Of a stretch of DNA of 64,000 bases, positions 1-64,000 are shown piece by piece. Location: contig NZ_JPUX01000001.1 in assembly GCF_000738675.1 (NCBI RefSeq), positions 3,534,001 through 3,598,000 on the forward strand. Direction: 5' to 3'. The notes beneath the pieces were generated by a model, which was not told the origin of the DNA, searched no databases, and saw nothing but the letters and a program-made list of their open reading frames with translations. This DNA is from Serratia nematodiphila DZ0503SBS1. Its GTDB lineage: Bacteria > Pseudomonadota > Gammaproteobacteria > Enterobacterales > Enterobacteriaceae. The translations under genes and the position numbers were made by a program. Positions within the stretch are counted from its first letter, which is position 1, and every line of letters starts with the position of its first letter.

Positions 1-2654
1 AGCAGTACGCACAGTGGGAAAATGAACAGCGCCGCGTTGCCCGCGAGCTTTTGCTGATAGGTGAGATCGGTCCATTCGACGGTCATGCCTTCCGGCAGCG
101 TCTCTTTTGCCAGTTGCTCCATCAAGGCCACCGCTTGACCGGAACTGACACCTATCGCCGCGCCGCCCGAGATATCGGCCGATGGGTAGCCGTTGTAACG
201 GATGATGCGATCCGGGCCGGAGCCGGGCGTCACGGTAACAAAGGAAGACAGCGGCAGCATGTCACCGGCCGCGTTGCGCACCTGCAGTCGGCCGATGGCT
301 TCCGCTTGCATGCGATGGTTGGCATCGGCCTGGGCGGTCACCTTGTAAGTGCGGCCGAATCGGTTGAAGTCGTTGATGTAAAGCGAGCCGAGGTAGATTT
401 GAAGCGACTCGAACACATCCGCCAGGCTGACACCCTGACTTTTCGCCTGCGTACGGTCGATAACCACATCAAGTTGCGGCGCATTGATGTCCAGGCTGGT
501 CATCAGACCGGCGATCTGTCCCGATTCGGTGGCTTTCACCATCAGGAGCCGCGTGTGCTCAACCAGAGACTCAAGCCCCGCGCCGCCGCGATCTTCCACC
601 TGCATCTTGAATCCGCCGGTGGCGCCGAGACCGGGGACGGGCGGTGGCGGAAATACGCCGAGGAAACCATCGGGAATGTCGGCGAACTTCGCCTGCAGCC
701 GACCAGCGATGGCTGACGCGGCCAGATCGGGCGTGGCGCGTTCTTTAAACGGATCGAGCATGACGAACATCACGGCGGCGTTCGGCACATTGACGAAGCC
801 GTTGATAGACAGTCCCGGAAAGGCCACGACGCTTTCCACCCCGGGTTCCGCCAGCGCGATCTTCGACATCTGTTTAACGACCGCATCGGTGCGATCCAGC
901 GAGGCCGAGTTGGGCAATTGGGCGATGCCGACGAGATAATACTTATCCTGCATGGGCACGAAGCCCGGCGGTACGGCCTGGAAGCCGAAAAACGTCAGAA
1001 CGAGCAGCCCGCCGTAAATGGCCAGCGCCACGCCGCTGACGCGCACCGTTTTACGCACGGCATTGGCATACGCGTCCGGCGCGCGTTGGAAAGGCCGGGC
1101 GGCGGCTTGCACGATACGCTGAATACGGCCGGGAGCGCGATGTTCCGCCGGATGCGGCCGCAGCAGCAAGCCGGCCAGCGCCGGGCTGAGCGTCAGGGAA
1201 TTGAGCGCCGACAGCAGGGTAGAAATGGCGATAGTCAATGCGAACTGACGGTAAAATTCCCCTTGTAAACCGCTCAGGAACGCCGTTGGAATGAACACAG
1301 CGGCCAGCACCGAGGTGATGGCGATGATCGGCCCGGTGACTTCATCCATGGCGAGCCGTGCGGCTTGCTGCGGCGTTTTACCGTTTTCGATGTGCCGTTC
1401 GACATTCTCTACCACCACAATAGCGTCATCGACGACGATACCGATAGACAACACCAAACCGAACAGGGACAGCGTATTGAGCGAGAAGCCCATCAAATGC
1501 ATGATGGCGAACGTGCCGACCAGCGAGACCGGCACCGCGAGCAGCGGAATGAGCGAGGCTCGCCAGCTACGCAGGAACACTACCACCACGATCACCACCA
1601 GCAGGATCGCCTCCAGCAGGGTCGTCACCACCGATTCGAGCGATGCCTGCACGAAAACCGTCGGATCATAGGCGATTCGTGAGCTGAGCCCGGCAGGGAA
1701 GTCGCCTTCCAGGCGTTTGACGGTCGCTCTGACCGCCCGAGCGACGTCCAGCGCGTTGGCGCCCGGGCTCTGAATGATTTGCAGCGCGACGGCCGGCTCG
1801 CCGTCGAGCAGGCTGCGCAGCGCATACGCATCGGCGCCCATTTCTATACGGGCGACGTCGCGCAAGCGGGTCACCTGGCCGTCGCTGCCGGTGCGGATGA
1901 TGATATCGCCAAACTGTTTCTCATCGGCCAGCCGCCCCAGGGTATTGACCGTAACCTGAAATGCGGCATTGGAGTCGGGCGCCTGACCGACGGAACCGGC
2001 CGCCACCTGCACGTTTTGCTCGCGCACCGCAGCGATCACATCGCCGGCGGTTAGCCCGCGTGCGGCGATCAGATCCGGATCCAGCCAGAGCCGCATGCTG
2101 TATTCGCCGGCTCCCCAAACCTGGACATCGCTGACACCCGGAATACGGGACAGCTCATCACGAACCTGCAGGTAAGCGTAATTCGAGATATACAGCGGAT
2201 CGTAGCGTTGGTCGGGCGACAGAAGATGCACCACCATCAGGATGTCCGGTGAGGTTTTCTGCGTCACCACGCCCTGATGCTGCACCTCTGCAGGCAACCG
2301 GGGTAACGCGCGCGCCACCCGGTTTTGCACCTGGATCTGCGCCATGTCGGCATTCGTTCCTTGCGCAAACGTGACGGTCAACGTCATTCGGCCGTCGGTC
2401 GCCGCCTGTGAAGACATATAAAGCATGCCTTCAACGCCGGTGATGGCTTGCTCCAGCGGCGTGGCCACCGTTTCCGCGATCACTTTCGGGTTGGCGCCGG
2501 GGTAAAAGGCGGTCACTTGGACGGTGGGCGGCGTGACCGCCGGATATTCGCTCAGCGGCAATTGGAACAGCGCCACGATGCCGGCGATCAACGTCAAGAT
2601 GGAAAGAACAATGGCGAAGATCGGGCGTTTGATGAAGAAGCGGGGAAATGTCAT
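1..2654 (-). CDS. RND (HAE1) multidrug efflux permease, MexF/OqxB-like, 3' end beyond window
   Basis: Inner-membrane proton-driven pump subunit of a tripartite efflux system. The reading frame is open from the ATG at 2654 to the window edge, about 884 codons of an expected ~1040, so the C-terminus is missing. The N-terminus (MTFPRFFIKRPIFAIVLSIL) is the first transmembrane helix typical of the family. The porter region contains EYPAVTPPTVQV and ATPLEQAITGVEGM, close to the MexF/OqxB group. The TM4 proton-relay motif VDDAIVVVENVERH with paired Asp is present, encoded near 1400-1440. The start overlaps the adaptor's stop as ATGA (2651-2654), so the two are co-translated. Substrates cannot be read from the sequence. 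No TetR or LysR regulator lies next to the pair. Confidence 0.93.
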   Translation of the reverse strand, partial: MTFPRFFIKRPIFAIVLSILTLIAGIVALFQLPLSEYPAVTPPTVQVTAFYPGANPKVIAETVATPLEQAITGVEGMLYMSSQAATDGRMTLTVTFAQGTNADMAQIQVQNRVARALPRLPAEVQHQGVVTQKTSPDILMVVHLLSPDQRYDPLYISNYAYLQVRDELSRIPGVSDVQVWGAGEYSMRLWLDPDLIAARGLTAGDVIAAVREQNVQVAAGSVGQAPDSNAAFQVTVNTLGRLADEKQFGDIIIRTGSDGQVTRLRDVARIEMGADAYALRSLLDGEPAVALQIIQSPGANALDVARAVRATVKRLEGDFPAGLSSRIAYDPTVFVQASLESVVTTLLEAILLVVIVVVVFLRSWRASLIPLLAVPVSLVGTFAIMHLMGFSLNTLSLFGLVLSIGIVVDDAIVVVENVERHIENGKTPQQAARLAMDEVTGPIIAITSVLAAVFIPTAFLSGLQGEFYRQFALTIAISTLLSALNSLTLSPALAGLLLRPHPAEHRAPGRIQRIVQAAARPFQRAPDAYANAVRKTVRVSGVALAIYGGLLVLTFFGFQAVPPGFVPMQDKYYLVGIAQLPNSASLDRTDAVVKQMSKIALAEPGVESVVAFPGLSINGFVNVPNAAVMFVMLDPFKERATPDLAASAIAGRLQAKFADIPDGFLGVFPPPPVPGLGATGGFKMQVEDRGGAGLESLVEHTRLLMVKATESGQIAGLMTSLDINAPQLDVVIDRTQAKSQGVSLADVFESLQIYLGSLYINDFNRFGRTYKVTAQADANHRMQAEAIGRLQVRNAAGDMLPLSSFVTVTPGSGPDRIIRYNGYPSADISGGAAIGVSSGQAVALMEQLAKETLPEGMTVEWTDLTYQQKLAGNAALFIFPLCVL

Positions 2655-3811
2655 GTCGCATCTCCCATCGTGTTCGGTTGTGTCGCCGGCGTGCCGTCAA
2701 TCATCGTAGGGCGGGGGGTGACCGCCATGCCGGGGCGCACCAGCCCTTTCACCACGATGCGTTCTCCCGGTTGCAGCCCTCGCTCTATCACGCGCATCCC
2801 ATCAACAACCGGGCCAAGTTCTACCGGGCGGTATTCGGTCTTGTTGTTTTTATCGACGACCAGGACATAACGACGGCTTTGATCGGTGCCAATTGACCGA
2901 TCGGCAATCAACACCTTCGCCTGTGGTGCGCCGGTTTCCAGCTTGATCTTGGCGAACAGCCCCGGGGACAGCCGTCCATCGGGGTTATCGATTACCGCGC
3001 GCAGGCGTACCGTGCCGGTCGTCCGTTCGGCAGCATTGGCGATAAAGTCGACGCGGCCGGGACGTGAGTACGTTTTGTCGCCGATCAACGCCGTCATGAC
3101 CTTGATCTCATGCGTTGCCGTCTTATCGCGCCAGGCGGCCAGCGATTGCAAATAGGTGCGTTCATCGACGTCAAAGTAGACGTGGAGTGGGTTGACGGAA
3201 ACGATGGTGGTGAGCGCCGTGATGCCGCTGGCGACATAGTTGCCTTCGGTGATGAGCGTCCGCCCGACGCGCCCGGCGATTGGCGCGGTGACGCGCGTAA
3301 ACGTCATGTCCAATTGCGCCGCCGTCAACGCCGCCTTTGCCGCGTTGACCCGCGCCTTACTCACATTCATCGCGGCAGTGGCGGCATCGAAAGGCTCGCG
3401 GGCGATGACTTTTTGGTTGAACAGCGTTCGGGCGCGCGCAAAGTCGGCCTGGGCGAGCGTAGCGGTGGCTTCGGCCTCTTGCAGTCGCGCCGCTGCAGCG
3501 TCCAGCGCCGCCTGGAAGGGCCGCGGATCGATACGAAATAGCGGATGGCCTTTTTCAATGACGCGCCCTTCAGGGACGTTCACGGCCTGTATGTACCCGG
3601 CGACCCGCGGCCGCAGCTCAACGCGCTGGACGGCGGTCAGGGAACCGCTGAATTCGACAAAAGGGGTGACCGGACGCACCAGCACCTCGGCCACCGGTAC
3701 GGCAGGTGGCGGCGGTGCGGTGGCGGACGGTGCGCTGTCGTTGCACCCGGCGACGGCGAAAGCGATGCTTACCGCCGCTGCCGTCGAGAGGAGAGTTTTA
3801 GCTTTCATCAT
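2651..3811 (-). CDS. RND efflux periplasmic adaptor (membrane fusion lipoprotein)
   Basis: A 386-residue adaptor bridging the RND permease and an outer-membrane channel. The start is taken at one of two adjacent ATGs (3811 or 3808), preceded by AAAGG. An upstream in-frame extension to 3865 lacks a signal sequence. Residues 1-25 form a lipoprotein signal ending AVAGC, so Cys is probably acylated. A biotinyl-lipoyl-like hairpin begins at VEFSGSLTAVQRVELRPRVAGYI, followed by a coiled-coil segment rich in Ala, Glu and Gln, then beta-barrel blocks including APIAGRVGRTLITEGNYV. It is the first gene of a two-gene operon. No outer-membrane factor gene follows inside the window; one may lie past the left edge. 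Confidence 0.92.
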   Translation of the reverse strand: MMKAKTLLSTAAAVSIAFAVAGCNDSAPSATAPPPPAVPVAEVLVRPVTPFVEFSGSLTAVQRVELRPRVAGYIQAVNVPEGRVIEKGHPLFRIDPRPFQAALDAAAARLQEAEATATLAQADFARARTLFNQKVIAREPFDAATAAMNVSKARVNAAKAALTAAQLDMTFTRVTAPIAGRVGRTLITEGNYVASGITALTTIVSVNPLHVYFDVDERTYLQSLAAWRDKTATHEIKVMTALIGDKTYSRPGRVDFIANAAERTTGTVRLRAVIDNPDGRLSPGLFAKIKLETGAPQAKVLIADRSIGTDQSRRYVLVVDKNNKTEYRPVELGPVVDGMRVIERGLQPGERIVVKGLVRPGMAVTPRPTMIDGTPATQPNTMGDAT

Positions 3812-3959
3812 TTGACCTTTTCTACCGACGTCGACTGTGGAATTTACTGCGTAGCAGCAGCTCATCCTGCGTTATCCGGCTTCCAACGTTGGCAAGGTCA
3901 AGCGATTTAGGGCGGGGCGATAGTGCGGTCGCTGATACCCGCATGACGAGTGACAATAA

Positions 3960-3985
3960 CCTCGTGCCGCAAGAGCGGTACGAGG
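3960..3985 (-). terminator. Hairpin downstream of the DJ-1/PfpI gene
   Basis: An 11-bp stem (CCTCGTGCCGC pairing with GCGGTACGAGG, one G-T pair) with an AAGA loop lies 9 bp after the stop of the - strand gene. The trailing run is only TTATTGTC, so it is a weak intrinsic terminator candidate. It separates that gene from the efflux operon. Confidence 0.45.
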
Positions 3986-3993
3986 TTGCGCGT

Positions 3994-4563
3994 TTATTGC
4001 TGCAGTACCTCGGCGAACTTCGCCAGCCACTGCGGATGCGCCGGCCAGGCCGGGGCGGTGACCAGATTGCCGTCGACGTGCGCCTGATCGATGCCGATCT
4101 CCGCATAATGACCGCCGCCGAGCCGCACCTCAGGCGCGCAGGCCGGGTAGGCGCTGCAGGTGCGGCCTTTCAACACTCCGGCCGCCGCCAGCAGCTGCGG
4201 GCCGTGGCAAACGGCGGCGATCGGTTTTTTCGCGGCGTCAAACGCCTGTACCAGCGCGATCACGTCGGGGTTCAGACGCAGGTATTCCGGCGCCCGACCG
4301 CCGGGGATCAAGAGCGCATCGTAGTGCTCTTCTTTGGCGGCGGCGAAGTCGGCGTTCAGGGTGAAACGGTGGCCGGGTTTCTCGCTGTAGGTCTGCGCGC
4401 CGTCAAAATCGTGGATCGCGGTCTGGATGTAGTCGCCGACAGCTTTGCCGGGGCACACGGCGTCCACCCAATGGCCGATCATCTGCAATGCCTGAAACGG
4501 CACCATGGTTTCATAATCTTCGGCGTAGTCGCCGACCAGCATCAGGATTTTTTTCTTGCTCAT
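3994..4563 (-). CDS. DJ-1/PfpI family protein
   Basis: A 189-residue cytoplasmic class I glutamine-amidotransferase-like protein. The nucleophile elbow [10 protein letters not shown] holds the reactive Cys at about residue 121, and [13 protein letters not shown] supplies the upstream acidic/Gly loop. Family members act as glyoxalase III, deglycase, protease or isonitrile hydratase; the sequence alone does not choose among these. The ATG at 4563 (MSKKK) is preferred over a GTG two codons upstream, although neither has a strong ribosome-binding site. It is a single gene divergent from the ankyrin gene, with AT-rich DNA between them. Confidence 0.85.
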
Positions 4564-4897
4564 GATCACAACTCATGCAGGAGGGGGAATGCCTAAGGTA
4601 TAGCCCAGCCCCCCTTGGAATGCGAACCGCAAAGTGCTGTGGAATACAGGATACAAAAGCGTAAAAATTGAGTTGACTTTCTTGGTAAGAATAAAGGCCA
4701 TAATTATCTTGGCGATCTAATCAGTAATGAATTTGATTTTCGTTTGTTTCCTATGATAGAAAAACGGCTCCCCACTAAATGGAAAGGAAATCTGCTAGCA
4801 CGCTTCATACGAACACATAAGAATTCTGTGATTATTACCATTGCGTAATAATGGAAAGCACTTATTTAATTTTTTATTATTTTGAAGGAACAAGAAA
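4564..4897. other. AT-rich intergenic region between divergent genes
   Basis: About 330 bp with no credible open frame. It must hold the promoters of the divergent DJ-1/PfpI and ankyrin genes. A TTGACT at about 4674 followed by CATAAT at about 4700 is a poorly spaced promoter candidate for the + strand. I see no hairpin or operator here. Confidence 0.5.
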
Positions 4898-5887
4898 ATG
4901 CCTATTTTAAATCGCTGTGCCACAGCCTGCGCACTGGCGCTGAGCCTGCTGGGGAGCTCGGTTGCAGCACACGCTGGGGAACAAGAGGAGCTCACCCAAA
5001 AACTGGATGAGTCGGTAATGACGTATGCTTACTCTAAGAGTAGTAGCGATATGGACACCATTAATGAACTGATAAAAAATGGCGCTCACCCCACTATTCA
5101 AACGGTATGGTATGCCGCCTATTACAAACAGCCGGCGCTGCTCGATCGTTTTCTTGATATGTCGGTGAATGTGAACCAAGCCATCAGTGACAATGGAGAA
5201 ACCGTATTGTTGTCAGCGTTGGGAAATACCGACAAGTCTGAATTATCCGATGATGACCTTCACATTTTACAGAGCTTGCTAAAAGCGGGTGCCAATACCA
5301 ATGTCATTGCACAAGGGGGGACTAATACACCGCTTATTGCCGCCGCCCAAAGCCAAGGAGCCGCGCCCGCGCTGGTGAAATTATTGCTGCAATTTGGTGC
5401 GGATGCCAAGCAGGTTACCCCGCAAGGATTCTCACCGATAATGGGGGAAGGGGCGGCTAATCTGGAGGTCATCAAACTGCTGGTAGCCGCCGGTACAGAT
5501 CCTTATGGCGTGAGCAAGGTAGGATCAACGCCTTTGCACTTTGTTTGCACGAGGGATTCTTCCCAGGACGGCCAGCCGGACCCGCAAGCGGCGCAGCGTA
5601 TCGCCTTGTTGCATAAACCCGGAACCTCTATCGATGCCCAACCGGCCCAGCAACAGGCCTGGCCTGTTGGCACACCGCTGCTGGAAAGCCTGACCAGCAA
5701 TAATCCTGACTGCGTCAAGGCGTTGTTGGCTGCGGGTGCTGATAAAGATGCGCTGGCCTTCCCGGCAGAGTATGTGGCAGCAGATCCAAGCGTAAAAGGT
5801 AAAACGGTTCGTCAGAATATACTCGGGGCGGCAGAAAAATATCCCGACCTGTATTCGCCAGAAATCGTGGCCTTGTTTCAAAAATAG
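4898..5887 (+). CDS. Exported ankyrin-repeat protein
   Basis: A 329-residue protein with a Sec signal peptide (residues 1-26, hydrophobic core ACALALSLLGSSVA, cleavage after AHA). At least five ankyrin-type repeats follow, recognisable as LLKAGANTNVIAQGGTNTPL, LLLQFGADAKQVTPQGFSPI, LLVAAGTDPYGVSKVGSTPL and LLAAGADKDALAF. The start has AAGGAA about 8 bp upstream. Periplasmic ankyrin proteins of this size bind partner proteins; in some bacteria they pair with catalase or act in contact systems, but no such partner is adjacent. It is monocistronic and ends at a strong hairpin. Function unknown. Confidence 0.85.
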   Translation: MPILNRCATACALALSLLGSSVAAHAGEQEELTQKLDESVMTYAYSKSSSDMDTINELIKNGAHPTIQTVWYAAYYKQPALLDRFLDMSVNVNQAISDNGETVLLSALGNTDKSELSDDDLHILQSLLKAGANTNVIAQGGTNTPLIAAAQSQGAAPALVKLLLQFGADAKQVTPQGFSPIMGEGAANLEVIKLLVAAGTDPYGVSKVGSTPLHFVCTRDSSQDGQPDPQAAQRIALLHKPGTSIDAQPAQQQAWPVGTPLLESLTSNNPDCVKALLAAGADKDALAFPAEYVAADPSVKGKTVRQNILGAAEKYPDLYSPEIVALFQK

Positions 5888-5900
5888 GTGAAAACGAAAA

Positions 5901-5918
5901 AGGGGGCTTTCGCCCCCT
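5901..5918. terminator. Bidirectional terminator between the ankyrin gene and gdh
   Basis: AGGGGGC-TTTC-GCCCCCT hairpin. On the - strand it is followed by TTTTTCGTTTT, an ideal intrinsic terminator for the convergent glutamate dehydrogenase gene. On the + strand the trailing sequence is weaker, but the hairpin directly follows the ankyrin stop. Confidence 0.85.
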
Positions 5919-5955
5919 GATAAAATGGCCCGTTCGCAGGCCAAATAAGCCGGTA

Positions 5956-7230
<1,275 letters not shown>

Positions 7231-7850
7231 AACCAACCTTTATATATTAGAGGTATTTATTTCGTTTAACCGTGGATTAGCAAGCGCATAACACTTTGCG
7301 ACGCTAAATTTACCACTAATTATGCCGGTTGTTAGCCCCCCTCTCATCGGGCCAGCGGACGGTTTTTCGCCGCCTGCAGAGCGATAAATGAATAGTTAAT
7401 TACTTTTTGTCGGCGGTGAGCGATCACATGCATAATTTATGCATATAAAGCGCATAAAAACCCTTTTTATCTATTTTTCAGAAGCTTGAATGTGATCAAA
7501 AAGTTTCATTTTATTTAACTGCCATGTTGACAATGGCATTTCCCCTCGCCAGAGTTAAATTAATGTTAAAACGGCTCCGGCGTCGTTTTTTTGTTGCACA
7601 AGGGAAAGTATAACCATTTGATATTGTAGTGTTTACCCACCACGCTCAGGCTTTGTACGCCAAACGTGGGCGATACGACGGCTCACGAGAGCATTTTCTT
7701 GGTACCCATTATTATTACCTCCCTGTCACAACGGGGCGGGCAGCGTTTGGTCTCAATTTTTTTTGCCGGTTAGAGCGCCCGCGGGCGCTTCATTCCTGCT
7801 GCAACCGCGCATCGGTTGCTTAATCGCCTTAACGACGGACAGGTAACACC
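7231..7850. other. 620-bp AT-rich divergent regulatory region (gdh / CycA-like transporter)
   Basis: No convincing coding sequence. It contains a 17-bp near-palindrome at 7428-7444, a TGTGATC half-site near 7491, and a long stretch with several TATAAA-like boxes. A 64-codon open frame at 7629-7823 has no family-like composition or ribosome-binding site. The region must serve promoters in both directions. Confidence 0.5.
7428..7444. promoter_or_regulatory. 17-bp near-perfect palindrome upstream of gdh
   Basis: ATGCATAA-T-TTATGCAT: the two 8-bp arms are exact complements around a single central base. It sits about 200 bp upstream of the glutamate dehydrogenase start. It could be an operator; no specific regulator can be named. 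Confidence 0.35.
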
Positions 7851-9308
7851 ATGACAAAAAACCACTGCGATCGGCTGAACCCAGGTTCAGCCGAGGGGCC
7901 TCACTGTGCCCAAACCCTGCAGCGCGGGCTGAGTGCGCGCCACATTCAACTGATTTCGATCGGCGGCGCCATCGGCACCGGACTGTTTATGGGCGCCGGG
8001 AAAACCCTCGCGCTATCGGGCACCTCCATCGTACTGACTTACGCCATCGTCGGTTTTTTCATGTTCATGGTCATGAGGGCAATGGGAGAGCTGCTGCTCA
8101 CGCGGCTCGATTACCGCTCGTTCGCCGATTTTGTCTCCGAATACCTGGGGCCGCGCGCCAGCTTTTTTCTCGGCTGGTCCTACTGGCTAAGCTGGGTCGT
8201 GACCTGCATTGCCGACGTGGTGGTGTGCGGCGGCTACGTGCAATATTGGCTGCCAGACGTCTCGCCCTGGCTGCCGGCGCTGCTGACGCTGGGGTTTCTG
8301 TGTCTGTTCAACATGCTGTCGGTCAAGATGTTCGGCGAGGCCGAATTCTGGTTCGCGATGATCAAGGTGGTGGCGATCGTCGCGTTGATCGCTACCGGCG
8401 CCTGGATGGTGTTCAGCGGCTGGACCTCGCCGGACGGCGTGACCGCTTCACTGCATAACGTCACCGATCCCGCCATTTTCATGCCGCACGGCATCTTCGG
8501 CTTTTTCGCCGGTTTCCAGATCGCCATTTTCTCCTGCACCGGCATCGAGCTGCTGGGCACGATGTCGGCGGAGACCAAAAACCCCGAGAAGGTGCTGCCG
8601 AAGGCGATCAACGCGATCCCGGCCCGCATCATCGTCTTCTACGTGTGCTCGATGCTGACCATTATCGCCGTCACCTCATGGAGCCACATCTCGCCGGACA
8701 GCAGCCCGTTCGTGATGCTGTTCGATCGGGCGGGGCTGCCGGCCGCCGCCGCAGTGATCAACTTCGTGGTGCTGACTTCGGCGATGTCCTCGGCCAACAG
8801 CGGGGTGTATTCCAGCACCCGCATGCTGTACAGCCTGTCGATGGAAAAGCATGCCCACGGTCAGTTCCGCATTCTGTCGCGCACCACGGCCATTCCGATC
8901 CGCAGCCTGCTGTTTTCCTGCTTCTGCATGGTGGCCGGCACCTTGCTGCTGGTACTGGTGCCGAACGTCATGACGCTGTTCACCATCGTTTCTACCGTGG
9001 CGGCGATCCTGGTGGTTTACAGCTGGGGCATGATTTTGGTCGCCTACCTGATGTATCGCCAGAAGCGGCCGGATCTGCACGCCGCTTCCCACTTCAAAAT
9101 GCCGGGCGGGGTAGCGATGGCCTGGCTGACGCTGGCATTTTTCGCCTTTACGCTGGTGCTGATGGTGTTCGATCGCGATACGCTGATCGCGCTGTGCAGC
9201 ATGCCGCTGTGGTTTACCACGCTCGGCCTGATCTGGCGCTATCGGGTCCGCGACAGCGTGGCGCGCGAGAGCTACGTGTTTTATCGGCGCGGCGCCGAGG
9301 CGGAATAA
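7851..9308 (+). CDS. APC-family amino acid permease, CycA (D-Ser/D-Ala/Gly)-like
   Basis: A 485-residue inner-membrane proton symporter with about 12 hydrophobic segments. It has the APC signature HIQLISIGGAIGTGLFMGAG near residue 40 and long CycA-like stretches (VMRAMGELLL, VKMFGEAEFWFAMIK, GFFAGFQIAIFSCTGIELLG, INFVVLTSAMSSANSGVYS). The best functional guess is uptake of D-serine, D-alanine or glycine, since it resembles E. coli CycA throughout; paralogs of this family can differ in substrate. The ATG at 7851 follows GACAGGTAACACC. Downstream lies a YheO/DauR-type regulator after a strong hairpin, suggesting linked control of D-amino-acid uptake. Confidence 0.88.
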   Translation: MTKNHCDRLNPGSAEGPHCAQTLQRGLSARHIQLISIGGAIGTGLFMGAGKTLALSGTSIVLTYAIVGFFMFMVMRAMGELLLTRLDYRSFADFVSEYLGPRASFFLGWSYWLSWVVTCIADVVVCGGYVQYWLPDVSPWLPALLTLGFLCLFNMLSVKMFGEAEFWFAMIKVVAIVALIATGAWMVFSGWTSPDGVTASLHNVTDPAIFMPHGIFGFFAGFQIAIFSCTGIELLGTMSAETKNPEKVLPKAINAIPARIIVFYVCSMLTIIAVTSWSHISPDSSPFVMLFDRAGLPAAAAVINFVVLTSAMSSANSGVYSSTRMLYSLSMEKHAHGQFRILSRTTAIPIRSLLFSCFCMVAGTLLLVLVPNVMTLFTIVSTVAAILVVYSWGMILVAYLMYRQKRPDLHAASHFKMPGGVAMAWLTLAFFAFTLVLMVFDRDTLIALCSMPLWFTTLGLIWRYRVRDSVARESYVFYRRGAEAE

Positions 9309-9321
9309 CCGGCGAAGGATA

Positions 9322-9355
9322 CGCCGCTTGCCGCCGCTCCGCTCGGCAAGCGGCG
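9322..9355 (+). terminator. Strong 12-bp hairpin after the permease gene
   Basis: CGCCGCTTGCCG pairs exactly with CGGCAAGCGGCG across a 10-nt loop, 13 bp after the permease stop. There is no T-run, so it may stabilise the 3' end or act as a partial terminator before the regulator gene. Confidence 0.5.
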
Positions 9356-9418
9356 GCAACTGCGGTATGCTAAGCGGCTGAACCGCAAACCAAACCGGGC
9401 TATACGGAGACCCCCAGC

Positions 9419-10039
9419 GTGCCGAACTCTTCTTCTCAACTCGACCTTTTGCGATCGGTCGCCGACGGCATCGCCGCGCTGTTTTTCCCGAATGCGGAAG
9501 TGGTGATCCACGATCTGGCCACCAACAAGATTGCCTATCTGGCGAACAACCTGTCGAAGCGCAAACCGGGCGATGACGCCGGGCTGGAAGACTTCGAGCT
9601 CGATGGCGGCGCCGGCGTGACCGGCCCCTATGAAAAGCTGAACTGGGACGGCAAAAAGATGCGTTCGGTGAGCATCGCCGCGCGCGACGAGCAGGGCAAG
9701 CCCAGCTATCTGCTGTGCATCAACCTGAGCACCGCGATGTTCGAGGACGCCCGCAATGCGCTGGACATGTTTTTATCGGTCACGCGATTGCAGCCGCAGC
9801 CGCAACAGCTGTTCAAAGACGACTGGCAGGAGAAGATCAACACCTTCCTGCATGACTGGCTGCGGCGCGAGAACGCTGCGCTCGGCGCGCTGAGCCGCGA
9901 GCAGAAACGGCGGCTGGTCAGCGATCTCTATCATCAGGGGGCGTTCAAGGCCAAAAGCGCGGCGGATTACATCGCCAACGTGCTGTCGATGGGGCGCGCC
10001 ACGGTGTACAAGCATTTGCGGGAATTGAAGCAGCAGTAA
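9419..10039 (+). CDS. YheO/DauR-family PAS-like transcriptional regulator
   Basis: A 206-residue regulator. Residues ~1-120 form the YheO-type PAS-like domain (FPNAEVVIHDLATNKIAYLANN, then a GVTGPYEKLNWDGKKMRSVS stretch). Residues ~150-206 form the winged-helix end (KRRLVSDLYHQGAFKAKSAA, SMGRATVYKHLREL). DauR of Pseudomonas, a relative, represses D-arginine catabolism; together with the upstream CycA-like permease this supports a D-amino-acid signal (inference). The start is GTG at 9419 with GGAG 8 bp upstream. It ends at a bidirectional terminator shared with the siderophore receptor gene. Confidence 0.85.
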   Translation: MPNSSSQLDLLRSVADGIAALFFPNAEVVIHDLATNKIAYLANNLSKRKPGDDAGLEDFELDGGAGVTGPYEKLNWDGKKMRSVSIAARDEQGKPSYLLCINLSTAMFEDARNALDMFLSVTRLQPQPQQLFKDDWQEKINTFLHDWLRRENAALGALSREQKRRLVSDLYHQGAFKAKSAADYIANVLSMGRATVYKHLRELKQQ

Positions 10040-10061
10040 AGGCGGCGAGAAAGGCGGAAGA

Positions 10062-10085
10062 AAGGGGCGGCGATGGCCGCCCCTT
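10062..10085. terminator. Bidirectional terminator
   Basis: AAGGGGCGGC-GATG-GCCGCCCCTT: a perfect 10-bp stem with a tetraloop, lying between two convergent genes. T-rich tracts on both sides are short, but the stem is very stable. Confidence 0.75.
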
Positions 10086-10089
10086 GTCG

Positions 10090-12279
10090 TTACCAGCGGT
10101 AGTTGACCGAAGCGATAATGCTGCGGCCGCTGCCGTAGAAGCAGGCGTACTCGCCGCTGCACGACGAAACGTATTTCTTGTCCGTCAGGTTCTGCACGTT
10201 GAGCTGCAGCGCAGCGCCGCGCAGCGCCGACGAAGCCTGACCGAGGTCATACTTCACCATGGCGTCGTACAGCGTGTAGTGCGGCACGTCGTACTGGCCG
10301 ATGGCGTCGGCCGGCGCATCGCCGATGTAACGCACGCCGCTGCCGACGGTCAGGCCGTTGAGCGCGCCGCTCAGGAAGCTGTAGCTGCCCCAGGCGGACG
10401 CCGCGTGGCGCGGAATGCCCGCCGGGCTGTGGCCGATTTCGTCCGCCGAGTTGGAGTCTTTGGTCACCACGTCGGTGTAGGTGTAGGCGGCGATCAGCTT
10501 GATCTCCGGCGTCGGCTGAGCGTGCACTTCCGCCTCAATCCCTTTGGATTTCACCTCACCGATCTGCTCGTAGGCGGAGGTGAGGCGGTTGTAAGACGCC
10601 ACATTGCGCTGGGTAATGTCGAACCAGGAAAGGGTCAGCAGGGTGTTGCCGCCCGGGATCTGGTACTTCACGCCCACCTCGGTTTGTTTGCCGGTGGTCG
10701 GCTTGAGCGGGTCGGCGCCCGGCGCGCTCGGGTACAGGTTAGGATCGAACGAGGTGCTGTAGCTGACGTACGGCGAAATGCCGTTGTCGAAGGCGTAGAG
10801 CAGGCCCGCACGGCCGGTGAACTGGGCATCATTGTAGGTCTGCTCTTTGCCGCCGCTGGTGCGATCGCGGGTGTTGACCTGCGACCAGTCCTGACGGCCG
10901 GACAGCAGCAGGTTCCAGTGATTCCACTCCAGCTGGTCCTGCAGATACACCCCGACCTGATTCAGCGTCTTCAAATCGCTGGAAGCCAGCGCCAGCGTGC
11001 TGCCATCGATGCTGGGGCGAACCGGGTTGGCCCAGTCGATCGGGTAATCGTTGCCGCGATCGCGATACATCTTCGAATCGATATGGCTGTAGCGGTAATC
11101 CAATCCGCCCAGCACCGTGTGCTTCACCTCGCCGGTGTCGAACAGGCCCTTCAGCTGGTTATCCACGCCAAACTCGTTGGTCATCTGCGTTTCATGCTGC
11201 GCCATGCGGGTGACGGTGTGGTCGTTGACCTTCGAGTTTACGTTATAAACCAGGTATTTATAGTCCTCATCACGGTGGGTGAAGCGCAGGTTCTGGGTAA
11301 ACGACAGCGCATCGCTGAAGTTGTGCTCGAGGCTGTAGCCAATCGATGCCTGCTCGCGCCGCGACTTGTTGAAGCTGGGTTCGCTGATGTTGAAGTCATA
11401 GGGCACATAGCCCGCGCTGGTCGGGAACAGCGTGCCGGCGCGCGGCAGGAAGTTGCGCGACCCGGCTTTCGGATCGTTCTGGTAGCTGGTCAGCAGCGTA
11501 AAGCTGGTGTCTTCGTTCGGCAGCCAGGTGAAGGCCGGCGCGATGGCCACCCGTTGCTGCTTGCTGTCTTTGACGAACTCGTGCTCGGTTCTGGCGATAC
11601 CGTTCAGGCGATAGAACAGGGTGTTGTCGTCGTTGAGTTTGCCGCCGAAATCGAACGCCGTTTCCGCCAGATGGCGGTTGCCGGTGCTGAATTTGACTTC
11701 GTGAATGCTCTGGGCGGTAGGGCGTTTACTGGTCATAACCACCACGCCGCCGGGGCTGACCTGGCCGTACAGCACGCCGGCCGGGCCGTGCACCATCTCC
11801 ACGCGCTCCAGCAGCCAGGGGTCGATCTGCCCGGCGCCGCCATTTTGGCTCGAGAGGCCAAAGTGCAGACCGTCGAGCAGTTTGGGCGCATAGCGGAAGC
11901 CGCGGCTGATCACTTCGTCATTGCGGTTGGAGTTGCCGCGGTAGGTGGTGATCACCCCGCTGGTGTAGTTCAGCGCGTCGGCGACCGACGCCGGTTCCTG
12001 GTCGTTCATTTGCTCGCGCGTGACCACGGAGATGGACTGCGGCGTCTTGCGCAGAGAGGCGGCGGTCTTGGTGCCGGCGGCGCTCTCTTTGGCGACGATC
12101 CCTTTGACCGGCGCGGTCACGCTGTTTTGCGCGTCGGCGGTCACCAAAATCGTTTCGTCCGCTGCCGCAGACGCGTGTTGCGCCAAGGGCAATAACGCCA
12201 GCGCCGATCCCAGCAACAGACGCCTGGCGGACATCGCCTCCGTATTCCCGTTAGCTATCCCTTTGTTTTTAATCTTCAT
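10090..12279 (-). CDS. TonB-dependent ferric-siderophore receptor
   Basis: A 729-residue outer-membrane receptor of the FhuA/FoxA-like siderophore group. A signal peptide ends near residue 40 ([18 protein letters not shown]). A TonB-box-like segment (ETILVTA) comes next. The plug domain has [20 protein letters not shown] and [19 protein letters not shown]. The 22-strand barrel ends in the aromatic signature ASVNYRW. A Cys pair ([10 protein letters not shown]) lies near the C-terminus. The start is set by AGGAGAGATA before the ATG. It is divergent from fes and shares a Fur box with it, so it is likely the dedicated importer for the catecholate made by the neighbouring NRPS; the ligand is inferred from context. 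Confidence 0.92.
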
Positions 12280-12409
12280 TATCTCTCCTGCATACCTGCG
12301 TTGTGTGTTATGCCACCCTGATAAACCCCGAAATATCGGCGAGCGGTATTCACCCGTCGACGCGGAGACGCCGTATGTGCACGACGGTAAAAATCCGACA
12401 AATAGTATT

Positions 12410-12428
12410 GAAAATGATAATGAGTATC
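12410..12428. promoter_or_regulatory. Fur box between the receptor gene and fes
   Basis: The 19-mer beginning GAAAATGATAATG and ending AGTATC matches the classical Fur consensus at 16 of 19 positions. It lies between the divergent receptor and esterase genes, 52 bp before the fes start and about 130 bp from the receptor start. Iron-repressed transcription both ways is expected. Confidence 0.8.
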
Positions 12429-12479
12429 AATACGATTGTCAGGTTTTGTAAAAATCACTCATGTTATGTAAGGGGCGCT

Positions 12480-13787
12480 ATGGAGTTTTTGCCGGAAAAG
12501 AGGCCAGGAAACGACCTTGAGGGATTGGCGGCGCAATGGCTGCGTGAAGAGGCGGCGGGGCAATCCTCGTGGTGGCAAAAGGTTGCCGCGCAGGGCACGC
12601 CCATCGTCGAAGCGTTCGACGAACGCCACGTCAAAATGACCTGGCTATGGCGCGACCCCGCCGGCGATGAACGGCACTCGCCGATATGCCGCGTTTACGC
12701 CGATATCAACGGCATTACCGATCACCACAGCACGTCCCCCAGCAGCCTGACCAGGCTCCCCGGCACCGACGTTTGGTACGGCTCGGCCGTTATCGATCGC
12801 CGCTGGCGCGGCAGCTACAGCCTGATCCCCATTACCGAGCGAGACCTCCCCCCCGTATTCAGCGACGACGAAACGTTACGCGACCGCCAGCAGCGTGCCT
12901 GGTGGGTATCGCTGTTCCCGTTGGCGATCGCCGATCCGCTGAATCGCCTCTCGCTGGGGCCGTCCCATCGCCCGCGGCCCGTATCCCTGGCGCAAGGGCC
13001 GGATGCCGACGATCAAAGCGCCTGGCAGGCCGCCGATCGGCCGCTGGATGAGGCGCGGCTACAGCTATTTCAGTGGCGCAGCGAACGGCTGGGTAACCAG
13101 CGGCGCGTTTGGCTGTATGCCAGCGGCGACGCGGCGGTGAAAGCGAACCGCCCGCTGGTGCTGCTGCTCGACGGCCAAAACTGGATCGAAAGGCATGCGC
13201 TGCTGCCGGTGATTGAGAACGAGACCGCAAAAGGGCAGTTGCCGCCCGCGTGCTGGCTGCTGATCGATGCGATCGATGGCGAACACCGGGAAAACGAGCT
13301 GCCCTGCAACGCCGTCTTCTGGCAGGCGGTGATCGACGAACTGCTGCCGCAGGCGCAGCGCCGCGAAGCGTTCAGCGAGACTGGGGCGCGCACCGTGGTC
13401 GCCGGCCAGAGCTACGGCGGGCTGGCGGCGTTATACGCCGGTTTGCACTGGCCCGAGCGCTTTGGCCACGTGCTGAGCCAGTCCGGCTCCTTCTGGTGGC
13501 CTACGGTGCAATTTGTGACCCAGTTCGAAAAACGCCACGAACTGGAGGAAGGCTGGCTGATACGCCAGGTTCGGCAGCGCAACGCGGCGGCACCCAAGCT
13601 CACCGTGATCCAACAGGCCGGCGATCGGGAGGCGGACATCGAATTCGTCAATCGCCAGATGCACCAGGCGCTGACGGCGGCCGGGCACCGCGCCGACTAC
13701 CGCGTGTATTCCGGCGGACATGACGCGCTCTGCTGGCGCGGCGGCCTGGTGGACGGCGTGCGCCGGCTGCTTTCCGCAATGAAGTAA
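12480..13787 (+). CDS. fes: Enterochelin esterase-type hydrolase (Fes)
   Basis: A 435-residue cytoplasmic esterase that releases iron by cutting ester-linked catecholate siderophores. An N-terminal Fes domain (WLWRDPAGDERHSPICRVYADINGITDHHS) precedes an esterase-D-like alpha/beta-hydrolase. The nucleophile elbow is VVAGQSYGGLAALYAG (Ser near residue 305), and the catalytic His lies in SGGHDALCW near the end. The start at 12480 has AAGGGG upstream; the open frame continues back to 12303 through the promoter and Fur box, so the longer form is rejected. It is first in the fes-mbtH-NRPS-entS operon. An esterase here suggests a serine-ester-linked (oligomeric) product. Confidence 0.93.
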   Translation: MEFLPEKRPGNDLEGLAAQWLREEAAGQSSWWQKVAAQGTPIVEAFDERHVKMTWLWRDPAGDERHSPICRVYADINGITDHHSTSPSSLTRLPGTDVWYGSAVIDRRWRGSYSLIPITERDLPPVFSDDETLRDRQQRAWWVSLFPLAIADPLNRLSLGPSHRPRPVSLAQGPDADDQSAWQAADRPLDEARLQLFQWRSERLGNQRRVWLYASGDAAVKANRPLVLLLDGQNWIERHALLPVIENETAKGQLPPACWLLIDAIDGEHRENELPCNAVFWQAVIDELLPQAQRREAFSETGARTVVAGQSYGGLAALYAGLHWPERFGHVLSQSGSFWWPTVQFVTQFEKRHELEEGWLIRQVRQRNAAAPKLTVIQQAGDREADIEFVNRQMHQALTAAGHRADYRVYSGGHDALCWRGGLVDGVRRLLSAMK

Positions 13788-13816
13788 TCCCACATTTTGA
13801 CAGACAGGTAATGAAA

Positions 13817-14041
13817 ATGACTCAGGAACAACAAAACCCGTTCGATGACGAAAGCCTCCGTTTCTCCGTGCTGGTCAACGCGCAGCAGCAGTATTCGCTG
13901 TGGCCGCAGTTTGCCGATACGCCGCAGGGGTGGCGCGTGTTGATGGGGCCGGCGTCGCGCGGCGAGTGCATCGACTACATCGAAACGCACTGGCAGGACA
14001 TGCGGCCGGCGGCGCTGAAAGCGACGGATGCGGCGCGTTAA
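13817..14041 (+). CDS. MbtH-family NRPS chaperone (YbdZ-like)
   Basis: A 74-residue MbtH-like protein that binds and activates adenylation domains. It contains the family motifs NPFDDESLRFSVLVNAQQQYSLWP and GW with a later HW (EGWRVL-type region, ETHWQDMRP). The ATG at 13817 has AGG 8 bp upstream; an ATG two codons earlier is only 2-3 bp from the same AGG. It lies 23 bp after fes and directly before the NRPS, the same order as E. coli fes-ybdZ-entF. Confidence 0.93.
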   Translation: MTQEQQNPFDDESLRFSVLVNAQQQYSLWPQFADTPQGWRVLMGPASRGECIDYIETHWQDMRPAALKATDAAR

Positions 14042-14091
14042 GCGCCTGGCAGTCAATCGATATATTCCGTTTGAGGGAAAGGACAGACACC

Positions 14092-17000
14092 ATGTCAGAA
14101 ACGCTTTCTTTACCGGATACTCAGGTCGAGTATCGGGATTATCCGCTGGTTGCTGCGCAGCCGGGGATCTGGATCGCCGACCAAATCGCGCTGCGCCGCA
14201 ACAGCTTCGCCGTGGCGCACTACACCGAACTGCACGGCGCTATCGATCGTTCGGCGCTGGAGCGCGCGATCCGTCAAGGGCTGGCCGAAGCGGATACGGT
14301 TCAGGCGCGATTCTTTGAGGCGCAGGACGGCCAGCCGGTGCAGCGTTTACCGCTGATAGCCGATCCCGCACGCGTGCAGGCGCCGGAGTGGTTCGATTTC
14401 AGCGCGCGGCCGGACGCCGAGCAGGCGGCGCTGGCGCTGATGAACGACGATCTGGCGCAGGATCTGCCGGCGGACGGCGAACGGCCGCTCTATCGCCATG
14501 CGGTGATCCGCGTCAGCGCCGATCGCTGGTTCTGGTACCAGCGCTTTCATCATCTGACCCTGGACGGCTTCAGCTTCGAGGCCATCACCCGCCGGATCGC
14601 CGATATCTATCGCGCGCTGCGTCACGGGCTGTCGCCGGCGGCATCGCCGTTTACCCCGTTCGGCAAGGTGGTGGAAGAGTATCAGCAATGGCAAACGTCG
14701 CCGGCGCGCCGGCGGGCGGCCGAATTCTGGCAACAGCATCTGTGCGATTTGCCGTCGCCGCTGTCGTTATCGACGGAGAGTCGGGAGGTTGAACCGGGCG
14801 CCCGGCCGCTCAAACAGGCGCTGGTGCTGCCGGAATCGCTGTTTGACGAAGCGCTGCGCGATGGCGCGCTGCAGTCGCTGCAACCGGCCGATATCGTCAC
14901 GGCGGCGCTGGCGATGTATCTGGCGCGCATGAGCGGCGAAACCCGTTTTTCACTCGGTTTTCCTTTCATGCGCCGTATGGGCTCCCAGGCGCTGGCGGCG
15001 GTCGGCCCGGTGGTTAACGTGCTGCCGCTGCTGCTGAATGTGACGCCGGAGATGTCGCTGGCGGACGTCTGCCAGGCGACCGTGGCGCAAATCAAACAGG
15101 CGCGCCGCCATCAACGCTATGAAGCGGAGCAGATCAAACGCGATCTCGGCCTGGTCGGCGGCCATCAGGAACTGTACGGCCCGGTGATCAACGTCAAGGT
15201 TTACCACAGCGCCTTGTCTTTCGACGGGCAGGCGGCCGTTACCCATACGCTGGCGATGGGGCCGGTCGACGATCTCGAGTTTGAGATCGGCTTTCGCAAC
15301 GGCGTGCTGACGCTGTCGTTGGTGGCCAACCCGGCCAAATACTCGCCGCGCACCTTGCATCACCACGCGGAGCGCATCGGCCATTGGCTGCAGCAACTGG
15401 CGCGGCAGCCGCACCAGCCGAACGGTCAACTGGCGTTGATCGGCGAAGGGGAGTTAAAGCAGCTCGCGGCCTGGGGGCGCGGCGCGCATCTGACGCCGCC
15501 GGCGGGCATGGTGTCGATCATGGATGCGTTTCAGCGCCAGGTTGAGCGGCAGCCCGAGGCGCTGGCGGTGGCCTGCGGCGATGTGCGCCTCAGCTACCGT
15601 CAGCTCTCCGAACGGGTGATGCAGCTGGGGCGAGTGCTGATCGAAAGCGGCATCGGCGCGGAAGACGTGGTCGCCATCGGCATTCCGCGCTCGGTGGACA
15701 CGCTGGTCGCGCTGTTCGGCGTGTTGGCCAGCGGCGCGGCCTATATGCCGCTCGATCTGGATTACCCGCGTGAACGCCTGGCGCTGATGTGCGACGACGC
15801 GCGGCCGGCGATGTTGCTGACCCACCGCGCTACGCAGGCCAATATGCCGGATCTGCCACAGGTATTGTGCCTGGACGACGCAGCGTGCCTGGCGCGCTGC
15901 GCGGCCGCCGAAGCTGCGCCGATAACGGATGCCGAACGGCGTGCGCCGCTGAACGAGGCGCATCTGGCCTATATGATTTACACCTCCGGTTCGACCGGCA
16001 AACCCAAGGGCGTGATGTCCACGCACCGCGGGCTGCTGAACCTGTTCCTGTCGCATCAGGCCTCGCTGTTTGGCCCGGCGATCGAAAAATTCCAGGCTCG
16101 CCATGGGCGCCGCCTGCGCGCCGGCCATACCGCTTCGTTCTCTTTCGACTCCTCCTGGGAACCGCTGTTCTGCATGATGATGGGCAGCGAACTGGTCATC
16201 TTCGATGAGGAGCTGCGCCGCGATCCCTGGGCGCTGCTCGAACAAACCCAACAGACGCCGATCGATCTGCTGGACATCACGCCGTCATTCTTCTCGCAAC
16301 TGGTGGACTGCGGCCTGCTGAAGGGGCAGTTCCCGCTGCCAGCGTTCGTGATGATCGGCGGCGAGGCGGCGACGCCGACGCTGTGGAACCTGATGCAACA
16401 GCATCCGGAGGTGGAGATCCACAACTATTACGGCCCGTCCGAATACACCGTCGATACCCTCGGCGCGCCGGTCACTGCCGCCGAACAGCCGGTGATTGGC
16501 CGTCCCCTCGCCAATACCGAAGTCTGGCTGCTCGACGGCCGCCTGCAGCCGGTGCCGATCGGCGCGGCGGGCGAGCTGTACATTTCCGGCAAAGGCATCG
16601 CGCGCGGTTACCTGCGGCGCCCGGATCTGACGGCGGCGCGCTTTGTCGCCAATCCGTTCGCCGAAGGCGAGGTGATGTACCGCAGCGGCGATCTGATGCG
16701 CTGGAGCGCGGAGGGCCAGCTGGTGTTCATTGGCCGGACCGATCACCAAATCAAGGTGCGCGGCTTCCGCGTCGAGCTGGGTGAGGTGGAAAGCGCCTTG
16801 GCCGCCTTGCCGGACGTGGGGCGGGCAGTAGCGATCGCCGAGCCGATCGGCGCCACCTATCGCCTGATCGGCTATTGCTCGGTACAGGATGACGCGCGCC
16901 GTGCCTCACCCTCGCTGCAAAGCGAACTGCTGGGGCAACTGGCGCAGCGTCTGCCGGATTATATGGTGCCGGCGATCCTGGTGGTGATGCCGGAGCTGCC

Positions 17001-20000
17001 GCTTAACGTGAATGGCAAGATTGACCGCCAGGCGCTGCCCAAACCGCAGGAGACGCTGGCGCAAAGCATTCGCGAGCCGGCCACCGAGCAGGAAAGGCTG
17101 ATTTGCGGCGCCATGGCGCAGCTGCTGGGGATGGATCGCATCGGCGCCGACGACGATTTCTTCGCGCTCGGCGGCGACAGCATCTCGGCGATGGGGCTGG
17201 GCACCGCCCTGCGGCGCAAAGGGTATCTGCTGCGGCCGCGCGAGATCTTCGCGCTGCACACCCCCGCGCGCATGGCGCAGGCGATGCAGCCGCTGGCCGT
17301 AGACTCTCAGGCTGCGCGCAGCGTGCAACAAGGCCCGATCGACGGGCTGCCGATCCTGCATTGGTTTGCCGAGACGGGCGATATGCATCGTCGCTTCGCG
17401 CACGGCGTTTTTCTGCGCGTGCCTGCCGAGCTGCAACCGGAACAGCTGCGTTATGCATTGGAACAGCTGCGTACGGCGCACCCGGCGCTGGGCGCGCGGA
17501 TCCGCGAGGGGCAGTTGGTGGTTGAAACCGCCGCCGCCGGTGAGCTGATGCAGGTTCATAACGTATCCGGTGAGCTGGAGTTAGCGGCGGAACAGGCGTT
17601 TGATGCCGCACTTGACCATCTCGAACCGGCTGCCGGCGCCATGATGCAAGGCATCCTGTTGCAGCGCGACGGGCAGAGCCTGGGGCTGGTGCTGGCGATC
17701 CATCACCTGGTAGTCGACGGCGTTTCCTGGCGCATCCTGCTCGACGAGCTGCGGCAGGTGGCCGACAGCGCCATGCAGGGGCAGCCGATCACCTTGCCGC
17801 CGGAAGAAACCTCGCTCTATGAGTGGTCTGCACGCCTACGAGCCGACGCTGAACGCCGGGAAGCCGAGCTGCCGTTCTGGCGGCGGATGCTGGCGGACGG
17901 CGCACCGCGTTTGGGGCGACGCGCGCTGGATCCGCTTAGCGATCGCACTGGCGACGTATCGGAAAAACGCACGTTACTCGACAGCCGGCTGACCGCCGCG
18001 CTGCTCGGCACATTGCCGCAGGGATACCGCGCGCAGGTTGAAGAGATCATGCTGTGCGCGCTGGCTCAGGCCTGCCGCCGCCGTTTCCAGGCCGCTTCGC
18101 TGCGTTTCTCTCTGGAGTCGCACGGCCGCGCAGAACTGGACGACGGACTCGATCTGGCCCGCACCGTCGGCTGGCTGACGGCGGAGTATCCGCTGCACAT
18201 TGAACTGCATGACGCTGAGCACAATGAGGCCGTGCGTGCGGTGAAACGGGCGACGCGAGCGGTGGCCGATCGCGGCGTCGGTTATGGCCAGCTGCGTTAT
18301 CTGCATCCGCAGCGTGACGAACTGGCGGCGCTGGCGCAGCGCAATGCGCCGGAAATCTTGTTCAACTACCTCGGGCGTTTCAGCCAGGATGAGGGGAACT
18401 GGACGCCGCAACGCAGCCAAACCCGCTTCCGCGACGCCTTCGCCGTGGCGCAGGATGCGCAGCAGGCGCTGTCGTATGGCCTGGAGGTGAATATCTTTGT
18501 CGAAGAGCGGCGCGACGGCGCCTGCCTGGCGATCAACTGGAGCTGGCTGGAGGCGATTTTCAGCGAGAGCGACATTGCGCAGCTGCACAGCGGCATCGAG
18601 CAAGCGGTGCGTTCACTGTGCGAGTTTGCCGAGCGTCATCCCGAACGCGCGGCGGCAACGTTGGTGGCGGCCGAGATCGCCCAGCCGAACGTTGACGATG
18701 AGACGGTGCGCGCCTGGGAGCAAGAGTGCGGGCCGTTGGCCGCGGCGCTGCCGCTGTTGCCGTTGCAACATGGCCTGCTGTTCCATGCGCAGACGGCGCA
18801 GCAGGGCGGCAGCTATAACTCGCTGACGCGCCTGAGCCTCTGCGGCGAGCTGGACGAACATCAACTCCAGCAGGCGCTGAATGCGGTGATCCGCCGCCAT
18901 CCGCAGCTGGCCGCCCGGTTCAACCGCGAAGGGGAACCGCTGCAGCTGATACCGCAGGAAAGCCATTGGCCGCTGGACAGTCGTAAGCTGCCGCCGCTGT
19001 CCGAAGAGCAAGAAGCGCAGGCGCTGCATGAACTGGAACAGGAAGAGTTGCGGCGCGATCTGTTTAATCAGCCGGGCGCGATGCTGCATGCGCTGCGGAT
19101 CAAACACGGCGATAGCGAACGCTACACGCTGTTCCTTAACGCGCACCATCTGATTGTCGACGGCTGGTCGACGCCGGTGGTGCTCAACGATCTGATGCTG
19201 GCCCTGCGTGAAGGCGAGCAGGCGTTGCCGCCGCTGCGCTCGAACTACGCCGATATCGTGCGCCGCCTGACCGCGCGGGATGCCGACGCCTCGCGCCGCC
19301 TCTGGCGTGAGACGCTGCAGGATGTGCGCCCGACGTTGTTGTTCGGTGAATCGCATAACGATCGCGTGCATGAGTTGGAAATGACGCTGCCGCCGGCCGA
19401 GGAAAGGCGCTTGCTGACCCTGTGCCGCGAACGCGGGTTGACGCTCAATACCCTGATGCAGGGCATCTGGGCGCTGCAGCTGGCCAGCTGTTGCGGCCAT
19501 CAGGACGTGGTGTTCGGCTCGCCGGTTTCCGGCCGCTTTGGCCAGATAGAAGGGATTGAGGAACACGTTGGCCTGTTCAGCAACACGCTGCCGGTGCGGG
19601 TTCGTCTGCAGCATGACCGTTCGTTGACGGATCAACTGACCGAACTGCAGCATCGGCAGATTGAACTGCTGGAGCACGACGATTTGGGTTTGGGGGAGAT
19701 CCAGCATCTGGCCGGGGCGGGCACGCTGTTCGACACGCTGTTGGTGGTGGAAAACTACCCGGACAACGACGCCTTGCTTGGCGGCGCAGGTTCCTTGCGC
19801 TGCGATGCCATCCGTAACAAAGGCTATACCCACTATCCGCTGACGCTGCTGGTGCTGCCGGGCGAGCGCCTGCGTCTGCTGATGGAGTACCGCGATTCGG
19901 TGCTGCAGCCTGAACGCTTCGCCGCACGGCTGATGGCGCTGCTGCAACAGTGGATAGCGCAGCCGGATCTGCCGCTGCCGCACTGGCAATTGCAAACGCC

Positions 20001-22602
20001 GCAGGAGCAGGCGCTGGTCGCGGCGGTCAACCGCACCGGGCAGGCGGTGGCGGACACCACCTTGCATCAGGCGATCGCCGAGCAAGCGCGGCGCACGCCG
20101 GAACGCATCGCGCTGCAGGACGCCGGGCACAGCCTCAGCTACCGTGACATGCAGCGCCAGGCCGCGCTGTTGGCCGAACGGCTGACGGCGGCCGGCATTC
20201 AGCCGGGCGATATCGTCGCGGTGGCGTTGCCGCGTTCGGTACGCCTCAGCCTGGCGCTGACGGCGATTGTGCAGACCGGCGCCGCCTGGCTGCCGCTGGA
20301 TACCGGTTACCCGGACGAGCGGCTGGCCTACATGGTGGAGGACGCCAAACCACGGCTGATTATCACCGAGAGCGCGTTGGATGCCCGCTTCGCCGCGCTG
20401 GCGCCGACGCTGCGGTTCGATGCGCTGGATGACAGCGGGCGCGAACCGGCACCGCGCCCAGCGGCGGGGAGCGGCGATTATCCCGCCTACGTGCTGTATA
20501 CCTCCGGCTCGACCGGGCGGCCGAAAGGCGTGGTGGTGAACCACCGGGCGATCGTCAACCGTCTGTTCTGGATGCAGCATGAGTATGCGCTTGATACGCA
20601 GGACGTGGTCCTGCAGAAAACGCCGTGCAGCTTCGACGTTTCCGTTTGGGAGTTCTTCTGGCCGCTGATGGTCGGCGCGCGTCTGGTGATGGCGCCGCCG
20701 GAGGCGCACCGCGATCCGCAAGCGCTGACGACCTTGATCGACGACTATGGCGTGACCACGCTGCATTTCGTTCCGTCGATGTTGGCTATCTGGGTTGAGG
20801 CGCTGAACGAACGGGCGCCGCAGCGCGCCGCCGCCAGCCTGAAACGCGTGTTCTGCAGCGGCGAGGCGTTGTCGTGTGAACTGGCTTCCCGCTATCAGGC
20901 GTTGGTTGCCGCGCCGCTGCATAACCTGTATGGCCCGACGGAGGCAGCGGTCGATGTTACCTATCAACCGGCGTCCGGCGAGGCATTGGCGGCGGTGAAC
21001 GGCGCCGGCGTGCCGATCGGCAAACCGGTCTGGAACACCCAACTGAGCATTCTCGACGCCATGCTGCGGCCGGTGCCCGTCGGCTGCGCCGGCGATCTCT
21101 ACCTGCGCGGCATTCAGCTGGCCGACGGCTATCTGCATCGGCCGGGATTGACGGCGCAGCGGTTTGTCGCCGATCCCGCCGGCAACGGCGCGCGCATGTA
21201 TCGCACCGGCGATATCGCCCGCTGGCTGGAGGACGGCAGCGTCGAGTATTTGGGCCGCAGCGACGATCAGCTGAAGATCCGCGGCCAGCGCATCGAGCTG
21301 GGCGAAATCGAGCAGGCGCTGCTGGCGCAGCCGGGGGTAGCGCAAGCGGCGGTGCACGCCATCGAACTGGGCGAGGGCGCGGCGGGACTGGGCGGCGCCG
21401 ATATGCGGCAGCTGGTTGCCTGGCTGATCGCCCAACCGGGCGTGACGCTGGATACCGCCGTACTGCATCAGGCGCTGGAGGCGCGTTTGCCGGCGCATAT
21501 GATGCCGGTCAGCTATGTCATGACCGACAGCTTCCCGCTCAGCGCCAGCGGCAAGCTGGATCGCAAGGCGTTGCCGCGGCCGCAGCTGAACCCGCAGAGC
21601 GGCCGCGCGCCGCAAAGCGACAGCGAGCGCCTGCTGGCGGCGCTGTTCGGGGAACTGCTGGGGCGCGAGACGGTGTATGCCGACGACGACTTCTTCGCAC
21701 TGGGCGGCCACTCGCTGCTGGCGATGCGTTTGGCGGCGGAATTGCGGCGGCGCGTCCCTCGGCCATTGAGCGTCGGGCAAATCATGTTCGCCCGCAGCCT
21801 GGAGAAGATGGCGCATCTGCTTGATGACGTGCAGGCCGCCAACTCGGCCGAAAGCCGCGGCGTCGGCGAATGCCTGCAACTGCGGGCCGGCCAAGGCCCG
21901 GCGCTGTTCTGCCTGCATCCGGCTTCCGGTTTCGCCTGGCAGTACTCGGGGCTGAGCCGTTATCTGCCGGGGAGCTATCCGATTATCGGGCTGCAGTCGC
22001 CAAGGCCGGATGGTGCCATCGCCACCTGCGAAGACATTGAGCAGATGGTCGATCGTCATCTCGCCACTCTGCGCCGCCTGCAGCCGCAGGGGCCTTACTA
22101 CCTGCTGGGCTATTCGCTCGGCGGCACGCTGGCGCATTCGATGGCCGCGCGTCTGCAGCAGCAGGGGGAGGAGGTGGCGTTCCTCGGCATGCTGGATACC
22201 TATCCGCCGGAAGGCCAGGACTGGACCGGCCCCACCGAGGAGGAGGCGCAGAAGGAGGTGGCGCAGGAGCAGGCCGAGTTTATGGCGGAAGATCATGGCG
22301 ATCCGGCGCTGATGGCGGAAAAGGCGACGATGTTTGACAGCATCGTCGCCAACTATCGCGACGCGGTGCGCCTTCTGTCTCAAGCGCGCAGCCGGCGTTT
22401 CCACGGCACGGCAACGCTGTTCGTCGCCGACCGGACGCTGCCGCCAGAGATGGACATCAACGCCGTGTGGGCGCCGTATCTGGATGGGCTGATCTGCCAT
22501 CACCAAGGCTGCGAGCACGCAGACATCCTGTCGCCGGCCTCACTGGAGACGCTTGGGCCGCTATTGCATTCGCTGCTGACGCGGCAATACGGGTTGGTAT
22601 AA
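14092..22602 (+). CDS. Dimodular siderophore NRPS, C-A-T-E-C-A-T-TE (EntF/chrysobactin-synthetase-like)
   Basis: A 2836-residue synthetase. Order read from motifs: C1 (HHLTLDGFS, ~residue 153); A1 (YTSGSTGKPKG, ~630); T1 (LGGDSIS, Ser ~1029); epimerization domain (HHLVVDGVSW, ~1204, with RTVGWLTAEYPL and LFNYLGRF); C2 (HHLIVDGWS, ~1684); A2 (YTSGSTGRPKG, ~2135); T2 (LGGHSLLAM, Ser ~2540); thioesterase (GYSLGG, Ser ~2675). The A2 pocket reads DVWHFSLVD, as in EntF, so it activates L-Ser. The A1 pocket carries extra acidic residues, consistent with a basic amino acid (inference). C1 probably accepts an aryl group from a separate EntB-type carrier. Expected product: DHB-D-X-L-Ser, possibly trimerised by the TE. 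The start is at GGGAAAGGAC; earlier in-frame codons overlap mbtH. Confidence 0.93.
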   Translation: MSETLSLPDTQVEYRDYPLVAAQPGIWIADQIALRRNSFAVAHYTELHGAIDRSALERAIRQGLAEADTVQARFFEAQDGQPVQRLPLIADPARVQAPEWFDFSARPDAEQAALALMNDDLAQDLPADGERPLYRHAVIRVSADRWFWYQRFHHLTLDGFSFEAITRRIADIYRALRHGLSPAASPFTPFGKVVEEYQQWQTSPARRRAAEFWQQHLCDLPSPLSLSTESREVEPGARPLKQALVLPESLFDEALRDGALQSLQPADIVTAALAMYLARMSGETRFSLGFPFMRRMGSQALAAVGPVVNVLPLLLNVTPEMSLADVCQATVAQIKQARRHQRYEAEQIKRDLGLVGGHQELYGPVINVKVYHSALSFDGQAAVTHTLAMGPVDDLEFEIGFRNGVLTLSLVANPAKYSPRTLHHHAERIGHWLQQLARQPHQPNGQLALIGEGELKQLAAWGRGAHLTPPAGMVSIMDAFQRQVERQPEALAVACGDVRLSYRQLSERVMQLGRVLIESGIGAEDVVAIGIPRSVDTLVALFGVLASGAAYMPLDLDYPRERLALMCDDARPAMLLTHRATQANMPDLPQVLCLDDAACLARCAAAEAAPITDAERRAPLNEAHLAYMIYTSGSTGKPKGVMSTHRGLLNLFLSHQASLFGPAIEKFQARHGRRLRAGHTASFSFDSSWEPLFCMMMGSELVIFDEELRRDPWALLEQTQQTPIDLLDITPSFFSQLVDCGLLKGQFPLPAFVMIGGEAATPTLWNLMQQHPEVEIHNYYGPSEYTVDTLGAPVTAAEQPVIGRPLANTEVWLLDGRLQPVPIGAAGELYISGKGIARGYLRRPDLTAARFVANPFAEGEVMYRSGDLMRWSAEGQLVFIGRTDHQIKVRGFRVELGEVESALAALPDVGRAVAIAEPIGATYRLIGYCSVQDDARRASPSLQSELLGQLAQRLPDYMVPAILVVMPELPLNVNGKIDRQALPKPQETLAQSIREPATEQERLICGAMAQLLGMDRIGADDDFFALGGDSISAMGLGTALRRKGYLLRPREIFALHTPARMAQAMQPLAVDSQAARSVQQGPIDGLPILHWFAETGDMHRRFAHGVFLRVPAELQPEQLRYALEQLRTAHPALGARIREGQLVVETAAAGELMQVHNVSGELELAAEQAFDAALDHLEPAAGAMMQGILLQRDGQSLGLVLAIHHLVVDGVSWRILLDELRQVADSAMQGQPITLPPEETSLYEWSARLRADAERREAELPFWRRMLADGAPRLGRRALDPLSDRTGDVSEKRTLLDSRLTAALLGTLPQGYRAQVEEIMLCALAQACRRRFQAASLRFSLESHGRAELDDGLDLARTVGWLTAEYPLHIELHDAEHNEAVRAVKRATRAVADRGVGYGQLRYLHPQRDELAALAQRNAPEILFNYLGRFSQDEGNWTPQRSQTRFRDAFAVAQDAQQALSYGLEVNIFVEERRDGACLAINWSWLEAIFSESDIAQLHSGIEQAVRSLCEFAERHPERAAATLVAAEIAQPNVDDETVRAWEQECGPLAAALPLLPLQHGLLFHAQTAQQGGSYNSLTRLSLCGELDEHQLQQALNAVIRRHPQLAARFNREGEPLQLIPQESHWPLDSRKLPPLSEEQEAQALHELEQEELRRDLFNQPGAMLHALRIKHGDSERYTLFLNAHHLIVDGWSTPVVLNDLMLALREGEQALPPLRSNYADIVRRLTARDADASRRLWRETLQDVRPTLLFGESHNDRVHELEMTLPPAEERRLLTLCRERGLTLNTLMQGIWALQLASCCGHQDVVFGSPVSGRFGQIEGIEEHVGLFSNTLPVRVRLQHDRSLTDQLTELQHRQIELLEHDDLGLGEIQHLAGAGTLFDTLLVVENYPDNDALLGGAGSLRCDAIRNKGYTHYPLTLLVLPGERLRLLMEYRDSVLQPERFAARLMALLQQWIAQPDLPLPHWQLQTPQEQALVAAVNRTGQAVADTTLHQAIAEQARRTPERIALQDAGHSLSYRDMQRQAALLAERLTAAGIQPGDIVAVALPRSVRLSLALTAIVQTGAAWLPLDTGYPDERLAYMVEDAKPRLIITESALDARFAALAPTLRFDALDDSGREPAPRPAAGSGDYPAYVLYTSGSTGRPKGVVVNHRAIVNRLFWMQHEYALDTQDVVLQKTPCSFDVSVWEFFWPLMVGARLVMAPPEAHRDPQALTTLIDDYGVTTLHFVPSMLAIWVEALNERAPQRAAASLKRVFCSGEALSCELASRYQALVAAPLHNLYGPTEAAVDVTYQPASGEALAAVNGAGVPIGKPVWNTQLSILDAMLRPVPVGCAGDLYLRGIQLADGYLHRPGLTAQRFVADPAGNGARMYRTGDIARWLEDGSVEYLGRSDDQLKIRGQRIELGEIEQALLAQPGVAQAAVHAIELGEGAAGLGGADMRQLVAWLIAQPGVTLDTAVLHQALEARLPAHMMPVSYVMTDSFPLSASGKLDRKALPRPQLNPQSGRAPQSDSERLLAALFGELLGRETVYADDDFFALGGHSLLAMRLAAELRRRVPRPLSVGQIMFARSLEKMAHLLDDVQAANSAESRGVGECLQLRAGQGPALFCLHPASGFAWQYSGLSRYLPGSYPIIGLQSPRPDGAIATCEDIEQMVDRHLATLRRLQPQGPYYLLGYSLGGTLAHSMAARLQQQGEEVAFLGMLDTYPPEGQDWTGPTEEEAQKEVAQEQAEFMAEDHGDPALMAEKATMFDSIVANYRDAVRLLSQARSRRFHGTATLFVADRTLPPEMDINAVWAPYLDGLICHHQGCEHADILSPASLETLGPLLHSLLTRQYGLV

Positions 22603-22660
22603 CGCAACCGGGCCGGGGCGTGCGCCACGGCCCGTACTAAAACATGATATGCAGGACACT

Positions 22661-23944
22661 ATGGCCAGATCTTCTTTTTTTCTTGATTTCAGCTTGCTGA
22701 GAAGCAATGCGCATTTTCGCGCGATTTTCTGCGCCCGCATGCTGTCGGTGTTTTCCCTCGGCATGCTGGCGGTGGGGGTGCCGATTCAGATCCAGGCGAT
22801 GACCGGCTCCACGTTGCAGGTGGGCGTGGCGGTGGCGCTGGACGGGGTGGGCATGTTTATCGGCCTGATGCTGGGCGGGGTGCTCGCCGATCGCTACGAT
22901 CGCCGCAAGCTGATCCTGTTCGCGCGCGGCACCTGCGGGCTGGGCTTTGTCGCCCTGAGTTTGAACGCCTTCGCCCCGGCGCCTTCGCTGTGGGCGCTCT
23001 ACCTGCTGGCGGCCTGGGACGGGTTCTTTGGCGCACTGGGCATGACGGCGCTGATGGCGGTGATCCCGCTGCTGGTTGGGCGTGAAAACCTGGCGGCGGC
23101 GGGGGCCTTGAGCATGGTGACGGTGCGCATCGGCGCGATCCTGGCGCCGGCGCTGGGCGGGATTATCATCGTGTTCGGCGGTGTCGGTCTCGCTTTCGCC
23201 GTCGCGGCGGCCGGGACGCTGGGCACCCTTGTGCCGCTAGTGCGCTTGCCGACGCTGCTGCCGCAGCAGCAGGAGCCGGAACACCCGCTGCGCGCGCTCG
23301 CCAGCGGCTTCCAGTTTGTCTGGCGCAATAAGGTGGTCGGCTCGGTGGTGTTGCTGGGGATGTTGATGAGCATCGTCGGCGCCGTCAGGGTGCTGTTCCC
23401 GGCGCTGGCGCAGGACGCTTACCACGTCGGCGCCTCCTCAATTGGCCTGATGTATTCTGCGGTGCCGCTCGGTGCGATGCTGGGCGCGCTGACCAGCGGT
23501 TGGGTGGGGCGTTTCTCTCGCCCTGGCGTGCTGATCCTGGCCGCCGCTATCGTCGCGTTCACCGCCATCGCATCGCTGGGGCTGTTCAGCCATCTGGCGC
23601 CGGCGCTGTTGGCGCTGGTGTGCTACGGCTATGCCAATGCCATCGCCTCACTTCTGCAGTTCATGCTGATCCAGAGCAACACGCCGGACCATCTGCTGGG
23701 GCGGGTGAACAGCCTCGGCACCGCACAGGACGTGACCGGCGATTCGATCGGCGCGCTGGGGCTCGGCGTTCTGGGCAGGATGTTTACCCCGTTGATGAGC
23801 GTGCTGTCGTTCGGTGCGTTCGCCGCCTTGTTGGGCGTGCTGGTGGCCTGCAGCGTGCGCACGCTGCGCCAGTGCCGGCCGGCAGACGCGTTGGTCGAGC
23901 ACGATGAACCCGCTCCGGCAACCTCAGCGGCGGCGGACAATTAA
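22661..23944 (+). CDS. entS: EntS-type MFS siderophore exporter
   Basis: A 427-residue, 12-TM major-facilitator exporter for catecholate siderophores. It follows E. coli EntS closely: RAIFCARMLSVFSLGMLAVG, GLMLGGVLADRYDRRKLILF, ARGTCGLGFVALSLNAFAP, LGRVNSLGTAQDVTGDSIGA. The ATG at 22661 has AGGA 6 bp upstream, and MARSSFFLDFSLLRS aligns with the EntS start; a further in-frame ATG lies 12 bp earlier. It comes 58 bp after the NRPS and ends the operon, convergent with the HxlR gene 4 bp away. Confidence 0.92.
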   Translation: MARSSFFLDFSLLRSNAHFRAIFCARMLSVFSLGMLAVGVPIQIQAMTGSTLQVGVAVALDGVGMFIGLMLGGVLADRYDRRKLILFARGTCGLGFVALSLNAFAPAPSLWALYLLAAWDGFFGALGMTALMAVIPLLVGRENLAAAGALSMVTVRIGAILAPALGGIIIVFGGVGLAFAVAAAGTLGTLVPLVRLPTLLPQQQEPEHPLRALASGFQFVWRNKVVGSVVLLGMLMSIVGAVRVLFPALAQDAYHVGASSIGLMYSAVPLGAMLGALTSGWVGRFSRPGVLILAAAIVAFTAIASLGLFSHLAPALLALVCYGYANAIASLLQFMLIQSNTPDHLLGRVNSLGTAQDVTGDSIGALGLGVLGRMFTPLMSVLSFGAFAALLGVLVACSVRTLRQCRPADALVEHDEPAPATSAAADN

Positions 23945-23948
23945 CCCC

Positions 23949-24308
23949 TTATGGCACCGGCGGCTCCGGCCGGTGCTGTTCGCCCCAGTGGCACATCATG
24001 TCGATCACCGGGATCAGCGAACGCCCGCGCTCGGACAGGCTGTACTCCACCTTGGGCGGGATCTGCGGATACTCCTTTCTCACCACTAGCCGATCTTTTT
24101 CCAGCTCTTTCAGCGTCGAACTGAGCGTCTTGTACGAAATGGTGCCGATACAGCGCTGCAGTTCGTTGAACCGCAATACCGGCTTATACAACGCCAGCCA
24201 GTAGAGAATAATCATTTTGTATTTGCCGTTGATCACCGACAGGGTGTAGCCATAACCGGTGTCTTCAAGGCTGATGCCCGTTGGGCTGCAGTGGGATTCG
24301 GCGGTCAT
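23949..24308 (-). CDS. HxlR-family transcriptional regulator
   Basis: A 119-residue winged-helix regulator of the HxlR (DUF24) family: VINGKYKMIILYWLALYKPVLRF, NELQRCIGTISYKTLSSTLKE, DRLVVRKEYPQIPPKVEYSL and ERGRSLIPVIDMMCHW. A Cys in RCIG (about residue 53) and a second in MCHW could be redox-sensing, as in HypR/YodB-type members. It is divergent from a flavodoxin-fold quinone reductase-like gene, the usual target of such regulators (aldehyde, quinone or diamide stress). Confidence 0.88.
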   Translation of the reverse strand: MTAESHCSPTGISLEDTGYGYTLSVINGKYKMIILYWLALYKPVLRFNELQRCIGTISYKTLSSTLKELEKDRLVVRKEYPQIPPKVEYSLSERGRSLIPVIDMMCHWGEQHRPEPPVP

Positions 24309-24409
24309 TTACACTTTCTCCAGGGTAAGTATGTGTCGTGACTGTGCGTATTTTACATTCTGTCAGCATACCCTAAGATGCGTCGAAACACCTGACTGGA
24401 GAACTCAGT

Positions 24410-24964
24410 ATGAAAACCTTGGTGGTCGTGACCCATCCCGATATGGCGAACTCGGTGGTCAATAAACGTTGGCTGGAGGAACTGCGTCGCTATCCGGCGC
24501 TGTATACCGTGCACGAACTGCATCAGGCCTATCCGGACTGGCAGATCGACGTCGCCAAAGAACAGCAGTTGATTGAAGCCCATGACAACATCGTGCTGCA
24601 GTTCCCGATTTACTGGTTCAGCAGCCCGCCGCTGCTGAAAAAATGGCTGGACGACGTGCTCACCTACGGCTGGGCCTACGGTTCCCGCAGCGGCTATAAG
24701 ATGCAGAACAAGAAACTGGCGCTGGCGGTCACGGCGGGCGTGCGCGCAGAAGATTACGCGCGTGAAGGGCGTTATCGCTACTCGCTGGAGGAAATCTTCC
24801 GGCCGTTTGAAGTCACCGCCGGTTACGTGCGGGCCGACTATGCTTCGTTCTTTGCCTTTTACGGCAAGGAAGCCGCTTCGGACGGGGCGGCAGAGCAGGT
24901 TCAGCAGCACGAGCTGGACAGCAGCGCGCAGGGCTATCGGGCATTTCTCGCTGCCCTGAATTAA
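24410..24964 (+). CDS. NAD(P)H-dependent oxidoreductase, flavodoxin-like (KefF/MdaB type)
   Basis: A 184-residue cytoplasmic FMN/FAD-dependent quinone reductase-like protein. It has the opening MKTLVVVTHPDMANSVVNKR, the flavin-binding loop LQFPIYWFSSPPLLKKWLDD (about residue 65-85) and AVTAGVRAEDY. It probably reduces quinones by two electrons for detoxification. It is divergent from the HxlR regulator, with about 100 bp between them that holds both promoters. Exact substrate unknown. Confidence 0.86.
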   Translation: MKTLVVVTHPDMANSVVNKRWLEELRRYPALYTVHELHQAYPDWQIDVAKEQQLIEAHDNIVLQFPIYWFSSPPLLKKWLDDVLTYGWAYGSRSGYKMQNKKLALAVTAGVRAEDYAREGRYRYSLEEIFRPFEVTAGYVRADYASFFAFYGKEAASDGAAEQVQQHELDSSAQGYRAFLAALN

Positions 24965-25055
24965 CGACACGCCCCTGATGCGCCTGATAGTGCTGTTGCG
25001 AATGTCCGGGGAGGAATATGATTACCGTCTCCTATGACTCGCCGGTGATAACCCC

Positions 25056-25187
25056 ATGCCTTCGGCCGAAACGTTTATTGCTTTTCTTGTTGCACTCACT
25101 CTCCTGGGCCAGACATGATGCTCACGCTGGCCCGGGGTATCGGCCTAGGCCGCCGTATCGCGCTGCTCAATTCTCTTCGTTATCTCG
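25056..25187 (+). pseudogene. Remnant of a LysE/RhtB-family amino acid exporter gene
   Basis: The ATG at 25056 reads MPSAETFIAFLVALTLLG and then meets a stop. A one-base shift at about 25110 restores GPDMMLTLARGIGLGRRIAL, the family's conserved first-helix/PGPD region. The similarity stops after about 40 codons, so most of the gene is gone. It directly abuts the LysR remnant, implying a deletion that fused the two. Confidence 0.65.
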
Positions 25188-25373
25188 GTACTGACGCAGT
25201 CCGATTTGGTGGCGATATTGCCGGAGCGGCTGGTGCGCAACCACCCTTTATTGCAGCAACTCAAGCCGCCGTTGGCGGTGCCGGGTTTTGAAATGACTAT
25301 GCTGTGGCACGAACGATCGCATCGGGATCCCGCTCACCAGTGGCTGCGCGAACATATCGTGCGTTTAGTGTGA
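25188..25373 (+). pseudogene. 3' remnant of a LysR-type regulator gene
   Basis: In frame from 25188 to the TGA at 25371: VLTQSDLVAILPERLVRN, then PLAVPGFEMTMLWHERSHRD and AHQWLREHIVRLV before the stop. This is the characteristic C-terminal ligand-domain end of NodD/YbeF-like LysR proteins. The DNA-binding part is missing and no start or ribosome-binding site is present. Confidence 0.75.
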
Positions 25374-25392
25374 GCGGAAACAGCGCGGGAAA

Positions 25393-25554
25393 TTACATGA
25401 ACAGGAAGCGGTCGGCCAGCGGAACGCCACGCTCAAGGCGCGGTGGCAACGCGTCGTCACGATCGTCAGGCTGGGCAGCCTGTGGTGCGGTGTCTTCGGC
25501 TTTTTCGATCATCAGCTCGCCGAGCAGGGCCAGAAAACGAGTGATCTTTTGCAT
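25393..25554 (-). CDS. Small protein of unknown function (53 residues)
   Basis: Starts at the ATG at 25554 with an excellent GGAGGG about 5 bp upstream and ends at TAA. It begins MQKITRFLALLGELMIEKAE, continues with an acidic and proline-containing middle (QPDDRDDALPPRLERG) and ends PLADRFLFM. The short amphipathic N-terminus could attach to membrane. Nothing in it identifies a family. The good ribosome-binding site and codon use like neighbouring genes argue that it is expressed. Confidence 0.55.
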   Translation of the reverse strand: MQKITRFLALLGELMIEKAEDTAPQAAQPDDRDDALPPRLERGVPLADRFLFM

Positions 25555-25659
25555 ATTCCCTCCGGGCAATGATTAACCTGAGGATGATAGTAATCGCCGC
25601 CTAACCGAATGGGAAAAACTTAAAACTCATATCCTAAGAACCGGATCGCATATCGCCTG

Positions 25660-25687
25660 ACCGGGCGACGGTTACCCATCGCCCGGT
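25660..25687 (-). terminator. Hairpin downstream of the copper-type receptor gene
   Basis: ACCGGGCGA pairs exactly with TCGCCCGGT around a 10-nt loop, beginning 7 bp after the stop of the - strand gene. No T-run follows, so it may be Rho-assisted or only a 3'-end stabiliser. Confidence 0.5.
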
Positions 25688-25694
25688 GAATAGC

Positions 25695-27764
25695 TTAGAA
25701 GGTGACGTTAACCTTGGCCCACAGGGTGCGGCCCGGTTCATTCACCGCGCTGTTGGCCGAATAGCCGAAGGCGCTGTTGCCTGCCAGGTTGAGGTGCTCG
25801 CTGTAGGTCTTGTTCAGGATGTTATCCAGACCGGCGCTCAGCTTGACGTTTTTATTCACCTTGTAGGCGGCGTTGGCGGAGAGCACGCCGAAGCCGGCGC
25901 TTTCGGCAAAGTCTTTGCCCACCACGTTGCCTTCGTTGATCGCCACGCGGTTTTGGCTGCTGACCAGACGCCACAGGCCGGTGCCGCTCCAGTCGCCGTA
26001 CTCGTAGGTCAGCCCCAGGCGCGCTTCCAGCGGCGGGATCTGCGGCAGCGGGCGGCCGTCGCGGGTGTTTTTACCCCAGGAGTAGGCCAGGCTGGCGTCG
26101 GTTTTCCAGTGTTCGCTCAGCTGGTAGCCCATGCCCATTTCGCCGCCCATGATGTTGGCGTTGACGTTGTCGGCCTGGCTGAGGCGCGCGTTGTGCGGAG
26201 CGTATTTGAACAGGATGAAATCATCGACGCGGCCCAGGTAAGCGGAGACCCAACCGTTGAAGCGCTTGCCGTTGTACTGCGCGCCGATATCAAGCTGCGT
26301 GGTTTTCTCGCTCTTGACGCTGGAGAACGGATCCTTGCTGCCGTTCGGGCCGAGCTTCGGCGAGAACAGCTCCCAGTAATCCGGGAAACGCTCGGTATAA
26401 CCGACGCCGGCGTACAGCATCAGCGGCAGCTCGGCCAGCGTGTGCTCAAGGCGCATAAAGCCGCTCGGCAGGGTGTCGGAACGCTCCGCATCGCCGCCGT
26501 TGCGGAAGTTTTCCACCAGGGTGCGATCGAGACGCGCGCCGCCGATCAGTTTATCCTGTTCGCTGGTGGACCAGGTCAGTTCGCTGAAGGCGCCGTAGCT
26601 GTTGAACTGGGCGTCTTTTTCCCAGCTGCCGCGGCTCATGCTGCGATGGGTGTTGGTTTGGGTGTCCAGGCCGCTTTCCAGCTTCACGTCCTGCCACTGC
26701 CAGGTGCCCATCACGCGGCCGCCAACGGTACGGCGATCGAGCTGCATCGTCATGCCGGAGGACATCATATGCCCGCCATGGCCGCCCATGCTCATGCCGC
26801 TATGGCCGCCGTGCCCACCCATGCCGCCGCTGCCCGGCGAGCGCAGGGTGACGTTGTCCATCACGTGGTTGGCGTAGTTGTAGTAGACCTGCGCTTCCAG
26901 CTTATCCAGCACCTCGCCGATGTTGGATTTTTCCACCCGCATGCCCAGGCTTTCGCGTTTGAACTGCGAACCGTCCATGCTGCGGCCGGCATAGCGCGCT
27001 TCGCCGTTGCCGCGCCCCATGGTCACTTCCAGCAGCGTGTCGGCATCCGGCGTCCAGCCGAGCGCCAGATCGCCGTTCCACTTGTCCCAGCGCGACGGCA
27101 CGCGCGTATTGGTGCCGTCCTGATAATCGTTGGAACGAGATTTGTTGGCCATCACCCGCAAGTAACCTTGCTCGGCGCCGAGGCTGGCGTCGATATTCTC
27201 GTCCCAGCGGCCGTTGGAGCCGGTCAGCACGCTGGCGTTGCCTTTGACGCCCGGCTTGTCGAAGCGTGGGCGTTCACGCTCAAAACGCACGGTGCCCGCC
27301 GACGATCCCGGCCCCCACAGCACCGTCTGCGGCCCTTTGGTGATGGTCAGCAGATCGAAACTTTCCGGCGAGATGTAAGAGGTGGGCGCATCCATTCTCG
27401 ATGGGCAGGCGCCCAGCATTTCCGAACCGTCGGTGAGGATCTTCAACCGCGAACCGAACATGCCGCGGAACACCGGATCGCCGTTGGTGCCGCCGTTGCG
27501 GATCTGAGAAAAACCGGGAATGGTTTTCAGGTAGTCCGAGCCATCGCTGGCCGGCACCGGCTGACGCGGAGTTTTCGGTGACGTCACGATGGTCAGCGGA
27601 GAGTAGAGTGGTGCGGTGACGGTGATCACGTCGCCATCATTAACCTGTGTGTCGGCAGGGTGCTGATGCGCCTGCGCCGCGTGGCCAGCCAGCAGGAACA
27701 GCGGCATGGCGGCGGTGATGGCGCGGGCGGCGGCGTTCTTTTTATAAACGGGTTTAAACATCAT
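25695..27764 (-). CDS. TonB-dependent copper receptor (OprC/NosA-like)
   Basis: A 689-residue outer-membrane receptor. The signal peptide ends near residue 33 (MPLFLLAGHAAQA). The plug holds IVTSPKTPRQPVPASDGSDY, RGMFGSRLKILTDGSEMLGACPSRMD and TKGPQTVLWGPGSSAGTVRF, all typical of OprC-type copper receptors. A Cys (GACPS) and a His/Met-rich barrel loop (GGMGGHGGHSGMSMGGHGGH, about residues 314-333) could bind copper. The barrel ends in WAKVNVTF. AAGGAAAG precedes two adjacent ATGs. A His/Met-rich DUF2946 gene lies 223 bp upstream on the same strand, consistent with a copper role. Confidence 0.9.
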   Translation of the reverse strand: MMFKPVYKKNAAARAITAAMPLFLLAGHAAQAHQHPADTQVNDGDVITVTAPLYSPLTIVTSPKTPRQPVPASDGSDYLKTIPGFSQIRNGGTNGDPVFRGMFGSRLKILTDGSEMLGACPSRMDAPTSYISPESFDLLTITKGPQTVLWGPGSSAGTVRFERERPRFDKPGVKGNASVLTGSNGRWDENIDASLGAEQGYLRVMANKSRSNDYQDGTNTRVPSRWDKWNGDLALGWTPDADTLLEVTMGRGNGEARYAGRSMDGSQFKRESLGMRVEKSNIGEVLDKLEAQVYYNYANHVMDNVTLRSPGSGGMGGHGGHSGMSMGGHGGHMMSSGMTMQLDRRTVGGRVMGTWQWQDVKLESGLDTQTNTHRSMSRGSWEKDAQFNSYGAFSELTWSTSEQDKLIGGARLDRTLVENFRNGGDAERSDTLPSGFMRLEHTLAELPLMLYAGVGYTERFPDYWELFSPKLGPNGSKDPFSSVKSEKTTQLDIGAQYNGKRFNGWVSAYLGRVDDFILFKYAPHNARLSQADNVNANIMGGEMGMGYQLSEHWKTDASLAYSWGKNTRDGRPLPQIPPLEARLGLTYEYGDWSGTGLWRLVSSQNRVAINEGNVVGKDFAESAGFGVLSANAAYKVNKNVKLSAGLDNILNKTYSEHLNLAGNSAFGYSANSAVNEPGRTLWAKVNVTF

Positions 27765-27987
27765 CTTTCCTTAAGCTAACTCTTTTCCGTTCTTGGCCGA
27801 GGGATTATTCAGGCGTGGGGAGGCCTGGCGAAAATCACCATCGGTAAATACGGGGGGGTAATTCCCTGAACGCGGAAATAACCGGGCTAATAATGTCGTC
27901 TCGATGATTAACCATTGGGCGAATTAATTCCGCCGGGTTGAAGCGATCAACGGCAATACAGAGAACGGCAATGGGCTTATTGTTAAA

Positions 27988-28443
27988 TCAGAGGAAAGAG
28001 ACGGGCGGCGCGCGCGGCTGTAATTCGGTGTGAACGACGTGGGCAAACAGGGGAACGAGATAGTGGATCGGCGGCGGGCGTGAAGCCAGCGGCAGGGACC
28101 AGAACAGCGGGGCGTGGCTCACGTCCAGCAGCGGCGCATGCAACAACAGCACGCAGTAGCCGCAGGCGCTGTCGTCCATCATCATCGCCATGTTGTGGTG
28201 GCCGCCGCCGTGCTGCATCAGCGGCTGCGCGGCTTTTTCAGGTTCAGGCGGCGGCGAGTGCATCTCGTGATGTATCGGCATATCCATGCCGCAATCCGCC
28301 ATGACGGTCGTTCCAGCACTTCCGGCGCGCGCATGCTCCAGGGATCGCGAGATCACCGGCGCAATGAACAACATCAGAATGGCAAACATCCCTAACCAGG
28401 CGGCGGCCCGATTTCGCGATGCATGGGGCTGAATTAACGACAC
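27988..28443 (-). CDS. DUF2946-family membrane-associated His/Met-rich protein
   Basis: A 151-residue protein with one N-terminal hydrophobic helix (AAAWLGMFAILMLFIAPVIS), a metal-ligand-rich middle (MADCGMDMPIHHEMHS, QHGGGHHNMAMMMDD) and a CGYCVLLLHAPLL motif leading to a second hydrophobic stretch. This is the DUF2946 pattern, commonly found beside copper receptors. The start is GTG at 28443 with AGG 6 bp upstream; a TTG two codons earlier is less likely. It probably supplies or senses copper in the periplasm with the neighbouring OprC-like receptor (inference). Confidence 0.8.
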   Translation of the reverse strand: MSLIQPHASRNRAAAWLGMFAILMLFIAPVISRSLEHARAGSAGTTVMADCGMDMPIHHEMHSPPPEPEKAAQPLMQHGGGHHNMAMMMDDSACGYCVLLLHAPLLDVSHAPLFWSLPLASRPPPIHYLVPLFAHVVHTELQPRAPPVSFL

Positions 28444-28470
28444 AATCAACCTAAAAAAAGGGTTAACACA

Positions 28471-28478
28471 GGGTAGGG
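28471..28478 (+). other. KOPS-type octamer, pointing toward dif
   Basis: GGGTAGGG on the + strand, left of dif. It matches the FtsK-orienting consensus GGGNAGGG in the expected direction. Confidence 0.5.
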
Positions 28479-28619
28479 AATTGTACTGGTTTATGTCGAA
28501 ATGTTAAAACCTTTTATTTCTGGTCAACGGCCTGTTGATGAATATATTATCGGACAAGCGCGTTAATTTTGACCAAAGGCTATTTTTATTGCGCCAATAA
28601 CATAACGGGGAAAATATTA

Positions 28620-29228
28620 ATGACGGAAGAACTGGCGAGCACGATTATTCCGCTTTATGACGCACATGCCGCCGCCTGGGAACGCCTCAGACCCACCACG
28701 CTGTTTGAGCGGCCGTGGCTCGACCGCTTTTTACAGCTTACCCCGGCCAATGCGCGGCTGCTCGATCTCGGCTGCGGCAATGGCGCGCCGATCGCCGCCT
28801 ATTTTATCGAACAAGGGTATCGAGTCACCGGCATCGACGGTGCGCAGGCGATGATCGCGCGCTGCCGGCAGCGTTTTCCACAGCAGGAGTGGCGGCAGAT
28901 GGATATGCGCCAGCTGAATCTGGCGACAAGATTCGACGGCCTGCTGGCCTGGGACAGCTTCTTCCATTTGGCGCGCGACGATCAGCGCCGCATGTTTCTA
29001 CTGTTCAGGCGGCACGCCAAGCCGAATGCCGCACTGATGTTCACCAGCGGCCCTGAAGACGGCGTGGCGATCGGCAATTTCGAAGGCCAGCCGCTGTTTC
29101 ACGCCAGCCTGGCGCCTGAGGAGTATACGCGCTTGCTGCAGGAGAACGGCTTCCGCGTGGTTGATCATGTGGTGGAAGATCCCGCCTGCGGGGGAAGAAC
29201 GGTCTGGTTGGCGCAAAGCATTGAGTGA
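28620..29228 (+). CDS. Class I SAM-dependent methyltransferase
   Basis: A 202-residue cytoplasmic methyltransferase. Motif I is LLDLGCGNGAPIAAYFIEQG (about residues 46-65), followed by the acidic end of beta2 (VTGIDGA) and a TSGPEDGVAIGNFEGQPLFH region seen in small Methyltransf_25/11-type proteins. The ATG at 28620 with GGGG upstream is chosen because the in-frame extension to 28569 crosses AT-rich promoter-like DNA. The substrate cannot be told. It is monocistronic, and its TGA stop lies inside a matS site followed by a terminator hairpin. Confidence 0.85.
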   Translation: MTEELASTIIPLYDAHAAAWERLRPTTLFERPWLDRFLQLTPANARLLDLGCGNGAPIAAYFIEQGYRVTGIDGAQAMIARCRQRFPQQEWRQMDMRQLNLATRFDGLLAWDSFFHLARDDQRRMFLLFRRHAKPNAALMFTSGPEDGVAIGNFEGQPLFHASLAPEEYTRLLQENGFRVVDHVVEDPACGGRTVWLAQSIE

Positions 29229-29237
29229 CAATGTCAC
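29225..29237. other. matS: matS site (MatP-binding, Ter macrodomain)
   Basis: GTGACAATGTCAC matches the 13-bp consensus GTGACRNYGTCAC exactly. It lies 3.6 kb left of dif and overlaps the methyltransferase stop codon. MatP bound here would organise the Ter macrodomain. Confidence 0.85.
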
Positions 29238-29263
29238 GTGCAGGTTCTTCGGAACCTGCACGT
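29236..29263. terminator. Bidirectional terminator with UUCG tetraloop
   Basis: ACGTGCAGGTTC pairs exactly with GAACCTGCACGT around TTCG, a 12-bp perfect stem between two convergent genes. The T-tract is weak on both sides. Confidence 0.75.
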
Positions 29264-29268
29264 TAACG

Positions 29269-30570
29269 TTATTTAGCGCTGACGCGCCAAACGGTATTGC
29301 CCACATCATCCGCAATCAGCAGGGCGCCAGCCCTATCGACCGCTAATCCAACCGGTGCGCCATAGAGTTCCTTCTCGTCGTCGGAGACAAAGCCAGTGAC
29401 CACCGCTTTGAGTTTACCGACCGGCTTGCCTTGCTCAAACGCCACGTAGCTGACCCGATAGCCGTTCAGCGGCGAGCGATCCCAGCTGCCGTGCTCGCTG
29501 ACAAAGGCGCCGCCGCGATAGTCGGCCGGCAGAGCGCTCGCGGTGTAGAACAGCAGCCCCAGCGGCGCGACGTGCGAGCTGAGGGCGTAGTCCGGCTTGA
29601 TGGCTTTCGCCACCAGATCCGGCCGCGCCGGCTGTACCCGACGATCGACGTGCTGGCCGAAATAGCTGTAAGGCCAGCCGTAGAAGCCGCCGTCCTGCAC
29701 CGAGGTCAGGTAGTCCGGCACCAGATCGGCGCCGATCTCGTCACGCTCGTTGACAATCGCCCACAGCTTGCCGCTGTGCGGTTCCCACTGCAGCCCGGTC
29801 GGATTGCGCAGGCCGCTGGCGAAGATGCGGCTGGCGCCGGAGGCGGTGTCCACTTCCAACACGGCGGCGCGCCGGTACTCTACGGCCAGGCCATTTTCGG
29901 TGATGTTGCTGTTGGAGCCGACGCCGACATACAGCTTTTTACCGTCCGGGCTGGCCAGCAGGGCCTTGGTCCAATGATGGTTGATGGTGTCCGGCAGATC
30001 GGCCAGCTCTTTACCCGGATCGCTGATGCGCGTTTCGCCCGGCTGATAGGCGTACTGCATGATATTGCCGGTGTTGGCCACATACAGGGTGTTGCCAATC
30101 AGCTGAACGCCGAACGGAGAATCGAGCCCCTCGAGGAAGACATGCTTTTCCCAACTGCCGTCGGCGGTTGGGCGCAGCAGGGTGATGCGGTTACCGCCTT
30201 TTCCCCCTTTACCTGACTTGCCCTTAACCAATCCGGCGATCAGCTGCTTGGGCGTGCTGACCGCTTCGGTGCCCGGCCCGTTGGCCTCCACCACCAAAAC
30301 ATCGCCGTTGGGCAGGGTAAGCAACTGACGCGGGTGCAGCAAACCGTCTGCCACCTTGTCAATTTTCAAGCCTTCGGCGACTTTTGGCATCTGGTTTTGC
30401 TGCCAGCCCACGCCCTTTGGCACCTGCATCGGCGGCATCAGGAAGTCTTGCGCCGCCGGCAACGCCGGATCCGGCCCCATTTGTTGTTCCGGCGAAATGA
30501 CGGCGCTGTTATCGCAGCTGGCCAGCGCCAACACGGCCGAAAGCGCAATCGCAATGGATGATAGCTTCAT
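29269..30570 (-). CDS. PQQ-dependent sugar dehydrogenase-like (sorbosone dehydrogenase family) lipoprotein
   Basis: A 433-residue exported six-bladed beta-propeller protein. A lipobox lies at LASC (Cys about residue 19). Propeller signatures: HPRQLLTLPNGDVLVVEANG, GLRNPTGLQWEPHSGKLWAI, VNERDEIGADLVPDYL, GGFYGWPYSYFG and SEHGSWDRSPLNGYRV. Relatives are the L-sorbosone/soluble aldose dehydrogenases (GSDH/Yli families) using PQQ in the periplasm. A pqq biosynthesis operon is 30 kb away, so the cofactor can be made. It is probably expressed with the DUF2231 gene just upstream on the same strand (10-bp gap). Substrate unknown. Confidence 0.85.
   Translation of the reverse strand: MKLSSIAIALSAVLALASCDNSAVISPEQQMGPDPALPAAQDFLMPPMQVPKGVGWQQNQMPKVAEGLKIDKVADGLLHPRQLLTLPNGDVLVVEANGPGTEAVSTPKQLIAGLVKGKSGKGGKGGNRITLLRPTADGSWEKHVFLEGLDSPFGVQLIGNTLYVANTGNIMQYAYQPGETRISDPGKELADLPDTINHHWTKALLASPDGKKLYVGVGSNSNITENGLAVEYRRAAVLEVDTASGASRIFASGLRNPTGLQWEPHSGKLWAIVNERDEIGADLVPDYLTSVQDGGFYGWPYSYFGQHVDRRVQPARPDLVAKAIKPDYALSSHVAPLGLLFYTASALPADYRGGAFVSEHGSWDRSPLNGYRVSYVAFEQGKPVGKLKAVVTGFVSDDEKELYGAPVGLAVDRAGALLIADDVGNTVWRVSAK
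30310..30317 (+). other. KOPS-type octamer, pointing toward dif
   Basis: GGGCAGGG on the + strand, 2.5 kb left of dif, in the expected orientation. Confidence 0.5.
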
Positions 30571-30580
30571 GAAAACCTCC

Positions 30581-31006
30581 TTATTTTGCGCGGGCGCTCA
30601 CGGCCAGCAGAATGTTGGCGAAGCTCAGCAGCGCGACCACGATCGCAGACAGCACCAGGCCTTGCGGCACCACGGCATACGCATCCCGGCTATGCACGAA
30701 AGCGTTGATAATGGCAAGAACGATGGCCAACAGATTCAGCCAGAAATGGAGCTTGACCGATGAGCCCTGTAGCCGGCCGCTGCCGAACCACACCTGCACC
30801 AGGTTAATCAGCCGGGGAATAATGGCAAAAATCAGGCCGATGGCGATCAGCCAACTGGCACCATTGACCCATTGAATATTCGCCGTGCAGGCATAGATGA
30901 TGTCGAAAATGAGCGCCGCGGTAAAAAATCCGTAGGGTATCGGATTGAGCCATTCATAGACGGCCACCGCGGCCGCTGAAGGCCTTGCTGTCGTTTGCGT
31001 GGTCAT
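30581..31006 (-). CDS. DUF2231-family inner-membrane protein
   Basis: A 141-residue protein with four hydrophobic helices (YGFFTAALIFDIIYACT, ASWLIAIGLIFAIIPRLINL, LHFWLNLLAIVLAIINAF, GLVLSAIVVALLSFANILLA). His in HFWLN and HSRD are possible haem or cofactor contacts. Pairs of DUF2231 membrane proteins with sorbosone-dehydrogenase-like lipoproteins are recurrent; the membrane protein may take electrons from the partner (inference). The start is the ATG at 31006 with GGAG 8 bp upstream. The frame extends back to 31108 without a better start. Confidence 0.82.
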   Translation of the reverse strand: MTTQTTARPSAAAVAVYEWLNPIPYGFFTAALIFDIIYACTANIQWVNGASWLIAIGLIFAIIPRLINLVQVWFGSGRLQGSSVKLHFWLNLLAIVLAIINAFVHSRDAYAVVPQGLVLSAIVVALLSFANILLAVSARAK

Positions 31007-31174
31007 ACGGTTATCTCCATGAAAAATGATAGATAAAAAAGGCGTTGGCCCCTTAAAGCTTTGTTCAGATTCACCGATTTGAACAATTTTGATTCTCATT
31101 TTTAGCATGCGATGTTAAAACCGAAACCATCACTTCGGCATTATCAATGGCTTAGCAATATCAGGAGGCAGGGC

Positions 31175-31633
31175 ATGAGCATAGAACGCGTTCAGCGTTT
31201 TCTGGCCGAGCACGCACCGGAAACGGCGGTGACGGTGCTGGCAAAGAACACCGCGACGGTAGCGCTGGCGGCGGAAGCCTTTGGCGTGGAGGGCGGGCAG
31301 ATAGCCAAGACGCTTTCGTTTCGCGTGAACGACGGCGTGGTGTTGTTGGTGATGGCGGGAACCGCCAGAATTGATAACAAGAAGTACAAGCAATTTTTTG
31401 GCGTAAAGGCACGCATGCTGCCGGCGGAGGAGGTGGAGGCGCTGACCGGCTATCCGCCCGGCGGCGTTTGCCCCTTTGCCGCTCCGGCAACGGTGAGAGT
31501 TTACTGCGATCGCAGCCTGTGCAGCTACAGTGAAGTGCTTCCGGCAGGCGGCAGCGATAACTCAGGCGTGAGAATTGCGCCGCAGCGGCTGGCCGGCATC
31601 ACGGGAGCGGAGTGGATTGACGTGACGGGGTAA
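31175..31633 (+). CDS. YbaK/ProX-type aminoacyl-tRNA deacylase domain protein
   Basis: A 152-residue free-standing trans-editing domain, whose family members hydrolyse mischarged tRNAs such as Cys- or Ala-tRNA(Pro). It has the conserved patterns KTLSFRVNDGVVLLVMAGTARID, NKKYKQFFGVKARMLPAEEV and TGYPPGGVCPFA. The ATG at 31175 has a perfect AGGAGG 8 bp upstream; the frame is open back to 31112. It is a single gene followed by a matS site. Confidence 0.88.
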   Translation: MSIERVQRFLAEHAPETAVTVLAKNTATVALAAEAFGVEGGQIAKTLSFRVNDGVVLLVMAGTARIDNKKYKQFFGVKARMLPAEEVEALTGYPPGGVCPFAAPATVRVYCDRSLCSYSEVLPAGGSDNSGVRIAPQRLAGITGAEWIDVTG

Positions 31634-31639
31634 CTTTAA

Positions 31640-31652
31640 GTGACGATGTCAC
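31640..31652. other. matS: matS site (MatP-binding)
   Basis: GTGACGATGTCAC fits GTGACRNYGTCAC exactly. It lies 1.2 kb left of dif, 6 bp after the YbaK-like stop codon. Confidence 0.85.
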
Positions 31653-31718
31653 AATTGTGTTATGTTAAATCCAATGCGTTACCTCGTGATTAATATGCTG
31701 TTTTAACTGGAAAAATCA

Positions 31719-32096
31719 CTAGTCCATCGGATTGTGGCAAACTGCCTCGATATTGTGGCCATCCGGGGCGATCACAAATGCCGCATAGTAGTGGGCATGG
31801 TAATTGGGCCGTAAACCGGGCGCGCCATTGTCTTTGCCGCCGGCTTTTAGCGCGGCGTGGTAGAACGCATCGACCTGCTCACGGCTGCTTGCGACAAATG
31901 CCAGGTGTAGGTGTGCCGGCTTTTCGTCGGTTTGAAACAGGCACAATGACACATTACCCCGATCGGGACAAAGTTCGACGCCATAGCCGGGCTCGCCTTC
32001 GGCAACGATCTTTACGCCCAGCGGCGCCAGCGCATTGAGGAAAAACGCTTTGCTGAGGGCAAAGTCGCTGACGCCAAATTTCACATGATCAAACAT
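31719..32096 (-). CDS. VOC-fold (glyoxalase/bleomycin-resistance superfamily) protein
   Basis: A 125-residue metal-dependent-fold protein. Paired beta-alpha-beta-beta-beta units begin with MFDHVKFGVSDFALSKAFF and include PAHLHLAFVASSREQVDAFY and HAHYYAAFVIAPDGHNIEAV. Metal ligands are His4 and the C-terminal Glu of NIEAV. The ATG at 32096 is chosen over the upstream frame to 32201 because the fold starts exactly here. Reaction unknown; small relatives include glutathione transferases and lactoylglutathione-lyase-like enzymes. Confidence 0.83.
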   Translation of the reverse strand: MFDHVKFGVSDFALSKAFFLNALAPLGVKIVAEGEPGYGVELCPDRGNVSLCLFQTDEKPAHLHLAFVASSREQVDAFYHAALKAGGKDNGAPGLRPNYHAHYYAAFVIAPDGHNIEAVCHNPMD

Positions 32097-32264
32097 GGAG
32101 AGGCTCCTGGAGCATGGAGGAATATTCCCATTCAGTATAGCCAACGCCGTAGTGGGCGCCGAAAGTGATGAAACGCGCGCCAATGCGCATTTAGCGTGCA
32201 AATACTGCCCGCTTAAATGACGCGTTTGGGAGAAATCTGCAGTATCGTAGCCGCCACGTTTTAT

Positions 32265-32289
32265 CAGATTTCACGTAGCGCGATCAAAA
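32265..32289 (-). repeat. Polar 25-bp repeat, left copy
   Basis: On the - strand it reads TTTTGATCGCGCTACG then TGAAATCTG, one base different from the two + strand copies at 33355 and 54475. Weaker similarity (an AAAATCCC-like block) continues about 14 bp beyond the core. It sits 544 bp left of the dif centre, just upstream of a truncated GrpB gene. Not palindromic. Unidentified. Confidence 0.85.
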
Positions 32290-32367
32290 AAGCAGGGGAT
32301 TTTTGGCCAATATCGGCAGGTATGCGCCATTGGAAACCATGCCCGGTCATCATTATTGGAGTGGAAA

Positions 32368-32709
32368 ATGTCAGCGCGCATCATCACGATCCCAACGATT
32401 GATATATTGCTGGAGGTTGAAAGTCTGCCGGCGTTGGATAGCTTGAATGACAGGATGCGTGACATGGGATATACGCCGCGTGGCGAGAACGGCATTGCCG
32501 GCAGGCGTTACGACATCAAGGGAAACGGCAAACGCACGCATCACGTGCATGCATTTATTGCGGGAAGTGAACAGGCGATCGGGCATTTGGCGTTCAGAGA
32601 TTATCTGCGCAAGCATCATGGTGTTGCTCAGCAATACGCGGCAATCAAATACCAGGCAGCAGAAGACTGCCGGCAAAACCCAGCGGCTTATGGCCGGTTG
32701 AAAAACTAA
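32368..32709 (+). pseudogene. Truncated GrpB-family (UPF0157) protein gene
   Basis: A 113-residue open frame matching only the middle of the nucleotidyltransferase-like GrpB family: TIDILLEVESLPALDSLND, MRDMGYTPRGENGIAGRRYD, GKRTHHVHAF and HLAFRDYLRKHHGVAQQYA. The usual N-terminal block (the HIGSTAVPGL-type motif) is missing, and the protein ends soon after AAYGRLKN without the normal GK tail. The ATG at 32368 has GGAG 8 bp upstream, so a short product may still be made. The 25-bp repeat lies 80 bp upstream, close to where the missing 5' end should be. Confidence 0.6.
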
Positions 32710-32806
32710 TTTATTCAACGGCACGAGCAGTTGGCGCTGGCCTGGTTGGCCACAGAAGAAACCCCATGAATCAGGCCTGGACGCATAATCTACATACCCG
32801 CACTTA

Positions 32807-32834
32807 GGTGCGCATAATGTATATTATGTTAAAT
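32807..32834 (+). other. dif: dif: XerCD chromosome-dimer resolution site
   Basis: Starts GGTGCGCATAATG, continues TATATTATG and ends TTAAAT. This equals the 28-bp E. coli dif as I remember it at every position: XerC arm GGTGCGCATAA, 6-bp central region, XerD arm TTATGTTAAAT. The nearby matS sites and the orientation switch of KOPS octamers across it support the assignment. It marks the replication terminus of this chromosome. Confidence 0.95.
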
Positions 32835-32962
32835 TTAATCACTGGAGACGTACCGGGTTTAGCCCTGCACATTATCTCCCGCCTCACCTTCAACGCTATC
32901 CATCCCTCTGACATCCCGTTTTACCGCCAGGCTTACTGCCACTAGGCCGCTTTTAAATGCAA

Positions 32963-33343
32963 TCACTCATCAGTCGGCGTGCCTTGATGAAACCGCATTT
33001 GCCAACCTGCCTTGGCTGTCAGAAGCCAAATCGATGAACGTTCGGTGCAACGAACGGCGTGGCCCTGCGCATCACGCTGAAAACTTTTATACGTCAGCAA
33101 CACGGCGCCTTTGCTGATTTGCGCCAGCTTAAAACCTTCGGCAAAAATCTGCGGATGTTCAGTTTCCATTTCCAGCGCCGCAACGGTTTGGCGTTTGTCA
33201 TAACGCAGCCCTGAACGACCAATCTCTTCAAAGTCTTCATGCAGCAATGCCGCGACGCGCCGCGGATCGCGGCGCACCATTGGCCGATGCAGTTCAACTT
33301 CAAGCATCTGGATTAGATTCAGCAACTCTGCAAAACAGGTCAA
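32963..33343 (-). CDS. DUF4440 / SnoaL-like (NTF2-fold) protein
   Basis: A 126-residue cytoplasmic NTF2-like protein: LIQMLEVELHRPMVRRDPRRVAALLHEDFEEIGRSG, then YDKRQTVAALEME and a closing QMRFHQGTP. Such proteins bind small ligands in a cone-shaped pocket; function unknown. The only start in front of the fold is a TTG at 33343. An internal ATG at 33307 would cut the first helix. The TTG lies in the AAAAT-like edge of the right copy of the polar repeat, so the original 5' end may have been altered. Confidence 0.75.
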   Translation of the reverse strand: MTCFAELLNLIQMLEVELHRPMVRRDPRRVAALLHEDFEEIGRSGLRYDKRQTVAALEMETEHPQIFAEGFKLAQISKGAVLLTYKSFQRDAQGHAVRCTERSSIWLLTAKAGWQMRFHQGTPTDE

Positions 33344-33354
33344 AATGCCCTCTT

Positions 33355-33379
33355 TTTTGATCGCGCTACGTAAAATCTG
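33355..33379 (+). repeat. Polar 25-bp repeat, right copy 1
   Basis: TTTTGATCGCGCTACG followed by TAAAATCTG on the + strand, preceded by AAAATGCCC. It is inverted relative to the copy at 32265, with its centre 547 bp right of the dif centre. Identical over the 25-bp core to the copy at 54475. Confidence 0.85.
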
Positions 33380-33400
33380 GAGACAAGAAACTCACACAGG

Positions 33401-33454
33401 GTCAGATTTGAGTTGATGTGACTCCTGCCATAACGGTTGAAAATCAAACCTGAC
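33401..33454. repeat. Imperfect inverted repeat upstream of the AT-rich membrane protein gene
   Basis: GTCAGATTTGAGT and AATCAAACCTGAC pair at 11 of 13 positions across about 28 bp, directly after the polar repeat. It could be a small REP/MITE-like remnant or a regulatory stem. Confidence 0.35.
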
Positions 33455-33517
33455 ATTGCTTATTTTAAACCATTACTATAAATTAAACGTAATATCAATT
33501 TTTTGGCGAATGGAATC

Positions 33518-34180
33518 ATGCCCGATCGGTCACTACTCTTTTTTTATGGTTTAGTCTTTGTTGCATTAATTTATTTTATTGTGAAATTCAAGAAGGAAAT
33601 AAAAAGCAAAGATGGGTTGATAAATATAGCCTTCTCTCTAGTTATCGGCATTGTTATAATTTTCTTATTAAATTCAGACCTTTCTGGCACTAGCATTCTG
33701 ATTGCCATATTTTCTTTTATTGCAGCAGGCTTTTTTTCTTTATGTGTTGCCATCTTAATCAAGGATGTATACTCAACGAAAAAGTATATATTAGCTGCCA
33801 TAAAGCGAATAAAAACGGAAAACTCAATTGATTTCAAAGAAATGCCAGAATTCAAAAGCGACATTTTTTGCTATAAAAAATCTTGGTATGCCGTCTACTC
33901 ACCCTCTCTAAATTCACTTGAGATAGGTGTTAATGCGTTTGATGACCTACCTGTCATTGGTAAAAAATTCACCGTGCGAACGTTGTCTAAACGCGCAGTT
34001 ACATTCGTTCCGGAAGCAATCCCTAATGAAATCAATGATGATACTGAACTATTCGGCCAGCTGGTAATGTTCTGTGAAATATCTGCAAAAAATCAGATTT
34101 TGGCAGAAAATTATATTGAAGCCATAAAAAATGGCTCAGCTACACCCTGGCTTATCTCAGTGCCGGATGAAACGCCATAA
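33518..34180 (+). CDS. Unknown membrane protein, AT-rich (possibly acquired)
   Basis: A 220-residue protein with three N-terminal helices (LLFFYGLVFVALIYFIVKF, LINIAFSLVIGIVIIFLL, SILIAIFSFIAAGFFSLCVA) and a soluble C-terminal half (KEMPEFKSDIFCYKKSWYAV onward). No family recognised. The start at 33518 has GGA about 6 bp upstream; an in-frame TTG lies 15 bp earlier. Base composition and Lys/Asn/Ile-rich codons differ sharply from neighbours, suggesting horizontal transfer next to dif. It is an orphan gene with no partner nearby. Confidence 0.7.
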   Translation: MPDRSLLFFYGLVFVALIYFIVKFKKEIKSKDGLINIAFSLVIGIVIIFLLNSDLSGTSILIAIFSFIAAGFFSLCVAILIKDVYSTKKYILAAIKRIKTENSIDFKEMPEFKSDIFCYKKSWYAVYSPSLNSLEIGVNAFDDLPVIGKKFTVRTLSKRAVTFVPEAIPNEINDDTELFGQLVMFCEISAKNQILAENYIEAIKNGSATPWLISVPDETP

Positions 34181-34214
34181 TTTTTGCATGGCGGAAATGT
34201 TATCCGCCATGAGC

Positions 34215-35237
34215 TCAATCAGCGATCTGAATTCTGTCTTGCTTCACATGCGACCGCCGAACCCGCAGCTCCCCATGCCGCCAGGCGCCGTCTGCCGTGG
34301 CGCGATTGTCGATCAGGCGATTCAAGGCTTCTTCAACCAGCCGGTCGATGCGTTGGCTATAGCTGGTCAACGCCCAATTGGCTGAGCCGGCCTCATCGAT
34401 ATCGTCGAAGCCCACCACGGCCATCGCGGACGACGGCGCCGTTTGCCTGAGCGCTTCGAGCGCCCCCAGCGCCAGCACGTCGTTCTCGCAGAACAGCGCC
34501 TCAATCCGCTCGCTTTCCGGCGTTGCCTGCAGGTATTCGCTCATCAGCTGGAAACCGCGTTGGCGATCGTAGTGGCCGGCGGTGAGCACCCGATCCAGCC
34601 GAAAGCCGGCGGCCATCAGCCTGTCGCGGTAGCCTTCCATGCGCAGCAAATGGCTGCTTTGCGTGTCCGGCCCCTTCATGTAACCAAAGCGCCGATGCCC
34701 TTGTTCTATCAGCAGCGCAGCGATCTCTTCGCCGGCGCGGTAGCCGTCGATATTGACCACATCAATGTGTTCGCTTTCCGTATTGCGACATACCTGCACC
34801 AGCGGGATCTGATGCAGATCTTGCGCGATCGCCGCCCACTCTTTGGTTAACACCGTCGCCAGGAACAAAATGCCATCGACCTGCAGCTGATCGGCCATCG
34901 CCATCACCGCCCGGTAGTTTTCCCCCGCAGTGATGTTCAGAAGCAGCGCCATATAACCGCGAGTTTGCAGCTGTTTGGTGACCATATCGAGCATCATCAT
35001 CGAATGCGGGTTCTTCATCTCGTCGATGGCCACGCCAATGATGTGCGTGCGTTTTTGCGACAGGCTGCGCGCCAGTAGGTTTGGCCGATAGCCCAGCTCG
35101 GCCGCCGCCGCCAACACGCTATCACGCGCGCTGTCCGAGATCGACGCACCGGGCGTAAAGGCTCGCGATACCGTCCATTTAGAGACGCCTGCCTTTTCGG
35201 CGACGTCGCTGGCGGTGGCTTTGTGGTGTTTTTTCAT
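34215..35237 (-). CDS. LacI-family transcriptional repressor
   Basis: A 340-residue repressor. The N-terminal helix-turn-helix and hinge read TASDVAEKAGVSKWTVSRAF then LGYRPNLLARSLSQKRTHIIGV; the rest is a periplasmic-binding-protein-like sugar domain (GFDDIDEAGSANWALTSYSQ near the end). It is divergent from the sugar-binding protein gene. Four near-identical 16-bp palindromes around TTGCACCCG lie in the control regions of the divergent operon, which is the arrangement expected for its own operators. The inducer is unknown, presumably a sugar or polyol taken up by the neighbours. Confidence 0.92.
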   Translation of the reverse strand: MKKHHKATASDVAEKAGVSKWTVSRAFTPGASISDSARDSVLAAAAELGYRPNLLARSLSQKRTHIIGVAIDEMKNPHSMMMLDMVTKQLQTRGYMALLLNITAGENYRAVMAMADQLQVDGILFLATVLTKEWAAIAQDLHQIPLVQVCRNTESEHIDVVNIDGYRAGEEIAALLIEQGHRRFGYMKGPDTQSSHLLRMEGYRDRLMAAGFRLDRVLTAGHYDRQRGFQLMSEYLQATPESERIEALFCENDVLALGALEALRQTAPSSAMAVVGFDDIDEAGSANWALTSYSQRIDRLVEEALNRLIDNRATADGAWRHGELRVRRSHVKQDRIQIAD

Positions 35238-35336
35238 GGTTGCGTCGATCCCTGCTTCGGTGAAGTTAAACTATACCCTGCTCGCTCAGATCCCCTAAGC
35301 GCCTGCCGGCATATCAGCTGCAATTATGTATCGCTT

Positions 35337-35352
35337 TTGCACCCGATTGCAA
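35337..35352. promoter_or_regulatory. LacI-type operator O1
   Basis: TTGCACCCGATTGCAA, a partial palindrome with conserved TTGCA/TGCAA arms, 100 bp upstream of the LacI gene start. Confidence 0.75.
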
Positions 35353-35359
35353 TTTGCTG

Positions 35360-35374
35360 TGCAACCGGGTGCAA
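35360..35374. promoter_or_regulatory. LacI-type operator O2
   Basis: TGCAACCGGGTGCAA, the reverse-orientation version of the same operator, only 7 bp from O1. Confidence 0.75.
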
Positions 35375-35492
35375 AAAGTAAAGAGTTTGTGATCGTCCGC
35401 GCTATTTTCACCTTTCCCCTGTTGACCAAATTTTATCCATGGCCGACATTCACGGTGGCATTCAGAGACTCATCGCCGTTTTTTCTTCTGAT

Positions 35493-35508
35493 TTGCACCC
35501 GGTTGCAG
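35493..35508. promoter_or_regulatory. LacI-type operator O3
   Basis: TTGCACCCGGTTGCAG, 46 bp before the start of the sugar-binding protein gene, positioned to block its promoter or early transcription. Confidence 0.75.
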
Positions 35509-35554
35509 AAACGCTGTTTTTACATAACACCTCTCTTCTCAACAGGATACCGTA

Positions 35555-36478
35555 ATGAAAAAAACCAGACTGCTGTTGATGTTAGCCTGCTCGCTGTTTG
35601 TCGTGACCGCTCAGGCCAAGAGCTATCAGGTCGGCGTGGCGCTGGCCAATTTCGATCTCAACTTTGTCTCCATCCTGCGCAGCCAAATGGCGCGAGAACT
35701 GGCTGCGCAACAGCTGCAAGGCCAGTTCGTCGATGCCAAAGGCGATGTCGCCCTGCAGGTGCAGCAGGTAGACGATCTGATTAATCAGGGCGTGGACGCC
35801 ATTATCCTCAACCCGGTTGATACGCAAGGCGTCCAGCCGATGATAGCGGCCGCCAAACGCGCCGCTATCCCCCTTATCTTCGTCAACCGCAAACCCGAAG
35901 TGCCGCTGAGCGGCGCGACGGCCTACGTCGGCTCCGATTCGGCGCTCAGCGGCCGCCTGCAGATGGAGGCCCTGGCGAAAAAAATGAATTACCGCGGCAA
36001 CGTGGCGATCCTGATGGGCGCCCTCTCCAACGAAGAAACCCGCGAACGCACCCGCGCGGTGGAGGCGGTGATCGCCAAACACAAAGACCTGAACGTGGTA
36101 GAGAAACAGACCGCCAAATGGCAGCGCAATGAAGCGGTCGACGTGGTCTCCGGCTGGTTGCTGAACGGCGTACCGATCGATGCGATCGCCGCCAACAACG
36201 ATGAGATGGCCATCGGCGCGATCATGGCGCTGAAGCAGGCCAAAAAGAACGGCGTACTGGTTGCCGGTATCGACGGCACGCCCGACGGCCTGCAATTTAT
36301 CAAAAATGGCGACCTGGCGGTGACCATTTTCCAGGATGCCAAAGCCCAGGCGATCGGCGCGGTGCAAGTGACCCGAGCGATGTTGGATCGCGCCAAAACC
36401 GAGTCTTACAACTGGGTGCCTTATGCCACCGTGACGCGAGAAAACTACCCGCAATTTGCACAGATGAACCAGAAATAA
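35555..36478 (+). CDS. Periplasmic sugar-binding protein (Peripla_BP_4 / ribose-rhizopine type)
   Basis: A 307-residue ABC-type substrate-binding protein. The signal peptide ends at VTAQA (residues 1-21), followed by SYQVGVALANFDLNFVSIL and DDLINQGVDAIILNPVDTQG, typical of cluster-B pentose, inositol and rhizopine binders. A long LPLIFVNRKP-type hinge and GIDGTPDGLQFIKNG complete the fold. No ATPase or permease of an ABC importer is present within the window, so it must work with a transporter encoded elsewhere or act as an orphan sensor. It is the first gene of a LacI-controlled three-gene operon. Confidence 0.9.
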   Translation: MKKTRLLLMLACSLFVVTAQAKSYQVGVALANFDLNFVSILRSQMARELAAQQLQGQFVDAKGDVALQVQQVDDLINQGVDAIILNPVDTQGVQPMIAAAKRAAIPLIFVNRKPEVPLSGATAYVGSDSALSGRLQMEALAKKMNYRGNVAILMGALSNEETRERTRAVEAVIAKHKDLNVVEKQTAKWQRNEAVDVVSGWLLNGVPIDAIAANNDEMAIGAIMALKQAKKNGVLVAGIDGTPDGLQFIKNGDLAVTIFQDAKAQAIGAVQVTRAMLDRAKTESYNWVPYATVTRENYPQFAQMNQK

Positions 36479-36506
36479 ACCGTTGCCACTCTCTTTTCAA
36501 CCCATT

Positions 36507-36522
36507 TTGCACCCGAGTGCAA
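36507..36522. promoter_or_regulatory. LacI-type operator O4, inside the operon
   Basis: TTGCACCCGAGTGCAA between the binding-protein and dehydrogenase genes. It suggests a second regulated promoter for the catabolic genes. Confidence 0.75.
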
Positions 36523-36544
36523 TACCACAATATCAGGAGTCAGC

Positions 36545-37720
36545 ATGTTAAATGGTGAAAGAAGCATCCCTCGCCCGCTGCGTTGGGCGATGATCGGCGG
36601 CGGCCGCCTCAGCCAGGTGGGCTACAAGCATCGTTCCGGCGCACTGCGCGACAATACCGCCTATCGGCTGGTTGCCGGCGCTTTTGATATCGACGCGGCG
36701 CGCGGACGTGAGTTTGGCGTCAATCTCGGTGTGCCCGCCGAACGCTGCTATGACGACTATCAACAGCTGCTGAAACAAGAGGCCAACCGCGAAGATGGCG
36801 TTGAGGTGGTGACCATCGCCACCCCTAACGGCACCCACTATGAAATTACGCGCGCCGCGCTGAATGCCGGCCTGCATGTCATCTGCGAAAAGCCGCTGTT
36901 CTTTACCACGGCGGAGGCAAGAGAAATCAAGGCGCTGGCGGCGGAGAAAGGCCTGATCGTCGGGGTGACCTACGGCTTCTCCGGGCATCCGCTGCTGATG
37001 CAGATGCGCGCCATGATCGCGAACGGCGACATCGGCGAAATACGCATGGTCGAATTGCAGTACACCCATGGCTTCAACGCCAATGAAAGCGCGGACACGT
37101 TCGAGGCGCAAAAGTGGCGCGTCGATCCGAAAATCGCCGGCCCCTCCTTTGTGCTGGGCGACATCTCCACCCACACCTTCTACATCTCACAGCTGGTCAT
37201 GCCCGACATGAAAATTGCCTCCCTGCTGTGCGATCGCCAGAGCTTTATCCCTTCCCGCGCCCCGCTGGAAGACAATGCCATGGTGCTGATGCACTACGAA
37301 AACGGCGCCGTCGGGCGCATGTGGGCCTCCGCCATCAACGCGGGCGCGATGGACAGCCAAAGCATCCGCGTGGTGGGCTCACGCGCCAGCCTGCAATGGA
37401 GTGATTCCACACCCGGCGAATTACGCTATGAGATCCAGGGGCGGCCCAGCCAGACGCTGCACCACGGCATGCCCTATCTGGACGACAGCGCGCTGGCCGA
37501 GGAACGGCTCGGCGCATTGCATACCGAAGGGCTGGCCGAATCCTGGGCCAATATTTACCTCAAGTTCGCCATCGCCATCAGCGCCAGTCAGCGCGGCGAT
37601 CGGCAGACGCTGGCCGCGCTGATCTATCCGGATATCGATGCCGGATTGGAAGGCGTGCGCTGGATTGAGAACTGTGTTCGTTCCGCCGACAACGGCGCCA
37701 CCTGGGTTAATTACCAATAA
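36545..37720 (+). CDS. Gfo/Idh/MocA-family oxidoreductase
   Basis: A 391-residue NAD(P)-dependent sugar or inositol dehydrogenase-like enzyme. It has a Rossmann loop (AMIGGGRLSQVGYKHRSG), TIATPNGTHYEITRAAL, the catalytic-site motif HVICEKPLFFT (Lys about residue 118) and a C-terminal substrate domain (LGDISTHTFYISQLV). CAGGAG precedes the start. It is followed after 10 bp by a xylose-isomerase-like protein. Together they look like a two-step conversion of an imported cyclic polyol or sugar, as in inositol or rhizopine breakdown; the substrate is not proven. Confidence 0.9.
   Translation: MLNGERSIPRPLRWAMIGGGRLSQVGYKHRSGALRDNTAYRLVAGAFDIDAARGREFGVNLGVPAERCYDDYQQLLKQEANREDGVEVVTIATPNGTHYEITRAALNAGLHVICEKPLFFTTAEAREIKALAAEKGLIVGVTYGFSGHPLLMQMRAMIANGDIGEIRMVELQYTHGFNANESADTFEAQKWRVDPKIAGPSFVLGDISTHTFYISQLVMPDMKIASLLCDRQSFIPSRAPLEDNAMVLMHYENGAVGRMWASAINAGAMDSQSIRVVGSRASLQWSDSTPGELRYEIQGRPSQTLHHGMPYLDDSALAEERLGALHTEGLAESWANIYLKFAIAISASQRGDRQTLAALIYPDIDAGLEGVRWIENCVRSADNGATWVNYQ
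37249..37256 (-). other. KOPS-type octamer, pointing toward dif
   Basis: The + strand reads CCCTTCCC, so GGGAAGGG on the - strand, right of dif and in the expected orientation. Confidence 0.5.
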
Positions 37721-37730
37721 GGAAAGCACC

Positions 37731-38672
37731 ATGAAACTTTCGTTCTGTACCGACAGCCTGAGCCATTTACCCTTCGAACCGATGCTGGATCGGCTGCTGG
37801 AGCTGGGGGTGCGCGGTGTGGAGATGACCACCGGCGGTTGGTCCCCGGCGCCCCATCTGGATACCGAGGAACTGCTGGTCAACCCCGACAAACGCCGGCG
37901 GCTGCAGCAAGCGCTGGCCAGCCGCGGCATGGAGATCGCCGCGCTCAATGTCTCCGGCAATCCGCTCGATCCGGGCGAGCTGGGGCAGCGTCATCTGCGC
38001 CAAACCGACAATACGCTGGAGCTGGCCGGCCTGCTGGGAGTGAAGAAGATCGTGATGATGAGCGGCCTGCCGCCGGCCAGCCCGCATGACACCATCCCCA
38101 ACTGGATCACCTATACCGTCAGTTGGCCGCCTACGGTGAAAAACTGTCTGGACTATCAATGGAATGAGGTGGCGATCCCCTATTGGCAGGCGCTGGTCGC
38201 CCGAGCCAAAGCGTGCGGCGTCGAGCGCTTTGCGCTGGAAAACTTCAGCGCCATGCTGGTGTGGAACCCGGAAACGCTGTTCCGGCTGCGCGAGGCCGTT
38301 GGCCCAATGGTGGGCCTGAACCTCGATCCCAGCCACTTGATCTGGATGGGGGCGGATCCCATCGCGGTGGCTCGCGCCCTCGGCCCCGCCATTCACCATG
38401 TACACGGCAAGGACGTGCGCCTGGAGCGCGGCGTCGTCGAGATCAACGGGCTGCTGGAGACCAAACCGATAGACGAGGTAGCTGACCGAGCCTGGAATTA
38501 TGTCGCCGTCGGCTGCGGCCGGGATCTGCAGTGGTGGAAGGAATTCTTCTCGGTGGTGCGCATGATGGGTTACAACGACTGGGTGTCGCTGGAGATGGAA
38601 GACTTGACCATGTCGGTCGATGCCGGCATCGCCTCTTCCGTTCAAGCGCTGCAGCAGACGATCAGCAGGTAA
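37731..38672 (+). CDS. Xylose isomerase-like TIM-barrel sugar isomerase/epimerase
   Basis: A 313-residue AP-endonuclease-2-superfamily barrel, as in inosose isomerase (IolI/IolH) and related epimerases. Recognisable strands: LSFCTDSLSHLPFEPMLDRL, LGVKKIVMMSGLPPASPHD, ERFALENFSAMLVWNPE (metal Glu), MVGLNLDPSHLIWMG (Asp and His ligands), IHHVHGKDVRLERGVV and DWVSLEMED. The ATG at 37731 has AAGGAAAG upstream; a longer frame to 37638 overlaps the dehydrogenase gene. It is the last gene of the LacI-controlled operon. Confidence 0.88.
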   Translation: MKLSFCTDSLSHLPFEPMLDRLLELGVRGVEMTTGGWSPAPHLDTEELLVNPDKRRRLQQALASRGMEIAALNVSGNPLDPGELGQRHLRQTDNTLELAGLLGVKKIVMMSGLPPASPHDTIPNWITYTVSWPPTVKNCLDYQWNEVAIPYWQALVARAKACGVERFALENFSAMLVWNPETLFRLREAVGPMVGLNLDPSHLIWMGADPIAVARALGPAIHHVHGKDVRLERGVVEINGLLETKPIDEVADRAWNYVAVGCGRDLQWWKEFFSVVRMMGYNDWVSLEMEDLTMSVDAGIASSVQALQQTISR

Positions 38673-38677
38673 CACCG

Positions 38678-38707
38678 GGCGCAGCGGTTGCGGTCGCTGC
38701 GCCTTTT
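38678..38707 (+). terminator. Intrinsic terminator of the sugar operon
   Basis: GGCGCAGCG pairs with CGCTGCGCC across an 8-nt loop, followed directly by TTTT, 5 bp after the last stop codon. Confidence 0.8.
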
Positions 38708-38713
38708 CTGGAT

Positions 38714-38736
38714 GAGGCCAGCTCAAAGCTGGCCTC
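38714..38736. other. Second hairpin after the sugar operon
   Basis: GAGGCCAGCT-CAA-AGCTGGCCTC, a perfect 10-bp stem with a 3-nt loop and no T-run. It lies between the operon terminator and the convergent unknown gene, and may insulate the two. Confidence 0.5.
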
Positions 38737-38756
38737 GGGAACTGATATGAAAACTA

Positions 38757-39422
38757 TTATTTTACAGAGCAGGTCAAATCTTCATTGAGTGTGAAGACTC
38801 TATCCTTATCAATCTCTTCAGTTTTATCACTGCACGGAATGTATTTTGTTGTGAAAGGATTATAAAAGCCAACTTGAATCATTGAGTGTTCTTTAATCGA
38901 TGTTGCCTTCCAGTAATCGGTACTTACTGAGAACAATCGTTTTTCATGGGGGTTTAGATATCCTAAGACAGAATCTGAAGAAAAGTTATTGGTCTTATCC
39001 ACTGAAAAAGCCGGATAAACTTTTTTCTTTGAATTATTTTCTACCGTATAGATATGTGGTGCATCAGGTTTGTAGTTGCCTTCTGTTTTAATGCAATTCC
39101 CAGTGATTCTCCAGCCATGATGTGATGTAACAATCATTGAATAGTTACACCCTTGACTATTTCCATGGAGGGATGATGGCACTGACTTTTCAGCAATGCG
39201 AGTACCATTTTCATCTTCGACGGAGATTAAAATACTTTCCTGTGGAGAGACAGGATTTCGTGCATCATAGAATCTTGTGTCTTTGCCCTCTTTGACAACC
39301 GTCTGTCCATACTTTAGCTGATAGTGCAAACCATCTGGGTTTTCCAGGTTAAAACTGTCAGCGATAGCTACACTTGAAAAAGAGCCAAAAATAGCGATTG
39401 GCAGAAAAATATTTAATTTCAT
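38757..39422 (-). CDS. Unknown secreted protein (221 residues)
   Basis: Signal peptide (MKLNIFLPIAIFGSFSSVAIA, cleavage before DSFNLE). The mature part is polar and beta-rich, with Cys at GCNYS, GNCIKTE, IPCSD and LTCSVK, four in all and possibly two disulfides, which fits a periplasmic or extracellular protein. No family recognised. AT-rich composition unlike the flanking operon suggests recent acquisition. It is a single gene, convergent with the sugar operon. Confidence 0.7.
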   Translation of the reverse strand: MKLNIFLPIAIFGSFSSVAIADSFNLENPDGLHYQLKYGQTVVKEGKDTRFYDARNPVSPQESILISVEDENGTRIAEKSVPSSLHGNSQGCNYSMIVTSHHGWRITGNCIKTEGNYKPDAPHIYTVENNSKKKVYPAFSVDKTNNFSSDSVLGYLNPHEKRLFSVSTDYWKATSIKEHSMIQVGFYNPFTTKYIPCSDKTEEIDKDRVFTLNEDLTCSVK

Positions 39423-39615
39423 TTAAGCCCCACTCTAAATTAAATTTAACCCACACAGTTAATTTCGGACTTAACTAGCCCATTGAGAATGATCTCAACG
39501 AAAATCTCATTTAAACATTAGCTGCCATTATTGATGCCTACAACTTTACTTAAAATAAAAACGATTTTAATCGAAATAAAAAACAAACAAATTTATAAAA
39601 ATTAGTTAATTTCAC

Positions 39616-39741
39616 CGCGTAGCGGCCAGCAACATTCCGAGGTACGACGAGGTTTTCGATAATTTCCCGCAGATTGCGGAGAGGGAGCCGATGCGGCTAA
39701 GGGCGTTTATCCGCAAGCACCGCGACAGGCTTGCCTACTGA
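39616..39741 (+). pseudogene. Coding-like 3' fragment without a start
   Basis: Forty-one codons in frame ending at a TGA: the stretch includes SNIPRYDEVFDNFPQIAERE and RLRAFIRKHRDRLAY, with normal chromosomal codon use and an amphipathic pattern. The frame meets a stop just upstream (39607-39609) and the preceding DNA is AT-rich, so the 5' part of the gene is lost. Family not recognised. Confidence 0.45.
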
Positions 39742-39784
39742 ACCTCGCAAGGCTCGCCGGCCAAAACCGGCGTACCCTCCTTTT

Positions 39785-39792
39785 CCCTACCC
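39785..39792 (-). other. KOPS-type octamer, pointing toward dif
   Basis: The + strand reads CCCTACCC; on the - strand this is GGGTAGGG, right of dif, in the expected orientation. Confidence 0.5.
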
Positions 39793-39800
39793 CCACGCCA

Positions 39801-41336
39801 TTACAACATCCACTCGATCGGCAGCCAGCCGGCCACGGTGAGAACGATGCGTTTTACCCAGCCGGCGCCGGGTTCTTGCTGGTGCACCTCGGTGTGGCCG
39901 TCTTCGAAGGCTTCGTTCCACACCATTTTGCCCTTGGGCGTCAATGTCGGCCGGTAGGCGGCATACTCGAGCGGGCCATCAAACAGTTGGCGGGTGTCGG
40001 CCGCCAGCGTCGGGCTGTCGATCAAAAAGCCCATTTCGCAGTTCAGGTGCGCCGAGCGCGGATCGAAATTGAACGAACCGATAAACACCCGTTTGTCATC
40101 GATGGCGAAGGTTTTCGCGTGCAGCGCCGCGCCGGACAGCCCCAGCGGTTTGAGCTCCTTGCGCCCCGTCGGTTGGCCAGCTCGCAATTTCAGCTCGAAC
40201 AGCTCCACCCCCGCCTGCAGCAGATCGCGGCGGTATTTGGCGTAACCGGCATGGACCACCAGCACGTCGGTGGTGTTCATCGCGTTGGTCAGCACACGGA
40301 TGGATTTTCCCTGTTTGGCAAGCGATTCAAAAAAGCTCGCCCCTTCCCGGCCCGGCACGAAATAGGCGGAAACCAGCTCCAATTGCTGGTTGACGCCGCC
40401 GATGATCTTGCTGAGCTGCGTCACCATCAAACGATCGAGCGACGCTTTACCCAATCCCTTCGCCGGATCGTCGGCCACCAGCTCGACCTGGGTGAATTCC
40501 GGTTGCACGGCGCCATCGCGAAAGCGCACCGCACTGGTTTCCAGCTGCACCGCCAGTTTGCGGGCCCGGTCACTGCTTTCGGTCGCGGTGGCCTGCGTCA
40601 GGAAAGCAGAAAGATTGCCTTTGCCTCGGATAATTTGCTCAACGCCAAACACCGAAGCGCTGTTCCAGTAGCGATCGAAGACCTCGGCGGTTTCCGCCAC
40701 CACGTTACCGACGCTCAACACGTCGAGATCGAGGAAATAGTTTTCGTCGCCGACCTGGAAATACTCGTCGCCGATGTTGCGGCCACCGATGATCGCCACA
40801 GCGCCATCGACGATATAAGACTTGTTATGCATGCGCCGGTTCATGCGCATAAAGTCAAAGGCGTAGCCGGCCAACTTCGGCGTGCGCACGGTTGATGGGT
40901 TGAACAGACGGATCTCGACGTTTTCCTGGGCGTTCAGCGCCGCCAGGGTCTCGTCCATGGCGACGCCGTTATCGTCCAAGAGCAGCCGCACGCGCACGCC
41001 GCGCTGGGCGGCGTCATACAGGGTTTTCAGCAGGATCTGCCCGGAGGTGTCGTTATGCCAGATGTAATACTGGGCGTCGATCGACCTTTCCGCCATTAGC
41101 GCCAGCGCCAGGCGGCTGGCGAACGCATCGTGGCCGCTGACCAGCGGCACCACGCCGCTCAGGCCCGGATGCGCCGCCATCAGTTCGGCGGCCCGCGCCG
41201 GCAATAGCGCGGCAGGATCCGCCGGCAACGCCGCCTGCGGTGAACGTTGGGAAATATCCGGCAAACGAAAGAGGACTCTTGCCGCAATAATGGCGATCGT
41301 CACGGCGAGAATCAGATACACGACAATTTTTATCAC
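39801..41336 (-). CDS. Phospholipase D-family protein, cardiolipin synthase C-like
   Basis: A 511-residue membrane-anchored enzyme. One N-terminal helix (MIKIVVYLILAVTIAIIAAR) precedes two PLD domains, each with an HKD motif: MHNKSYIVDGAVAIIGGRN (about residue 170) and LHAKTFAIDDKRVFIGSFNFD (about residue 405). This layout matches ClsC/YmdC, which makes cardiolipin from phosphatidylglycerol and phosphatidylethanolamine. In E. coli, ClsC works with a YmdB-type partner; none is adjacent here. It is a single gene with its own short promoter region before the AraC gene. Confidence 0.88.
   Translation of the reverse strand: MIKIVVYLILAVTIAIIAARVLFRLPDISQRSPQAALPADPAALLPARAAELMAAHPGLSGVVPLVSGHDAFASRLALALMAERSIDAQYYIWHNDTSGQILLKTLYDAAQRGVRVRLLLDDNGVAMDETLAALNAQENVEIRLFNPSTVRTPKLAGYAFDFMRMNRRMHNKSYIVDGAVAIIGGRNIGDEYFQVGDENYFLDLDVLSVGNVVAETAEVFDRYWNSASVFGVEQIIRGKGNLSAFLTQATATESSDRARKLAVQLETSAVRFRDGAVQPEFTQVELVADDPAKGLGKASLDRLMVTQLSKIIGGVNQQLELVSAYFVPGREGASFFESLAKQGKSIRVLTNAMNTTDVLVVHAGYAKYRRDLLQAGVELFELKLRAGQPTGRKELKPLGLSGAALHAKTFAIDDKRVFIGSFNFDPRSAHLNCEMGFLIDSPTLAADTRQLFDGPLEYAAYRPTLTPKGKMVWNEAFEDGHTEVHQQEPGAGWVKRIVLTVAGWLPIEWML
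40341..40348 (-). other. KOPS-type octamer, pointing toward dif
   Basis: The + strand reads CCCTTCCC; on the - strand this is GGGAAGGG, right of dif, in the expected orientation. Confidence 0.5.
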
Positions 41337-41422
41337 GGGACGCGGCCTCGGAAGTTGACTGCTTTGCTTTATACGTCATTAGGTTGCTTCAATCTATAGG
41401 AGAAGCGCGCTATGCCATAAGG

Positions 41423-42214
41423 CTATAGCGTAAAACGCGAAGGCGAAACGCCAAACAGTTTTTTGAACGCCACCGAATAGGCGCTGTGACTCTCGTAACC
41501 GCTTTCGAAGGCGGCGTGGATGATCGAGTTGCCGGCCAGCAGCAGCGGAATGGACGACAGCAGCCGCAGGCGTTGTTTCCACTGGCCGAAGGTGATGCCG
41601 GTTTGTTGGCTGAAATGGCGTTGAAAGGTCTTTACGCTGATCGACAGTGAATCGGCCCAGGCCTCAATACCGCGTTCGTCGGCCGGTGTGATGACCAACT
41701 GCCGGCAAATTTCGGCCATTCTCGCCTCTACCGGCCAAGGCAGATGCAGCGCCAGCTGCGGCTGCAGGCTCAGCTCCTCCAGGAACAACGCTCTGAGCAG
41801 CGCATTGCGTTTGGTCTCCGCCCCTTCAGGTGCCAGCGTCGCCAACTGGGCGATCAGTTCTCGCAACAGCGGTGAAACCTGTAATACGCCGTCGCGCAGC
41901 GGCAAACGCGCGGCGGTGATTTCATCGACCAAAATCCCGTAAACGCAGATGTTGCTCTGCATGACGATCTGATGTTCTACCCCCGGCCGTAACCAAACCG
42001 CGGTGGTGGGCGGCACGATCCAGCGACCGCTGCTCGCCTCGACCGCCATAACGCCCTGTTGCGAATAGAGCAAATGACAGCGTTTATGCGAGTGGTAAGG
42101 AATGACGAAGCCCGCCGGATAGTGTTTCACCAGCCCCGTCACCTCGAACGAGGAATTTTCGTGGCTGCTGAGATCAATGCGTTTCGTTTCGGCGTTGTCG
42201 ACTTCGAATCCCAT
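41423..42214 (-). CDS. AraC-family regulator with N-terminal cupin domain
   Basis: A 263-residue activator/repressor. An N-terminal AraC-type cupin (HYPAGFVIPYHSHKRCHLLY, then WIVPPTTAVWLRPGVEHQI) senses a ligand. The C-terminal double helix-turn-helix includes WADSLSISVKTFQRHFSQQTG and AFESGYESHSAYSVAFKKLFGVSPSRF. The ATG at 42214 with GGGA upstream is preferred; the longer frame to 42298 runs through upstream DNA. No obvious target is adjacent; such proteins often control a neighbouring transporter. Confidence 0.88.
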   Translation of the reverse strand: MGFEVDNAETKRIDLSSHENSSFEVTGLVKHYPAGFVIPYHSHKRCHLLYSQQGVMAVEASSGRWIVPPTTAVWLRPGVEHQIVMQSNICVYGILVDEITAARLPLRDGVLQVSPLLRELIAQLATLAPEGAETKRNALLRALFLEELSLQPQLALHLPWPVEARMAEICRQLVITPADERGIEAWADSLSISVKTFQRHFSQQTGITFGQWKQRLRLLSSIPLLLAGNSIIHAAFESGYESHSAYSVAFKKLFGVSPSRFTL

Positions 42215-42570
42215 GATCGTTTGTCCCTTTTGATAACGCGAATGTCTTTTATTTGATAGAGGGAGCGCATGATCCTCCATATAGTGACGTTCTCGCAAGC
42301 CACACCAGGGGCCTTATGCGAAGAAACTCACTATTTACACCAAAATTTCATCGTTCTGCGTAAAACGGAGGCGATGACGTTGCGCATGCGCTGCGCGATG
42401 GCGGCTCGTTGCGGGGGCGACGCGGCCGAAAGTGATGGAGAGGGAAAGCGCGGTGGCATAATCAGGAGGTGTACGCATCAATCAGCAGGTAGCTCGGCCT
42501 GGGGGACGGCTTACTGCTGAAGGGATAGGGAGAGCGCCTAGGCTCTCCTCCATCCAACGTTGTTATCTCA
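42215..42570. other. 356-bp non-coding region
   Basis: Upstream of the AraC gene and downstream of the cupin gene. The centre (about 42360-42500) is GC-rich with coding-like composition but no supported frame, possibly a decayed gene. A GGAGAGC/GCTCTCC stem at 42529-42548 lies just beyond the cupin stop and may terminate it. Nothing else seen. Confidence 0.4.
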
Positions 42571-42888
42571 TCAACGGGCCAACTCGGCGCCGTCCAGCTC
42601 GGAAATCGCCAGACAAATCACTTCCGTGATGGCCTGTACCGTATAAGCGGTATTGGCAGGAATGATCAACATCTCATGGGGTTGCAACGTCTGATCGTCA
42701 ACCTTCAGTTCACCGCTCAGCACCATCAGTTTCACCCAGCCCGGATGAAAACGCGCCGGTTGCCGGCTGCCCGCATCCAGCTTCAGCAACGCCGTATGGC
42801 CAGGCGTCTCCCGTTTCAAAATGTGAAAGTGTACCCCATCGTAAGGCATGTTTTCGTAATGCAGTGACGCCAGTGTTCTCTTATGCAT
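42571..42888 (-). CDS. Small single-domain cupin protein
   Basis: A 105-residue cupin: MPYDGVHFHILKRETPGHTALLKL, FHPGWVKLMVLSGELKVDDQ, LQPHEMLIIPANTAYTVQAI. The usual two His-rich metal motifs are only partly kept (HFH and PHEM), so metal binding is uncertain. The ATG at 42888 has AGGA about 10 bp upstream; a longer frame to 43041 lacks cupin similarity. Function unknown. Confidence 0.75.
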   Translation of the reverse strand: MHKRTLASLHYENMPYDGVHFHILKRETPGHTALLKLDAGSRQPARFHPGWVKLMVLSGELKVDDQTLQPHEMLIIPANTAYTVQAITEVICLAISELDGAELAR

Positions 42889-43149
42889 GGTAAGTGTCCT
42901 CGTGACCGGTGAGTAGCTGCTCCGCCTTCGGTCGCCGTAGAAACGATTGGCGGCTGTCCCTACCGAAAGCACAGGCTCGCAGCCTCTTGGCGAACGGATT
43001 AACTGTCGTACTTGCAGCGGCCCGATCGACCGCCGTTTCATGCCTAACCTGCCTCAGGCATGCTAATAAATATATAAGAGCCTCGCCGACGGCGCAAAAA
43101 ACCGCTGCAACGTTGAGCGCATTACGATGTGAATCCATAGTCGGAAAGA

Positions 43150-44202
43150 TTATCCAGCAGCCCGATCAGTGAATCGCGCCGGGCGGTAGCCGCGAGGAAT
43201 GGCGGGATTAACGCCGTACAGCAGCTCGTCGCTGACCAGCCGACCCAGCGTCGGAGCGCACATCACGGCCGGATGCATCACCGCCACATAGAGACAGGTG
43301 GCGCCCAGCGGCCCGAGGATGGGATAACCGTCGCGCGGCCTGGGGCGCAGCCCCACCGAACACGTCTGCAGCTGCAATGGCGCCGAGCCGTGCAGGCGGT
43401 TTTGAATCGCCGATTGCGCGTCCTCTTCCACGCGTTTGACATTGCCGCCAGCGGGATAATCCTCCGCCGCGAGCAGATCGCCATTTTGCGCATGACGCAC
43501 TTCAATGTCGTCGCCCGCAATCAGCGTGTTCACCGCCTGCGCCGTCGCGTGATAGCGCAACAAAATTGCCGGCGACGCCTCGATCGGCAACGAGAATTCG
43601 CTGCCGTCCAGCAGCGCCGAGATCCCCGTACCTCAGGCGAGCACGACCCGTTCGGCGGCGATCGCGCCCTCATCGGTAACGATGCCGGTTATCTGCCCAC
43701 CAGCTTCGCGCAGAAATCCGCTGACTGCACGTCCCAGAAGCAACTCGCCGCCCAACGCGCCTACCCGTTCGAGCAGCCGCTGTGTCACCTCTTGCGGATC
43801 GACCGCGCCATCGCGCGCCGCAAAATAGGCCTGGCTATCGGGCCGCCAGAGCGCCGGCTCCAGCGCCATCACCTCGGCTAAGGACAGACGCCGATTGTCG
43901 GGGTTTTGCGTAGCCGGCGCCTGACCATAGCTGAGCGCGCCGGACCAATTCACCCACAATTCCGGGATCTCCTGCGTCAGGCGCATCCAGTCAGCCACGA
44001 TCTCGCGCCGCAGAAACGCGTCGGGAGCGCCGTCAGGTACGCCTTCGCTGATCCAGCCGAACGAGCTGCCAGTGGCCCCCGCTGCGGGATACGCCTGCTC
44101 AACGACGATAACGCGCTGCCCCTGACGCGCAAGATGATAGGCGATCGATGCCCCGACAATCCCGGCGCCCACGATAATAATGCGTGATGATGTTCCATTC
44201 AT
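43150..44202 (-). pseudogene. FAD-dependent (DadA/glycine oxidase-type) oxidoreductase broken by an in-frame TGA
   Basis: The N-terminal part (189 codons) starts SSRIIIVGAGIVGASIAYHL, the FAD dinucleotide fold, followed by VVEQAYPAAGATGSSFGWIS. It ends ERVVLA and then TGA (43633-43635). The same frame, without any shift, continues GTGISALLDGSEFSLPIEA and runs 146 codons from the next start to the end, including RPRPRDGYPILGP and the FAD-contacting region near the C-terminus. Relatives read VVLA(A/C)G here, so one base change created the stop. The intact product would be about 350 residues, a D-amino-acid or glycine oxidase-like enzyme. It overlaps no other gene and sits beside an MFS transporter on the same strand. 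Confidence 0.8.
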
Positions 44203-44218
44203 TAATGATGCCCGTGCC

Positions 44219-45391
44219 TCATTTCAAATGTTGTCGCCAAAGCAGCCATGCCGCCAGACAGGCTACCCCGCCGCCGCAGGCCAGCACGGCGTAAGACGCG
44301 CCCCAACTGTGGGTGGTATCCATCACCACGCCAAAGGATAACGGGGCGAACGAACCGATGCCGAACCCCAGCAACGATCGCCAGCCCATCACGCTGCCAA
44401 GCTGTTGCGGCGGCACGTTGTCCGCCATCGCAGCCGACAGCACCCCGGAGTCGCCGAGGATGAAGAAACTGCCGATGCTGACGAGCAGCAGCGTCCAGCC
44501 CGGCCCCCAGTTCGCCGACCATCCCATCAACAGCGAACCCAATGCGCCGGCGGCGCCCATAAACATCAGCACCGACGCGCGATTGAAATAGTCCGAAACG
44601 GTGCCGACAATCAATGTAGCCACCATGCCCGCCAGGTGGATCACCGCCGCGACGATCAATCCGGCGCTGAGCGGATCCAGAGAGAAGCCGCTCAACGCCT
44701 CGCTGACCAGGCTGGGCGCCCAGGCCCAGTTGCCGAGCAGCTCCCAGCTGTGGGCGATATACCCGATCAGCAACAGCAGGGTCGCATCGGTGATAGCATA
44801 GCTTTCACATTTCGTCTTCCTCCCCAGCGTGCGCGGTTGCGGTTCCCGATAACCGACCAGGGCCAACGATCCCGCCAGCGCTCCCAGTAACGCACCGGCG
44901 GCGCACAGAGAAAACGCCACGCCGGCGCCCCAGCGCATGGCGCTCCAACCGGCGATGAAAACCGACAGAAAATACCCCAGCGAACTGGCCGCCAGCACCA
45001 TGCCGATGGCATAACCGCGCCGCGCCGGACCGTTCATCCCCATCGCCAACAGCAGCGCCGGCGTATAAGCCCCGCCCTGCGTCAAACCGACGAAGGCCAT
45101 CAACACCAACGCGCCGAGATAAGAATGGGCAAATACGGCGAACAGCATCAACGCAGCGGCGCCCAGCCAGGAGAACAGCAGATAAACCCGGCGGGCGCCC
45201 AACGAATCACACCACCAGGAGGCCACCAGCAACGCCAGGGCGTTGGTCAGGCTGAACACCGTCTGCACCGTGCCGGCCGAAGCGGCGTCGAGCTGCCACT
45301 CGCTCCTGATGGTCGGCAGCGCGCCGGCGAACATCATGGTGCCCAGGCAGAGGCCGGCCCGGCTTACGCAAAGCAGAAAGAAAGCTCGCAT
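44219..45391 (-). CDS. MFS transporter
   Basis: A 390-residue, 12-TM major facilitator: AFFLLCVSRAGLCLGTMMFA at the start, WWCDSLGARRVYLLFSWLGA as the loop 2-3 motif A, and VGTVSDYFNRASVLMFMGAA in the second half. The ATG at 45391 is chosen because TM1 begins right after it; the frame extends 17 codons further. It lies 16 bp upstream of the broken oxidoreductase gene and is probably co-transcribed with it, so the pair may have served uptake and oxidation of an amino acid-like compound (inference). Divergent from a LysR gene. Confidence 0.87.
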   Translation of the reverse strand: MRAFFLLCVSRAGLCLGTMMFAGALPTIRSEWQLDAASAGTVQTVFSLTNALALLVASWWCDSLGARRVYLLFSWLGAAALMLFAVFAHSYLGALVLMAFVGLTQGGAYTPALLLAMGMNGPARRGYAIGMVLAASSLGYFLSVFIAGWSAMRWGAGVAFSLCAAGALLGALAGSLALVGYREPQPRTLGRKTKCESYAITDATLLLLIGYIAHSWELLGNWAWAPSLVSEALSGFSLDPLSAGLIVAAVIHLAGMVATLIVGTVSDYFNRASVLMFMGAAGALGSLLMGWSANWGPGWTLLLVSIGSFFILGDSGVLSAAMADNVPPQQLGSVMGWRSLLGFGIGSFAPLSFGVVMDTTHSWGASYAVLACGGGVACLAAWLLWRQHLK

Positions 45392-45551
45392 CTCAGCGCC
45401 GCCTCCCTGTCCATCGATGGGTGAGGATGACTCGACTAACACGGGCGACAGGCGGGGAAAACGTCAGCATGACACACTCACAGACAAGGGAGAATGCGCC
45501 ATAATAATGAGCAAAATCAATGGCCGACAAACGATCTTTTCTCCCTCATTT

Positions 45552-45570
45552 GGTTGAGCTAAACTCAACC
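45552..45570. promoter_or_regulatory. LysR-type operator at the divergent promoter
   Basis: GGTTGAG-CTAAA-CTCAACC, a perfect 7-bp inverted repeat of T-N11-A type, ending 1 bp before the ATG of the LysR gene. It is likely the regulator's autoregulatory binding site, controlling the divergent MFS/oxidoreductase pair. Confidence 0.65.
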
Positions 45571-45571
45571 T

Positions 45572-46441
45572 ATGAAGCGACTTTATTCCCTGCCGCACCT
45601 GCCCGCTTTCGAAGCCGCCGCCCGTCTTGGCAGCTTCAGCGCCGCTGCGGATGAGCTGTTTCTCACCACCGGCGCGGTCAGCCGCCATATTCGCAGTCTC
45701 GAAGCACAGCTGGGGATCACGCTGTTTTATCGCGCGCACAAGTCCGTGCGGCTGACGCCGGCCGGTGAGAATTTTTCGCGCACCGCGTCTCGGGTGATAA
45801 GCGAATTGTTTGCGGCGGAAAGCGCGCTGAAAGCGAGCGCCGGCCGGCAGCGGCTGGTAGTGCACAGCCTGCCGACGTTTACCATGCACTGGCTGATGCC
45901 AAAGCTGGCGGCATTCAATGAGATACATCCGGGGATCGCGGTTGATATCACCACCAGCACCGGCGCCGTCGATCGCAATACGCCGTTTGACGTGGCGATC
46001 CGGCGCGATCCCGCGCACTTCTCCGGGCTGAAGGCGATCCCTTTCCTGCAGGAAGACAGCCTGCTGGTCTGCAGCCAGAGCTATTTGCGCGCCATGCCGG
46101 TCAGTGCGCCCGCCAGGCTGGCCGGGCATACCGCCATCCGCATTCGCGCCCGGGAAGATTTATGGCACAGCTGGCTGAATACCTACCCGACGGCGCTGGA
46201 CGCCTCACCGCCGCCGCTCACGCTCGACCATACCTTCGCCGCCATTCAGGCGGCCGAAGACGGCCTGGGGCTGGCCGTCGTACCTTACCTGTTCTGCGCC
46301 AAACATCTGTCGTCCGGTCGGCTGGTGTCGCCTTTCCCGGCGTTGACTATCCGAACCGGCGTTTACTCCCTGCTGTTGCGCGATCGGGACGATGAGATCG
46401 TGAGAAAATTCGCCGCCTGGCTGCAGACGTTCCAGGCCTAA
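45572..46441 (+). CDS. LysR-family regulator, GcvA-like
   Basis: A 289-residue LTTR. The helix-turn-helix is HLPAFEAAARLGSFSAAADELFLTTGAVSRHI; the ligand domain has LLVCSQSYLRAMPVSAPARLAG and HTFAAIQAAEDGLGLAVVPYL, as in the GcvA group. It starts directly after its putative operator and has no strong ribosome-binding site. Divergent to the MFS/FAD-oxidoreductase genes, which it probably controls. Confidence 0.9.
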   Translation: MKRLYSLPHLPAFEAAARLGSFSAAADELFLTTGAVSRHIRSLEAQLGITLFYRAHKSVRLTPAGENFSRTASRVISELFAAESALKASAGRQRLVVHSLPTFTMHWLMPKLAAFNEIHPGIAVDITTSTGAVDRNTPFDVAIRRDPAHFSGLKAIPFLQEDSLLVCSQSYLRAMPVSAPARLAGHTAIRIRAREDLWHSWLNTYPTALDASPPPLTLDHTFAAIQAAEDGLGLAVVPYLFCAKHLSSGRLVSPFPALTIRTGVYSLLLRDRDDEIVRKFAAWLQTFQA

Positions 46442-46477
46442 GCGCCGTATTGGAAACGCACCGCGCTAACGGTATTC

Positions 46478-46885
46478 TCAGGCGTGGAGCGTCAGCCCTT
46501 TTATCGCCTTATCCACCGCTTTCTTCGGCCCGCGCAGCGCCAGGCCGACCAAATCCAGGTTGTCCGCGTTTTCAGCAAGAAAAACCTGCCGGTTGGCTTC
46601 ATCGTGCCTGGTCGAGAACATGGCGTGCACATAGGGGATCAGCGTCAATTCCCGTTCCAGCCCTTTACGATGCGCATTTTGCAGGCCCGGCAGGTCCGCG
46701 GCGAAAATCAGCATCGGCTGCCCGGAAATGCCGCCGTAGCGTCTGCCTTCCGCATCCACGTAACATTCGCCGATAATCTCCGGGGCCGCAGCGGCGATCC
46801 CCGTCGCCAGAAAGGCCACCACGTTCAGCCGCTGCCAGGTTTGCAGATCGTCACGCACGATAAACGCTATCTTGGTATCAAACAT
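46478..46885 (-). CDS. DUF2000-family protein
   Basis: A 135-residue protein with the DUF2000 pattern: KIAFIVRDDLQTWQRLNVVAFLATGI, GISGQPMLIFAADLPGLQNA and NLDLVGLALRGPKKAVDKAI. The fold resembles peptidyl-tRNA hydrolase 2 (Pth2-like), but the enzymatic role is not established. It lies downstream of an AraC regulator on the same strand (53-bp gap), an arrangement often seen for this family. Confidence 0.82.
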   Translation of the reverse strand: MFDTKIAFIVRDDLQTWQRLNVVAFLATGIAAAAPEIIGECYVDAEGRRYGGISGQPMLIFAADLPGLQNAHRKGLERELTLIPYVHAMFSTRHDEANRQVFLAENADNLDLVGLALRGPKKAVDKAIKGLTLHA

Positions 46886-46938
46886 GTTTCGCTTTACTCC
46901 GTTGTGCTCTTAAAAGCGCATCATCGGCGATGAGCGAG

Positions 46939-47787
46939 TCAGCGGTATAGAACGTTTGTGCACTGGCGTTGATAGGCCGCCGGCGATAAACGGTAGGCGC
47001 GCCGGAACCAGCGGCCCAAATGACTCTGGTCGGCAAAGCCTACCTGCATGGCGACCTGCGCCGGTTCTTCCCCCTGCGCCAGTAACAGTCGCGCGGCACG
47101 CAGCCTCAGCCGGATCAGGTAAGCATGCGGCGACTGGCCGAAAGCGCGGGTGAATTGGCGAGTCAGACGGAAACGATCCAGGCCGCACTGAAGCGCAAGC
47201 TCCTCCAGACTGGGATTATCCGCCATGTGCTCGTGCAAGTAGTCCCGTAAACGATTCATCTCAATCAAAGCGTCATCGCTTTGGGACGTTGGCCTGACGC
47301 GTATATGCCGCGCCAAAAGCGTCAGCAGTTGGTCCAGGCTTTGATCGCGCGCCAGCCGGCCTTCCCTCTGATGCAACGCAAAAAAAGCCTGCTGTATCGC
47401 GGTCGCCAGCATCGGATCGTCGGTCAACGTGCTGTGGAAAGCGCCCTCCAGCACTGAAGCGTCCCCCAATCCGCGGCGCTGCATCGCGTCGGAGACCCAG
47501 CGCTGCGGCAGATAAAGCATCGCATAGGTAAACCCTTCGGCCTGCGGCGCATGACCATCGTGCACCGCGCCCGGCTCGATCAGCATGGCGCGCCCCGGCC
47601 GGCTGGTATGCAGCGAGCGGTGGCAATTGAAACGCTGCAAGCCCTGCTGCGTGACGCCCACCAGCATTTCATCATGATCGTGAGGATCGTAGGCATGCCC
47701 CTGAAAGTGGGCGTTGACGCTCTCAATACCCGTTTCGTCATCGCGCCGCAGTTCGAGCCAGTCGGTATGTTGATGATTTGACGCCAT
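46939..47787 (-). CDS. AraC-family regulator (AraC N-terminal binding domain)
   Basis: A 282-residue regulator. The N-terminal sensing domain contains HAYDPHDHDEMLVGVTQQGLQ and LIEPGAVHDGHAPQAEGFTY. The C-terminal HTH pair contains LQCGLDRFRLTRQFTRAFGQSPHAYLIRLR and QVGFADQSHLGRWFRRAYRLSPAAY. It is followed by the DUF2000 gene, probably its co-transcribed partner. The upstream 70 bp separates it from the end of the GGDEF gene. Confidence 0.88.
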   Translation of the reverse strand: MASNHQHTDWLELRRDDETGIESVNAHFQGHAYDPHDHDEMLVGVTQQGLQRFNCHRSLHTSRPGRAMLIEPGAVHDGHAPQAEGFTYAMLYLPQRWVSDAMQRRGLGDASVLEGAFHSTLTDDPMLATAIQQAFFALHQREGRLARDQSLDQLLTLLARHIRVRPTSQSDDALIEMNRLRDYLHEHMADNPSLEELALQCGLDRFRLTRQFTRAFGQSPHAYLIRLRLRAARLLLAQGEEPAQVAMQVGFADQSHLGRWFRRAYRLSPAAYQRQCTNVLYR

Positions 47788-47858
47788 GCAATAAATCCGG
47801 AGTTCTGCTCACAGGAAAAGAAAAAACAGCTTACCCTGAGACCGCCACCGTTGCACGC

Positions 47859-49739
47859 TCACAGCTCGCAGATGGCATAAGTGCCCTTTCCGGCCGATTT
47901 CGCCTGATACATCGCGCCGTCGGCGCGGGTCAGCAGCATCTCCTCCGTCACATCGCCGCGTGGGGAAATGGCCGCGCCGATGCTGGCGGAAAGCCGTACC
48001 TTCTGCGGCCCGATCTGCGTAATTTTGGCCAGTTGCGCCAACACGTTTTCGCAAAACTCGCTGACTTCGCGCCGCGGATCCGTCAACGGCCACAGGATCA
48101 CCGTGAACTCGTCACCGGCCAGGCGCGAGACGCTGTGGTGCTCGCCAGCGCAGGCGCTGAGCAATGTGGCGAATGTCTTCAGGATCGCGTCGCCGAAGTC
48201 ATGACCATAGCTGTCGTTAAGGGTTTTGAACCCGTCGAGATCGATAAACAACAGCGCCATCTGCCGCTGATGGCAACAGGCCTGCAGCGTGCCCGACAGC
48301 CGGCGCAGAAACGCGCGGCGATTGGTCAATCCGGTCAGCATTTCGTGGGTTGCGTCATATTCCAGCCGCTGCTGCAGCCGCTTCAACTCGGTAATGTCCA
48401 TCGACAGAATGTAAAACCCCTGCGCTTCACACGGCACCAGCGTGGTGTGGATCATCAGCAATCCCTTCTGGGTCTGGAGCTCATTCTCGAAACTCACCAT
48501 TTCGCCCGCGAGGGCCCGTTCGATCATCGGTTTTGCTATCCGATAAACGCTTTCCCCCATGAAATCGCGTACCGTCATTTCTCTGAGACTGGACTCCTCC
48601 AGCCCGAACCAGGTTTTGTAGGCGCTGTTGGCGAACAGGTAGCGTTCATTGCCGTCGATCTGGCTGATTAAGGCCGGCATGTTGTCGGTAATGGCGCGCA
48701 AACGCTCCTTCTCCGCACTGAGCTGACATTCGGCGAGCACCCGGGTTTCAATCTCTTCGTTGAGCTTCTTGACGACCACGTTCAGCTCCCGCGTGCGGAT
48801 TTCGACGCGTTGTTCCAGCTCGTGTTGCAGAGCGAACAGATCGGCCTCCGCCGCCTTGCGCTCGCTGATATCGACGATAACCGAGATGAAATGGTCCGGC
48901 TTGCCGTTAGGCAGCCGGTTTAACGCCACCGTCAGCTGCACCCAAATGATCGAGCCGTCGGCGCGGAAATAACGTTTCTCCAGCGAGTAAGTGCTGATCT
49001 CGTTTCTCAGCAGTTGCTGCAGTTTTTCCAGATCGGTGTTGAGATCGAGCGGATAGGTAATGTCCTGAAAGGTGCGATCCATCAGCTCGCGCTCGGAATA
49101 GCGCAACATTTCGCAGATGCGCGGATTGACCCGCAGCCAATACCCCTGCAGCGATACCAGCGCCATCCCTACCGCCGCCTGGGCGAAGGTCTGTTCGAAC
49201 AGGGCTTCCGAGCGTTGCAGATTGGACTTCAGGTTTTCGGTATAGACGTGGCGTTCAATGCTCTGCAAATACTCCTCCACCACGGCGGCGAAATCGTGCA
49301 GGTCAGCCAGTTGTTCCGGGGAAAACGGCTGCGGCTGGCTGTCGATAATGCACAGGGTGCCGAGCGGCAACCCGTCGAGCGACAGCAGTGGCTGCCCGAC
49401 GTAAAAACCGATCCGCGGCCCGCCAATCACCAGCGGATTATCGAAAAAGCGCGGGTCTTTGGCGGTATCGGGCACCACCAGCGCTTCGCGTTGCAAGATA
49501 GCATGGCCGCAAAACGAGATATTGCGCGGCGTTTCCCGGGCATCCAGACCGTAACGCGATAAAAACCATTGGCGATCCCGGTCGATCAGCGACACCAGCG
49601 CGATGGTCACGCCGAAGTATTTCGCCGCCAGCCGCGTGATGCGATCCAGTTTTTCCACCGAGTTTGAATCCAGCACGTTCAGCGAATGCAATACCGACAG
49701 GCGTTCGGCTTCGTTTTCGGGGAAGCAGGGTTCGAGCAT
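47859..49739 (-). CDS. GAF-PAS-PAS-GGDEF diguanylate cyclase
   Basis: A 626-residue cytoplasmic signalling protein. The N-terminal GAF domain has SLIDRDRQWFLSRYGLDARETPR then FCGHAILQREALVVPDTAKD, then two PAS domains (from about residues 165 and 350, separated by a predicted coiled coil around ELEQRVEIRTRELN). The C-terminal GGDEF domain carries RLAGDEFTVIL, the active AGDEF variant. No RxxD inhibitory site precedes it, so product inhibition may be weak. No EAL domain. The ATG at 49739 has GGGAG upstream; two earlier in-frame ATG/GTG codons are possible. It makes c-di-GMP; the input signal is unknown. Confidence 0.88.
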   Translation of the reverse strand: MLEPCFPENEAERLSVLHSLNVLDSNSVEKLDRITRLAAKYFGVTIALVSLIDRDRQWFLSRYGLDARETPRNISFCGHAILQREALVVPDTAKDPRFFDNPLVIGGPRIGFYVGQPLLSLDGLPLGTLCIIDSQPQPFSPEQLADLHDFAAVVEEYLQSIERHVYTENLKSNLQRSEALFEQTFAQAAVGMALVSLQGYWLRVNPRICEMLRYSERELMDRTFQDITYPLDLNTDLEKLQQLLRNEISTYSLEKRYFRADGSIIWVQLTVALNRLPNGKPDHFISVIVDISERKAAEADLFALQHELEQRVEIRTRELNVVVKKLNEEIETRVLAECQLSAEKERLRAITDNMPALISQIDGNERYLFANSAYKTWFGLEESSLREMTVRDFMGESVYRIAKPMIERALAGEMVSFENELQTQKGLLMIHTTLVPCEAQGFYILSMDITELKRLQQRLEYDATHEMLTGLTNRRAFLRRLSGTLQACCHQRQMALLFIDLDGFKTLNDSYGHDFGDAILKTFATLLSACAGEHHSVSRLAGDEFTVILWPLTDPRREVSEFCENVLAQLAKITQIGPQKVRLSASIGAAISPRGDVTEEMLLTRADGAMYQAKSAGKGTYAICEL

Positions 49740-50031
49740 GTTGTCTCCCATTGTGTCACCGACGGACCCGGCATAGCCGGCGTGAGTCCGTTCAGCGTTT
49801 CCGTCGGTTAGCGGCAAATATCCTTGTCCATCATAGACTCACTCAGTATCAATCCGATTGCGCATTCTCGCCAGCTTTGCCGGGCGTTGCGTTTGTCACC
49901 GCGCTGCGCTACAGTCGTTCACAAGGTGATGGTGTTCCACCTTTCCCAACCGCCGCGTTCGCTCGAACCGGATGATGACGCCTGATATACAACTTCGCTT
50001 TATTTTTTAGGCAGGTATGTCAGGAGTCGCT

Positions 50032-50997
50032 ATGAATGAAATCTCACGTTTTACCCCTTTTCTGCCCCAGCCTGATCTCACCGTTCGGGAAATGCCGCTG
50101 TACGTTTTCGGCCATAAAAATCCCGACAGCGACAGCATCTGCAGCGCGCTGGTGGTCGCGGACTGGCTCAATCACCTCGGCAAACCGGCCGTCGCTTTCC
50201 GCCTTGGCGAACTGACGCCGGAAACCCGCTACATACTGGCCGCCGCCGGCGTACAAGCGCCTCCGCTGCTGAAAGGCGATCTCCGTGACCGTAAAGTCTG
50301 GCTGGTCGATTTTACCGACGTCGAACAAGGGCCGGCCTCATTGCCCGACAGCGATGTGGTCGGCGTTATCGACCATCACCGGCTGGGCACATTAATCACT
50401 CGCAATCCGCCCGATGTCTGGGTTCGCGCCGTCGGCTGTTGCGCCACCGTGATCCTGCAGATCCTGGCGGCGGAAAGGCCGATGCCGCTTTCTTCCGCCC
50501 AGGCCACGCTGCTGCTGGGCGCCATTTTGAGCGATACCGTCGCGCTCAGCGCCCCGACCACCACCGAGCAGGATCGGTTGGCCGCCGAACGGTTACGCGC
50601 AATTTCTCATGTCGACTATGACGCCTTCACCGCCGGGCTGCTCGCCGCCAAAACCGATCTCTCGGGGCAATCCGCCGCGCAGTTGCTGCACCGCGACGCC
50701 AAGAATTACCGCATCCATAGCGTCTCGCTGCTGCTGTCGCAGATAGAAGTGCGGACCATGAGCGACATCGATCCGCTGTTGCCCGCACTGCAACAGGCGC
50801 TTGAACACACGAAGCAGGAAGCCGGGCTGGAGATGGCCGCGCTATTGGTCACCGATATCACCTGCCGTCGCTCCACCCTGTATTTCTCGCCGAACCGGGT
50901 GCTCGACATTCGTCAGGTGTCTCTGCCCGGCATGACGAGCCGGAAAAAAGAGGTTTTACCGTGGTTAACCCGCCAGATCGCCAACGCAGGGAGATAA
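50032..50997 (+). CDS. ppaC: Type II (Mn-dependent) inorganic pyrophosphatase, DHH family
   Basis: A 321-residue cytoplasmic enzyme hydrolysing pyrophosphate. DHH motifs: GHKNPDSDSICSALV, VDFTDVEQG, VIDHHRLG and LLGAILSDTVALSAPTTTEQD. The DHHA2 domain ends with TSRKKEVLPWL, the family's SRKK phosphate-binding motif. The ATG at 50032 is preceded by AGGAG; a second ATG lies 15 bp earlier. First of a three-gene operon with a universal stress protein (3-bp gap) and an enolase. Enterobacteria normally rely on the unrelated PpA, so this is an accessory pyrophosphatase. Confidence 0.9.
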   Translation: MNEISRFTPFLPQPDLTVREMPLYVFGHKNPDSDSICSALVVADWLNHLGKPAVAFRLGELTPETRYILAAAGVQAPPLLKGDLRDRKVWLVDFTDVEQGPASLPDSDVVGVIDHHRLGTLITRNPPDVWVRAVGCCATVILQILAAERPMPLSSAQATLLLGAILSDTVALSAPTTTEQDRLAAERLRAISHVDYDAFTAGLLAAKTDLSGQSAAQLLHRDAKNYRIHSVSLLLSQIEVRTMSDIDPLLPALQQALEHTKQEAGLEMAALLVTDITCRRSTLYFSPNRVLDIRQVSLPGMTSRKKEVLPWLTRQIANAGR

Positions 50998-51000
50998 GTC

Positions 51001-51429
51001 ATGCCGCTCTACCAACATGTTTTACTGCTGGTGCAGGATGAACGCGACGGCCGGCTGCTGTTGCATCATGCCGAACGCCTCAATCAGCAGATGAATACGC
51101 GCATTACCGTGGCGCACATCAGTGCCGACTATGCCGAGCTGGACTACCTCAGCGATTCGCTGACCAAAGATCGCCAGTCCAGCGAGGTGATCGCCGCCAA
51201 GGCCATGCTCAGCCGTTTGGTGGAAGACTGCTCAATCCCCCTGGAGGTGCGCGCAATTGTCAGTATCCATCGCTTCAAAGACGTCGAAGCCCTGATTGCC
51301 CACGAAGGCGTCGATCTGTTGCTGTTAGGCCATCAGAACCGTCCGTTCGGCGTCTTTTCCTCCTTCGGCTTCGAGTTCATTAACCATTTGTCCATCGACG
51401 TGCTGATAAAGCATGTGCCAACTCCCTAG
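51001..51429 (+). CDS. Universal stress protein (UspA family)
   Basis: A 142-residue cytoplasmic protein with the Usp Rossmann-like fold: HVLLLVQDERDGRLLLHHAE, ITVAHISADYAELDYLSDS, and the C-terminal GVDLLLLGHQNRPFGVFSSF with LSIDVLIKHVP. The ATP-binding G-2x-G-9x-G-S/T pattern is only partly present (GHQNRPFGVF), so it may be the UspA-like non-ATP-binding type. Between ppaC and the enolase gene, with 3-bp and 16-bp gaps. Confidence 0.88.
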   Translation: MPLYQHVLLLVQDERDGRLLLHHAERLNQQMNTRITVAHISADYAELDYLSDSLTKDRQSSEVIAAKAMLSRLVEDCSIPLEVRAIVSIHRFKDVEALIAHEGVDLLLLGHQNRPFGVFSSFGFEFINHLSIDVLIKHVPTP

Positions 51430-51439
51430 AATGAGGTGA

Positions 51440-53133
<1,694 letters not shown>

Positions 53134-53140
53134 GCCCTAT

Positions 53141-53171
53141 TGACCTTAAAGTTAACTTTAAACCTAGTATA
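53141..53171 (+). promoter_or_regulatory. MerR-type promoter with 19-bp spacer and central palindrome
   Basis: -35 TTGACC at 53141-53146 and -10 TAGTAT at 53166-53171, separated by 19 bp. The spacer contains the perfect 16-bp palindrome TTAAAGTTAACTTTAA. Over-long spacers with a palindrome are the signature of MerR-activated promoters. It drives the oxidoreductase gene; merR may be repressed from the same region. Confidence 0.75.
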
Positions 53172-53205
53172 GCGCCATTCCCCCTGCGACAGGAGCGCAA
53201 ACCCG

Positions 53206-54426
53206 ATGTTTACTCCACTGACACTGCCCAACGGCAGCCGCCTGACCAACCGTTTGGCCAAAGCCGCGTTGGAAGAAAATTTGGCCGATGAAGGCCAACT
53301 GCCCGGCCCCGCGCTATGGCGCTTGTATCGCCACTGGGGTATCGGCGGCGCCGGTCTTATCATCACCGGCAACGTGATGATCGACGGCCGCGCCATGACC
53401 GGACCCGGCGGCGTGGTGCTGGAACAGGATACGCCGCTCGCCTCGTTCGAAACCTGGGCCAAGGCCGCGCGCCAGGAAGGCGCGCAGGTTTGGATGCAGC
53501 TCAGCCACCCGGGCCGCCAGGTAATGGCCGACATGGGCGGCAACGCCTGGGCGCCCTCCGCCATTCCGATGGCCATGGGTAAGTACAGCAAAGCGTTCGC
53601 GCGGCCGGAAGCCATGAGCGAAGCGCAGATTGCCGAGGTGATCGCCCGCTTTGCCGCCAGCGCGCACGCCGCCGAACGGGCCGGGTTTACCGGCGTGCAG
53701 ATCCACGCGGCGCATGGCTACCTGATCTCTCAGTTTTTGTCGCCGCTGGCCAACCAGCGCAGCGATCGTTGGGGGGGCGAGCTGGCGAATCGCGCCCGCC
53801 TGCTGCTGGAGGTGGTGCGCGCGGTGCGCCAGCGGGTCTCGCCAGGTTTTTGCGTGGCGGTAAAGCTCAATTCCGCCGATTTTCAGCGCGGCGGCTTTTC
53901 GCCGGACGAAGCCCGGCAGGTGTTGCTGATGCTCAACGAACTGCCGGTCGATCTGGTGGAGTTATCGGGCGGGAGCTATGAAAGCCCGGCGATGCAGGGC
54001 GAAACGGCAGACGACAGTACCCTGGCGCGTGAAGCCTATTTTCTGACCTTTGCCCGCGATCTCGCCGCAGTAGCCCGCATGCCGGTGATGACCACCGGCG
54101 GCATCACCCGCCCGACGGTGGCGCAACGGGTGCTGAACAGCGGCGTCGCGGTGGTCGGCATCGCCACCGCCATGGCGGAAATTCCCGATCTGCCGCGCCG
54201 CTGGCAAACCGGCGAAGCCCCTCATGCGCTGCCCGCGCCGGTAACATGGCGCGACAAAACGCTGACGCTGCTCGCCCGCATGGCGCTGATCAAACGCCGC
54301 ATGCACGCTCTGAGCCGCGATCGGACGCGCAACGTGCGTTACTCCCCGCTGTGGTCGCTGCTCATCGATCGGTGGCGCACCCGCCGCACTCTGCGGCGCT
54401 ATCATGCCTGGTTACGGCAACGTTAA
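53206..54426 (+). CDS. NADH:flavin oxidoreductase, Old Yellow Enzyme family
   Basis: A 406-residue FMN-dependent ene-reductase-like barrel. It has LTNRLAKAALEENLADEGQL, WMQLSHPGRQVMADMGGNAW (FMN and substrate contacts), VQIHAAHGYLISQFLSPLANQR (His pair), SDRWGGELANRARLL and VMTTGGITRPTVAQRVL. These match the YqjM/2,4-dienoyl-CoA reductase-related group. A basic C-terminal tail (RDRTRNVRYSPLWSLLIDRW) is longer than usual. Probably reduces electrophilic enones. Under MerR control. Confidence 0.9.
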   Translation: MFTPLTLPNGSRLTNRLAKAALEENLADEGQLPGPALWRLYRHWGIGGAGLIITGNVMIDGRAMTGPGGVVLEQDTPLASFETWAKAARQEGAQVWMQLSHPGRQVMADMGGNAWAPSAIPMAMGKYSKAFARPEAMSEAQIAEVIARFAASAHAAERAGFTGVQIHAAHGYLISQFLSPLANQRSDRWGGELANRARLLLEVVRAVRQRVSPGFCVAVKLNSADFQRGGFSPDEARQVLLMLNELPVDLVELSGGSYESPAMQGETADDSTLAREAYFLTFARDLAAVARMPVMTTGGITRPTVAQRVLNSGVAVVGIATAMAEIPDLPRRWQTGEAPHALPAPVTWRDKTLTLLARMALIKRRMHALSRDRTRNVRYSPLWSLLIDRWRTRRTLRRYHAWLRQR

Positions 54427-54474
54427 TGACCGCGGCGCCGGCAGACATGCCGGCACCGCACAAAAATCCCGCTG

Positions 54475-54499
54475 TTTTGATCGCGCTACGTAAAATCTG
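54475..54499 (+). repeat. Polar 25-bp repeat, right copy 2
   Basis: TTTTGATCGCGCTACG then TAAAATCTG, identical to the copy at 33355 in the 25-bp core and in the same orientation; preceded by CAAAAATCCC, which resembles the flank of the left copy. It lies 21.7 kb right of dif. Confidence 0.85.
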
Positions 54500-54602
54500 C
54501 AAGAAATCACCACTCTGGATACTGCGCTTTTAACGCTCGATTGCTTATATTCATCACAAATTTTGTGTATATAACCGCTATAGGACTTAAGGTGGTGAAT
54601 AG

Positions 54603-54656
54603 ATGAAAATAAGCCGCTATTTTCTATTTATGTTATTAATCGGAAATTCACCTTAA
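54603..54656 (+). CDS. Possible leader peptide upstream of dat (17 codons)
   Basis: MKISRYFLFMLLIGNSP then TAA, preceded by AGGTGG 7 bp before ATG. Its 3' end (TTCACCTT) is complementary to the ribosome-binding site, TTAAGGTG, so the RNA could hide its own start. It is hydrophobic and too short to judge by family. Speculative. Confidence 0.35.
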   Translation: MKISRYFLFMLLIGNSP

Positions 54657-54928
54657 TAATAAATGCATTAAAGAAGCAGCCAAAGGAAAGCAGAAAAGGA
54701 TTTTTACGCAATGTTAAAAAAATGTTGTTTTCTGCCGGCAAAACCAACGGTCAACAAATCAACAACATATTGATGAGCCTAAGAAAAAACTAAACAATTC
54801 AAAACAAAATCGGCTATTGAGTCCCAGGCGAAAAAGCCATATATTGGTCGCGCTTTTCACAAGGCAGTTACTTTTCTAATTCATTAATTCAATCGTTGCG
54901 TCTTGAGACCTTCGGTTGTAGGAGAGAT

Positions 54929-56314
54929 ATGATGACGGATAAAGTCCGTATTGATACTTTAGTTGCAAACTCATTAAACGGAAACAATGAAACCTATTTG
55001 GCGCGTCAAGCCGAATTTGAGTCGAATGTTAGGAGTTATCCGCGCAAATTGCCGTTGGCAATTGCGAAAGCCCAGGGCGTTTGGATCACTGATGTTGAGA
55101 ATAATCAATATCTTGATTGCCTGGCCGGGGCGGGAACGTTGGCTCTTGGACATAATCACCCCGACGTCCTGCAAAGCATCCAAAATGTCATTACCAGCGG
55201 CTTGCCGTTACATACTCTCGATCTCACGACCCCGTTGAAAGATCGTTTCTCCGATTACCTGCTCTCTCTGTTGCCTGGCGAAGGCAAAGAGTATTGCCTG
55301 CAGTTCTGCGGCCCGTCCGGCGCCGATGCGGTGGAAGCCGCGCTGAAGCTGGCGAAAAAGCACACCGGCCGTTCCGGCGTGATCAGCTTCTCCGGCGGTT
55401 ATCATGGCATGACCCACGGCGCGCTGTCGGTCACCGGCAACCTGTCGCCGAAGGCGGCGATCAACGGCATGATGCCGGAAGTGCAGTTCATGCCTTATCC
55501 GCATGAATACCGCTGCCCGCTGGGCATCGGCGGTGAAGCCGGCGTCAAGGCGCTGACCTACTACTTCGACAACCTGATCAACGACGTGGAAAGCGGCGTG
55601 CGTAAACCGGCTGCGGTGATCCTGGAAGCCGTTCAGGGCGAAGGCGGTGTTAACCCGGCGCCGGCCGAGTGGCTGCAGCGCATCCGCAAAGTGACCCAGG
55701 AACACGGCATTCTGCTGATCATCGACGAAGTTCAGGCCGGTTTCGCCCGTACGGGCAAGCTGTTCGCCTTCGAACACGCGGGCATCGAGCCGGACATCAT
55801 CGTGATGTCGAAAGCGGTCGGCGGCGGCTTGCCGCTCGCGGTGCTGGGCATCAAAAAAGAGTTCGACGCCTGGGAACCGGGCCACCACACCGGCACCTTC
55901 CGCGGCAACCAGCTGGCGATGGCCACTGGCCTGACCACCCTGCAGTACCTGAAAGAGCATAAGGTCGCCGACAAAGTGGCCGCTCAGGGCGAGTGGCTGA
56001 AAGGCAAGCTGGCCGAGCTGCAGAAACGTTATCCGGTGATCGGCCACGTCCGCGGTCTGGGCCTGATGATCGGCATCGAGATCGTCAAGCCGAACGAAGC
56101 GCAGGATCACATGGGCTGCTACCCGGCCGATGGCGAGCTGTCCGCGCTGCTGCAGAAGAAATGCTTCGAATCCGGTCTGATCCTGGAGCGCGGTGGGCGC
56201 AACGGCTGCGTGCTGCGTCTGCTGCCTTCGCTGCTGATCACCAACGATGAGCTGGGTATTTTCCTGGATAAATTTGAGCAGGCGCTGTTGGCCGCCGGCG
56301 TCAAGCCAGTCTGA
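54929..56314 (+). CDS. dat: Diaminobutyrate--2-oxoglutarate aminotransferase
   Basis: A 461-residue cytoplasmic PLP enzyme (class III aminotransferase) that converts aspartate semialdehyde and glutamate to L-2,4-diaminobutyrate and 2-oxoglutarate. Key stretches: [80 protein letters not shown] (PLP Asp), [16 protein letters not shown] (Schiff-base Lys) and [15 protein letters not shown]. The start is at AGGAGAGAT-ATG (54929, with another ATG 3 bp later). Ten bases separate it from ddc; the two make 1,3-diaminopropane. Confidence 0.93.
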
Positions 56315-56323
56315 GTGGAGCGA

Positions 56324-57802
56324 ATGACCGCGATGTCCAAGTTAAACCCGATTCTGGCTTCCTCGGCGCACAGCGCCGAGGCTTACCGCCAGGCGATCGC
56401 GCAGAGCAGTGAAGCTGTCGTGCAGTGGCTGCAACAGCCCGAGATGTATCAGGGCAAAAGCGTTGCCGAACTGCGCGAGCGCATCCAGCTCGACTTCACC
56501 CCGCAAGGCCTGGGTAACCAGGCGGCGATCGAGCGCGCCATCGAGTACTTTTTGAAAGACAGCCTGTCGGTGCACCACCCGCAGTGCGTGGCGCACCTGC
56601 ACTGCCCGAGCCTGGTGATTAGCCAGGCCGCCGAAGTGCTGATCAACGCCACCAACCAAAGCATGGACTCCTGGGATCAGAGCCCGTCTGCCACGCTGAT
56701 CGAAATGAAATTGATCGAGTGGCTGCGCGCCCAGGTCGGTTACCAGCCCGGCGACGCCGGGGTGTTCACCAGCGGCGGCACCCAGAGCAACCTGATGGGG
56801 CTGATGCTGGCGCGCGATGCGTTCTTCGCGCGTCAGGGCCACTCCGTGCAGCAGGACGGTCTGGTGGGCGATCTGCGCAAGCTGAAAGTGTTCTGTTCTG
56901 AAAACGCCCACTTCTCGGTGCAGAAGAACATGGCGCTGATGGGCCTCGGCTATCAGTCCGTCACCCAGGTGAAAACCGATCGCTTCGCCCGCATGGACGT
57001 GAACGATCTGGCGGAAAAACTGGCGCAGGCGAAGGCCAACGGCGAGCAGGTGATGGCGATCGTCGCCACCGCTGGCACCACCGACGCCGGCGCGATCGAC
57101 CCGCTGCGCGATATCGCGCGGCTGGCGGCGGAGCAGAAAATTTGGGTGCACGTGGATGCGGCCTGGGGCGGCGCGCTGCTGCTCTCCGAGCAGTACCGCG
57201 ACTACCTGGACGGCCTGGAGTTGGTGGACTCTATCACCCTGGACTTCCACAAGCAGTTCTTCCAGACCATCAGCTGCGGCGCCTTCCTGCTGAAAGACGC
57301 GCGCCATTATGAGCTGATGCGCTATCAGGCGGCCTACCTGAACTCCGAGTTCGACGAGGCGCAAGGCGTGCCGAACCTGGTCTCCAAATCGCTGCAGACC
57401 ACCCGCCGCTTCGATGCGTTGAAGCTGTGGATGGGGCTGGAAGCGCTGGGGCAGAAGCAATACGCCGAGATCATCGATCACGGCGTCACGCTGGCGCAAC
57501 AGGTGGCGCGTTACATCGCTGACCAGGAATCACTGGAACTGGTGATGCAGCCGCAGCTGGCCAGCGTGCTGTTCCGTTACCGTCCGGCGCAGCTGGCGGC
57601 GAAAGGCGACGCGGCCGTCGCCCTGTTCAACCAGCGCATTGGTGACGCCTTGCTGGAATCGGGCCGCGCCAACGTCGGCGTGACCGAGTTCGATGGCGTG
57701 ACCTGCCTGAAAATGACGCTGCTGAACCCGATCGTGACGCTGGAAGACATCAAGCTGTTGCTGGCGCTGGTCGAGAAAACCGCACAGCAGCTGCCGGCGT
57801 AA
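56324..57802 (+). CDS. ddc: L-2,4-diaminobutyrate decarboxylase
   Basis: A 492-residue cytoplasmic group II PLP decarboxylase making 1,3-diaminopropane. It has GVFTSGGTQSNLMGLMLARD, the PLP contacts CSENAHFSVQKNMALMGLG and WVHVDAAWGGALLL, and the Lys in DSITLDFHKQFFQTISCGAFL. Start chosen at the ATG at 56324, with GGAG just upstream; a GTG at 56315 and an ATG at 56333 are alternatives. In Serratia and relatives the product is used for polyamine pools and, in some strains, for siderophores such as serratiochelin. Ends at a strong terminator. Confidence 0.93.
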   Translation: MTAMSKLNPILASSAHSAEAYRQAIAQSSEAVVQWLQQPEMYQGKSVAELRERIQLDFTPQGLGNQAAIERAIEYFLKDSLSVHHPQCVAHLHCPSLVISQAAEVLINATNQSMDSWDQSPSATLIEMKLIEWLRAQVGYQPGDAGVFTSGGTQSNLMGLMLARDAFFARQGHSVQQDGLVGDLRKLKVFCSENAHFSVQKNMALMGLGYQSVTQVKTDRFARMDVNDLAEKLAQAKANGEQVMAIVATAGTTDAGAIDPLRDIARLAAEQKIWVHVDAAWGGALLLSEQYRDYLDGLELVDSITLDFHKQFFQTISCGAFLLKDARHYELMRYQAAYLNSEFDEAQGVPNLVSKSLQTTRRFDALKLWMGLEALGQKQYAEIIDHGVTLAQQVARYIADQESLELVMQPQLASVLFRYRPAQLAAKGDAAVALFNQRIGDALLESGRANVGVTEFDGVTCLKMTLLNPIVTLEDIKLLLALVEKTAQQLPA

Positions 57803-57821
57803 CCCTCCGCCACTGCGCATT

Positions 57822-57856
57822 AAAAGCCGATAACGTTTGTTATCGGCTTTTTTATT
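57822..57856 (+). terminator. Intrinsic terminator after ddc
   Basis: AAAAGCCGATAAC-GTTT-GTTATCGGCTTTT, a perfect 13-bp stem followed by a TTT run. Confidence 0.92.
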
Positions 57857-57943
57857 GCCCATCAGAGAACAAGTGGCGCAGCGCTTACGCTGATATACTG
57901 CAGCAAACGCTTTCCCTTATTTCCAGCGCCACAGGATAAACGC

Positions 57944-58867
57944 ATGACCGACCCGGATTTCAACCTGTTGATCGCGCTCGACGCGCTGCTGACGGCGGGC
58001 AGCGTTGCCGGCGCGGCGCGCCGTCTCGGTTTAAGCCCCTCGGCGATGAGCCGCACCCTCAGCCGACTGCGTGCGGCCACCGGCGATCCCCTGCTGGTGC
58101 GCGCCGGCCGTCATATGGTGCTGACGCCCTATGCCGAAACGCTGTGCGAGCGGGCGCGGCACGCGACGTTCGAAGCGCGCGCTGTGTTGCGCCCGGCGCA
58201 GGGAGCATTGGATCCCGCCGCGCTGGATCGTACCTTCACGCTGCGCGCCAATGACGGCTTCGTCGAGGCCTTCGGCCCGGCGCTGATCGCCGCCGCTGCC
58301 GAACAGGCGCCGCGGGCGCGGTTGCGCTTTGCGCCCAAGCCGGAGAAAAGCGACCGCCCCCTGCGTGAAGGGCTGGTCGATCTGGAGATCGGCGTGCTGG
58401 GTGACATGGGCCCGGAAATCCGCCTGCAAGCGCTGTTCCGCGATCGCTTCGTCGGTGTGATGAGAACCGCACATCCGCTGGCGCAGCAGCGCGAGATCGG
58501 CGCCGCCGACTACGCCGCCTGCGGCCACGTGGTGGCCTCGCGCAGCGGGCGCATCCTCGGGCCGGTAGACGCCGCGCTGGCGGAGCTGGGGCTGGCACGC
58601 CATATCGCCGCCGTGGTGCCGAGCTTTCCGGCCGCGCTGGCGGTGGCGCAAGCCTCGAACCTGTTGGCGTTGCTGCCCGCCTCTTTCCTGCAGGCTCAAC
58701 CTGCCGATGGCCCGCTGCGCGTCTTCGAGCTGCCGGTAAGAACGCCGCCCATCACCGTCTCGCAGATGTGGCATCCGCGCCTGGACGCCGAGGCGGATCA
58801 CCGCTGGCTGCGGCAGCTACTGCTGACGGTCTGCCGCCAACGCGTGCAGGAACCGCTTTGCCAATAG
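57944..58867 (+). CDS. LysR-family transcriptional regulator
   Basis: A 307-residue LTTR. The HTH is LLIALDALLTAGSVAGAARRLGLSPSAMSRTL; FTLRANDGFVEAFGPALIAAA opens the ligand domain. The HTH style (ALDALL...SAMSRTLSRLR) is of the NodD/PcaQ-like subgroup often acting on a nearby efflux gene. No divergent partner is adjacent; upstream is the ddc terminator, downstream the dipeptidase gene. Its stop codon overlaps a matS site. Confidence 0.88.
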   Translation: MTDPDFNLLIALDALLTAGSVAGAARRLGLSPSAMSRTLSRLRAATGDPLLVRAGRHMVLTPYAETLCERARHATFEARAVLRPAQGALDPAALDRTFTLRANDGFVEAFGPALIAAAAEQAPRARLRFAPKPEKSDRPLREGLVDLEIGVLGDMGPEIRLQALFRDRFVGVMRTAHPLAQQREIGAADYAACGHVVASRSGRILGPVDAALAELGLARHIAAVVPSFPAALAVAQASNLLALLPASFLQAQPADGPLRVFELPVRTPPITVSQMWHPRLDAEADHRWLRQLLLTVCRQRVQEPLCQ

Positions 58868-58879
58868 TGACAATGTCAC
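58867..58879. other. matS: matS site (MatP-binding)
   Basis: GTGACAATGTCAC, exact match to the consensus, 26 kb right of dif. It begins in the last base of the LysR stop codon. Confidence 0.85.
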
Positions 58880-59002
58880 TAAATTTTGCCCTGCTGATGT
58901 CGAGTGCTCCAGCCGACGGCAAACCCCCATAGCCTGAGGGTTGTTCCCCCTCGCGCGATGGGAGAACATAGCATTCACGATGCCTGACTCAGTGAAACAC
59001 CC

Positions 59003-60052
59003 ATGACGCTTCCCCCTCTCTGGCCGGTGTTCGACGGCCATAACGATCTGCTGCTCAACCTGTGGCTGCAGCATGACGACGATCCGGTCGCCGCCTTTTA
59101 TTCCCGCGTCACGCCGGGCCACCTCGATTTCTCCCGCATGCAGCGCGGCGGATTCTGCGGCGGGCTGTTCGCGGTATTTATTCCCCCGGTCAGCTATATC
59201 GCCCAGATGCGTAATCAAACGCCGGAGGAGGCGCAGGCCGCCTTCGATCCGCTGGCGATCGCCGAACGGCAGATCGCTATCCTTTATCAGCTGGAACAGG
59301 CTTCCCAGGGGTGGCTGCGCATCTGCCGTACCGCCGCCGAGATAGAACAATGCCGCCTCAACCGGCAAATTGCCGCGGTGCTGCATATCGAAGGCGCCGG
59401 CATGATCGATGCGGAGCTGACGCAGTTGGAGGCCTTCTACCGGCTGGGCGTGCGCAGCATCGGGCCATTCTGGAATCTGCCGAACGCCTTCGGCACCGGC
59501 GTCAGCGGGCCGTTCCCCGGCTCCCCCGATACCGGCCCCGGCCTGACGCCGGCCGGCGAGGCGCTGCTCCGCGCCTGCAACCAGCGCCGCATCATGATCG
59601 ACGTCTCGCACATGAACGAGAAAACCTTCTGGCAAACCGCCGCGCTGAGCCGCGCACCGCTGGTCGCCACCCACTCCAACGTCCACGCCCTCTGCCCGCA
59701 GCCGCGCAACCTGACCGACGCGCAGCTGGAGGCCATCGCCCAGAGCGGCGGGATAGTCGGCGTCAATTTCGGCACCGCCTTCCTGCGCGCTGACGGCAAA
59801 CGTGACAGTGCAACGACCGACCTAACAGAAATTGTTAAACACGTTGAGTATTTGATCGCTAAACTTGGTGAAGATCGCGTGGGATTTGGCTCTGATTTTG
59901 ACGGGGTCAACGTACCGCAACCGTTGGAGGACGCCGCCGGCCTGCCGCGCCTGACGCAAGCGCTGGCGCAGGCCGGGTTCGATAACCGGCTGCTGGAGAA
60001 GCTGACCTGGCGCAACTGGCTGAACGCGCTCGCCGCCACCTGGGGTGAATAA
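59003..60052 (+). CDS. Membrane dipeptidase (renal dipeptidase family, M19)
   Basis: A 349-residue zinc metallopeptidase. Metal ligands: the HxD in VFDGHNDLLL, Glu in LHIEGAGM, His in DVSHMNEKTF and His in ATHSNVHAL; GFGSDFDGVNVPQ gives the final Asp. It has no signal peptide, so it is likely cytoplasmic despite the family name. It lies 117 bp upstream of pqqA on the same strand. M19 peptidases are recurrently found beside pqq genes and may trim the PqqA product or salvage peptides, but this role is inferred from position. Confidence 0.88.
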   Translation: MTLPPLWPVFDGHNDLLLNLWLQHDDDPVAAFYSRVTPGHLDFSRMQRGGFCGGLFAVFIPPVSYIAQMRNQTPEEAQAAFDPLAIAERQIAILYQLEQASQGWLRICRTAAEIEQCRLNRQIAAVLHIEGAGMIDAELTQLEAFYRLGVRSIGPFWNLPNAFGTGVSGPFPGSPDTGPGLTPAGEALLRACNQRRIMIDVSHMNEKTFWQTAALSRAPLVATHSNVHALCPQPRNLTDAQLEAIAQSGGIVGVNFGTAFLRADGKRDSATTDLTEIVKHVEYLIAKLGEDRVGFGSDFDGVNVPQPLEDAAGLPRLTQALAQAGFDNRLLEKLTWRNWLNALAATWGE

Positions 60053-60169
60053 CCCGGTTACGCTTTAAAGGTTGCGATCTTCGTCACATTTCGCCAACAT
60101 TGGGCCGGCCTAATGCGAAAATTTCTCATTGGGCTCGAACTATCACGATGCATGTAAAGGAGCACCGCT

Positions 60170-60247
60170 ATGACTACCTGGACTAAACCTGAGTTTGTTG
60201 ACCTGCGTCTGGGGCTGGAAGTGACGCTGTACATTTCCAACCGTTAA
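60170..60247 (+). CDS. pqqA: PQQ precursor peptide
   Basis: A 25-residue ribosomal peptide, too short for ordinary gene finding, with an AAAGGAGC ribosome-binding site 7 bp upstream. Residues [16 protein letters not shown] carry the conserved Glu and Tyr (E-x3-Y) whose side chains are joined to make the PQQ skeleton. Very similar to Klebsiella PqqA with a two-residue longer N-terminus. First gene of the pqq operon, followed by an attenuator-like hairpin. Confidence 0.95.
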
Positions 60248-60256
60248 TCGCCCGTC

Positions 60257-60287
60257 TGCCCGCCTTTCGCGCGGGCATTTCTTTCCC
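60257..60287 (+). terminator. Partial terminator between pqqA and pqqB
   Basis: TGCCCGC pairs with GCGGGCA across a 7-nt loop, then TTTCTTTCCC. A leaky terminator here would give more pqqA than pqqB-F message, the stoichiometry expected since PqqA is the substrate. Confidence 0.65.
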
Positions 60288-60305
60288 TTTTCTTCTGGTT
60301 TAGAC

Positions 60306-61217
60306 ATGCAGATAAAAGTTCTCGGCTCGGCAGCGGGCGGCGGCTTTCCCCAGTGGAATTGCAACTGCGACAACTGCCGCGGCGTTCGCGACCACAGCAT
60401 CACCGCCACGCGCCGCACGCAGTCTTCCATCGCCGTCAGCGATGACGGTAAAAACTGGGTGCTGTGCAACGTTTCCCCGGACATTTGCCATCAGTTGCTG
60501 GCCTCGCCCGAATTGAACAATCCCGACGTGCTGCGCGGCACCGGCATCGGCGCGATCGTGCTGACCGACAGCCAGATCGATCACTGCGCGGGCTTGCTCA
60601 ATTTGCGTGAGGGCTGCCCGCACCACGTCTGGTGCACCCCTGAATTGCATGACGATCTCAGCACCGGTTTCCCAGTGTTTCCCATGCTCTCTCACTGGAA
60701 CGGCGGGTTGATTCATCACCCGGTAACGCCCGGCGAACCGTTCCGCACGGCGGTCTGTCCAAGCGTGCGCTTCACCGCCATTCCGCTGCTCAGCAACGCG
60801 CCGCCCTATTCGCCGTACCGCGATCGCCCGCTGCCGGGCCACAACGTGGCGCTGTTTATCGAAGATACCGCGCGCGGGGCCGGTCTGCTGTACGCACCGG
60901 GCCTGGGTGAGCCGGACGAGGCCTTGATGCCCTGGCTGCGCCGGGCGGATTGCCTGCTGATCGACGGCACGCTGTGGCGCGACAACGAGCTGGCCAACGC
61001 CGGCGTGGGGCGCAATACCGGCAAGGACATGGGGCACCTGGCGCTGGCGGAAGAGCACGGGCTGGCGGCCCTGCTCAGCGCCTTGCCCGCCAAACGCAAG
61101 ATCCTGATCCACATTAACAATACCAACCCGATCCTCAATGAAGACTCCGCGGAACGGCAGAGCCTGACCGCCGCCGGCATCGAAGTGAGCTGGGACGGCA
61201 TGAATATCGAACTGTAG
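60306..61217 (+). CDS. pqqB: PQQ biosynthesis protein PqqB (metallo-beta-lactamase fold hydroxylase)
   Basis: A 303-residue cytoplasmic protein. It starts with [21 protein letters not shown], the structural Cys cluster of PqqB, and has the beta-lactamase-fold core [18 protein letters not shown] and the HxNNTNPIL end. PqqB hydroxylates the tyrosine-derived ring of the PqqA dipeptide product. Starts 58 bp after pqqA. Normal family length. Confidence 0.95.
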
Positions 61218-61226
61218 GGAATCGCC

Positions 61227-61982
61227 ATGACGCAACCACGCCCCCTGACGCCGCAGGCATTTGAAGCGGCGCTGCGCGCCAAAGGCGCTTATTATCATAT
61301 CCATCACCCGTATCACATCGCGATGCACAACGGCGAAGCGACCCGCGAGCAGATCCAGGGCTGGGTGGCCAACCGCTTCTACTACCAGACCAGCATTCCG
61401 ATCAAGGATGCGGCGATCATGGCCAACTGCCCGCAGCCGGAAACCCGCCGTAAATGGGTGCAGCGCATCCTGGATCACGACGGCTACGGCGGCAGCGAAG
61501 GCGGCATCGAGGCCTGGCTGCGCCTCGGCGAGGCCGTCGGCCTGCAGCGCGACGCCCTGCTTTCTGAACAGCTGGTGCTGCCCGGCGTGCGCTTTGCGGT
61601 GGACGCCTACGTCAACTTCGCGCGCCGCGCCTGCTGGCAGGAAGCCGCCTGCAGCTCGCTGACCGAACTGTTCGCGCCGCAGATCCACCAGTCGCGCCTC
61701 GACAGCTGGCCGCAGCACTATCCGTGGATCGACGCCGCCGGTTACGACTATTTCCGCAGCCGCCTCGGCCAGGCCAACCGCGACGTGGAACAAGGCCTGG
61801 CGCTGGCGCTGGACTATTGCGATACCGTTGAAAAGCAGCAGCGGATGCTGGAGATCCTGCAGTTCAAGCTGGACATTCTGTGGAGCATGCTGGACGCCAT
61901 GAGCATGGCCTACACCCTGAACCGCCCGCCTTACTACAGCGTGACCGCCGCGCGGGTCTGGCACAACCAGAGGCTGGTGTAA
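61227..61982 (+). CDS. pqqC: Pyrroloquinoline-quinone synthase PqqC
   Basis: A 251-residue TENA/THI-4-like helical oxidase carrying out the last ring-closing, eight-electron oxidation of AHQQ to PQQ. Family stretches: [67 protein letters not shown] and [19 protein letters not shown]. It starts 9 bp after pqqB and overlaps pqqD by one base (TAATG). Confidence 0.95.
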
Positions 61983-62260
61983 TGACGCTGAATCCTGAAC
62001 ACACCCCCGTCTTCCGCCGCGGCTACCGCCTGCAATGGGAGCCGGTGCAAAACAGCCACGTGATCCTCTACCCGGAGGGCATGGCCAAGCTGAACGACAG
62101 CGCCGCCGCCATCTTGCAGCTGGTCGACGGCCACACCACGCTGAACGGCATCATCGCGCAGCTGAACGCCCGCTTCCCCGGCGCCGAAGGGTTGGCGGAC
62201 GACGTGCTGGAATTTTTCCAGCGCGCCTACGAACAAAAATGGGTGACCTTCCGTGACTGA
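61982..62260 (+). CDS. pqqD: PqqA-binding protein PqqD
   Basis: A 92-residue winged-helix RRE peptide chaperone that carries PqqA to PqqE. It contains [21 protein letters not shown] and [20 protein letters not shown]. The start shares an A with the pqqC stop; the end overlaps pqqE by 8 bp, so translation of all three is coupled. Confidence 0.95.
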
Positions 62261-63389
62261 ACCACGTGCGCCGGCGGTGAATCCGCCCCTCTGGCTGCTG
62301 GCGGAGCTGACCTACCGCTGCCCGCTGCAGTGTCCGTACTGCTCCAACCCGCTCGATTTTGCCGCGCAGGAAAAAGAGCTGACTACCGCGCAGTGGATAG
62401 AGGTGTTTCGCCAGGCGCGGGCGATGGGCAGCGTGCAGCTCGGCTTCTCCGGCGGCGAGCCGCTGGTGCGTAAAGACCTGCCCGAGCTGATCGCCGCCGC
62501 GCGCGATCTCGGGTTTTACACCAACCTGATCACCTCCGACATCGGCCTGACCGAGAAGAAACTGCAAACCTTCGCCGACGCCGGGCTGGATCATATTCAG
62601 ATCAGTTTTCAGGCCAGCGACGAAACGCTGAACGCCGCCCTGGCGGGCTCCGCCAGGGCGTTTCAGCAGAAGCTGGCGATGGCCAGGGCAGTCAAGGCGC
62701 TCGGCTACCCGATGGTGCTCAACTTCGTGTTGCATCGCCATAATATCGGCCAGATCGACCGCATCATCGAACTGGCGATCCATCTGGATGCCGACGACGT
62801 CGAGCTGGCGACCTGCCAGTTTTACGGCTGGGCGCACCTGAACCGCGAAGGGCTGCTGCCGACCCGCGAACAGATCGCCGAGGCAGAAGCGGTGGTGAAA
62901 CGCTATCGCGAGCGCATGGCCGCCGACGGCAAACTGGCCAACCTGCTGTTCGTCACGCCGGATTACTACGAGGAGCGGCCTAAAGGCTGCATGGGCGGTT
63001 GGGGGGCCATCTTCATGAGCGTGACGCCGGAAGGCATGGCGTTACCCTGCCACAGCGCCCGTCAGTTACCGATTACGTTTCCGTCGGTGCTGGAGCACGA
63101 TCTGCAGCATATCTGGTACCACTCCTTCGGCTTTAACCGCTATCGCGGCTATGACTGGATGCCGGAGCCCTGCCGGTCCTGTTCGGAGAAAGAGCAAGAC
63201 TACGGCGGCTGCCGCTGCCAGGCGTTCATGCTGACCGGCAACGCCGACAACGCCGACCCGGTGTGCGGCAAATCGCCGCACCACGGCACCATTCTGGCGG
63301 CGCGTGAAGCGGCGAATCGCTCGCAGATCGGTATCGATCAGCTGCGCTTTCGCAATCAGACCAATTCCCGACTGATCTTCAAGGGCTGA
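62253..63389 (+). CDS. pqqE: PQQ biosynthesis radical SAM enzyme PqqE
   Basis: A 378-residue radical SAM/SPASM enzyme that crosslinks Glu and Tyr of PqqA. The radical SAM cluster is in [10 protein letters not shown] (Cys-x3-Cys-x2-Cys), followed by [20 protein letters not shown] cluster Cys residues are in [18 protein letters not shown] and [22 protein letters not shown] start at 62253, inside pqqD. Normal length. Confidence 0.95.
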
Positions 63390-63391
63390 CG

Positions 63392-64000
63392 ATGACACTC
63401 GCCGCCTCATGGCAGCTCGATAACGGTTTGGCCGTCAGGGCGATAAGCACCCCGGCCGCTGAGAGCGCAGCCGCGCTGGTGTGCATCGAAGCGGGCAGCT
63501 TTCAGGCGCCTGCCGCCTGGCCCGGCCTGGCGCATCTGCTGGAGCATATGCTGTTTCGCGGCAGCGCGAACTTCAGCGCGCAAGATGGGCTGATGGGCTG
63601 GACGCAGGCGGCCGGCGGCCGGCTAAACGCCACCACCCAGGCCACGCAAACCGCGTTTTTCTTTGAAGTGGGCGCTGACCCTCTGGCGGAGGGGGTGGCT
63701 CGGCTGAGCGATATGCTCGCCGCCCCGCAGCTGGCGGCTGAGGCAATCGCCCAGGAGATCGAGGTCATCGACGCCGAATACCGCCTGCTGCGCGCCGACG
63801 GTGAAACCCGCTGCGAAGCGGCGCAGCGGCAGATGTTCAGCGGATTTGACGCGTTGCATCGCTTTCATATCGGCAGCCGCGCCGCTTTCGGCAGCGATAT
63901 TTCCGCATTGCAGCAGGCGTTGCGGCAGTTTCACCACCATTATTACCGCGCACCGAACATGACGCTGTGGCTGCAAGGCCCGCAATCGCTCGATCAGCTG
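63392..64000 (+). CDS. pqqF: PqqF, M16-family zinc protease, 3' end beyond window
   Basis: The first 203 codons of an expected ~760. It starts 2 bp after pqqE. The inverted zinc motif is in WPGLAHLLEHMLFRGSANF (HxxEH), and the catalytic-domain Glu follows further on in IAQEIEVIDAEYRLL. PqqF cuts PqqA to free the modified Glu-Tyr. The C-terminal half, including the second M16 domain, is past the right edge. Confidence 0.93.
   Translation, partial: MTLAASWQLDNGLAVRAISTPAAESAAALVCIEAGSFQAPAAWPGLAHLLEHMLFRGSANFSAQDGLMGWTQAAGGRLNATTQATQTAFFFEVGADPLAEGVARLSDMLAAPQLAAEAIAQEIEVIDAEYRLLRADGETRCEAAQRQMFSGFDALHRFHIGSRAAFGSDISALQQALRQFHHHYYRAPNMTLWLQGPQSLDQL

Follow-up and report, generated by a model that had tools for sequence, protein, structure and literature searches.

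A 55-bp dyad near dif in Serratia and other Enterobacterales, found also beside P1 loxP, plasmid recombinase genes and phage packaging genes

Introduction

dif, loxP and the resolution sites of plasmids are textbook systems that are regarded as self-sufficient or as dependent on ArgR/PepA or FtsK. The accessory sequences of cer and psi, two dimer-resolution sites of plasmids, work with PepA and either ArgR or ArcA. The site matS reads GTGACRNYGTCAC, and dispersed repeats of the REP/BIME type occur in many copies scattered over the genome.

The accessory sequences of cer and psi span about 200 bp and are adjacent to the XerC arm, matS is a 13-bp palindrome, and KOPS (GGGNAGGG) is frequent and skewed towards dif, according to the consulted sections of one account (PMC11724359), which also place P1 loxP opposite the P1 origin, with a KOPS bias. 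Purified Cre recombines loxP in vitro without other factors, and for P1 loxP-601 neither ArgR nor PepA gave a positive result in vitro (PMC2409434), which, as far as the in vitro reaction goes, argues against these two as binders of the element described here. A survey from 2009 characterized dif, in its consulted part, as having 'no apparent specific genetic environment' (PMC2731167). The consulted sections of PMC11724359 and PMC2731167 make no mention of such an element, and no description of it was found in the open-licence papers searched, either by sequence or by words.

The element was recognized in a 64-kb stretch of Serratia DNA (64,000 nucleotides, in the following the window), for which a preliminary description had reported a 25-bp motif flipping its direction at dif and had considered a fork trap, a protein-binding beacon for terminus handling or a small mobile element.

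Results

All three copies of the 25-mer (32265-32289, - strand; 33355-33379, + strand; 54475-54499, + strand) were confirmed in the sequence with the positions and strands first reported. Beyond that report, a palindromic dyad element was recognized, of which the motif forms one half. The full element, GCTACGTRAAWTCTG-N25-CAGAWTTYACGTAGC, is 55 bp long, with inverted half-sites of 15 bp lying 40 bp apart from centre to centre. In the window the second half is worn or absent, and the motif first noted represents the strong half. The features around dif are:

32225..32279, - strand: left dyad element, with strong half 32265-32279, 25-bp centre 32240-32264 and partner half 32225-32239
32225-32239: degenerate partner half of the left element, reading CAGATTTCTCCCAAA on the - strand
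32265..32289, - strand: left 25-bp motif as first noted, left of dif
32807..32834, + strand: dif, XerCD recombination site GGTGCGCATAATGTATATTATGTTAAAT, 28 letters identical to E. coli MG1655 (0 mismatches)
33355..33379, + strand: right motif copy, core half-site 33365-33379, 26.3 bits
33403..33417, + strand: possible weak partner of the right copy, uncertain, CAGATTTGAGTTGAT, gap 23 instead of 25, -7.1 bits
54475..54499, + strand: third copy, 21.7 kb right of dif with outward polarity, core half 54485-54499

The strong half of the left element reaches 28.2 of 28.2 bits, while its partner at gap 25 scores -2.5 bits, with 10 of 15 letters agreeing by eye; for the third copy, half-site scoring revealed no clear partner half. 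The centres of the left and right 25-mer copies are 544 and 546 bp off the dif centre. With up to 3 mismatches allowed, the 5.2-Mb genome contains exactly three copies of the 25-mer, each at most 22 kb from dif, compared to none in a control read backwards. Searches with the 15-mer remained near chance: allowing up to 3 mismatches, the window has 5 matches, against a mean of 2.8 in shuffled sequence (15 of 100 shuffles reaching 5), and allowing up to 2, the whole genome has 9 (7 in the control), so that only the three perfect 25-mer copies stand out.

Proteins flanking the three copies match the GrpB (partial profile), DUF4440, glyoxalase, FMN oxidoreductase and class-III aminotransferase families, the third copy being situated between the FMN oxidoreductase gene and the aminotransferase gene, and no recombinase is present among the eight scanned neighbours. 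The GrpB-family ORF (32356-32706, + strand, 117 aa), which separates dif from the left copy, lacks profile positions 1-42 and is perhaps a remnant. An Rfam scan of the window at gathering scores returned a fluoride riboswitch only (RF01734, 49916-49991, + strand, 43.5 bits) and no match at the motif copies. The same genome contains an open frame for Tus (G000:C1:3743214-3744107; PF05472, E 2e-132) about 176 kb from dif.

Within the genus Serratia, the 25-mer is present in 26 of 30 genomes, the four without it comprising three of 1.5-2.5 Mb and one of 3.6 Mb; dif could be located in 28 of the 30. From a total of 59 matches, 54 share a contig with dif, and all 54 are oriented outwards, a count which leaves out the five matches on other contigs (two on G002:C2, one each on G004:C1, G009:C2 and G012:C2). 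The flip of motif direction at dif therefore holds throughout these contigs, and in terms of the dyad this outward polarity corresponds to a strong half turned towards dif. Forty-two of the 54 matches are found within 3 kb of dif, and both flanks carry the motif in 14 of the 26 genomes, so that the genome-wide count and the other Serratia genomes alike bear out the placement around dif. Near copies lie 332-1588 bp from dif, and the symmetry that had been noted about dif, while correct here, is consequently limited to this and a few other genomes and does not apply in general. Eleven other genomes of the genus also have a distal copy, 23-79 kb from dif. Since a flanking box is common to the third copy of the window and nine of ten distal copies inspected (G016 differs), the third copy mostly represents a single inherited locus and adds no independent evidence. 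On a second contig in one genome we additionally observed a dif-like site with 3 mismatches (G002:C2:48269-48296), with motif copies 1.6 and 4.0 kb away.

The spacing of the dyad was assessed on 167 distinct strong half-sites from all loci collected. With a partner threshold of at least 6 bits, an inverted partner was found at gap 25 for 68 of the 167, at gap 24 for 3, at gap 26 for 1 and anywhere else between gaps 0 and 60 for 2. The second half is usually weaker than the first, and the 25-bp centre favours T-N-N-C-N-G-N-N-A. Copies from different genomes and replicons have the half-sites in common, but not the centres and flanks. In 92 dyads, 16 of 48 departures in the strong half are mirrored in the weak half (shuffle mean 11.7, 180 of 2000 shuffles reaching 16), and 1068 of 1380 cells are identical between the arms (shuffle mean 1057, reached by 69 of 2000). 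The signal is weak at best for base pairing, and sequence kinship alone would produce such matching; with no pair-restoring covariation clearly above the shuffles the element is probably not a hairpin. A plasmid variant has a second half near CTCAATTTTTNAATCTCCGC (loci L214, L215, L216, L217, L218 and L101); it occurs on plasmids typed IncX4, IncX1, IncF and IncFII/IncR, with looser forms in L096-L098.

Across the GTDB order, the exact core was found at 79 sites in 44 of 295 genomes, with 1-7 copies per carrying genome and 5 sites in the backwards control. At least 41 of the 79 sites, from at least 26 genomes, reside on a contig bearing dif, counted among the dif matches listed; 26 of these 41 lie within 1 kb of dif, 30 within 5 kb and all 41 within 60 kb. 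A site within 1 kb of dif is present in 21 of the 26 genomes with core and listed dif on one contig, nearness being forced for those contigs that are short. The other 38 sites are on different contigs or in genomes without dif among the matches listed.

We additionally scored the 5 kb on either side of dif in 80 non-Serratia genomes from 17 GTDB families, which we chose from the listed dif matches, using a matrix to which sites from some of these genomes had contributed. In 25 of the 80 regions, spread over 8 families, a dyad scores 18 bits or more, and the same regions reversed contained no dyad of at least 16 bits. Of the 35 dyads, 32 lie no more than 1 kb from dif and the gap is 25 in 33; they occur on either side of dif, mostly 79-911 bp off, and the stronger half of the 31 asymmetric ones faces dif in 21 cases and points away in 10. 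No dyad reached the threshold in 55 regions, 3 of which hold a half-site only. Presence differs sharply by family, from 9/9 in f2 to 0/8 in f10, 0/5 in f25 and 0/7 in f27. Motif and dif share one locus in Bisgaard Taxon 45 (which we take to be pasteurellacean), Acerihabitans, Chimaeribacter, Edaphovirga and Winslowiella. In E. coli MG1655, there is no match of at least 9 bits in the 44 kb around dif. The strict dyad was found in 0 of 369 genomes of a class-wide sample, which shows only that strict dyads are uncommon outside the order, since just four of these genomes are from Enterobacterales and even G060, which has a mismatched dyad, fails the strict pattern. BLAST searches with N-spaced consensus strings returned nothing from E. 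coli genomes (nor, for the short one, from phages), the cores being too short to score, and the dif-centred part of the window matched one E. coli record, in an alignment of 34 bp. In family f27, pairs of oppositely oriented dif-like sites 0.4-1.4 kb apart were observed (G260:C36:72886/73314, G097:C8:41734/43131, G172:C1:2405236/2405901).

A Tus match is present in 70 of the 295 genomes. The five genomes of f25 that were examined encode Tus and lack a dyad at dif, and G237 has a dyad 79 bp from dif and no Tus match. The idea that the element takes the place of Tus was rejected, since both coexist and each occurs without the other.

In phage P1 the dyad is located at P1:118-172, between loxP and cre, with its centre 144 bp from the loxP centre, and overlaps the annotated P3cre promoter (104-129). 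The P1 element has matches in 809 of 5426 E. coli genomes, at 828 places on plasmids and 11 on chromosomes. Twelve of 13 Cre-type loci, which are partly non-independent (L100/L115, L225/L229 and the 90-kb contigs are close relatives), contain an inverted repeat with arms of 12-14 and a spacer of 6 or 8, its midpoint 107-159 bp from that of the dyad; L257 displays no lox-like repeat at threshold. The same search in nine loci not of Cre type gave just two weak inverted repeats near the element. Identity to P1 Cre is 42-44% for the six homologues compared. In the P1-like contig L254, with a homologue of 42% identity, the dyad occupies the corresponding place, and the lox-like repeat beside it is quite unlike loxP in sequence. 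The dyad is also found at Cre homologues of a Pantoea vagans plasmid (L100), of two genomes (L115, L116) and of a Mixta theicola contig (L058), all likewise 42-44% identical to P1 Cre. Cre-like recombinases with 25-43% identity to P1 Cre and the element upstream were seen in L058 (the Mixta contig), L116, L123 and L126; the L123 contig (G173:C2) carries dif too, about 30 kb off.

Other recombinases have the element as a neighbour as well, in several cases about 22-99 bp upstream of the gene. Ten neighbouring proteins scanned comprise nine tyrosine recombinases (PF00589) and one serine resolvase (PF00239, L124), a result that identifies families and gives no rate, as the ten were preselected as recombinase-like. 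The N-spaced consensus matches 180 plasmid records, and 27 of the 60 matches listed fall under a tyrosine recombinase or resolvase gene, a raw count in which many of the 27 are near-identical Serratia clones. The elements of pYV and of IncX4, IncX1 and IncFII/IncR plasmids are near partition genes as well, and several plasmid elements adjoin partition or other genes with no recombinase within the stretch inspected. Plasmid L099, which has a MobI(A/C) gene and was considered in view of the IncA/C recombination hot spot treated in the consulted part of PMC5587640, contains the motif with only a weak inverted repeat nearby. Plasmid elements were also seen about 0.3-1.4 kb from DinQ-like type I toxin genes (L216 4002 and 5041, L217 3001).

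In T7-like phages the strong half sits just 5' of the spanin gene 18.5, adjoining the small terminase gene, while the second half scores 2.6 bits in BA14 and -6.2 bits in T7, weak in both, and is absent from Sarma103. The BA14 stretch matches 626 phage records at E up to 10, of which 315 are Klebsiella phages; many of the matches span 19 bp only, at E around 4. In lambdoid-type (prophage) contigs the genes around the element, as named from sequence, are of endolysin, Rz-like and terminase type, and a Pfam scan of two proteins from these contigs found no family. We know of no dimer-resolution site in T7-like phages or lambdoid-type prophages. The T7 element stretch appears within a construct printed in the consulted part of PMC11863960. 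Matches in tail-fibre genes of T1-like phages (SECphi27) have no partner half and look like chance.

Discussion

The dyad is not terminus-specific, and a role at the terminus only is not supported, as the element also accompanies loxP, lox-like sites, plasmid recombinases and phage terminase regions. Of the ideas in the preliminary description, the protein-binding beacon fits best. Two inverted halves at a fixed spacing, few copies and a conserved place by the sites of unrelated recombinases are most simply explained by a protein site serving dimer resolution, and the dyad is quite possibly a protein-bound accessory site of dimer-resolution loci in Enterobacterales, the reading we tentatively prefer. 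Its sequence, fixed spacing and conservation, like its location by dif, P1 loxP, lox-like sites and recombinase genes, are seen directly; what we infer is its binding by a protein and an action on recombination or synapsis. The binder would be host-encoded, since unrelated replicons share the site. We propose a model in which a putative DNA-binding protein of Enterobacterales would bind the 55-bp dyad near dif, lox or a plasmid res site and would pair or wrap the two directly repeated copies on a dimer or, alternatively, tie them to the division machinery, with the outcome that recombination would resolve dimers instead of making them. Copies near the terminase and spanin genes of phages might provide the same service on concatemers or genome ends, which is a guess and the weakest step of the model.

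The fixed gap, the proximity to dif and loxP and the association with recombinase genes across divergent lox sites and Cre proteins argue for an accessory site. Arguing against it are the copies in T7-like and lambdoid phages, a class which a narrow role in dimer resolution does not fit, the dif regions free of a dyad, MG1655 without a match, the third window copy 21.7 kb from dif and the lack of a recombinase among the eight scanned neighbours of the window copies, in addition to plasmid elements by partition or other genes without a recombinase in the inspected stretch, the scarcity of inverted repeats at the nine loci not of Cre type and the self-sufficiency of Cre in vitro (PMC2409434). 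A wider reading, which we regard as possible and hold with less confidence, is that one host protein might read the dyad at XerCD-dif, Cre-lox, other tyrosine recombinases, serine resolvases and phage packaging genes, and might pair or license sister copies for genome monomerisation of chromosomes, plasmids and phages. If this is true, the shared host-read site would supply the missing regulator that makes Cre mainly a resolver in vivo. A conserved site by dif, and at near-constant distance from loxP and its distant homologues, predicts a further protein, and the element could be used as a marker for lox-like and other resolution sites.

Among the alternatives, a positioning beacon comparable to matS/MatP, whose bound protein would tether the terminus or plasmid to midcell or the divisome and help FtsK, survives best, although we consider it unlikely. 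It would fit the placement by dif and by P1 loxP, the latter being opposite the P1 origin with a KOPS bias (PMC11724359), but has to account for just 1-7 exact-core copies per carrying genome and for elements carried by a lytic phage and by an IncX4 plasmid of 39 kb.

An operator or promoter element governing neighbour genes such as recombinase or spanin genes appears less likely still. The position about 22-99 bp upstream of several recombinase genes, the overlap with P3cre of P1 and the placement directly before the 18.5 start in T7-like phages would be expected of such an element; however, the genes beside the three window copies are mutually unrelated and none is a recombinase, and elsewhere the distance to lox is kept as well as the distance to the gene.

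A Tus-independent fork trap or pausing site, marking where forks should end, is improbable in our view. The clustering of Serratia copies at the terminus with 54 of 54 outward, and the additional copies that some other genomes (e.g. G199) have as far as 54 kb from dif, prompt this explanation, yet full dyads are near-symmetric and therefore have little polarity, and 10 of 31 asymmetric dyads have the stronger half away from dif. In addition, the same genome already encodes Tus, and neither the P1 site, 144 bp from loxP, nor those of T7-like phages would be an obvious place for forks to end. Together with the dyad of G237, a genome without a Tus match, this speaks against the polar fork trap of the preliminary description.

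We regard an RNA or single-strand hairpin signal for priming, RNase III or translation control as very improbable: the element is an inverted repeat and precedes ribosome-binding sites in phages, but its arms lack clear covariation, the second arm is degenerate or missing in the window copies, and no Rfam match at gathering scores was obtained there. A mobile-element footprint or insertion target, as the small mobile element of the earlier proposal would be, is the least credible reading, since despite the occurrence on plasmids and phages only half-sites are common between replicons, with centres and flanks differing between genomes as well, the distance to lox is near-constant and the genome holds 3 copies.

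With these alternatives set behind the accessory site, the dyad can be compared to the known systems. It shares with the accessory sequences of cer and psi a position outside but next to the recombination core and a link to dimer resolution, being close beside dif in 32 of 35 dyads (within 1 kb) and accompanied by a lox-like repeat in 12 of 13 Cre-type loci. In contrast to them, it is not confined to one recombinase but is found by XerCD-dif, Cre-lox and other tyrosine and serine recombinases at varying distance and side, and instead of about 200 bp by the XerC arm we find dyads on either side of dif. Like matS/MatP, the dyad is a palindromic site in the terminus region, but its sequence is different (GTGACRNYGTCAC is absent from the consensus half-site and centre on inspection), it measures 55 instead of 13 bp, has very few copies and is also found by lox and plasmid recombinases. 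The terminus location and the strand switch at dif are features of Tus/Ter as of the Serratia motif, whereas the dyad is near-symmetric when complete and occurs with and without Tus: its presence does not follow the tus gene in the f25 genomes and G237, and its sequence, with stronger halves facing dif in 21 cases and away in 10, does not suggest a polar asymmetric site. KOPS/FtsK resembles the Serratia motif in orientation relative to dif; the dyad, however, is rare, long and palindromic while KOPS is the 8-mer GGGNAGGG, which on inspection is not in the 25-mer, the motif having 3 copies in this genome. The scatter of REP/BIME repeats is likewise not found, with 3 copies all within 22 kb. As Ter, matS, KOPS, REP and cer-type sites each differ from the dyad in a tested feature, the initial impression that the motif is none of the first four stands, and we rate the dyad as a new element and not a member of any of these five classes.
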